Of a DNA stretch of 32,555 nucleotides, positions 1 to 32,555 are shown piece after piece. The notes under the pieces were generated by a model that saw nothing but the letters and a program-made list of their open reading frames with translations, had not been told where the DNA came from and ran no database searches. This DNA comes from Desulfurivibrionaceae bacterium (GTDB taxonomy: Bacteria > Desulfobacterota > Desulfobulbia > Desulfobulbales > UBA5123), in assembly GCA_030145325.1 (NCBI GenBank), contig JAQYVW010000002.1, positions 69,619-102,173 on the forward strand. The letters are read 5' to 3'. Made by a program: the position numbers and the translations under genes. Numbering within the stretch: position 1 is the first letter of the stretch; each line of letters opens with the position of its first letter.

Positions 1-18
1 GTGATGCTGTTTCTTCTC

Positions 19-870
19 TTACCATTGGTATTTTCTCCTGAAATGGACACGGACGAGAATCGCCCCCAGGCTCAAGCCCAAGACCATGGTCAGCAGCGCC
101 AGGGCGGTGCCGTATTGCAGCGGCAGCACCTTGGTGGTGTCTGGGTGTTGGGTGGCGAGGATGTAAAGATGATAGGGTAGGGCCATGACCTGATCAAAGA
201 TCGAGGCGGGTAGCCGGGGCAGAAAGAAAGCGGCCACGGTGAGGAGGATGGGCGCGGTTTCACCTGCAGCCCGGCCAATGCCGAGGATGGCGCCGGTGAT
301 AATCCCAGCCAGGGAATAGGGGAGGACTGCGGTGCGGATTGCCTGCCACTTGGTGGCTCCCAAGGCCAGGCTTGCTTCGCGGAACGCCTGGGGAACGGCG
401 CGCAGGGATTCCTCACTGGTGACGATGATAATGGGGAGAACCATGCAGGCCAAGGTAAGGCTACCGGCCAACAATGATGGTCCGAATTGACAGAAGAGGA
501 CGAAGAGGCCCAGGCCAAAGAGACCGAAGACGATGGAAGGAACCCCGGCCAAGGTGGTGATGGCCAGGCGAATGGTCTCGGTGAGTCGCCCCGGGGCGGC
601 ATATTCGGAAAGATAGATAGCGGTGCCGATTCCCACCGGCAGGGCAATGGCCACGGTGCCAAGGGTGAGGTAGAGGGTGCCGACAATGGCTGGCAAAATC
701 CCACCCTCAGAGCCGCCCCGGCGCGGCATCTCGCTTAAAAAAGCCCAGTTTAGCACTGGCAGTCCGTGGCGGATAATATCCAAAAGAATATAACCCACTA
801 CGCAGACGATAGCGTAAGTGGTGAAGCGCAGGAGTTGGATGGTGATGGTTTCTTTTAATTGTCTGTTCAT
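19..870 (-). CDS. pstA: Phosphate ABC transporter permease PstA
   Basis: Inner-membrane permease of the high-affinity PstSCAB phosphate importer, 283 residues, a usual length. The sequence has an N-terminal membrane segment, several further hydrophobic helices, and the cytoplasmic EAA loop (ASLALGATKWQAI) followed by the PstA-typical GIGRAAGETAP stretch. Its ATG overlaps the pstC stop in an ATGA arrangement, so the two are translationally coupled. Only 18 bases remain to its left in the window; by family convention pstB and phoU should follow there, but they cannot be seen. Confidence 0.95.
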   Translation of the reverse strand: MNRQLKETITIQLLRFTTYAIVCVVGYILLDIIRHGLPVLNWAFLSEMPRRGGSEGGILPAIVGTLYLTLGTVAIALPVGIGTAIYLSEYAAPGRLTETIRLAITTLAGVPSIVFGLFGLGLFVLFCQFGPSLLAGSLTLACMVLPIIIVTSEESLRAVPQAFREASLALGATKWQAIRTAVLPYSLAGIITGAILGIGRAAGETAPILLTVAAFFLPRLPASIFDQVMALPYHLYILATQHPDTTKVLPLQYGTALALLTMVLGLSLGAILVRVHFRRKYQW

Positions 871-1733
871 CGCATCATCCCGTAACGCACCGAAACCCGC
901 CGGGCCACAAAGTTAAGACCGAAGGTGATCAGTAAGAGAATTATTCCTACCCAGAATAAAGCTTGATAATGGATGGAACCGAAGGGCACCTCGCCCATTT
1001 CAGCGGCGATGGAGGCGGTCATGGTACGCACCGGCGAGAGCGGGTTGCTGGTGATCAAGGCGGCGTTGCCGGTGACCATCAGCACCGCCATGGTCTCGCC
1101 GATCACTCGCCCTGTGCCCAGCATCACTGCCCCTAGGATGCCGGGCAGGGCTGCTGGCACCACCACCCGCCAGATGGTCTGCATCCGGCTGGCCCCCAGG
1201 GCCATGGAACCGTTGCGGAAGGAGGTGGGCACCGAGTTGATGGCATCCTCGGAAACGGAAACAATGGTGGGGATGGCCATCAGGGCCAGGAGCAGGCCGC
1301 CGGTAAAAGCATTGAGGCCGCTGTTGAGGCCAAAGAGTTGCTTGATCAACGGCGCCAGCACCACCAGCCCGAAAAATCCCAGCACCACCGAGGGGATGCT
1401 GGCCAACAGCTCGATAAAGGGTTTCAGGATCTCTCGTTCCAGGGGGTGGGCCACCTCGGCGATATAGACTGCGGCCAAGGCGGAAAGAGGAACACTGACC
1501 AGCATGGCGATCCCGGTAACCAGCAGGGTTCCTGCTGCCAGGGGTAGGATACCAAATCTCTCCAGCTGAAAGGAGACCGGTATCCATCGGCTGTCTAGCA
1601 ATGCCGTCAGACCCGGCTGTTTGACGAAGGGCACCGCCTCTTTGAAGAGGAAGAGGAAGATCAGTCCCACCACCAAAATACTCGACGAGGCGATGCCGGT
1701 AAAACCTATCTGAATGGCGCGATCCTTGTTCAT
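867..1733 (-). CDS. pstC: Phosphate ABC transporter permease PstC
   Basis: Second inner-membrane permease of the Pst phosphate importer, 288 residues. It carries an N-terminal membrane anchor, a long periplasmic loop, the EAA-type loop (GSMALGASRMQTIWRV) and the conserved GTGRVIGETMAV segment that marks PstC. It lies 47 bp downstream of pstS and overlaps pstA by four bases, so pstS-pstC-pstA form one unit. An AAAGGT-type ribosome binding site precedes the ATG. PstC pairs with PstA to form the channel through which PstS-delivered phosphate enters the cell. Confidence 0.95.
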   Translation of the reverse strand: MNKDRAIQIGFTGIASSSILVVGLIFLFLFKEAVPFVKQPGLTALLDSRWIPVSFQLERFGILPLAAGTLLVTGIAMLVSVPLSALAAVYIAEVAHPLEREILKPFIELLASIPSVVLGFFGLVVLAPLIKQLFGLNSGLNAFTGGLLLALMAIPTIVSVSEDAINSVPTSFRNGSMALGASRMQTIWRVVVPAALPGILGAVMLGTGRVIGETMAVLMVTGNAALITSNPLSPVRTMTASIAAEMGEVPFGSIHYQALFWVGIILLLITFGLNFVARRVSVRYGMMR

Positions 1734-1780
1734 GTTTCGACCTTTAGGGGTGTCTTAAGACGTTAGGGTTTCCGTTCAAG

Positions 1781-2662
1781 TTACTGAAGAGGGACATAGC
1801 CTGCTTGCCGGACAATGGCTTGGCCCGGAGCGCTCAAAGCGTAATCGAGAAATTCCTTGGTCAAGCCGGTGGGCTCATTGCCGGTATAGAGGTAGAGGGG
1901 GCGGGCAATGGCATATTCGCCGCTATTGATGGTGGCTTCCGAAGGGATGATGGCCGGTTGCTTGGCGGTGGGGGCAATGGCCAGGGTCTTGACCTTCTCC
2001 GCTGCTTGCTGGGCGTAGCCCAAACCCGCGTAGCCGATGGTCCAGATGTCGGTGGCGATGTTTTGAATCATGGCCGAGGTGCCGGGCAGGGAGCGGGCAT
2101 TGTGGGTGAAGTCTGCTTTGGCCAGGACATGTTCCTGAAAGAAAACAAAGGTGCCGGAGCTGGACTCACGGGAGAGAACCAAAATCGGTTGATCCGGGCC
2201 ACCCACCTGTTGCCAGTTGCTCACCGTGCCGGTGAAGATTTTTTTGACCTGCTCCAGGGTGAGTTGGTTGATGGGGTTGGCCGGGTTAACCACCAGGGCG
2301 ATGCCGTCCATGGCCACCTTAAACTCGGTGGGGTGGATGTTCTTCTGGGCGGCCAGAGAGATTTCCTTTTTCTTGATGGAGCGGGAGGCGGCACAGATGT
2401 CGGTGGTGTTGTTCAAGAGAGCGGCGATGCCGGTGCCCGAGCCGCCGCCGGTGACCGAGAGATCGGCAGTGGGAACCTTTTTCATGAATTCTTCCGCCCA
2501 CTGGCTGACCAGATGAACCATGGTGTCGGAGCCCTTGATGGTCAGGTAGCGGCTCTGTTCGGCGGAGGCCGGTTGTTGCTGGTTGCCATTATTGCTGCAA
2601 CCAGTATTGAAAACAAGAGCGGTAATTGCCAGCACAGTGAGAACTAACCTTGGATATTTCAT
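1781..2662 (-). CDS. pstS: Periplasmic phosphate-binding lipoprotein PstS
   Basis: Phosphate-binding protein that feeds the PstCA permease, 293 residues. The N-terminus is a lipoprotein signal with lipobox FNTGC (Cys22), so the mature protein should be membrane-anchored. After it come the PstS hallmarks: KGSDTM near residue 43, a TGGGSGTGIAAL phosphate-binding loop, and ASRSIKKKE. The later SRESSSGT motif is also typical. It heads the pst unit, and the 200-bp gap upstream holds a candidate PhoB box, which fits induction by phosphate starvation. The SD is AGGAGAGG upstream of the ATG. Confidence 0.95.
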   Translation of the reverse strand: MKYPRLVLTVLAITALVFNTGCSNNGNQQQPASAEQSRYLTIKGSDTMVHLVSQWAEEFMKKVPTADLSVTGGGSGTGIAALLNNTTDICAASRSIKKKEISLAAQKNIHPTEFKVAMDGIALVVNPANPINQLTLEQVKKIFTGTVSNWQQVGGPDQPILVLSRESSSGTFVFFQEHVLAKADFTHNARSLPGTSAMIQNIATDIWTIGYAGLGYAQQAAEKVKTLAIAPTAKQPAIIPSEATINSGEYAIARPLYLYTGNEPTGLTKEFLDYALSAPGQAIVRQAGYVPLQ

Positions 2663-2735
2663 CTAGAACCTCTCCTTCTTTTGCATCTTATATGTGGGTT
2701 GTTGTCTAAAAGTTGGCCCTAGAATGCCAGGGTCA

Positions 2736-2754
2736 TGTTAGAGGAGGGTTAGGG
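2736..2754 (-). promoter_or_regulatory. Candidate PhoB box upstream of pstS
   Basis: On the minus strand two CTAAC units repeat with exactly 11-bp periodicity (CTAACCCTCCTCTAACA), about 75-90 bp before the pstS ATG. PhoB-family regulators bind direct repeats spaced 11 bp, and the same CTAAC-N6-CTAAC arrangement recurs upstream of the phoBR operon in this window. The repeat is seen directly; the PhoB assignment is inferred from spacing and gene context, since the core is not the E. coli CTGTCAT. Confidence 0.6.
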
Positions 2755-2861
2755 TTGTGTACAAAAGTGGTTTTGTTGTGCATTCAGCTGCTGCCGAGAT
2801 GGGTTGGTAGATGTCTGGGGATTGGTCAGGGCTTGGCGTTTGTGGCAAGCGGCGAGAAGGG

Positions 2862-4640
2862 TCAGGCGGGAAGATCGATGCTGAAGGTGGAACCCTGGCC
2901 AGGGGTGCTAGCGATGCGGATACTGCCATGATGGGCCTGGACAATATGTTTGACGATGGCTAAACCCAGCCCGGTGCCGCCAAGTTTGCGGCTTCTGGCT
3001 TTGTCGCTACGATAGAAACGTTGGCAGAGGTGGGGCAGATGTTCTTTGGCGATGCCGACCCCGGAATCGCTGACGCTGATGCTGACAAGATCCTCTTGGC
3101 TATGGGCGGCCAGCCTGATTTCGCTGTTTTCCTGACTGTACTTGATCGCATTGATCACCAGGTTGACGATGGCCTGTTCCAGTAGTGGCCCGTTGATATT
3201 AGCGGTAAGGGACTCCAAGCATTTCAGGGTAAGGGTAATGTTTTTAGCGCGCGCTTGCCAGCCGCAGGTTTCAATGACATCCTGCAAGATCGTTTTGACC
3301 ATCCCCTCTTCCATGACAATCTCGCCAGCGGCATTTTCTTGTTCAACCCTGGACAGGGAGAGGAGATCTTCGATAATGGCGTTTAAACGATCGGCGTGGC
3401 GCTGGATGATAGTTAGAAAACGTGAGGCTTCTTCGGGGCAGGAGACGGCCCCATCCTGCAAGGTTTCAACAAAGCCCTTGATGGCGGTGATCGGGGTGCG
3501 AAGTTCGTGGGAGACATTGGCGACAAAGTCTCGGCGCATGTTTTGTAACTTTCGCAGGCGGGTGATGTCGTTGAGGACAATGAGGGCGCCCGCTCTTTTC
3601 TGGTCGGCATCGCGGAGAAAAACACCGTGGGCTTGAAAGTAGATATCACCGTTATCTTGGCGGAGAACAATATCATCTTCCAATTGTTGCCTGGCGGTCA
3701 GGGTTTTTCTAACAAAATTGAGCAATGCGGCATTGCGGAGGATTTCGAGAATAGGTTTGCCTTGGGCGGTGTTGGCAGCCACATGCAAGAGAAGGCTTGC
3801 CGCCTGATTGATGTTAACGATGCGCTCCTCGGTGTCCACCACCAGCACGGCCTCGACCATCCCGGAAAAGACCGCCTCCAGTTGATTGCGTTGACCGGTT
3901 ACCGTTTGCAGTCGCTCATTGAGTTGCGCCGCCATCCGGTTCAGGGCAGTGGCTAGATCGGCCACCTCAATGGAGATATTCTTTTCATCCCGGAGATTGA
4001 TCTCTTTGGCTGGTTTGCCATGGGCGAAAAGCTCGGCTGAGGCCCGCATTTTTTCAAGAGGGCGACTGATCTGGCGGGAAACGGTAAAGGTGATTAGAGC
4101 GGCAAGAATGGTCAAGAGCAGAGCGCAGCCGATGATGGCGCCGGTGGTCGCCCGCAGTGCTTCATTGATGGCGGTAATGGGGATGGATAGACGGAGGACG
4201 CCGGTGGTATCAGGTGGTAGCGGTATGGCTAGATAGAGCATAGATCGCTGTAGGGTATGGCTATACCTGACGGAGGTGCCGGTGTGGCCAGCCAGCGCGG
4301 CGATGATTTCCAACCGATCGGCATGGTTATCCATCAGCTGCGGCGACTCCACCGAATCAGCGATGACCTTGCCATCCCGCTGAATGATGGTGATTCTGGT
4401 ATTGGATTCTCTGCCGATCTTTCGGCAGATGTTGTTTAATTCTTGCCGATCAAGATGGGTAAAGAGAGGGTGGATCTGTTTTTCCACCAACACCGCCCTT
4501 ATTTTTAGATCTGCTTTGGTTTGGGCCAGAAAAAAGTCCTGCAGGGCAGTGGTGGAAAACCAGGTAGCCCCGGCCATGGCGACGATGATGATCAGGATCG
4601 TGGGTAGGGTTATCTGGAGAAGAAGTCGTTGTCGCCGCAT
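2862..4640 (-). CDS. phoR: Phosphate-regulon sensor histidine kinase PhoR
   Basis: Membrane sensor kinase, 592 residues, predicted to phosphorylate the adjacent PhoB. TM1 spans about residues 8-30, a periplasmic region follows, TM2 is about 165-187, then HAMP (188-243) and PAS (about 250-360). The HisKA domain has phosphoacceptor His378 in NVSHELRTP, and the HATPase domain shows DSGVGI and GGTGLGL. E. coli PhoR is shorter and lacks a large periplasmic domain; this longer form is usual outside the enterics. A 150-bp palindromic element separates it from phoB, so its expression may be uncoupled from phoB. The symbol rests on architecture plus pst/phoB context. Confidence 0.88.
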   Translation of the reverse strand: MRRQRLLLQITLPTILIIIVAMAGATWFSTTALQDFFLAQTKADLKIRAVLVEKQIHPLFTHLDRQELNNICRKIGRESNTRITIIQRDGKVIADSVESPQLMDNHADRLEIIAALAGHTGTSVRYSHTLQRSMLYLAIPLPPDTTGVLRLSIPITAINEALRATTGAIIGCALLLTILAALITFTVSRQISRPLEKMRASAELFAHGKPAKEINLRDEKNISIEVADLATALNRMAAQLNERLQTVTGQRNQLEAVFSGMVEAVLVVDTEERIVNINQAASLLLHVAANTAQGKPILEILRNAALLNFVRKTLTARQQLEDDIVLRQDNGDIYFQAHGVFLRDADQKRAGALIVLNDITRLRKLQNMRRDFVANVSHELRTPITAIKGFVETLQDGAVSCPEEASRFLTIIQRHADRLNAIIEDLLSLSRVEQENAAGEIVMEEGMVKTILQDVIETCGWQARAKNITLTLKCLESLTANINGPLLEQAIVNLVINAIKYSQENSEIRLAAHSQEDLVSISVSDSGVGIAKEHLPHLCQRFYRSDKARSRKLGGTGLGLAIVKHIVQAHHGSIRIASTPGQGSTFSIDLPA

Positions 4641-4650
4641 TTTTGGGCCT

Positions 4651-4800
4651 CGGAAAAAATAAATTATCCAATATTTCTTGTCTTTTTAGTCCTCTTCTTG
4701 GTGGGCGCAACCGTTACATATCGCTGCTCTGCGCCTGTGGCCTCTCCAAGAAGAGGACTAAAAATACGGCGCAATCTTCGGTGATTTATTTTTTTCTGCG
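4651..4800. repeat. Palindromic element between phoB and phoR
   Basis: A perfect 19-bp inverted repeat (TTTTTAGTCCTCTTCTTGG at 4683-4701 against its complement at 4746-4764) brackets a 44-bp centre that can itself pair (GGCGCA/TGCGCC). The dyad extends imperfectly outward: CGGAAAAAATAAATTATC at 4651 mirrors GTGATTTATTTTTTTCTGCG at 4781. The element fills nearly the whole 163-bp gap between the phoB stop and the phoR start. It could be a MITE- or REP-like insertion, or an RNA hairpin limiting read-through into phoR. No transposase is present. Confidence 0.75.
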
Positions 4801-4803
4801 GAT

Positions 4804-5487
4804 CTATTCCTTAAAGCGGTAGCCAACCCCACGAATAGTCTCAATATATTCGGTTTTACCAAGTTTCTTGCGGAGGCCGACAACCTGGACATCAATGGAA
4901 CGGGTCGTGACGGCGAAGTTTTCTGCGTGGATTCCGTTAACGATCTGGTCGCGGGTAAAGACCCATCCTGGCCGGGCGGCGAGAAAGATTAGCAGCCGGA
5001 ATTCGGTGGAAGTTAGTGGTGTCTCTTTTCCGGCCACCAGTACTTGGTGGCGGGTGGGGTTGATGGTGAGGTCGCCGTGCGCAATAATTTCTTCCCCAGT
5101 GGTTCCTTGCCGGTTTCCGCGTCGCAAAACGGCATTAACTCGGGCGATCAGGATGCGGGGGCTGAACGGTTTGGTCATGTAATCATCCGCTCCCATCTCC
5201 AGGCCAGCGACAATATCTGCTTCCTCACCGCGGGCGGTGACCATCATTATTGGAATATCCCTGGTTTCTTCTTTATTTTGTAAGCGGCGGCAGACCTCAA
5301 GACCGTTAATTCCCGGCAGCATCAGATCCAGCAGAACCAGGTCGGGATGGTCGCTTAAGGCGTAAGCAATTCCCTCTTCGCCGGAGGTGACGCCGTGGAC
5401 ACGGTATCCATCTCTGGTCAGGTTATAGGCGATCAATTCGAGGATGTCTTCTTCGTCTTCAACGACGAGAATCTGTTTAGGTCTCAT
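4804..5487 (-). CDS. phoB: Phosphate-regulon response regulator PhoB (OmpR family)
   Basis: DNA-binding response regulator, 227 residues. The N-terminal receiver has the acidic pair EDEED, phosphoacceptor Asp54 (VLLDLMLPG), the conserved Thr in MVTARG and Lys in TKPFSP. The C-terminal winged helix shows LTSTEFRLL and the terminal RGVGYRF of the OmpR/PhoB family. It lies 2 bp downstream of the hybrid kinase and upstream of phoR, and should activate the pst genes in phosphate starvation. The first 40 residues closely resemble those of the receiver in the preceding gene. Confidence 0.9.
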   Translation of the reverse strand: MRPKQILVVEDEEDILELIAYNLTRDGYRVHGVTSGEEGIAYALSDHPDLVLLDLMLPGINGLEVCRRLQNKEETRDIPIMMVTARGEEADIVAGLEMGADDYMTKPFSPRILIARVNAVLRRGNRQGTTGEEIIAHGDLTINPTRHQVLVAGKETPLTSTEFRLLIFLAARPGWVFTRDQIVNGIHAENFAVTTRSIDVQVVGLRKKLGKTEYIETIRGVGYRFKE

Positions 5488-5489
5488 CT

Positions 5490-6701
5490 CTATGCGGGGT
5501 GGTGAGGGAGTCTTTTTTGTTCATAGGGTGGTGGCCGAAAAGGGCGGAATGTTTGATTGTCGTTGGCTGTCGTAAGGTTTTTAAATGTATCCGGCGATGG
5601 GGAGCGGGGCAAGGTAAAGATGAAGGAGCTGCCCTCTCCGAGTGTGCTTTGCACGGAGATTTGGCCATGGTTTTTTTCAACAAACTCCCGGCAGAGAGTA
5701 AGGCCCAGGCCGGTTCCTTTTTCGTTGTTGGTGCCGGGGGTTGAGTGACTGGCGTCGATGCGAAATAGTTTATCCAAATCGTCTTTATCAATGCCGACCC
5801 CAGAGTCGGTGACCGCGATTTCGGCCCGATCATGGTCAAGTTGTGCTGAGATTGTGACTTTGCCGCCGGGTGAGCTGTATTTAATGGCGTTGTCTAGAAG
5901 GTTTCGTAAAATAGAGGCCAATGCCTGTCGATCGGCGTAGACAGTGGCTTCGGGATGGATATCAATGTTGATCCGGATCTCTTTGTTGTATGCGCCTCCG
6001 TGCAGGGGAGTGGCAGTTTCCTGGCAGAGGGCCAGCAGGTTTAGGGGTTCCGGTTGCATGCCCAGGTTGTTGGATTGATTTTGTGCCCATTGCAGGAGGT
6101 TTTCCAGTAGAGAGGAAACATGGGCCGAGGTTTCCTCCATGGTTTGCAGGCATTTCTCTTGTTTGGGTTGGGGCCAGTTTCGATATCGGTTGGTGAGGAG
6201 TTTTGCATAACCGTGCAGGGCAGCAACCGGGCCCCGGAGATCATGGGCGATGATGCGGAAAAACTTTTCCTTGGCGGCAAGGGTTTGGCGTAATTTTTTA
6301 TCTGATGCGCGTAGTTCATCGTTGGCGGTTTTTACCTGTAGGTGCAGTTTAACTCGAGCTGAGAGTTCGCTTACGCTGAATGGTTTGGTGATATAGTCCA
6401 CTGCCCCGCCGCTTAACCCTTTGACGATGGTCTCGGTGTTGGTCAGAGCGGAAAGAAGGATCACCGGCGTGTCTGCGGTGGAAGTAGTGGTCTTGATAAA
6501 ATTTAAAACTTCGAAGCCGTTTTTTTGCGGCAGCATGATGTCCAGAAGGATCAGATCGAATCTCTCTCTGGTCAGAACGGTGATCGCCTCCTCACCAGAC
6601 TTGGCTCCCACCACGTTGTAGTTGTCCCGCCGCATGGAAAATAGGAGTAGTTCAAGGATATCCTCTTCGTCTTCGACCACCAGGATTTTTGCTGTTGCCA
6701 T
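5490..6701 (-). CDS. Receiver-histidine kinase fusion heading the phoBR operon
   Basis: A soluble 403-residue protein with the order receiver, coiled linker, HisKA, HATPase. The receiver (residues 5-120) has Asp54 in ILLDIMLPQ; the kinase has His153 in RIIAHDLRGP and ATP-binding motifs DSGVGI and KGTGLGL. No membrane segment is visible, so it must take input through its receiver or from a partner. It is the first gene of the unit with phoB and phoR, behind a triple TAAC repeat. Its receiver starts ILVVEDEEDILEL, nearly as PhoB does, suggesting duplication. It probably tunes phosphate signalling, but its partner is unknown. The C-terminal 30 residues look unstructured. The ATG is preceded by CGGAGA. 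Confidence 0.85.
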   Translation of the reverse strand: MATAKILVVEDEEDILELLLFSMRRDNYNVVGAKSGEEAITVLTRERFDLILLDIMLPQKNGFEVLNFIKTTTSTADTPVILLSALTNTETIVKGLSGGAVDYITKPFSVSELSARVKLHLQVKTANDELRASDKKLRQTLAAKEKFFRIIAHDLRGPVAALHGYAKLLTNRYRNWPQPKQEKCLQTMEETSAHVSSLLENLLQWAQNQSNNLGMQPEPLNLLALCQETATPLHGGAYNKEIRINIDIHPEATVYADRQALASILRNLLDNAIKYSSPGGKVTISAQLDHDRAEIAVTDSGVGIDKDDLDKLFRIDASHSTPGTNNEKGTGLGLTLCREFVEKNHGQISVQSTLGEGSSFIFTLPRSPSPDTFKNLTTANDNQTFRPFRPPPYEQKRLPHHPA

Positions 6702-6772
6702 AAGATTTGTCTCCGTAAGTTTCGTCTAGATCCATCCTTGCTGTTTATCATGACCAACAATAGCGCTGTTTT

Positions 6773-6798
6773 GTTAGGGAGAGGTTAGGGTTCGGTTA
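6773..6798 (-). promoter_or_regulatory. Candidate triple PhoB box upstream of the phoBR operon
   Basis: On the minus strand TAAC occurs three times at exactly 11-bp steps (GTTA on the plus strand at 6773, 6784 and 6795), 72-97 bp before the ATG of the first gene. The centre matches the site upstream of pstS (CTAAC-N6-CTAACA). A possible -10 element, TATTGT, lies about 10 bp downstream. The periodicity is direct observation; PhoB binding is an inference and would mean autoregulation. Confidence 0.62.
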
Positions 6799-7253
6799 TG
6801 ATTTGGTGGTGGGCGGGGGTAATGTTCAGTTCAATTTACGTTGATGAGCGATGATTCTGGAATGGCGCTCCATTAATTTGTCGGTGCCGAAATCGTCAAA
6901 AAATTCATAACATCAAATACCCAATTGAGTGATAAGATCTCCTGCCAAGGTGCAAAATGCGATTTCGAGTACGTATGTAAATGCTAATTGTTTCTTGCCG
7001 TGTTTTGTTGTAAGGCTATTGGGGTTGTAGTGAGAGTTTGCGACGTCTGTATTGTAACTGAGTTGTTTTCTTATCTTTGGTCAGAATTCCCCTGCTCATA
7101 GGTGGCACAGGCTTTATTTCTGGTGGGTAATACTCTTTGCCAGCGGCAAAAGAGTGTCTTGACCGTGCAATGGTTCCTGTTAAGGATGTTGTCGTTGGGA
7201 AAGACTATAACTCCTTGTTTTTATAATCGTTATGTGTGGCTGGAGGAGCATTT
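6799..7253. other. Intergenic region before the chemoreceptor gene
   Basis: About 450 bp with no supportable gene. The only structure I see is a hairpin at 7132-7155 (ACTCTTTGCC, loop AGC, GGCAAAAGAGT with one bulged A). A TATAAT at 7222-7227 could be a -10 box for the receptor gene, but I see no convincing -35. A TGGCAC at 7103 lacks the TTGCA needed for a sigma-54 promoter. Confidence 0.4.
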
Positions 7254-9110
7254 ATGAAATGGCACAGTTTGACCATTGGTAAAAAGATTGCGTTTACCCT
7301 TGCCGTGGTTTTGGCATTACTCATGGTGGTTGGGGCTTTGACCAATATTGGGGTCGGCAATATTGTCGGCAATGCGGAAAGCGTGATCAGCGGTAATCAG
7401 TTGGATGCGATGCTGGCTCAGAAAGAAGTGGATCATCTCAATTGGGTAAATAAGGTTAATCAGCTTCTAACCGATGAATCCGTTACCTCTCTTGCCGTGC
7501 AAACCGACGATCATCAATGCGGGATGGGTAAATGGCTTTACGGTGAAGGTCGCAAGGAGGCGGAACGACAGGTGCCGTCGCTGGCCCCACTTTTGAAGGC
7601 ATTGGAAGAGCCGCATTATCAGCTGCATCTTTCGGCCATCGCCATTGCTAAGGACTTTCAACCGGCGGATGTTTCTTTGCCCTCGAAAATTTTGGAAATT
7701 GAGCTTGCCCATCTCAAGTGGGCGGGGCGGGTTCGGGATGGACTCCTTGAGCAGAAGGCTGATCTTGAAAATGTACAGACCGATCCTGAAAAATGCATCA
7801 TGGGGAAATGGTTGCATTCAGAGGAAGCGAAGAAAACCTATGATGCGGGTAGTAAGGAATTTCGGGACGTTTTCGATGCCATTGGTCCCGTGCATGCTCG
7901 GATGCATGCCTCGGCGATACAGATCAAAGGTTTCCTGAAAAATAAAGATATGGCCAGTGCCAAGAAGGTTTTTGCTTCAGAAACATCCCCTATGCTGGAT
8001 GAAACATTACAGAAGCTGGAGTTGCTTAAAACTGAAACTGAGCTTCAACTGGCAGGCATTCGTAAGGCCAACGAGATTTATGCCACCGCAACAACCCCTG
8101 CCCTCCAGAAGGTGCAGACGTTATTGCACCAGATTCGCAAGCAGGCAAAAAAAGAAACCATGACCGATGAGGTTATGGTGGAGGCCGCGCGAGCCACAAG
8201 ATATAAGGTTTCTTTTACTGCCTTGGTGGCGCTTCTTGTTGGTGGAGTGCTTGCTTTTCTTCTTACTCGCGGAATAAATAATTTGCTTGGCAAGGTGGCG
8301 GAGCGAATGGCTGGCGGCGCGACACATGTTGCCTCGACTTCCGGGCAGGTGTTGGCCCACGGTCATTCCCTTGCTGAAGGGGCCAGCGAACAGGCCGCTG
8401 CCCTGGAGGAGACTTCCGCCTCCCTTGAAGAAATCTCCTCCATGACCAGAAAAAATGCGGAGAGTGCTACTCAGGCGCGAAACTTTATGCAGGAGGCGTC
8501 TGCTGTCATTGTCGAAGCCGATGAGGCGATGGGTAAGTTGACTCTCTCCATGGTCGAGATAACCGAAGCCAGTGATGAAACTGCGAAGATCATCAAGACC
8601 ATTGATGAGATTGCTTTTCAAACCAATCTCCTCGCCTTGAATGCAGCCGTGGAAGCCGCTCGCGCCGGTGAGGCTGGGGCGGGATTTGCCGTGGTTGCTG
8701 ACGAGGTGCGAAATCTTGCCTTGCGGGCCGCCGAAGCGGCACGAAATACAGCGGAGATGATTGATGGCACCAAGGTTAAGGTGAGCAACGGCTCACAGCA
8801 GGTCTCCGTCACCAGTGAATCTTTTAGCATGGTCGCGGAGATATCTGCAAAGATCAATGCCTTGATTGATGAAATTGCCGCGGGCTCAAATGAGCAGGCC
8901 ATTGGTTTCGAACAGTTAAGCCGGGCGGTGAGTGAGATAGATTCCGTTACCCAGCAAAACGCCGCCATTGCCGAAGAGTCAGCCGAATCCTCAGCTGACT
9001 TGAACAGCCAAGCCGTTCATATGCAAGAATTGGTCGGTGAACTGCTGGTCATGGTGCGCGGTGAGGATACCAGTTCTGAACATCAGCTTGTTGCCCCAAC
9101 GGATTATTAG
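7254..9110 (+). CDS. Methyl-accepting chemotaxis protein with two CZB zinc-binding domains
   Basis: Chemoreceptor, 618 residues from the ATG at 7254, chosen because GGAGGA sits correctly before it. TM1 is about residues 8-30 and TM2 about 318-338. Between them lie two chemoreceptor zinc-binding (CZB) modules, each with the full ligand set: His61, Cys89, His121, His125 and His153, Cys181, His214, His218; the Cys motifs are CGMGKW and CIMGKW. The cytoplasmic part is a coiled-coil signalling domain with the hairpin tip [20 protein letters not shown] recognisable HAMP after TM2 is not obvious. It should signal to CheA through CheW; CZB domains bind zinc and can sense oxidants or zinc itself. Confidence 0.93.
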
Positions 9111-9139
9111 TCGGTTTCGTTAGTGTCGGTCCATCCCTT

Positions 9140-9200
9140 AACAGCAAAGTTATGCTTGTTTCCAAGCCTGGAGACTTCATAGCTTTGCTGTTTTTATTTT
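9140..9200 (+). terminator. Rho-independent terminator after the chemoreceptor gene
   Basis: Inverted repeat AACAGCAAAGTTATG (9140-9154) and CATAGCTTTGCTGTT (9178-9192), one mismatch in 15, followed at once by TTTTATTTT. It begins 30 bp after the stop codon on the transcribed strand. Confidence 0.75.
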
Positions 9201-9309
9201 ATCGCAACCCGTAATAATACCCAAAGTAGACACAGAAAATGTGCTAAACTCGGGCAGAAAATGATTCAGATTTGAATCTTTGCTGGAGCTTGGCCCAGGG
9301 ATTTCAAGA

Positions 9310-9675
9310 ATGAAAAGAGCAATTAAAGCTACTCTCTTGTCTGCTTTTATCTTGCCAGGGGCGGGGCATATTTTTCTGAAGAAGTATCGCCTTGGGATTG
9401 TTTTTGGTAGTGTTTCTCTGGCTGCGATTGGATATTCTCTGGTGAAGTCGGTGGAGATATCTTTGTCGATCTTAGGGGAGATACAAAGTGGAGCGGTGCC
9501 GCTGGATGTGGCGGCGATTACCGGGTTGTTGGCAAAACAGACCACTCCTTCCCAGCTGCTATTTTTGAATATCGCCACGTTTGTCGTGGCTATTTGTTGG
9601 TTGGCAGGAATTGTTGATTCTTATCGGCTTGGCCGAGGGATGGACAAGGATGATGACCTATTGGTTGATAAGTAA
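9310..9675 (+). CDS. Small membrane protein with a PGAGH motif
   Basis: A 121-residue protein from the ATG at 9310. Two or three hydrophobic segments are visible (about residues 6-20, 27-45, 82-102), with the motif LPGAGHIFLKKYRLGI near the N-terminus. That pattern resembles small TM2-like or DUF5683-like membrane proteins (PGxGxxY/F...KxxxG), of unknown function. The C-terminus is acidic (DKDDDLL). It lies 31 bp upstream of ppnP in the same direction and may be cotranscribed. The ribosome binding site is weak (AGGGA at a long spacing). I assign no function. Confidence 0.7.
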   Translation: MKRAIKATLLSAFILPGAGHIFLKKYRLGIVFGSVSLAAIGYSLVKSVEISLSILGEIQSGAVPLDVAAITGLLAKQTTPSQLLFLNIATFVVAICWLAGIVDSYRLGRGMDKDDDLLVDK

Positions 9676-9706
9676 AAATAATATCAGAAATTAAGAGGAG
9701 AGATTG

Positions 9707-10027
9707 ATGCCTGAATTTAAGGATGTCACCATCGTTAAAAAAGCAAATATCTACTTTGATGGCAAAGTGACCAGCCGAGCCATTGTTTTCCCCGATGGTT
9801 CCCGTAAGACTCTGGGGATCATGTTGCCTGGTGAGTATGAGTTCAACACCGATGCTCCGGAGCTGATGGAGATTATGGCTGGTGATCTGGAAGTGTTGTT
9901 GCCCGGTGAAGAGGTTTGGCAAACCATCAAGGGCGGAGAATCTTTTGAGGTTCCCGGAAATGCTAAATTTTCCCTCCGGGTCAAAGCAGTCATGGATTAC
10001 TGCTGTTCTTTTCTCGGCCAGCGCTGA
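9707..10027 (+). CDS. ppnP: PpnP-type pyrimidine/purine nucleoside phosphorylase
   Basis: A 106-residue cupin-fold protein of the PpnP (formerly DUF1255) family, which in E. coli splits nucleosides with phosphate into base and ribose-1-phosphate. Family hallmarks are [13 protein letters not shown] near the N-terminus, [19 protein letters not shown] in the middle, and the end motif [12 protein letters not shown]. The length is slightly above the 94 residues of the E. coli protein. I chose the ATG at 9707 because AGAGGAG precedes it; a TTG one codon earlier is in frame. It is a soluble cytoplasmic enzyme in a gene line with the membrane protein before it and the dehydrogenase after it. Confidence 0.9.
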
Positions 10028-10101
10028 GGTGACACGAGAGCTCTTCTTGAGCAGGTGAAAATATCCTGTGCAGATAAATAATAGGGATCAGGGAGGTTGG
10101 G

Positions 10102-11196
10102 ATGGCGAAATTTGCGGTGATCGGATGTGGTAATGCTGGGGCGGCGGTGGCGGCGCATTTAACCTTGCTGGGCGAAAAGGTCAGTATCTATGATATTGCT
10201 GACAGCCAACTGGCGCCTATTATTGCCAATGACAACACCATCACCTTGCAGGGCAAGATTGATGTGACCGGGGAGGCAAAAATTGATCTGGTCACCCAGG
10301 ATCTGGCCGCTGCCATTGATGGCGCGGAACTTATCATTTGCACCACCGCTGCCCATGTCCATAAGCATGTTGCCAGAGACCTTATTCCGCATCTAAAAGA
10401 TGGGCAAATCATCCTCCTTAACCCCGGTCGTACCGGCGGGGCGCTGGAATTTCGGAAGATTTTTCAAGAAGGGAACTGCCAGGCCGATGTGCTGGTGGTG
10501 GAGTCTCAGACCATCCTCTATGCGTGTCGTCGTGATGGGGCGGTGGTGAATATCTTTGGTAAAAAAAGGCGGGTGGCTTGCTCCGGGCTGCCAGCAGTGG
10601 AACTGCCCCGATTTGAAAAGATTATCCAGCGCGTTTTTCCGGAATTTGTTCTTGCTGAGGGTGGGATCTGGGCCACCTCCCTTGATAATATCGGCATGCT
10701 CTTTCATCCCACCCCGACCTTGTTGAACATGGGTCGGATGGAATCCGGCACCCCCTTTGATTATTACATCGATGGCTTCAGTCCCTCCATTGCCGCCCTG
10801 GTGGAGAGCTTGGATAACGAGCGCTTACTGGTGGCCAAGGCCTTAGGGGTGGAGTTGCCCACCGCTGTCCAGTGGTTGGAAAAGACCTATGGGGCCAAGG
10901 GGGAGAATCTCTATCAGGCCCTACAAAATAATGTCTCGTATCAGGGGATTAAGGCGCCGATGTTTAAAGAGGTGGGCGACAAGCTGGGTCTGCGCTATGT
11001 CATTGAAGATGTTCCCACCGGCTTGGTTCCCTTTGCCGAGCTGGGCCGAAAGTTCGGGGTGGCAACGCCAGCCATCGACTCGGTTATCAATCTTGCCAAT
11101 GTCATCTATGGCGCTGATTTTAAAGCCAGTGGGAGGAGCTTGGCTCAACTTGGTTTAGAGGAGATGAGCGAAGATCAGATCAGGAACTTATCCTGA
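10102..11196 (+). CDS. Opine/octopine dehydrogenase family NAD(P) oxidoreductase
   Basis: A 364-residue cytoplasmic oxidoreductase. The N-terminal Rossmann fold has the dinucleotide motif VIGCGNAGAAVAAHL (residues 5-19). The C-terminal half (about 190-330) matches the helical octopine/nopaline dehydrogenase domain, with DNIGMLFHPTPTLLN and YYIDGFSPSIAAL containing the conserved His and Asp. Family members reductively condense an amino acid with an alpha-keto acid or act on related substrates; the substrate cannot be read from the sequence. No opine-metallophore genes are beside it. A strong AGGGAGG site precedes the ATG. It faces the tpi-like gene convergently. Confidence 0.85.
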   Translation: MAKFAVIGCGNAGAAVAAHLTLLGEKVSIYDIADSQLAPIIANDNTITLQGKIDVTGEAKIDLVTQDLAAAIDGAELIICTTAAHVHKHVARDLIPHLKDGQIILLNPGRTGGALEFRKIFQEGNCQADVLVVESQTILYACRRDGAVVNIFGKKRRVACSGLPAVELPRFEKIIQRVFPEFVLAEGGIWATSLDNIGMLFHPTPTLLNMGRMESGTPFDYYIDGFSPSIAALVESLDNERLLVAKALGVELPTAVQWLEKTYGAKGENLYQALQNNVSYQGIKAPMFKEVGDKLGLRYVIEDVPTGLVPFAELGRKFGVATPAIDSVINLANVIYGADFKASGRSLAQLGLEEMSEDQIRNLS

Positions 11197-11249
11197 GATG
11201 GACTTGAGGTTGGGGGGGGCTTGTCGTTGATCAAAAATGCGGTACAACC

Positions 11250-11939
11250 TCAGGACAGTTCTGCCCAGATCCGCGCGAATTCATGCGGGTCAAGGCTCGC
11301 CGACCCTGCCATCACCCCACCGATTCCATCAATGTCTAGATAAGCCGCCGCGTTGGCTGCGTTTAGGGAGCCACCATAGAGGATCGGCTGCTGGGGGAGA
11401 CGGGCGTGGATCTCTTGCACCACTTCGCTAACCAGCTCCAGGGACTGGGGAATATCAATACCAATGGCCTCCACTGGCCCATAGCCGATGATCACCTTCT
11501 CGGCATCTGCTTCGCTTAAGGCCGCGATCTGGGCCGCTGCGTAAGGCTGATCCAGACAGAGGATGGGGGTGATTCCCACCGTCACCGCCTCCGTTACCTT
11601 ATTGGCAACCTCCTGATGGGTTTCATGAAAATAGCGGCGGCGCTCGGCGTGGCCGACAAAGGTATAATCCACCAGATCTCGCACCATTGCCGCGCTCACC
11701 GCCCCGGTGTAGGCACCGGTGGGGAAAGCTGACAGGTCTTGGCTCGCCAGAGAGATCTGGGTTGTTCCCAGTTCTTGCAGCAGTCTCTGCATTGGTTCTA
11801 GAGAGACAAAGGAAGGGGCGATGATCACTTCTAGGAGCGGGTTTGGCCGGTACACCTTGAGAAAGATGGTCAACCATTGTTCTGCCTCCCTCGTGGTTTT
11901 GTGGGATTTCCAGTTTGCCACCAGATATCGTTTATTCAT
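11250..11939 (-). CDS. Triosephosphate isomerase homologue lacking the catalytic glutamate
   Basis: A 229-residue TIM-barrel protein clearly related to triosephosphate isomerase. Asn9 and Lys11 (VANWKSH), His97 (VGHAERR) and the phosphate-binding YGGSLNAAN and DGIGGVMAGSASL segments are kept. The loop-6 motif YEPVWAIG reads YGPVEAIG: the catalytic base Glu is Gly154 and the Trp is Glu157. I checked this in the DNA, where the codon is GGG. A helix before that strand is also shortened, giving an archaeal-like length (bacterial TIMs are about 250). It probably is not an ordinary glycolytic TIM; it may be inactive, altered in activity, or a phosphoester-binding protein. It lies 24 bp after the methyltransferase gene. 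Confidence 0.88.
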   Translation of the reverse strand: MNKRYLVANWKSHKTTREAEQWLTIFLKVYRPNPLLEVIIAPSFVSLEPMQRLLQELGTTQISLASQDLSAFPTGAYTGAVSAAMVRDLVDYTFVGHAERRRYFHETHQEVANKVTEAVTVGITPILCLDQPYAAAQIAALSEADAEKVIIGYGPVEAIGIDIPQSLELVSEVVQEIHARLPQQPILYGGSLNAANAAAYLDIDGIGGVMAGSASLDPHEFARIWAELS

Positions 11940-11963
11940 GGTTAGGTCTCGTCGGTAAATATT

Positions 11964-12731
11964 TTATGCCAAAGAGGGCGGGGTCTCTACGTTGTAGCCA
12001 TGGCTGGCAGAGTAGATAGATGCCATGTTGCCATTGATGGCATACTCCACGGGGATTCTAAGGTCCTTGAAAGTAGTAAGGTGGTCGTCCATACTTCTTG
12101 AAACCAGTTTTTTCTTGTTATCTAAGGCTTCAAGGTATTTGTCCGCAAAGCGATTTCCCTTTACCAAGGTTGTAAAATACATCTTTCCTTTTTCATCCAG
12201 AATATTTTGCAAATATCTCAAGAGCTGGCTGGTGTCATCAAGGCAATGCAATAGATTTTCGGAAATAATGGTTTCGAATCTCTTTGCCCGAAATGGCAGG
12301 TGGAGAGCATCATTGTGCAGGAAAACCATGTTGTCTGGAACCTTGCCATTCATGTTGCTCACTCTTGCTTTGGCGATCTTGAGCATTTTTAACGATTGGT
12401 CTACCAAAACAACAGGTCGCTGGGAATATTTTAGATATGTGCTGGCGGTAAAAGCCAGCGAGCCGCAGCCAAGGTCCAAGACGAATCCTTTCTGGCTGGA
12501 TCGTAAGGCACGGTGGGCAAGAGAGGCGAATATCTCGATGGAATAACCCCAGATAAGTCTGTTGTAGATTGGATTGCATGCCACCCAGTCGTAAATGTTG
12601 CCAAACTTGGTGTCATAGGTGTTGCTGTCAACGACATCAGATCCAACTGAATAGATATGCGGCTCGATCAACTTGAGGGCGGTTGCGTTGGTAAGCAACG
12701 TCGATAAGGTATTTTCGTCAAGTGTTGTCAT
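11964..12731 (-). CDS. Class I SAM-dependent methyltransferase
   Basis: A 255-residue cytoplasmic protein with the SAM-binding motif I FVLDLGCGSLAF (residues 83-94), an acidic motif II (VVLVDQS) and a post-I region FLHNDALHLPF that fits Methyltransf_11/25 domains. The N-terminal 60 residues (YDTKFGNIYDWVACNPIYNRLIWG) resemble small-molecule methyltransferases. The substrate is unknown. AAGGAGAG lies before the ATG. It is between a TetR regulator and the TIM-like gene in one direction, which suggests a small regulated operon. The codon and base composition looks more AT-rich than the nif genes beside it. Confidence 0.85.
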   Translation of the reverse strand: MTTLDENTLSTLLTNATALKLIEPHIYSVGSDVVDSNTYDTKFGNIYDWVACNPIYNRLIWGYSIEIFASLAHRALRSSQKGFVLDLGCGSLAFTASTYLKYSQRPVVLVDQSLKMLKIAKARVSNMNGKVPDNMVFLHNDALHLPFRAKRFETIISENLLHCLDDTSQLLRYLQNILDEKGKMYFTTLVKGNRFADKYLEALDNKKKLVSRSMDDHLTTFKDLRIPVEYAINGNMASIYSASHGYNVETPPSLA

Positions 12732-12818
12732 TTGCGTACTCTCCTTGCGATGGCAAATAGTTGTGCTGCCCTAACGGTTGGCAGGGTTTAATCATTGCCA
12801 TGGGGAGTGGCGGGATGG

Positions 12819-13490
12819 TCAGTAGATAAAAAATTCCTCGAACCAGTCGCTTAAAGCGTTCTCCTCCGCGCCTACTTTCCCGCCTTGCTCGTATGTTTGG
12901 ATGCCGTTCAGGTGTTGATTGATACTAGTTGAAAGCCACTCCAGGGCTACCTTCACCGTAAGGTCAGGTTTGCGGAGGAGCTCCATCAGGACACCGAAGT
13001 ACAGTGAGAACAGTGATGAGGCGGCGATACCTGCGTCAGTATCGGGCCGAACTGTTCCCCGTTCCTTTTCCACCTCAATTAGATTGCTGAAGAAATGTAG
13101 ATAGTGCTCCAGTTGCCGGCTCAGGTGAGGGTTTGATCCCTCGGGGGCAAAGGCCGTGTCACGGATCAGCACTCGGTAGAGTTCGCGGTTGCCGTCATAA
13201 AAGCTGTACATGGCTTGGGCAATGTGGAGGAACCGGTTGTGGAGGGAAGCTTCTTGAGGGATGGTGGCTACGGCCTGGCTAATGTTACGTTGGATGTCTT
13301 CATAGAGGGCCACCTCCAGTAGTGCGGTTTTATTGCTGAAGTGTACCACCACTGAAGCTGGCGAGACGCCCGCCTCGGTGGCAATGTCCCGCATGGTGCA
13401 CTGTTCCGGGCCTTTCTTTTCGAAGAGTTTGCGAGCAGCGGTGAGAATCAGTTGCCTTGTTTCCTGTTTTGTGGTTTCGCGGCGGTTCAT
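12819..13490 (-). CDS. TetR/AcrR family transcriptional regulator
   Basis: A 223-residue regulator with an N-terminal TetR helix-turn-helix (about residues 12-58: LILTAARKLFEKKGPEQCTM, then DIATEAGVSPASVVVHFSNK) and a helical ligand-binding C-terminal domain. The promoter region directly upstream carries repeated TAAACGTGTTTA dyads, which fit an autoregulatory operator. The methyltransferase and TIM-like genes follow downstream in the same direction (87-bp gap) and are the likely targets. The inducing ligand is unknown. Confidence 0.9.
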   Translation of the reverse strand: MNRRETTKQETRQLILTAARKLFEKKGPEQCTMRDIATEAGVSPASVVVHFSNKTALLEVALYEDIQRNISQAVATIPQEASLHNRFLHIAQAMYSFYDGNRELYRVLIRDTAFAPEGSNPHLSRQLEHYLHFFSNLIEVEKERGTVRPDTDAGIAASSLFSLYFGVLMELLRKPDLTVKVALEWLSTSINQHLNGIQTYEQGGKVGAEENALSDWFEEFFIY

Positions 13491-13504
13491 GGGTCCCCTG
13501 ATGG

Positions 13505-13542
13505 TAAACGTGTTTTATTGTTAAACGTGTTTAGTGTAAACG
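13505..13542. promoter_or_regulatory. Candidate TetR operator repeats
   Basis: Two dyads, TAAACGTGTTTT (13505-13516) and the perfect TAAACGTGTTTA (13522-13533), are followed by a half site TAAACG (13537-13542). They begin 15 bp upstream of the tetR-family start codon, where an autorepressor would act. Binding is inferred from position and symmetry. Confidence 0.55.
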
Positions 13543-13649
13543 GGGGAGGGGGTAGGTGTCAAGAGAGTTTTTCTGGAGCTTGGAATTGGTGATGAGAGGT
13601 ATGGATAAGGATGGGCAGATGCCGGGAGGTTAGTTTGTCGCAGCGGTGG

Positions 13650-14369
13650 TCATAGCTGGCCGGTTTGGGTAGTCCGAGGGATGGAGATAGAGCTCAAGTT
13701 GTTTCCCTTAGGGCATGAGTCCGGGGAGGTGCGGGTCAGCCAGTCGCGGGTGATTATCCCCCGGTCGATGGGGAGAACATGGTCGGCCAGATACATGGCC
13801 TCGTCAAGGTCGTGGGTGACCAGCAGGATCGGGATCTTGAGGGAGGCTTTCAACCCTTTTAATTCCTTGCGTAACTGTTTGCGAGTGAGGATGTCCAGGG
13901 CTGAAAAGGGTTCGTCCAGCAGCAGCACCTTGGGGTCGCTGGCCAGGGCCTGGGCCAGGGCTGCTCGCTGCCGTTCGCCGCCGGAGATGCGATTTGGTTT
14001 GCGGTGGCGCAGTTCGCTGATGTTAAAAAGGTTTAGCAGTTCCTCAACGCGGCCTGGTTCTTTGGCGGCGAAGGCGATGTTTTTTTCTACGCTCAAGTGC
14101 GGGAAAAGGGTGTGATCCTGAAAGACGTAGCCCAGTTGCCGTTGCTGTGGCGGCAGGTTGAGCCCTTGCTCGCTATCGAACCAGTCGCGCTGTTCATGGC
14201 TGATCAGCCCGGTGTCGGGCCTTTCCAGACCGGCCAGCATGCGAATGATACTGGTCTTGCCTGCGCCCGAGGGGCCGACAAAAGCCAGCAACTGGCCTGC
14301 CTCACAGGTGAAGCCGACGTCGATGGTGAAATGGGGGAATCGTTTGACCAGATGGGCGTTAAGCGGCAT
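13650..14369 (-). CDS. modC: Molybdate ABC transporter ATPase ModC, short form
   Basis: ATP-binding subunit of the molybdate importer, 239 residues. Walker A GPSGAGKTS, Q-loop YVFQDHTLFPHL, signature ISGGERQRAALAQAL, Walker B VLLLDEPFSALD and the switch His in VTHDLDEAMYLAD are all present. The protein ends soon after the ATPase core; E. coli ModC has about 350 residues because of a C-terminal MOP (molybdate-binding) domain that is absent here. The last 40 residues (after VLPIDRGI) look unlike other ATPases and may be unstructured or reflect an old frameshift. The gene overlaps modB by 11 bp. Assignment to molybdate rests on the neighbouring modA, modB and modE. Confidence 0.85.
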   Translation of the reverse strand: MPLNAHLVKRFPHFTIDVGFTCEAGQLLAFVGPSGAGKTSIIRMLAGLERPDTGLISHEQRDWFDSEQGLNLPPQQRQLGYVFQDHTLFPHLSVEKNIAFAAKEPGRVEELLNLFNISELRHRKPNRISGGERQRAALAQALASDPKVLLLDEPFSALDILTRKQLRKELKGLKASLKIPILLVTHDLDEAMYLADHVLPIDRGIITRDWLTRTSPDSCPKGNNLSSISIPRTTQTGQL

Positions 14370-15024
14370 GGGCTGACCTCCGGTTGAGTCCGTTTACCAC
14401 CAGCAGAATTACATAACTGATGGCCACCAGGGCCAGGGAAAGAATCCACGCTTCTTGATAGCGCAGCGCTTCCACGTACTCGTAGATGGCGATGGAGGCG
14501 ACCTTGGTCTTGCCGGGAATGGAGCCGCCCACCATCAGGATCACCCCGAACTCGCCCATGGTGTGGGCAAAGGCCAGGATCCCGGCAGCGATCAGGCCGC
14601 TGATGGTGTTGGGGAGAATGACTCGAAAATAGGCGGTAACCGGGGTGCAACCCAGCACCTGGGCCATCTCTAGCAAGCGACTGTCCAATCGTTCATAGGC
14701 GGTTTTGAGGGGTTGCACCGCATAGGGCAGGCTGTGAACCATGGCGGCAAGGAGGATGCCGACAAAGGTGAAGACCAGCGGTTGGCCGGTGAGTACCTGC
14801 CAACCTTTACCCAGCATCCCGCTAGGCCCCATTAGCACTAGCAGGTAAAAGCCCATCACCGTGGGCGGCACCACCAAGGGCAGGCCGATCAGCGCCTCCA
14901 CCAGAAACTTGCCGGGAAAACGAAAGTAAACCAGGCAATAGGTGAGCGGTGCCGCCACCACCAGCAACAGGGCAGTGCTGATCAGGGCCAGCTTGGCGGA
15001 GAGAATGAGTGGGGTGAGATCCAT
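14359..15024 (-). CDS. modB: Molybdate ABC transporter permease ModB
   Basis: Inner-membrane permease, 221 residues, normal for ModB. It shows five or so hydrophobic helices, PLVVPPTVMGFYLL near residue 50, the EAA loop (AQVLGCTPVTAYFRVILPNT) and the ModB-typical AHTMGEFGVILMVGG segment. It lies between modA and modC, overlaps modC by 11 bp and is 103 bp from modA, a gap that holds heptamer repeats and a hairpin. It forms the homodimeric channel for ModA-delivered molybdate. Confidence 0.93.
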   Translation of the reverse strand: MDLTPLILSAKLALISTALLLVVAAPLTYCLVYFRFPGKFLVEALIGLPLVVPPTVMGFYLLVLMGPSGMLGKGWQVLTGQPLVFTFVGILLAAMVHSLPYAVQPLKTAYERLDSRLLEMAQVLGCTPVTAYFRVILPNTISGLIAAGILAFAHTMGEFGVILMVGGSIPGKTKVASIAIYEYVEALRYQEAWILSLALVAISYVILLVVNGLNRRSAHAA

Positions 15025-15052
15025 GGTGTTTTCTTTTCGTGTAATGAGTTGT

Positions 15053-15094
15053 GAGGGCTGAGGGCTGAGGTTTGAGGACTGAGGACTGAGGACT
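15053..15094. repeat. Six tandem heptamers between modA and modB
   Basis: Six 7-bp units in a row: GAGGGCT twice, GAGGTTT, then GAGGACT three times. They lie between the modA stop and the modB start. Units of 7 bp in noncoding DNA can change copy number by slippage. Confidence 0.85.
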
Positions 15095-15123
15095 TAGGTT
15101 GCGTTCTCTCAAACCTCAGTCCT
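15061..15123 (-). promoter_or_regulatory. Intercistronic hairpin between modA and modB
   Basis: AGGGCTGAGGTTTGAG (15061-15076) pairs with CTCAAACCTCAGTCCT (15108-15123) with one mismatch in 16, enclosing most of the heptamer repeats. There is no U-tract after it in the transcribed direction, so a strong terminator is unlikely. It could stabilise the modA message end or reduce modBC expression, as seen in other transporter operons. Confidence 0.6.
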
Positions 15124-15127
15124 TTGT

Positions 15128-15868
15128 TTATCGATACCCGTAGGCCGCAGTGATTTCAGCCGCTGCTTTAGTAAATAGAAACTCCCAAAAACGTCTGGCA
15201 GCATCATTGTCGGCAGCTGTTTTAAGGGTGCAGCCCTTCTGTACCACCAGCGGGGCCTGGGGGATCAACCAGTAGTGACCCTTTTGGCCGATTTCACTTA
15301 AGGCATAAGAGAGGGCGGCAAAGCTGAAGCGGGTGGCGCCCAGTTGGCTGTACTGAAAGGACTGCCCAGCCGATTGGGCGAAAACCAGCCGGGATTCCAT
15401 GCTTTTGCGCAAGCCGGTGACCTTGAGGGCGGTGGCGGCGGCCATCCCGTAGGGGGCCACTTCGGGGCTGGCCATGGCGATGCGGCCCTGGTCGGTGCGC
15501 AACGCCTGTTGCCAATCAGTTGCTTGGTTAGCCTGGTCTTTTGTCCATAGGACTACTCGGCCGCGAGCATAAATCAGCGGTTTTTCGGCCAAGCCTGCCT
15601 GGTAAAGAAGCTCGGGCCGTTTGCCATCGGCGGCGAGAAAGATGTCGTAGGGGGCGCCGTTTTTGAGCTGCCCGTAAAGTTTGCCGGTGGAAGAGGAACT
15701 GTAGGTCACCTTGATCCCGGTTTGCCTGGTAAAGAGGGGGACCAGTTTTTCAAGGGTTTGGAGGAAGTTCGCCGCCACTGCCACTGAGACGGATGCCGCC
15801 GTTGCCGGGCCAGCTCCAAGGAACAAGGTCAACAGGGAGGTTGCGGTGATTTTGGTGAACCGTCTCAT
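15128..15868 (-). CDS. modA: Periplasmic molybdate-binding protein ModA
   Basis: Substrate-binding protein of the molybdate importer, 246 residues from the ATG at 15868. I chose this start because it gives a clean signal peptide (MRRFTKITATSLL...ATA-AS) and starts one base after the modE-like stop; longer in-frame starts run back into that gene. The mature protein shows VAVAANF, YSSSSTGKLYGQLKNGAPYDI with the conserved oxyanion-binding serines, and FLAADGKRPELL. These fit the ModA family. Confidence 0.93.
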   Translation of the reverse strand: MRRFTKITATSLLTLFLGAGPATAASVSVAVAANFLQTLEKLVPLFTRQTGIKVTYSSSSTGKLYGQLKNGAPYDIFLAADGKRPELLYQAGLAEKPLIYARGRVVLWTKDQANQATDWQQALRTDQGRIAMASPEVAPYGMAAATALKVTGLRKSMESRLVFAQSAGQSFQYSQLGATRFSFAALSYALSEIGQKGHYWLIPQAPLVVQKGCTLKTAADNDAARRFWEFLFTKAAAEITAAYGYR

Positions 15869-15869
15869 C

Positions 15870-16250
15870 CTAAAACTCCAGTTTGTTGCTCTCCTCGGCG
15901 AGAAATTTCTCCAATCGTGCGTGCAGGCTCCAGAAGGCATTTATCGCCTCTTCTCCGGCCTGGGTGAGTTTGGTGCCGCCGCCGCCCTTGCCACCGCTTA
16001 TCTTTTCCATCAATGGTTCCTTGGCCTGCCGGTTCATGGAATCAACCAGATCCCAGGCATGCTTATAGGACATCTCCATGGACTTGGCAGCCTTGGAGAT
16101 GGAGCCGAATTCGCGGATTCGTTCCAGCAACACCACCCGCCCATGGCCAAGAAAGGTGCCATCCTTACCTTCGATCCAGGCCCGACCGTGGCAGTGGTAG
16201 CCTTCGCCGGGGTTGCCGGGCTGTTTTTTCTGGCGATGCGATTTAGTCAT
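15870..16250 (-). CDS. ModE-like winged-helix regulator without a molybdate-binding domain
   Basis: A 126-residue DNA-binding protein that matches the N-terminal half of ModE: GHGRVVLLERIREFGSISKA, then AAKSMEMSYKHAWDLVDSMN and the glycine-rich wing GGKGGGGTKLT. E. coli ModE has about 260 residues with a tandem MOP sensor domain; that half is absent. I place the start at the ATG at 16250, since the only upstream in-frame option (TTG at 16286) would read through a ModE operator. No Shine-Dalgarno precedes the ATG, so the transcript may be leaderless. It is the first mod gene and lies one base before modA. How it senses molybdate is unclear. Confidence 0.85.
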   Translation of the reverse strand: MTKSHRQKKQPGNPGEGYHCHGRAWIEGKDGTFLGHGRVVLLERIREFGSISKAAKSMEMSYKHAWDLVDSMNRQAKEPLMEKISGGKGGGGTKLTQAGEEAINAFWSLHARLEKFLAEESNKLEF

Positions 16251-16281
16251 ACCGTTATATATACAAGAATATAACGGTATG
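16248..16281. promoter_or_regulatory. ModE operator covering the modE start codon
   Basis: A perfect 13-bp inverted repeat with an 8-bp spacer: CATACCGTTATAT, ATACAAGA, ATATAACGGTATG. Its core CGTTATAT-N-ATATAACG matches the known ModE consensus (ATCGNTATATA-N6-TATATAACGAT). It overlaps the ATG of the modE-like gene and lies between that gene and the nif genes, so it should control the mod operon and the regulator itself. Confidence 0.85.
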
Positions 16282-16305
16282 GTCAAGCCATGCAGGGCAG
16301 GGGGG

Positions 16306-16614
16306 TCAGCTGATTTCTCTAATCGCCCCGGCGTAGATTACCGGTTCAATGCCAGCCTTGCCCAGTTCCTCGGTGGGTTTGTCGCCGATTTTGGTGCAAT
16401 ACACCTTCTTGCAACCGGCAAGGGCGGCAAGGACGCCAGCAAACCTGCTCTCTTCGTAGGGGTGATCCTTGTCGCCGGTGGAATATGCTGCCACTGCCCG
16501 CTCTTCGATGAAAACAGGCGTTGGCCCACCTGTTTCATAGATCAAAAAACGTTCTGCCTTGCCGAAATGGTCGTTCACTGTTTGGCTGTCACTGCTGACA
16601 ATAGCGATTTGCAT
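16306..16614 (-). CDS. Stand-alone NifX/NafY-family FeMo-cofactor-binding protein
   Basis: A 102-residue protein of the dinitrogenase iron-molybdenum cofactor family (NifX, NafY, VnfX and the NifB C-terminal domain). It starts MQIAIVSSD and has the family motif NDHFGKAERFLIYE, then CKKVYCTKIGDKPTEELGKAGIEP. These proteins bind NifB-co or FeMo-co precursors and carry them between NifB, NifEN and the apo-enzyme. It lies 59 bp downstream of nifB, whose C-terminal domain is related to it, with AAGGAT before the ATG. It may be NifX proper, but small homologues serve other roles, so I leave the symbol blank. Confidence 0.85.
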   Translation of the reverse strand: MQIAIVSSDSQTVNDHFGKAERFLIYETGGPTPVFIEERAVAAYSTGDKDHPYEESRFAGVLAALAGCKKVYCTKIGDKPTEELGKAGIEPVIYAGAIREIS

Positions 16615-16673
16615 GGGGTACCATCCTTTGCTTGTTCTGTCTGCACCGCTAATGGTGCGTTGCCATGGTCAAC

Positions 16674-17951
16674 TCAGCCGCAACCGCCGCCGCTGCCGGA
16701 GCAAGCGCCTTCGCTGCACGAACGCCGCCGAGCCTTGTAGGTAGAGATACTTTCGCCCCGATAGACAGCCGCCAACCCCCGGTCAATGAAACCGCTCATC
16801 TCCATGGGTTCAACGCCTGCTTTCTTGAGGATCTTGGCGGGGGTCTCACCAATGCCATGGACCAACACCGCCCGGCAATCTGCCAGCACCCGGGAAAGTC
16901 CCTGCCAGCGCTGTTCGCCGCCACCGGCTTGGGGGGTGTCTCGTTCTTCGACCATGGCAAAGGCGCCATCTTTTTCTTCCCAGATCTGTAACTTCCACGC
17001 CTCGCCCAGATGCTGGTTGATCAATACCCCTTCCATGGTCGCCACCGCCACATAGGGCCGCACCGCCGCTTTGTTCACCGGTTTAGTAGCACAGGCCGAC
17101 AGGCAGCCCCGGAACTCTTCGGTGCGATCATTGTCCAGCAGCCCCACCGCATCGGCCCGGCAGCGGGTGCAGTGACGCATCTGCGGCAGGTATTTTTCAG
17201 CCTTTTGGCGAAGCTCCACCATGGTCTCTTTGCTGGGTTCGATGAGATCCTCGAACACCGTGTCAGCGTTGGGCAACATGGCCATGCAATTGAGCAGGTC
17301 CACCCCCAGTTCCTTCATCTTGGCGGCCACCGCTTCCACATGGTGATCGTTGATGCCGGGGATGACGATGGTGTTAACCTTCACCGTCACCCCGTATTTC
17401 TTCAGCAGTCGCACCGATTCCAATTGTCGGGCCAGGAGCAGTTCTGTGCCCTGCAAGCCTCGGTAGACCATCTTGCCATCTTTTACCCAGCTGTAGATCT
17501 TGGCGCTGATGGTGGGATCTACGGCATTGATGGTGACGGTGACGTGGGAAACACCGATGGCGGCGATCTCTTCAGCGTAGGGCGCAAGGTTCATGCCGTT
17601 ACTGGCCAGGCAAAGAATCAGCTCCGGGAAGCGGTTGCGGATCAGCCGCATGGTGGTGAGGGTCTCGTCGGCATTGGCAAAGGGGTCGCCGGGGCCAGCA
17701 ATCCCGGCCACCGTGATCCGTGGTTCCTTGGCCAGTACCTTTTCCATATATTCCAAGGCCTGATGCGGGTTGAGCACCGAACTGGTCACCCCAGGCCGCG
17801 ATTCGTTGACGCAGTCATACTTGCGGTTGCAGTAGTTACATTTGATATTGCACTTGGGCGCCACCGGCAGATGGACGCGTCCATACTGGCCTTTAACTTT
17901 GGCGTTGAAACAAGGGTGGCGATTTACGTCGATGGTAGCTGGGTGAGTCAT
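16674..17951 (-). CDS. nifB: Nitrogenase cofactor biosynthesis protein NifB
   Basis: Radical-SAM enzyme that builds the 8-iron carbide-containing NifB-co, 425 residues. The SAM cluster motif is CNIKCNYC (Cys34, Cys38, Cys41), followed by GxGxP-like AGPGDPFAN. Further cysteines expected for the K-clusters are in HPCF (Cys14) and HCTRCRADAVG. The C-terminal third (about 295-400) is a NifX-like domain, as in most bacterial NifB. The tail (SCSEGACSGSGGGCG) is Cys/Gly rich. GAGGAGAT precedes the ATG, 15 bp after nifN. The order nifE-nifN-nifB fits a cofactor assembly operon. Confidence 0.96.
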   Translation of the reverse strand: MTHPATIDVNRHPCFNAKVKGQYGRVHLPVAPKCNIKCNYCNRKYDCVNESRPGVTSSVLNPHQALEYMEKVLAKEPRITVAGIAGPGDPFANADETLTTMRLIRNRFPELILCLASNGMNLAPYAEEIAAIGVSHVTVTINAVDPTISAKIYSWVKDGKMVYRGLQGTELLLARQLESVRLLKKYGVTVKVNTIVIPGINDHHVEAVAAKMKELGVDLLNCMAMLPNADTVFEDLIEPSKETMVELRQKAEKYLPQMRHCTRCRADAVGLLDNDRTEEFRGCLSACATKPVNKAAVRPYVAVATMEGVLINQHLGEAWKLQIWEEKDGAFAMVEERDTPQAGGGEQRWQGLSRVLADCRAVLVHGIGETPAKILKKAGVEPMEMSGFIDRGLAAVYRGESISTYKARRRSCSEGACSGSGGGCG

Positions 17952-17966
17952 GATAATCTCCTCGCT

Positions 17967-19331
17967 TTACATGTATGAATAACCAACGGATGAAGAATCC
18001 TGTTTTTGTTCGATGACACTGTTAACGATCTGATCAAAAAGCATTTGGGCGCCCCGGTAACCAAGGTGGAGGATACGCTGGCCACCAAGTCGGTCATGGA
18101 CAGGGAATCCCACCCTGAGCAGAGGGATGTTCAGTTTCTTGGCCAGCGGATAACCTTTGCTGTGGCCGATGAGCAGATCCGGGGCGAGGCTTTCCGCTTC
18201 TTCGGCGATCTCGAAGAAATCCATCCCTTCGCGAACCAGGGGTTGTTCCTTAAGGATGTCGTCGCTGACGGCAGCGATGGCTGCGGTGAGTTTTCCTGAT
18301 TTGCCGCCGGAAGCGCAGAGCACCGGTTTGATACCGAATTCCACCAAAAGGGCGGTGAGTCCCACCACGAAATCTTCTTCGCCGTAGACAATGGCCCGTT
18401 TGCCGAACACATACTTGTGGCCATCCACGAAGCTGTCTACGTAGCGGCCCCGTTCACGGCTGTATTTTTCTGGAGTGGTTTTGCCGCTGATTGTTTCAAG
18501 CTCAGCAAAGAAGAGATCTGTTTCCCGTAAGCCCATTGGTAACCCCAGGCGGGTACAAGGAATGTCGAAGCGATCATTGAGCAGCAGGCCCGATGAGAGT
18601 TTCTCGTTCACGGTGCGACCGAACTCGATGGTGGCTTGGGCCGTTCCCATGCTCTTGATCTCGTTGATGGTGGTGCCGCCGCCGGGGATCATCTCGTATT
18701 TCCTTAAGGCCGGGCCATCCAGGGTATCGGAGATGTCCGGGAGGATGACGGTGGGCAGGGCAAAGTCCGCCATGATCTCTTGCAGGTAACGGATGTCGGC
18801 TGGGGAAATGAAGCCGGGCAGCAGGTTTACTGTTTCTGAGGGGTGACCCGCTGTCGCAAGGGAGTCCACCGCCGCCCGCACCGCGCCGTGGAATCCTTCG
18901 ATATGGGTGCCGTCATAGCTGGGGGTGGAAACATGAACCATCTCGGGCAGCGTTTGCCCCTTGGCTTCGGCGCAAAACTGATGGAGGAGCATGTGGACGT
19001 CATCGCCGATGGTTTCGGTGAGGCAGGTGGTGGCGATACCCACCAGACTGGGCTGAAATTTATTGATAACGTTGCTCAGCCCCTGCTTGATGTTGGCGCC
19101 ACCGCCGTAGATGGCATTTTTTTCGCCCAATGATGACGAGGCGATATCGATGGGCTCATTGAAATGGCTGATGATGTAGCGACGCATGTAAGTGGCGCAA
19201 CCTTGCGAGCCGTGCAGGAAGGGCACTGCGCCCTCAATGCCGCGAAAAGCGATCATGGCCCCTAAGGGGCGGCAGAGTTTGCAGGCGTTGGTGGTGGAGA
19301 CATATTTTTTCTTATAGGTCATGGTGGTCAT
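17967..19331 (-). CDS. nifN: FeMo-cofactor scaffold protein NifN
   Basis: Beta-like subunit of the NifEN scaffold, on which NifB-co is matured into FeMo-co, 454 residues. The N-terminal TNACKLCRPLGA and HGSQGCATY motifs match NifN, with Cys17, Cys20 and Cys45 as candidate cluster ligands, and TTCLTETIGDD follows as in NifK/NifN proteins. AAGGAA before the ATG at 19331 supports this start over the ATG three codons later. It lies downstream of nifE across a 150-bp gap filled by a palindromic element, and 15 bp before nifB. Confidence 0.94.
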   Translation of the reverse strand: MTTMTYKKKYVSTTNACKLCRPLGAMIAFRGIEGAVPFLHGSQGCATYMRRYIISHFNEPIDIASSSLGEKNAIYGGGANIKQGLSNVINKFQPSLVGIATTCLTETIGDDVHMLLHQFCAEAKGQTLPEMVHVSTPSYDGTHIEGFHGAVRAAVDSLATAGHPSETVNLLPGFISPADIRYLQEIMADFALPTVILPDISDTLDGPALRKYEMIPGGGTTINEIKSMGTAQATIEFGRTVNEKLSSGLLLNDRFDIPCTRLGLPMGLRETDLFFAELETISGKTTPEKYSRERGRYVDSFVDGHKYVFGKRAIVYGEEDFVVGLTALLVEFGIKPVLCASGGKSGKLTAAIAAVSDDILKEQPLVREGMDFFEIAEEAESLAPDLLIGHSKGYPLAKKLNIPLLRVGFPVHDRLGGQRILHLGYRGAQMLFDQIVNSVIEQKQDSSSVGYSYM

Positions 19332-19370
19332 AGTGTGTTTCCTTGTATTGTCCCTGTATGGTCTGTCTGC

Positions 19371-19390
19371 TTATGTCCGGTTATGTCCGG
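19371..19390 (+). repeat. Direct 10-bp repeat TTATGTCCGG
   Basis: Two adjacent copies of TTATGTCCGG lie in the nifE-nifN gap beside the palindromic element. Function unknown. Confidence 0.7.
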
Positions 19391-19416
19391 TGGGTCCAGT
19401 CGGTAAATTCGCATGA

Positions 19417-19527
19417 GTAAATCGCCAGGCAATGGTGCAGATGCAAGGAAGAGGCGTGTCTGCTATAGCGGGCGCTATGCGGATCAGGCCGAAGACACAG
19501 CAGATGCGCTATTGCCGGGTGATTTAC
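19417..19527. repeat. Palindromic element overlapping the nifE 3' end
   Basis: Left arm GTAAATCGCCAGGCAATGGT... (19417-19444) mirrors the right arm (19500-19527) over about 28 bp with a few mismatches, and an inner dyad ATAGC/GCTAT lies at 19465-19478. The right arm and part of the centre lie inside the nifE coding region, whose stop is at 19484. The structure suggests a REP- or MITE-like repeat that inserted at the end of nifE. Confidence 0.75.
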
Positions 19528-20857
19528 GGGGTACGAAGCGCCAGACTGGGCTCATAACCGAGGCATGAACCTCGCGGGCGAAGTTGCGCATCCCGGCAAA
19601 ACCGGCCAAGATTTCTTTCCGTTCATGGTTGTGATCGCAGAAGGCAACCCCCAGCTTGTAAGCGATGGGTCGTTCCTTGACCCCGCCCACGAAGATGTCC
19701 ACATCTTTTTCTTTGAGGAAGGAGGAGAGTTCCAAGGGGTTGGAATCATCGACGATGATGGTGCCGGGGTCGCAGATCTCAGCCAGCTCCTCGTAATCCT
19801 CGTTGGTGCCGGTTTGGGAACCCACCATCACCACGTCCATGCCCAGGAGACGAAAGGCTTTGATCAGCGAGAAGGCCTTGAAGGCCCCGCCCACATAGAT
19901 GGCTGCCTTCTTGCCGGTGAGTTCCCGGCGGTATTCATTTAATTCCGCCTGGAGCCCCTTGACCTCGTCGGCAACCAGTTGCCGGGTGCGGGCCATGATC
20001 TCCTCGTCTTTGAAGAAATCCGCCACTGCGTACAACGCCTCCGCCATGTCTTCGACGCCAAAGTAAGAGACCCGCAGGTTGGGAGTCCCGAACCGTTTTT
20101 TCATCATATTGGCCAGGTCCATGGTGGCGCCGGAGCACTGGACCAGATTCAGGGCCGCGCCGTGGGCGCGTTGGATATCGCCCACTCGCCCGTCGCCGGT
20201 GATGTTGGCCACCACTTGGACGCCGATCTTTTCAAAGTATTCCCGCACCAGCCAGATCTCACCGGCCAGATTGAAGTCGCCAAGGATGTTGATGGAGTGT
20301 TTGGATATTCCTTTGGTGTCGCCCATCCCCACCAGCTTGTTCATGGCTTCGCAGGCGGCAGCGTATCCGGCCCGTTTATTGCCCTTGAAACCTTCCGACT
20401 GCACGGGCAGCACCGGGATTCCTTTTTCGGCGGAAACTTTTTTACATACCGCTTCCAAATCGTCGCCGATGATGCCGACAATGCAGGTGGAGTAGACAAA
20501 GGCTGCCTTGGGTTGGTGGCGGTCGATGAGTTCGATGAGGGCTTGGTAAAGCTTCTGCTCGCCGCCGAAGATAACGTCGCGTTCTTGGATATCGGTGGAA
20601 AAGCTCAATCGGTGCAGTTCTGGACCTGAAGAGAGGGCACCACGGATATCCCAGGTGTAGACGGCGCAGCCGATGGGGCCATGCACCAGATGAAGGGCGT
20701 CGGCGATGGGATAGAGCACCACCCGTGAGCCACAGAAAACGCAGGCCCGTTGGCTCACCGCCCCGGCCAGGCTTTCTTTGTCGCAGGACAAGGCAAATGG
20801 CTTGTCGCCTTTGCGGTGGATCTGTTCGGTGCGTTCTTCGTAAATTACGGCTTCCAT
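19484..20857 (-). CDS. nifE: FeMo-cofactor scaffold protein NifE
   Basis: Alpha-like subunit of the NifEN scaffold, 457 residues. RACVFCGSRVVLYPIADALH and HGPIGCAVYTWDIRG are diagnostic of NifE, and Cys39/Cys42, Cys64 and Cys125 (YSTCIVGIIGDD) are candidate cluster ligands. It is the first gene of the nifE-nifN-nifB-nifX-like unit and has a sigma-54 promoter and NifA-type upstream site before it. The SD is AAGGGAG. The last dozen or so residues (KSPGNSASAVSSA) are encoded by the arm of a palindromic element and are probably not ancestral. The nifH, nifD and nifK genes are not in the window. Confidence 0.96.
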   Translation of the reverse strand: MEAVIYEERTEQIHRKGDKPFALSCDKESLAGAVSQRACVFCGSRVVLYPIADALHLVHGPIGCAVYTWDIRGALSSGPELHRLSFSTDIQERDVIFGGEQKLYQALIELIDRHQPKAAFVYSTCIVGIIGDDLEAVCKKVSAEKGIPVLPVQSEGFKGNKRAGYAAACEAMNKLVGMGDTKGISKHSINILGDFNLAGEIWLVREYFEKIGVQVVANITGDGRVGDIQRAHGAALNLVQCSGATMDLANMMKKRFGTPNLRVSYFGVEDMAEALYAVADFFKDEEIMARTRQLVADEVKGLQAELNEYRRELTGKKAAIYVGGAFKAFSLIKAFRLLGMDVVMVGSQTGTNEDYEELAEICDPGTIIVDDSNPLELSSFLKEKDVDIFVGGVKERPIAYKLGVAFCDHNHERKEILAGFAGMRNFAREVHASVMSPVWRFVPRKSPGNSASAVSSA

Positions 20858-20905
20858 GCTGGCTCCCTTGCCCTGCTTGAGGATGTTTGTTTGTCTCCTG
20901 CTAAG

Positions 20906-20921
20906 AGCAATGGGTGTGCCA
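20906..20921 (-). promoter_or_regulatory. Sigma-54 promoter of nifE
   Basis: On the minus strand the sequence reads TGGCAC-ACCCA-TTGCT, a perfect match to the -24/-12 consensus TGGCAC-N5-TTGCW. The predicted start of transcription is near 20895, about 38 bp before the nifE ATG. Confidence 0.85.
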
Positions 20922-21022
20922 TTGGCGTGCTCTTTAGTTCTTTCTCTGTTGTTACAGATGGTTGGGGGCTTGGTGGTGGTCTTCTTAGGGTGGAGGGAGG
21001 GGGGTGGGCGGGAAGATGGTTT

Positions 21023-21038
21023 TGTTGCAAAGCTTACA
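21023..21038. promoter_or_regulatory. NifA-type upstream activator site
   Basis: TGT-TGCAAAGCTT-ACA is an exact TGT-N10-ACA motif, the NifA binding consensus, about 100 bp upstream of the -24 element. That is the usual distance for activation by DNA looping. The gap also serves the divergent gene at 21150. Confidence 0.75.
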
Positions 21039-21149
21039 AAAGTGAAGCGGCGAGGACGGTTTTGTCGGAGGGCTTAGGGGCGGCAATGAGAACTTGTTTA
21101 TGGTAGGTTGCGGGCAAGACAGTAAAGAAGGAGTTCTTTTTGTGGCAGG

Positions 21150-21437
21150 ATGCTAATGCTTGATAAATCAGCTCTTATCCCCGCTCTCCGGGAAAAAATA
21201 AAGAAACTGCCCCTGGGCCACGCCATTGATCTGCGAACCTATAAGCGTGATCGTTCACTGGTGATTGTCAAATTGACGGCAGCTGAGTTGCTGGTTGTTG
21301 AAGACGGGTTTGAGCAAAACGAGTTTCGGGTGGCAACCACAGGGCTCCCCAAATTACTCAAGATGCTCTTGAAAAGGGAGTTTCCGCGCAGTAACAAGGT
21401 GCGTCTGTATCAATTGGGGAAGTTTGAACAGCAATAA
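21150..21437 (+). CDS. Hypothetical protein divergent from nifE
   Basis: A 95-residue basic, soluble protein that I do not recognise. It has no signal peptide, membrane segment or cysteine. The middle (DLRTYKRDRSLVIVKLTAAELLVVEDGFEQ, in pieces) looks like an alternating beta fold, followed by a basic helix LPKLLKMLLKREFPRSNKVRL. Two start codons, at 21150 and 21156, are possible; neither has a strong SD. It is divergent from nifE and shares the intergenic region that contains the NifA-type site, so it could be nitrogen-regulated, but nothing shows this directly. Confidence 0.6.
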   Translation: MLMLDKSALIPALREKIKKLPLGHAIDLRTYKRDRSLVIVKLTAAELLVVEDGFEQNEFRVATTGLPKLLKMLLKREFPRSNKVRLYQLGKFEQQ

Positions 21438-21494
21438 TGAATTTGCTAATATTGCTGGCGCCGCCATCAATATTAATCAGCAAACGAGGTGGGT

Positions 21495-22067
21495 ATGTAT
21501 AGTCCAGAGCCGTTTCTAATCTCTTCAGCGGCATTGACCAGTATCTTCAGTTTCTTTTTTGGCGGTTATTTCAAGGAGCGCGAGAAGGCGTATCAACTGT
21601 GGATTCGCTTCATCGGCTATGAGGCGGTGATGGATGACGAGGCCGAGGCGAAGCGGCTGTGCGCCGAGTTGGAGTCCAAAGAGCGGGTGTTCAGGCAGGC
21701 CAAGGGCTTATTGAAGATCCTTTTCCTCACCGTTTTAGCTGATTGTTTGGTTTTTCACTGGTACTCGTACGGTTATATCCTCCCGCAGTCGCCATATTTT
21801 GAGCCAGACGCCTTCCATAACTACATCGGTTTCAGCACCATCATCGGTATCATCGTCTTGATCAACTGCATTGAGTTGCTCTATATCGAGTTGGCCTGGG
21901 CGCGTAAATCCAGCTTTCCCTTTTGGGGATTACGCCATCGCGTTTCCGGCCAGGATCGGGTTTCCGAACTTTGGCGATTGGTTGATTGCCCGGCTCTCAA
22001 GGAAGAGTCGTTCAATAACCATCGGATTCCCCAACGGTTTTACGATGATTTTGAGCAGGTCGAGTAA
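21495..22067 (+). CDS. Membrane protein of unknown function
   Basis: A 190-residue protein from the ATG at 21495, preceded by GAGGTG; a GTG two codons earlier is also in frame. Three hydrophobic segments are visible (about residues 8-24, 73-95, 112-135), with a charged cytoplasmic stretch between the first two (KERVFRQAKGLL) and a polar C-terminal tail rich in Arg, Glu and Asp. I do not recognise the family. It follows the small gene at 21150 by about 60 bp and ends 12 bp before the convergent gene on the other strand. Confidence 0.65.
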   Translation: MYSPEPFLISSAALTSIFSFFFGGYFKEREKAYQLWIRFIGYEAVMDDEAEAKRLCAELESKERVFRQAKGLLKILFLTVLADCLVFHWYSYGYILPQSPYFEPDAFHNYIGFSTIIGIIVLINCIELLYIELAWARKSSFPFWGLRHRVSGQDRVSELWRLVDCPALKEESFNNHRIPQRFYDDFEQVE

Positions 22068-22079
22068 GTTGGTTGCGGC

Positions 22080-22292
22080 TTAGTCACAACCGCAATTGCA
22101 GCTGTGATGGTCATGGCTGCAAGCACCCAGAGCGCGGGCCTCTTTGGCGGCCAGGAACTGGCGTTTTATTTCTTCTCTGAGTTCGGGCGGCGCATGTTCG
22201 ACACAGTAATGCATGGCTTCTTCTTGTTCGTCTGTTCCGTCCCCGGCATTAATACATACCGCCAACGCTTGTTCGAATGATGCAAATTCCAT
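22080..22292 (-). CDS. Small protein with a Cys/His-rich tail, paralogue A
   Basis: A 70-residue acidic protein from the ATG at 22292, preceded by a purine-rich GGGGGGAGAG. The core (MEFASFEQALAVC...QEEAMHYCVEHAPPELREEIK RQFLAAK, in order) is helical and the tail CSHDHHSCNCGCD could bind a metal. It is a paralogue of the gene at 22468-22686: both share MEFxSFEQAL, QExAMxYC, APPxL and QFLAAK. I do not recognise the family and give no function. A longer in-frame start at 22337 is unlikely, since the paralogue begins at MEF. Confidence 0.7.
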   Translation of the reverse strand: MEFASFEQALAVCINAGDGTDEQEEAMHYCVEHAPPELREEIKRQFLAAKEARALGACSHDHHSCNCGCD

Positions 22293-22362
22293 TTTCTCTC
22301 TCCCCCCTGAAGAGTTATGGCCGTTTATTCTGACCATATATATAAGTTACCGGTACTCTTGG

Positions 22363-22375
22363 CTTTTTGTCAAAC
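22363..22375 (-). promoter_or_regulatory. Promoter element of paralogue A
   Basis: GTTTGACAAAAAG on the minus strand contains a consensus -35 (TTGACA) and lies 71 bp before the ATG. The identical 13-mer precedes the paralogue by 72 bp. A weak -10 (TAACTT) follows at an 18-bp spacing. Confidence 0.55.
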
Positions 22376-22467
22376 AGGAAAGGGAATTATTTTACATTGA
22401 GGGTTTTTTTTTGAGCAGAGGGCGGATAACGGCGTTATTTTTCGCTATTATTTACGCGATATCACCT

Positions 22468-22686
22468 TTAATCGCTCTTGCCGTGGTCATGGTCGTGATT
22501 ATGGCAAGAGCCGCAGCCACACGACGATTTCTCTTTCTTGGCGGCGAGAAATTGTTCCTTGATCTGCTCCTTGAGGGCAGGGGGAGCGTTGTCGATGCAG
22601 TAAAACATGGCCGCTTCCTGTAACTCGCTGCCTTCTTCCTCTTCTATGCAGATGGTGAGCGCCTGTTCAAAAGATTCGAATTCCAT
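22468..22686 (-). CDS. Small protein with a Cys/His-rich tail, paralogue B
   Basis: A 72-residue acidic protein. The core MEFESFEQALTIC...QEAAMFYCIDNAPPALKEQI is shared with the gene at 22080-22292, and the tail CGCGSCHNHDHDHG is a likely metal-binding segment, though different from the paralogue's. AAAGGAACC precedes the ATG. Both genes lie in tandem in the same direction and have the same upstream promoter block, so a gene plus its promoter was duplicated. The function is unknown; metal storage or delivery is a guess from the tail only. Confidence 0.72.
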   Translation of the reverse strand: MEFESFEQALTICIEEEEGSELQEAAMFYCIDNAPPALKEQIKEQFLAAKKEKSSCGCGSCHNHDHDHGKSD

Positions 22687-22757
22687 TTGCTCTGGTTCCT
22701 TTGAGATTATTGTGTCGACTTGATGGACGACCGGCGATGAACCTACCGAGCGAAATT

Positions 22758-22770
22758 CTTTTTGTCAAAC
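22758..22770 (-). promoter_or_regulatory. Promoter element of paralogue B
   Basis: GTTTGACAAAAAG on the minus strand, 72 bp before the ATG, with TTGACA as -35 and TAGGTT 17 bp downstream as a plausible -10. Identical to the element before paralogue A. Confidence 0.55.
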
Positions 22771-22891
22771 TTCTCGGTTCTTTTGTGGATTGGTTTTTAG
22801 GTTTGCTATCTTGATGCGTGGGCGTTTACCTTGGTGCAGGTGATTTTGGTAACTCTGTCCCGCATTCTCCCAGAATTTTTGGTGAAATCCC

Positions 22892-23647
22892 ATGCTTGAT
22901 TCATACTCCTTCCAGCTTGCCGCCCTGTTGGTGATCGGTGTTCTCGCTGGTTTCATTAATACCGTAGCTGGCGGCGGTTCCTTTCTTACCTTGCCGCTGT
23001 TGATCTTCATGGGTTTGCCGGGGGCGGTGGCCAATGGCACCAACCGTCTGGGCATCTTTCTGCAAAGTATTGCCGGGGTTAGTAAGTTCCATTCCCATGG
23101 GGTTTTCCCCTGGCGTTTTGCGATGATTGTGTCGGTGCCGGCGGTGGTTGGGGCGTTGTTGGGGGCGCATTGGGCGGTGGGGATGGGTGATGAGGCCTTC
23201 CGGCGTTGGCTGGCCATTTTTATGGTGGTGATGACCTTTGTCTCCCTTTATAAACCTAAAGAAGCGTTTACGGTTAGTGACCAGGGCTATTCATTCCTGC
23301 GCTGGGTAGCGATCTTGGCCGCATTTTTTTGTATCGGTCTCTATGGCGGCTTTATTCAAGCCGGGGTAGGGTTTCTGCTCCTGGCGGGGATGGCGCTCAC
23401 CGGTCACGATCTGGTGCGGGGCAATGCGATCAAGGTATTTGTGGTTATGATTTTTACCATTTTCGCCTTGGGAATCTTCATTTCTAACGGTAAGGTGGAT
23501 TATGGTTTAGGGATTGTCCTAGGGCTTGGTAATGCTCTGGGGGCAAGGCTCGGTGCCAATGCCAGTGTTAAGGGCGGCAATGTTTTTATCCGCCGTTTCG
23601 TCACCGTGATGATGCTGGTCTTTGCGGTGAAACTGTTATGGGGATGA
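22892..23647 (+). CDS. TauE/SafE family anion permease
   Basis: A 251-residue polytopic membrane protein with about seven to eight hydrophobic helices. The family repeat is visible: GVLAGFINTVAGGGSFLTLP near residue 17 and, in the second half, GLYGGFIQAGVGFLLLAGM. The TauE/SafE family exports or imports sulfonates, sulfite and other organic anions; the substrate cannot be read here. It is encoded in the plus direction, 16 bp upstream of the next gene, with a weak ribosome binding site. In a sulfur-metabolising anaerobe sulfite or thiosulfate would be natural candidates, but this is inference. Confidence 0.88.
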   Translation: MLDSYSFQLAALLVIGVLAGFINTVAGGGSFLTLPLLIFMGLPGAVANGTNRLGIFLQSIAGVSKFHSHGVFPWRFAMIVSVPAVVGALLGAHWAVGMGDEAFRRWLAIFMVVMTFVSLYKPKEAFTVSDQGYSFLRWVAILAAFFCIGLYGGFIQAGVGFLLLAGMALTGHDLVRGNAIKVFVVMIFTIFALGIFISNGKVDYGLGIVLGLGNALGARLGANASVKGGNVFIRRFVTVMMLVFAVKLLWG

Positions 23648-23663
23648 TGGGGGGAGGAAGGCG

Positions 23664-24164
23664 ATGATCGAGGTTCGGAAAATGGTGAGCAGGCTGGTGG
23701 TGCGGTTCCTGCTTGCCGCCGGGGCGGTGGTGGTTGGTCGTCATCTTATTATTACTGCCACGCCTGGTGTTGCCGGGGTTGCATCTTTGCTCTCGGCTAT
23801 GCTCTGTTTTGTCGCCGCCGGTTTGATTTTTGCCCCGGCCCTGGTTCGGCTCATGGCCGAGCTTACCGGTGATGTCTTTGCCAGTGGCGGCTTTGGTGTC
23901 AGTAACTCCCCCTATTACGCCATTGCAACTAGTAAGCGGGCGCGGGGGCGGTATGCTGAGGCCATGGTCGATCTTGAAAAAATAGCCGAGGAGTATCCCC
24001 AGGAGCTACGTGTCTATCTGGAGATGCTCGCCATTGTTCTCACCGATCTGGGCGATCCTGAACAGGGGCGGGCCATTTGTCGGCGGGGGGAACGGGAACT
24101 CGATAAGAAAAAGGATAAGGATTTGCTCGTTGCTGCTTACAAAAAAGGATGTGCAGCTTTGTGA
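23664..24164 (+). CDS. Membrane protein with possible TPR-like tail
   Basis: A 166-residue protein with two hydrophobic segments (about residues 9-28 and 38-65) and a soluble helical C-terminal part, including ARGRYAEAMVDLEKIAEEYP and a second helix pair (LTDLGDPEQGRAIC), which looks like one or two TPR-like repeats. A strong GGAGGAAGG site precedes the ATG. It follows the TauE/SafE permease by 16 bp, so it is probably cotranscribed, perhaps as an accessory protein. I do not recognise the family. Confidence 0.7.
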   Translation: MIEVRKMVSRLVVRFLLAAGAVVVGRHLIITATPGVAGVASLLSAMLCFVAAGLIFAPALVRLMAELTGDVFASGGFGVSNSPYYAIATSKRARGRYAEAMVDLEKIAEEYPQELRVYLEMLAIVLTDLGDPEQGRAICRRGERELDKKKDKDLLVAAYKKGCAAL

Positions 24165-24210
24165 GGGTAGTGAGTCGTGATCTTCAAGGTTTTATTGGCT
24201 GTTTCGCAGC

Positions 24211-26904
24211 TTATTTCGAGTCCAGCACCTTTCGTATCAAGATGGCAATATCCTCCTTTGCCAGTGGCTTGAGGACAAATTCCTTGATGCCCATGGCCTT
24301 CGCTTGTTCCTCGGAGATAATCGTGCTGTAGCCGGTGCAGAGTATAATGGGAAGGTCAGGGCGGACTTGCATCATTTTTGTTGCGAGTTCGGCACCGGTC
24401 ATGCCCGGCATGGTCTGGTCGGTGATAACCAGATCAAATTGATCTGGTTGTTTCAGGAAGGTATTGAGGGCCTTCAGGCTGTCGGTGCTGCCGGTTACCT
24501 GGTAGCCAAGTCTACCGAGGATTTCCTTGCCGATTTCCACCAGTATCTCTTCATCATCTATAAAGAGGATTCTTTCGTTGCCCCTTGGTGCCTGGTCGGC
24601 AATCTCGATTTGCTGTCGCACTTCCTTGGCAAGTACCGGCAAGAACACATTAAAAGCGGTTTCTTGGTCAGGTTCACTGTGCAGAGAGATAAACCCGCCA
24701 TAGCTCTTTACAATCCCATGGACAATGGAGAGCCCCATGCCGGTACCCTTGCCGGTCTCTTTGGTGGTGAAATAGGGGTCAAAGATTTTATCTCTTATGG
24801 CTGCCGGTATTCCTGGTCCAGAATCCTGGATGGAGAGATGGATAAAATTGCCCGGCGCAATGTTGGGTTCATGGGTTAGGTCTTCAGGGCCGAGGTTTAT
24901 TTCCTTTAATGAAATATCGAGTTTGCCGCCGGTTTTTTCCATGGCATGGAAGGCATTGGTGCAGAGGTTCATCAGTATTTGATTGAGCTGGGTGGGATCG
25001 GCTAAAACAAGACCGGTTTTTGCCGATATATTTTGTTTGATCTCAATGGTGGTGGGTAATGTCGGGCGCAGCATTTTGATCGCTTCCTTGACAATACTGG
25101 CTGGTTGCAGGGGGATGCACTGGTTTTCCGCCAGACGACTGAAGGCGAGAATTTGTTTCACCAGCTCTTTGGCACGAAGGCCTGCTTGCAAGACCTTGTT
25201 TAAACATTTGCCGATGGTAGAGCCTTCCTGGCTGTCTTCCCTGGCTATTTCAGCATAACCTAGAATTGCTCCCAGGATATTGTTAAAGTCGTGGGCGATG
25301 CCACCGGCCAAGGTGCCAATCGCTTCCATTTTTTGCGCTTGCTGGAGGCGAGACTCCAGGTTTATCTTTTCTTCTTCCGCCTTTTTGCGGTCGGTGATGT
25401 TACGGGCAATGCCCAGGACTCCAACCAGAGAACCATCACTTGCCAGCATCGGTGTTTTGATGGTTTCAATCTCTTCCTGGTGACCATCGCTGGCAAAGGT
25501 AATGACCTCTTCGTTGATGCTGGGCTTACTGTTAGCAATGGCTGCGGCATCATGTTTTCTGAAAAAGTCGGCCAATTCCTTATCAAAAAAGTCATAATCG
25601 GTTTTGCCGACAATCTCCTCTTGCGTTGCCCCCAGGAACTGTTCAAACCTGGGATTACAGGCAAGGTAGATGCCTTGTGGGTCTTTGAGCCAGATCAGGT
25701 CGGGGATTGTTTCAATCAAGGTGCGAAAATGCACTTCACTCTCACGGCGTGCCTTTTCGGCTTGTTGGCGGGCGGCAATATCTGTTAGTAGCTGTTGATG
25801 GGTATCCTGCAGGCTTGTCACCATATTTTCCATGGCCTTACCAAGCTGGTTGAACTCTTTAATTTTCCCTGGATGGTAGTTGGATTCCATCTTGCCGCCG
25901 GAGATGTCATCCGAATATTTCAATAAACAATGCAGGGGGGCAAAGGTGAAGCGTCTGACCACAACGATCGACAGTAAGAGGAAAATAAAGGCGCCAAGGA
26001 TCAGGGCAATTCCTTTCTGGAGGTATGAATTTCTGAGGTCGGAGAGGATCTTGTCCGTGATTGCAAAGACAATTGTGACATTGGTTGCTGCCCCTTGAAA
26101 AGTGATCTTTCTGGCGCTCAAGATCAATCCTGTGGGGGTATGGCTGATACCTGTGGAGCCGAAGAGGATTTCTTTTGTCGGGAGACGGGCGGAGTCCCAC
26201 ATGGTTTGCGTGGTGGCGGATTCCTTCCTCTCCGTTGCGCCGACAAAAGCACCGTCGGCCAAGAATAGCACGGCCTTGGAATCCGTTTCCCTCCGTATTT
26301 GTTCAAAAAGTGACATGTTATCATTGATGACCACCCCTCCGAACAGCGTGCCGAGAACCTTACCCGTTTCCTCTCTGGTGAGGGTGATCGCCCTGACCAG
26401 GACGGTGAGATCGGTGCCGTTGTTGTTAAGGCGGATGAGGGCTCCCTTGGCAAGCAGGGAAAGCTGTTTTTCGGCAATCAGGGGCAGGATCGGAGCTGCT
26501 TTGAAAAATGGCGAGCTGGCGTCGGCGATAACGTTGTTGTCGTGCCTGGCAAAGTAGAGAATATCCAAGGGGAAATCATCGATTGAGTCCAGCAGGTAAA
26601 TCAATACTTTCCGGGTGGCAGCGGGGTCACCTTGGGAAATTTTTTCGGAAAGAGCTTTGTTGCTTTTGATTGCTCGCAGAGAATAGAGGATCAATTTTTC
26701 CTGATGGGAAAGAATGTTTTCGGCAATGGCAAGTCGTTGTTTAAAAGTGTTTGATAATTGCTGACCAATCAACTGGTTGGCCGTTATATAGGTCCAGAGG
26801 AGGCCAGCAAGGGAACAGGTCAGGAAAAAAATCAGAAAATATAAGCCAATTACGGTGGATAGGCTGCGGGAATGTAATTGGTGGTTGTTTGTTGTCGCTT
26901 GCAT
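24211..26904 (-). CDS. LuxQ-like hybrid sensor histidine kinase
   Basis: An 897-residue membrane sensor. TM1 is about 17-40, the periplasmic domain 41-296, TM2 297-318. The periplasmic part carries GKVLGTLFGGVVINDNMSLF (181-200), which resembles the GEVLGFLYISVV region of Vibrio LuxQ. Inside lie a PAS domain (385-505), a kinase with His538 in GGIAHDFNNILG, an ATPase domain (DSGPGI, GKGTGMGLS) and a C-terminal receiver with Asp829 (VITDQTMPG). LuxQ is likewise a hybrid kinase. The kinase core here is of the AHDFNN type, unlike the SHE type of Vibrio LuxQ. It follows the LuxP-like gene by 75 bp, so the two probably act together. No LuxU or LuxO is nearby. Confidence 0.85.
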   Translation of the reverse strand: MQATTNNHQLHSRSLSTVIGLYFLIFFLTCSLAGLLWTYITANQLIGQQLSNTFKQRLAIAENILSHQEKLILYSLRAIKSNKALSEKISQGDPAATRKVLIYLLDSIDDFPLDILYFARHDNNVIADASSPFFKAAPILPLIAEKQLSLLAKGALIRLNNNGTDLTVLVRAITLTREETGKVLGTLFGGVVINDNMSLFEQIRRETDSKAVLFLADGAFVGATERKESATTQTMWDSARLPTKEILFGSTGISHTPTGLILSARKITFQGAATNVTIVFAITDKILSDLRNSYLQKGIALILGAFIFLLLSIVVVRRFTFAPLHCLLKYSDDISGGKMESNYHPGKIKEFNQLGKAMENMVTSLQDTHQQLLTDIAARQQAEKARRESEVHFRTLIETIPDLIWLKDPQGIYLACNPRFEQFLGATQEEIVGKTDYDFFDKELADFFRKHDAAAIANSKPSINEEVITFASDGHQEEIETIKTPMLASDGSLVGVLGIARNITDRKKAEEEKINLESRLQQAQKMEAIGTLAGGIAHDFNNILGAILGYAEIAREDSQEGSTIGKCLNKVLQAGLRAKELVKQILAFSRLAENQCIPLQPASIVKEAIKMLRPTLPTTIEIKQNISAKTGLVLADPTQLNQILMNLCTNAFHAMEKTGGKLDISLKEINLGPEDLTHEPNIAPGNFIHLSIQDSGPGIPAAIRDKIFDPYFTTKETGKGTGMGLSIVHGIVKSYGGFISLHSEPDQETAFNVFLPVLAKEVRQQIEIADQAPRGNERILFIDDEEILVEIGKEILGRLGYQVTGSTDSLKALNTFLKQPDQFDLVITDQTMPGMTGAELATKMMQVRPDLPIILCTGYSTIISEEQAKAMGIKEFVLKPLAKEDIAILIRKVLDSK

Positions 26905-26979
26905 TGTTCAATCTGTTCTCTTGGTAATGGGTTGGTGAGCAAAGAGTAAAATTATGCTCATCTCAGCCCTCAAAAGAGC

Positions 26980-28083
26980 TCACTCCTTTCCTGAATATCG
27001 AAAAGCCCTCGCCTTCAGTCGGCGGAGGGCATCCTCGGTGATCCCTTTCTCGATAAGGGTAAAGTCGCCACTATAGATGGTCGGAATCCTGTTGCTCTTC
27101 TGTTCAAGGTCTAGTCGTACCGCTTCGGCCATGGCCACGCCGTTATCGTCGTTCATGCGCATGACGGTAAGATCCATTTCACCATTGCTGATGGCTGAAA
27201 GTTCTTTACTGCCGCCTCCCCACCCATTGACCATGATTTTCCCTAACTTGCCGGTTTCGCGCAGGGCGTCAATGACCCCGAACGCCGTATCGGTGGCGCA
27301 GGTGTAGATAAACTTGACATCATGCTCCTTGATGATTTCCAAAGCGGCAGCTTTGGATTTTGCACGTTGTCCATCCGTATAGTAGGAAGCCACCAGGCGA
27401 TGGTTGGAATGTTCTTGCAGGTGATGGATGAGGGTGTCGCCGCGCATGGTGCTGACATATCCCGGAGTGAAATAGAGCATGGCATATTCCCCGTTGCCGC
27501 CGGTACGTTGCAGTAGTTGTTTGGCCAGAAACTCCGTGGTGCCGGTGGCATGGTCAAAGCCAACATACAGGAAGGGCTGCTTGCCTTCCCAGTCACGGAT
27601 GGGGGTGGTTATATTTTGTAGGATGAGTTTGGGGCGACCTTTGCTGATGATCCGTTCGATGAGTTTTTTGTGCCGCATCACGTCTAAGGTGTAGACAAGG
27701 TAATCAGGGTCTTGGGCAATGGCGGATTGGAGTTGTCGCTCTTGAAGGCGTAGTTCAGAGACCTTGGTGAAGTGTTCAATGATTTCATAACGGATGCCGA
27801 TTTCATCCATCCGCCGGGCAAATGAGGTTACACTTCGCCGCCAGTAGTCGGAAACTTGTTTGCCGGGATAGATGAAGACGATGCGGACCGGTTTTTTTTG
27901 AATATCTTTTGCCAGGGGAACGCCGGCCTGTTGAACGATGGTGTTGAATTGCTTGGTAATTGCAATCTGTTCAGGGTGGAGCAGGTGGTATTCTTGTACT
28001 GCAATATAGTCCAATGCCGATACAGGTAGCGCGTTGCCGAGCAATAGGTAGATTGAGCTTAAGATTAAAAATATTCTGCCCAT
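26980..28083 (-). CDS. luxP: LuxP-like periplasmic autoinducer-2 receptor
   Basis: A 367-residue periplasmic binding protein with a signal peptide (cleavage after VSA, near residue 23). It is very like Vibrio LuxP from end to end: YPGKQVSDYW, LILQNITTPIRDW, QPFLYVGFDHA, VNGWGGGSKEL, DLTVMRMNDDNG and the end FRYS. The LuxP residues I recall as binding AI-2-borate are all present: Gln76, Ser78, Trp81, Asn157, Arg214, Thr264, Asp265, Trp288 and Arg309, one or two below the Vibrio numbers. LuxP binds furanosyl borate diester and controls LuxQ. It is upstream of the LuxQ-like kinase, as in Vibrio luxPQ. Ribose-type binding proteins are the alternative family, but lack this residue set. Confidence 0.9.
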   Translation of the reverse strand: MGRIFLILSSIYLLLGNALPVSALDYIAVQEYHLLHPEQIAITKQFNTIVQQAGVPLAKDIQKKPVRIVFIYPGKQVSDYWRRSVTSFARRMDEIGIRYEIIEHFTKVSELRLQERQLQSAIAQDPDYLVYTLDVMRHKKLIERIISKGRPKLILQNITTPIRDWEGKQPFLYVGFDHATGTTEFLAKQLLQRTGGNGEYAMLYFTPGYVSTMRGDTLIHHLQEHSNHRLVASYYTDGQRAKSKAAALEIIKEHDVKFIYTCATDTAFGVIDALRETGKLGKIMVNGWGGGSKELSAISNGEMDLTVMRMNDDNGVAMAEAVRLDLEQKSNRIPTIYSGDFTLIEKGITEDALRRLKARAFRYSGKE

Positions 28084-28552
28084 GCTGTTTTCCCAGAAAG
28101 ATATTGCAAGTGTATCTAGTGGTATTGTTTGTTGATAGTTGATAACTAAAAGAGCGAAATGTTAAACTTAAGTGGTAAGAAGATTGAGTTATGAAACAAA
28201 GAAATCAATTTATTAGTAATAGTTCCGTTTGGAAAGTGGTTGTGTTGTTGGTAATAGATATCTATCCAAAATACATACCTTTTTGAATTTTAGTAGGATC
28301 TATTTCATCTTATTAATTTGTTTTTGTCTACCTTTTTATTTGTTCGCCGCACTCTATCAATGGATTACCTGTCACTTTTACAAATTGTGCTGATTGATGA
28401 TGCAATCAACCTGACAGGTTGATTGCATCATCAGTGGTTTGTTTTTTGCGTTGGGGGGATACTGCGGGTTGAACAGGGGGAAGGGGATGAGAATGTTTCA
28501 GCTCTTCGTTCTGGCCGGGCTTCGCAGCCAACAGTCGAGCCCGGCCCTGATC
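28084..28552. other. AT-rich intergenic region upstream of luxP
   Basis: About 470 bp without a supportable gene. The stretch 28140-28380 is markedly more AT-rich than its surroundings. It contains a perfect 12-bp palindrome ATAGATATCTAT at 28254-28265 and a strong hairpin at 28395-28433. A 31-codon ORF at 28191 has no ribosome binding site and I do not call it. The luxP promoter must lie here, but I cannot fix it. Confidence 0.5.
28395..28433. terminator. Long perfect hairpin between the acyl-CoA synthetase gene and luxP
   Basis: TGATGATGCAATCAACCT, loop GAC, then its exact complement: an 18-bp stem with a 3-nt loop. It lies about 120 bp past the end of the synthetase gene on the minus strand. 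A T-rich tract (GTTTGTTTTTTG) follows on the plus-strand side only, so it is not a textbook terminator for the minus strand; it may still end or protect that transcript. Confidence 0.5.
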
Positions 28553-30748
28553 TTACTTTGGTGCCGGACAACTATGCCGGGGGTCAAGGAGAATGCGGCA
28601 GTCGGCCACCGAGCAGCCTTGCCCCTGGGGGTGAACCATCAGCGGGTTGATGTCTAACTCGGCAATCTCCGGGTTGTCGGTGGCCAGGGCCGACAGTCTC
28701 AGTAGGCAGTGTTCCAGAGTCTCCACATCGCAGGGCTTGGCGCCACGAGCGCCGTCGAGCATGGGGAAAGCCTTGATGGAGCGGACCATGAACCGCGCTC
28801 CATTATAGCGGATGGGGGCCAGCCTAAAACTCACATCCTTGAAGATTTCCACAAAGATCCCGCCCAGGCCGAACATCAGCAATGGCCCGAAGAGTCGGTA
28901 ACGCTTGATTCCCAGGATGACCTCCACGCCGGGCGTTGCCATCTGTTGGGCATAGATGCCGGTGATTTCCGCCTCGGGCTGGTGGCTAAGCACCGTTGCC
29001 AGCATTTTCTCATAGGCGCTGGCTGCTTCCTCTGGGGTGTTGATCCCCACCTGCACTCCACCCACGTCCGATTTGTGGATGATCTGCGGCGAGACGATCT
29101 TGAAGGCGCAAGGGCCGAATTCGCTCACCGCCGCAGCCGCCTCCTCCGGGTTGGTGACCAGTCGGGCCGGCAGGACCGGGAAGCCATAGGCGGCGAGAAT
29201 CTCGTTGCCCTCCACCTCGCCGAGATATTTTTTTCCTTTTGCCAGGGCGGCATTAATCACTTGTCTGGCGCGGTTGCGGTCAACCTTGATCTCGAATTCT
29301 TGATGATGGGCGCGGGCTATCCACTGGGTATGCTGGTAGAGGGCCGACATGGCGCGGGTGGCAGTTTCCGGGAAATGGTAATGGGGAATACCGTTCTGTT
29401 GCAAGATTTCCGCGCCCTTGCTGACATCCATCAAGCCCATGAAGGAAGCCACCACGGGTTTGCCACTGGCCTTGGCCAAAGGCGGGATAACCTGGGCGGT
29501 GGCTTCGATATCGGTCATGGATTGGGGGGTGAGGATGAAAATTACCCCGTCGACATTGTCATCATTAAGGACGGCGGCCAGGGCTGATTGGTAGCGTCCC
29601 GAGCGGGCGTCGCCGATGACATCCACTGGATTATGGATGTTGGCGGCGCTGGGCAGGTGTTGGCGCAGGGTTTCGGTGGTTTCATCGCTGAATTTGGCCA
29701 GGGTCAGGCCGGAGTGGATGGTAACATCGGTGGCGATGATGCCGGGGCCGCCGGCATTGGTGATAATCGCCATCCGGTTCCCTTTCGGCAGGGGCTGGTT
29801 GCCGAAGGCTAAAGCATAATCGAACAATTCCTCGATGGTTTGCACTCGGAACACCCCGGCCTGTTGGAAGAGGGCGGTGTAGACCATTTCCGAGCCGGCC
29901 AGAGAGCCGGTGTGCGAGCTTGCCGCTTCGGCACCCTCGGCGGTCTGCCCGGATTTGATCACCAAAATGGGGGTGGGGTTATCACCGCCGGTGATCTCGC
30001 GCACGGTTTCGACAAACTCGAAGCCGTGGCGCAGTTCTTCCACATACATCATGATGATCTTGGTCTGCGGGTCGGCGTGCAGGTAGCGGATCAGGGCCAG
30101 TTCGCCGATATCTGCCTTATTGCCCACTGAGATGAATTTGGAAAAGCCCATATTGTTCTTGGCGGCAAAATCAAGCACGGCAGTGCATAACGCTCCAGAT
30201 TGGCTGACAAAGGCGATGTTGCCGGGGTTGGCAGTACGGCGGGCGAAGCTTGCGTTCAATCGCACCTGGGGATCGGTGTTGATGATCCCTAGGCAGTTGG
30301 GGCCCACCAGCCTAATATTGTTGGCCTCGCAGATCTCAATTAGTTCCCGTTCAATCTCTGCCCCTTCCTGGCCCACCTCCCTGAATCCCGCCGAGATAAC
30401 GATGATCCCCTTCACCCCTTTGGCGGCAGCTTCACGTGCCACCGCCGGAGTGCTGGCGGCTGGGACAATGAGGATGGCCATATCCACCGGGTCAGGGATT
30501 TCACTGATGGAAGCATAGGCCCGTACTCCGCATACCGAGCGCGCTTTAGGGTTTACCGGATAGATGGTACCGGGGAAATCAGCGTCAATGATGTTTTTGA
30601 ATACCGAGCGGCCCACACTGCCTGGGCGGTTGGAAGCGCCGATCACCGCCACCGAGTTGGGGCGGAAGATGGCGTCAAGTCCTGCCGGGGAGGCGGTGCG
30701 ACCACGGTCGCAGGGGTCGAAAACGGTGGGGGCGGCTGGCTGGGACAT
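28553..30748 (-). CDS. ADP-forming acyl-CoA (acetyl-CoA) synthetase, fused subunits
   Basis: A 731-residue enzyme that converts acyl-CoA plus ADP and phosphate to the acid, CoA and ATP. The order is CoA-binding domain (VIGASNRPGSVGRSV), succinyl-CoA-ligase-like domain (FVSQSGALC), a segment with the likely phosphohistidine (SSHTGSLAGSE), and an ATP-grasp domain in the last 230 residues (VEGNEILAAYGFPVLPARLV and FGLGGIFVEIFKDVSFRLAP). There is no C-terminal GNAT domain, which separates it from Pat-type protein acetyltransferases. I chose the ATG at 30748, since the 15 codons upstream look random. Its neighbours do not fix the acid used. It would conserve energy in fermentation or organic-acid oxidation. 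Confidence 0.88.
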   Translation of the reverse strand: MSQPAAPTVFDPCDRGRTASPAGLDAIFRPNSVAVIGASNRPGSVGRSVFKNIIDADFPGTIYPVNPKARSVCGVRAYASISEIPDPVDMAILIVPAASTPAVAREAAAKGVKGIIVISAGFREVGQEGAEIERELIEICEANNIRLVGPNCLGIINTDPQVRLNASFARRTANPGNIAFVSQSGALCTAVLDFAAKNNMGFSKFISVGNKADIGELALIRYLHADPQTKIIMMYVEELRHGFEFVETVREITGGDNPTPILVIKSGQTAEGAEAASSHTGSLAGSEMVYTALFQQAGVFRVQTIEELFDYALAFGNQPLPKGNRMAIITNAGGPGIIATDVTIHSGLTLAKFSDETTETLRQHLPSAANIHNPVDVIGDARSGRYQSALAAVLNDDNVDGVIFILTPQSMTDIEATAQVIPPLAKASGKPVVASFMGLMDVSKGAEILQQNGIPHYHFPETATRAMSALYQHTQWIARAHHQEFEIKVDRNRARQVINAALAKGKKYLGEVEGNEILAAYGFPVLPARLVTNPEEAAAAVSEFGPCAFKIVSPQIIHKSDVGGVQVGINTPEEAASAYEKMLATVLSHQPEAEITGIYAQQMATPGVEVILGIKRYRLFGPLLMFGLGGIFVEIFKDVSFRLAPIRYNGARFMVRSIKAFPMLDGARGAKPCDVETLEHCLLRLSALATDNPEIAELDINPLMVHPQGQGCSVADCRILLDPRHSCPAPK

Positions 30749-30964
30749 TGGTTTTCTCGTTGGTTGTGGAAACGGCGGCAAGGCCGTTGGCATGGGTTAG
30801 TGGATGAAGATTTGATCTCAGTTTTATAACATGGAAGGGGAATTGGTGGCGAAGTTTTATTGCGGAGCAAGGTTGTTAGAGATCCGGCAGATTGCCGGCG
30901 GGGGTGAAGAGTTCTAGTTGCCGGGCAAGGTATTGTTCACCACCTGGTGAACCTCGGCCAGACA

Positions 30965-31129
30965 TCATCTGCCCTTGGGGTTGGTGGTGGCGCAGTTGCA
31001 CCCGCCCGCCTGTTTGGCGGCTCTGATCTTGGCCATGATCAGAGAATGGCCGTGGATCTTGGCATCCTTGCGGATATCATCTTCCGTGTAGCCGAAACAG
31101 TGGCAGATTAGTTGTTGGTCATTTTTCAT
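30965..31129 (-). CDS. 54-residue BFD/CopZ-like [2Fe-2S] protein
   Basis: A small protein of 54 residues. It has CHCFGYTEDDI near the N-terminus and GGCNCATTNPKGR at the end, so four cysteines in two Cys-x-Cys pairs about 32 residues apart, as in BFD-like [2Fe-2S] domains (bacterioferritin-associated ferredoxin, NifU centre, CopZ N-terminal domain). The NPKGR end resembles the NPSGR stretch of CopZ-type proteins. It has a good SD (AAAGGAG) that overlaps the stop of the upstream membrane ferredoxin gene, 13 bp away, so the two are coupled. It probably passes electrons or iron; the partner is unknown. Confidence 0.8.
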   Translation of the reverse strand: MKNDQQLICHCFGYTEDDIRKDAKIHGHSLIMAKIRAAKQAGGCNCATTNPKGR

Positions 31130-31142
31130 TACTTGTCTCCTT

Positions 31143-32156
31143 TTATAACCCCAGTTGTTGATAGTAAACCTTCAAAATGTCCATGGGGATTTGTTGCTGC
31201 CAGTGACCGCTTAACCGCGCCCAAGCCCATAAGGTAAAAAAAACGGTCAGGATGCCCATGGGGATCAGCAGGGGTGGCAATTGTCGCTGCGCAGAGCTTG
31301 CAACCCCCAGGCACCCCTCAACCGGGCATGCCGCCACGCACTCCAGACAGCCGATGCATTGGGGGCTGTTGATGGATTCTTTGGTTGCCACCTCAATGGA
31401 GCCGGGGCAGATCTTTGCGCATTGGTGGCAATTAATACAAAGTTCTTGCTTCCTGGTGATCCGAAGCGGACTGAGCAAGGTGACAATACCCAGTAACGCT
31501 CCGTATGGGCATAAATAACGGCACCAGGCGTTTCGGCTAAAAAAGGAGACCACGACGAGAAAGACCAACACCCCGATGGTCATGGGGCTGGGTTTGAGGA
31601 AAAAAAGTAACATCTTGGCGTCAACCACCAGATTATAGGGAGAGCGGTTAAACGCTTCAATGGCCTGCAGATCCATCTTGAATAAAATCAAAAAAACAAA
31701 GAATGCCAGTAATAGATATTTAAGCGAGAGCAGGGGGAGGTCAAGCCAGGTCGGGGGACTCCTGAGGGTCTTTAATTTCAGGGCCAGCTTCTCAACCAGA
31801 TTGGAGGTGAAACCCACCGGGCAGATCCACCCGCAAAAACCCTTGCGAAATAGCAGGGAGATCAACAGCGCGGCGATAAAGATGGTGAGTCCGGCGGGAT
31901 GGATATCATCATAGGCGCCGGTGAGTAGCAACCGCTTGCAACCGACCAGGCCGCTGATGGGCAGAAAGGCCTCAATGGCTGGAGGGCGGGGCACAAATAG
32001 CTCTGATCTGCCACTGGCCCAGAGGGTAAAGAGGTAGAAGCGGTAACCGCAAAAGATGCAGAACAAGGTGAAGGCGGTCTGGATCGATAAGCGTAGTTTG
32101 CTAAGGTGGTTTCTTCTTGGCCAGGCAGTCATTACAGCCTCTTGTGGGGTCGCCAT
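31143..32156 (-). CDS. NapH-like membrane polyferredoxin
   Basis: A 337-residue membrane iron-sulfur protein with several hydrophobic helices. Two CxxxCP motifs on the membrane face (FCGWICPVG and WCRYLCPYGALLG) are the NapH/NosR/CcoG signature. Two [4Fe-4S] ferredoxin motifs follow (CINCHQCAKICPG and CIGCLECVAACPV). After them is a last hydrophobic segment. Relatives pass electrons from the quinol pool or ferredoxin to periplasmic reductases. AAGGAG sits before the ATG at 32156. The BFD-like gene follows it by 13 bp. No nitrate or nitrous-oxide reductase gene is adjacent, so the pathway is unknown. Confidence 0.88.
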   Translation of the reverse strand: MATPQEAVMTAWPRRNHLSKLRLSIQTAFTLFCIFCGYRFYLFTLWASGRSELFVPRPPAIEAFLPISGLVGCKRLLLTGAYDDIHPAGLTIFIAALLISLLFRKGFCGWICPVGFTSNLVEKLALKLKTLRSPPTWLDLPLLSLKYLLLAFFVFLILFKMDLQAIEAFNRSPYNLVVDAKMLLFFLKPSPMTIGVLVFLVVVSFFSRNAWCRYLCPYGALLGIVTLLSPLRITRKQELCINCHQCAKICPGSIEVATKESINSPQCIGCLECVAACPVEGCLGVASSAQRQLPPLLIPMGILTVFFTLWAWARLSGHWQQQIPMDILKVYYQQLGL

Positions 32157-32370
32157 CCTTTCTCCTTGAAGATGTCTTGCTAAATTCTTGAACTGGGCAT
32201 CCTGTCGGTGCCTGCTCTGCCGGGCAGTTGTTTCTTGGGTGGGTTATGTTAGTGTTGGCTCTTGGGAATGTGGGATATTTGCCATTAATTCTGCTCATTT
32301 TGTAAATAATAGATGAGCAACAGAGGATTGTACCACTACCCATGGTTAAGCACAAAAGTTTGGCAGTCAG
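32157..32370. other. Intergenic region upstream of the NapH-like gene
   Basis: About 214 bp with no gene I can support. It should contain the promoter of the NapH-like gene. A 24-codon ORF at 32313 on the plus strand lacks a ribosome binding site and runs into the repeat, so I do not call it. Confidence 0.4.
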
Positions 32371-32555
32371 TTAGTGTCTGTCCATAAATGGTCTTTTCGG
32401 AGTCTCACAGTTTCGCTACCTGCCCGATCTCTGCGTTATGTTCAAAAAATAATGCTCGGAGGTAAGCGAAACGAAGTGGAGACTCCGATATCAAACATAT
32501 GCCTGCGCTTATTTTTTTCGCATGCCTCGGAGTCTCGTATGCTCGCTTACCTGAT
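32371..32555. repeat. Repeat cluster at the right edge
   Basis: Three related units share CGGAGTCTC...TTTCGC-T-TACCT: plus at 32398-32428, inverted at 32455-32489, and plus again at 32528-32555, where it reaches the edge. Between them A/T-rich pieces (CAAAAAATAATGC and CTTATTTTTTTCGC) also mirror one another. A leading TTAGTGTCTGTCCAT (32371-32385) recurs with one mismatch at 9120-9134 after the chemoreceptor gene. The element continues outside the window; no transposase is seen. Confidence 0.7.

Follow-up and report, generated by a model that had tools for sequence, protein, structure and literature searches.

The window, a 32,555-nucleotide stretch of DNA from a Desulfurivibrionaceae bacterium (contig JAQYVW010000002.1), carries on its reverse strand a gene for a homologue of triosephosphate isomerase (TIM) that lacks the catalytic glutamate. 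TIM is the usual textbook case of catalytic perfection, and its glutamate is regarded as indispensable. The gene begins with ATG and encodes 229 amino acid residues followed by a stop codon, with no internal stops. Its features are listed in Table 1, and the residue numbers of TIM given there and in the text follow the yeast numbering.

Table 1. Features of the Glu-less TIM gene and its upstream neighbor in the window. Counts refer to the 131 rows of the family alignment.
Feature	Position	Strand	Basis or conservation
Glu-less TIM paralogue	11250..11939	-	ORF, Pfam, AlphaFold2 TIM fold
Gly154 (GGG) at the position of the catalytic base Glu165	11478..11480	-	codon read, family alignment
Remodelled loop 6, Y153-GPVEAIGIDIPQ-S166: Pro166 kept, Trp168 to Glu157, Thr172-Gly173 to Ile-Asp	11442..11483	-	
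Asn9-Trp10-Lys11 (Asn11, Lys13 of TIM)	11907..11915	-	Asn 131/131, Lys 130/131
Thr78 (Thr75, loop 3)	11706..11708	-	129/131
His97-Ala98-Glu99 (His95, Ser96, Glu97); Ala replaces Ser96	11643..11651	-	His 130/131, Glu 125/131 plus 4 Asp
Glu117, helix 4, near-invariant, family-specific	11589..11591	-	130/131; Q/M/L in CPR TIMs, G in canonical TIM
Cys128-Leu129-Asp130 (Cys126, Gly128)	11550..11558	-	Cys 131/131; Asp/Glu130 121/131
Loop 7, Tyr188-Gly-Gly-Ser191	11367..11378	-	YGG 129-130/131, Ser 76/131
Loop 8, Gly212-Ser-Ala-Ser-Leu216; second Gly (Gly233) lost	11292..11306	-	Gly233 retained 5/131
SAM-dependent methyltransferase gene, upstream, 24 bases from the Glu-less TIM gene	11964..12731	-	

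The encoded protein matches the Pfam TIM model (PF00121) over residues 6-225 with a score of 169 bits against a cut-off of 20.1. Its score with TIGR00419 is 93.5 bits, below the equivalog cut-off of 130.6, whereas the TpiA of the same organism scores 206.4; taken alone this shortfall is weak evidence, in that a Glu-bearing CPR TIM (L012) falls short as well (110.7). The AlphaFold2 monomer model, calculated from a 24-sequence family alignment, displays the TIM fold with a mean pLDDT of 92 and a pTM of 0.91, and comparison with solved TIM structures in Foldseek gave TM-scores by query length of ~0.85-0.91, in keeping with a (beta/alpha)8 barrel. The lowest confidence block is loop 3 (pLDDT 72), as would be expected where a dimer is modelled as a monomer, for loop 3 of a TIM enters the partner subunit. 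Thr75 is located on this loop, which in TIM extends to the active site of the neighboring subunit.

The Glu-less gene is possibly co-transcribed with the methyltransferase gene, judging from their spacing on one strand, and this arrangement is not conserved elsewhere. The convergent neighbor at 10102-11196 (+) encodes a protein of the opine (octopine/nopaline) dehydrogenase family (PF02317), and is preceded by a gene for the nucleoside phosphorylase PpnP (9704-10027). The open reading frames at 13650-20857 (-) read, in translation, as a molybdate transport set beside NifB-, NifN-, and NifE-like genes; by these translations the window adjoins a nitrogen-fixation region. In the families designated f6 and f7, the Glu-less gene mostly ends the run RicT-metG-yggT-(divIVA)-yggU, the domains of which were confirmed, and in the basal lineages, that of the window included, the neighbors vary. 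The f6/f7 gene order is read as vertical inheritance and not as proof of function. Indeed, the neighborhood was discarded as a guide to a functional partner, since no neighbors are conserved beyond these two families.

A search for a second, canonical tpiA, proposed in the sequence-only reading of this DNA, located the gene in the same genome (G000:C149:8807-9544). Its product carries an AYEPVWAIGTG loop 6 and is ~30% identical to the window protein, and the gene directly follows pgk (C149:7603-8739). The separation between pgk and tpiA is 70-310 bases in the four genomes in which both were located (G000, G118, G059, and G133), and a canonical tpiA was found in every checked genome whose assembly has pgk. 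In three genomes, G174, G238, and G163, the first two of which are near-complete, the Glu-less protein was the only TIM seen. That it is truly their sole TIM was rejected: pgk, the neighbor of tpiA elsewhere, is missing from those assemblies too, and the absence of tpiA is therefore probably an assembly gap. The genome G034, which lacks a Glu-less copy, contains two canonical-scoring TIM genes (L199 and L211, 309 and 294 bits).

Loop 6 and the ligand pocket

Loop 6 of the window protein reads IIGYGPVEAIGIDIPQ, which bears out the Glu to Gly replacement at the catalytic base that had been claimed from the sequence. Orthologues with the same glycine, which that reading had suggested looking for, occur in many genomes. 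The residue at the Glu165 position, tabulated over the 131 family rows, is Gly in 68, Thr in 45, Cys in 11, Ser in three, and Asp, Glu, Asn, or Ile in one each, and all four glycine codons and all four threonine codons are used there. The GGG codon as a reading error was ruled out on these grounds, namely glycine in 68 of 131 members from separate genomes, encoded by four codons, along with Thr, Cys, and Ser in others. The sole member with glutamate at the base position (L096:3935-4678, genome G166; SYEPETADF) has lost His95 (GQRERR), and its YGGS motif has become YGSE; its glutamate is an apparent regain within a diverging copy.

A different acidic residue is common in this loop. Either Asp or Glu occurs at position 156 or 157, corresponding to Val167 and Trp168 of TIM, in 126 of the 131 members (96%) and in 72 of the 73 from f7. 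The residue exchanges between Asp and Glu and shifts between the two positions, and five members are without it. Glu117 was considered as a substitute base and rejected: standard TIM topology would place it at the distal end of helix 4 and thus remote from the pocket.

The remainder of the pocket is in large part retained. The statement that Asn9, Lys11, and His97 are intact in the window protein proved correct, and Glu99, Cys128, and Tyr188-Gly-Gly-Ser are likewise present. Across the family, Asn11 and Cys126 occur in all 131 rows, Lys13, His95, Gly209, and Gly210 in 130, and Thr75 and Pro166 in 129; Asn11, Lys13, His95, Glu97, Pro166, Gly209, and Gly210 are all retained jointly in 126. The further statement that the phosphate-binding loops are intact is right in part. 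Gly171, Ser211, and Gly232 are present in the window protein, but Thr172-Gly173 is replaced by Ile-Asp and Gly233 by Ser213, such that PVEAIGID stands where TIM has PxWAIGTG and the phosphate Gly/Ser set is incomplete. This half of the pocket has loosened throughout the family, with Gly171 retained in 24, Ser211 in 76, and Gly233 in five of the 131 rows, and given this drift phosphate as the ligand is not assured from the sequences. In unliganded TIM, the hydroxyl group of Ser96 forms a hydrogen bond with the carboxylate of Glu165 (PMC12874384). With that partner gone Ser96 would be free to vary, and, as expected, its position is occupied by Arg or Gln in 29 of the 32 f6 members, which form one large clade. 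Glu77, an intersubunit contact, is Ala in 113 of the 131 rows.

Compared with TpiA (PF00121/TIGR00419, EC 5.3.1.1), the family thus has in common the fold, the length class, Asn11, Lys13, Thr75, His95, Glu97, Cys126, Tyr208-Gly-Gly, and Pro166. It differs in the absence of Glu165, the change of Trp168 to Glu or Asp, an altered IGTG hinge and Gly233, and a shorter loop 5.

Distribution and descent of the family

A profile search of all 258 Desulfobulbales genomes showed that ~144 encode this second, Glu-less TIM; the raw tally of 146 contained G034 and G194, whose matches are canonical TIMs. The order is the only one by which its class is represented in the genome collection. Among 395 genomes drawn evenly across the phylum, members came from this order alone, with scores of 251-362 bits against 164 for the best other TIMs, and the family was absent from the ~379 genomes outside Desulfobulbales. 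Overall, members score at least 233 bits (fragments lower) and other TIMs at most 164. A scan of genome contigs yielded six close relatives of the window protein, 52-65% identical and all reading GYGPV, from Desulfobulbaceae and poorly named metagenome-assembled genomes. A recognizable copy is absent from two other genomes of the genus to which the window belongs. In the sister genus, L011/L021 (G001) has lost Lys13 (NWGS) and Glu97, its loop 6 reads YDPYVPPG, and the gene looks relaxed. In the genus coded g41, the Glu-less genes L069, L082, L093, L100, L114, and L116 occupy a second location with different neighbors, and in five genomes (G170, G173, G175, G182, and G184) the gene at the second location coexists with another copy; the family has duplicated again in g41.

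The family is monophyletic in a maximum-likelihood tree calculated with the loop-6 columns left out (bootstrap, 96; SH-aLRT, 97). Its sister is a Glu-bearing TIM from two Pacebacteria (CPR) genomes, in both of which it is the sole TIM, and other CPR and canonical TIMs fall outside. Two changes at the Glu165 position suffice on this tree, one loss and one regain in L096. The family shares with the compact Patescibacteria/CPR TIMs (L012 and L013 from Pacebacteria) a length of ~220-230 residues, a WKSHK motif, and a short loop 5 (CVDxxY), and with L012 and L013 the change of Glu77 to Ala. The CPR genomic TIMs, unlike the Glu-less family, retain Glu165 and IG(T/S)G. We infer as the simplest history that a compact CPR-type TIM was transferred into the ancestor of the order, followed by a single loss of the glutamate.

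The median dN/dS is 0.15 (range 0.04-0.28, 112 unsaturated pairs). For the same pairs of genomes, identity is 60-71% for TpiA and 32-60% for the Glu-less protein; the latter is conserved yet evolves faster than the glycolytic enzyme. According to the tree, the loss of Glu165 happened a single time, in the founding lineage of the family, and the descendant has been under purifying selection beside tpiA since. The loss of an essential catalytic residue in a conserved, selected family is one mark of a pseudoenzyme, the other being a binding or regulatory role in place of catalysis. The initial description of a full, non-decaying gene holds in view of the uninterrupted reading frame, the median dN/dS, and the invariance of Asn, Lys, and His across the family. 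Among the openly readable papers searched, neither a natural Glu-less TIM nor a TIM pseudoenzyme was found. A TIM paralogue family without the catalytic glutamate is thus real, and undescribed within those papers.

Possible functions

In the TIM reaction, Glu165 takes the proton, His95 stabilizes the enediolate, and Lys12/13 stabilizes the phosphodianion, and replacement of Glu165 by Asp alone lowers kcat 1500-fold (PMC12874384). That a protein with the base gone altogether is not a normal TIM, as first proposed, follows from this established enzymology. When the peptide plane of Gly209-Gly210 rotates, it pushes Pro166 and thereby swings Glu165 into the site (PMC6824834). Because the Pro166/Gly209-Gly210 switch is intact in the family, although its Glu165 cargo is gone, loop closure may well have been retained.

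Retention of the altered copy in ~144 of the order's 258 genomes makes a new role probable. What the family has kept is the electrophilic residues together with the closure switch, and what it has lost is the base; the most economical reading would be a ligand-gated, non-isomerizing protein. Isomerization of DHAP and GAP should be impossible without Glu165. A small oxygenated ligand, probably phosphorylated or anionic, would be held between Lys13, His95, and Asn11, and its binding would still drive closure of loops 6 and 7. With closure and binding but no isomerization, the protein would not be a glycolytic enzyme but a ligand-gated TIM-fold protein that serves as a metabolite sensor or as a regulatory or partner subunit. 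Such a neofunctionalized paralogue, a retired isomerase used as a sensor or as a regulatory or partner protein, is the reading we favor with moderate confidence from the comparison of sequences.

The acid at position 167 or 168 leaves room for genuine catalysis, and a relocated loop-6 base is the main rival to the ligand-gated reading. According to this alternative, the protein catalyzes another reaction on a related small carbonyl compound, such as an isomerization, an elimination, or an aldol-type reaction, with the proton moved by a carboxylate at Val167/Trp168 or by Asp130 at the top of strand 5. The prevalence of both acids, the invariance of Lys13 and His95, and the retention of a switch able to carry the loop-6 acid are all consistent with such an enzyme. 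In contrast, the residue exchanges freely between Asp and Glu and wanders between two positions, which disfavors a precisely placed base when the Glu165 to Asp change in TIM is so costly; moreover, five members do without it, and the CPR TIMs L013 and L015 carry Glu168 beside Glu165, such that the acid may predate the loss of the glutamate. On balance such a new enzyme is possible, if rather unlikely, and the specific proposal of an order-wide enzyme that arose after the single loss of Glu165 and employs Lys13, His95, and the loop-6 carboxylate (or Asp130), driven by the closure switch, must be considered doubtful.

The conservation of Asn11, Lys13, Thr75, and Arg98 could instead reflect dimer packing, for these residues also belong to the half of TIM that forms its dimer interface. 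Indeed, the conserved half of the protein comprises loops 1-4, which form the dimer (Asn11, Trp12, Lys13, the loop-3 Gly/Thr75/Gly76, His95, Glu97, and Arg98), the least certain region of the monomer model is loop 3, and a canonical TpiA is always co-encoded in the checked genomes whose assemblies contain pgk. The Glu-less chain might accordingly pair with TpiA, lend it loop 3 and Thr75, and alter its activity or stability. The prozyme of trypanosome AdoMetDC likewise has lost a catalytic residue and is retained beside its active paralogue (PMC6221367), but its fold is different, and the partner of the Glu-less TIM is hypothetical. The replacement of the intersubunit Glu77 by Ala, the low identity to TpiA, and a nearest relationship to stand-alone CPR TIMs rather than to a TpiA duplicate make such pairing improbable. 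A weak but real TIM isozyme with an unusual mechanism appears very improbable from the sequences. An intact fold with Lys, His, and Asn retained speaks for it, as does the lack of another TIM in the near-complete G174 and G238, but the gap in those assemblies probably accounts for the latter, and losing both the base and the loop-6 sequence should lower activity by orders of magnitude. Least credible is a functionless, decaying duplicate. L011 (G001), L119, and L096, the latter two with other residues lost, do look degenerate, and no copy is recognizable in two other genomes from the genus of the window; the counts nevertheless largely refute decay, as even the highest dN/dS value is low, Asn, Lys, and His are invariant at identities down to 32%, and the position after metG-yggT-divIVA-yggU is stable over most of f6 and f7.

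With more than 140 homologues in a natural clade that lack the glutamate and keep the other pocket residues, the family provides a natural experiment on the TIM pocket and its loop switch. If an enzyme with a relocated carboxylate proved true, nature would have re-wired the enzyme that textbooks call "perfect". Glu-less genes that score as Pfam TIM should be excluded from TIM counts in metabolic reconstructions of Desulfobulbales.

TIM paralogues with another job are known, among them the tetrulose-phosphate isomerases EryH and EryI, and these paralogues are not known to lack the catalytic glutamate. The compact sequence matches in the Protein Data Bank are 7r9b (223 residues) and 7r7m (216 residues). 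In the alignment, 7r9b has Asp at the base position (YDPKEAIGTG) and Glu at Trp168, and by its sequence is possibly a natural E165D-type TIM. Two TIMs are also encoded in a Planctomycetota genome (G264; L018/L187 and L180), where L018 forms the last part of an open frame of 638 residues.
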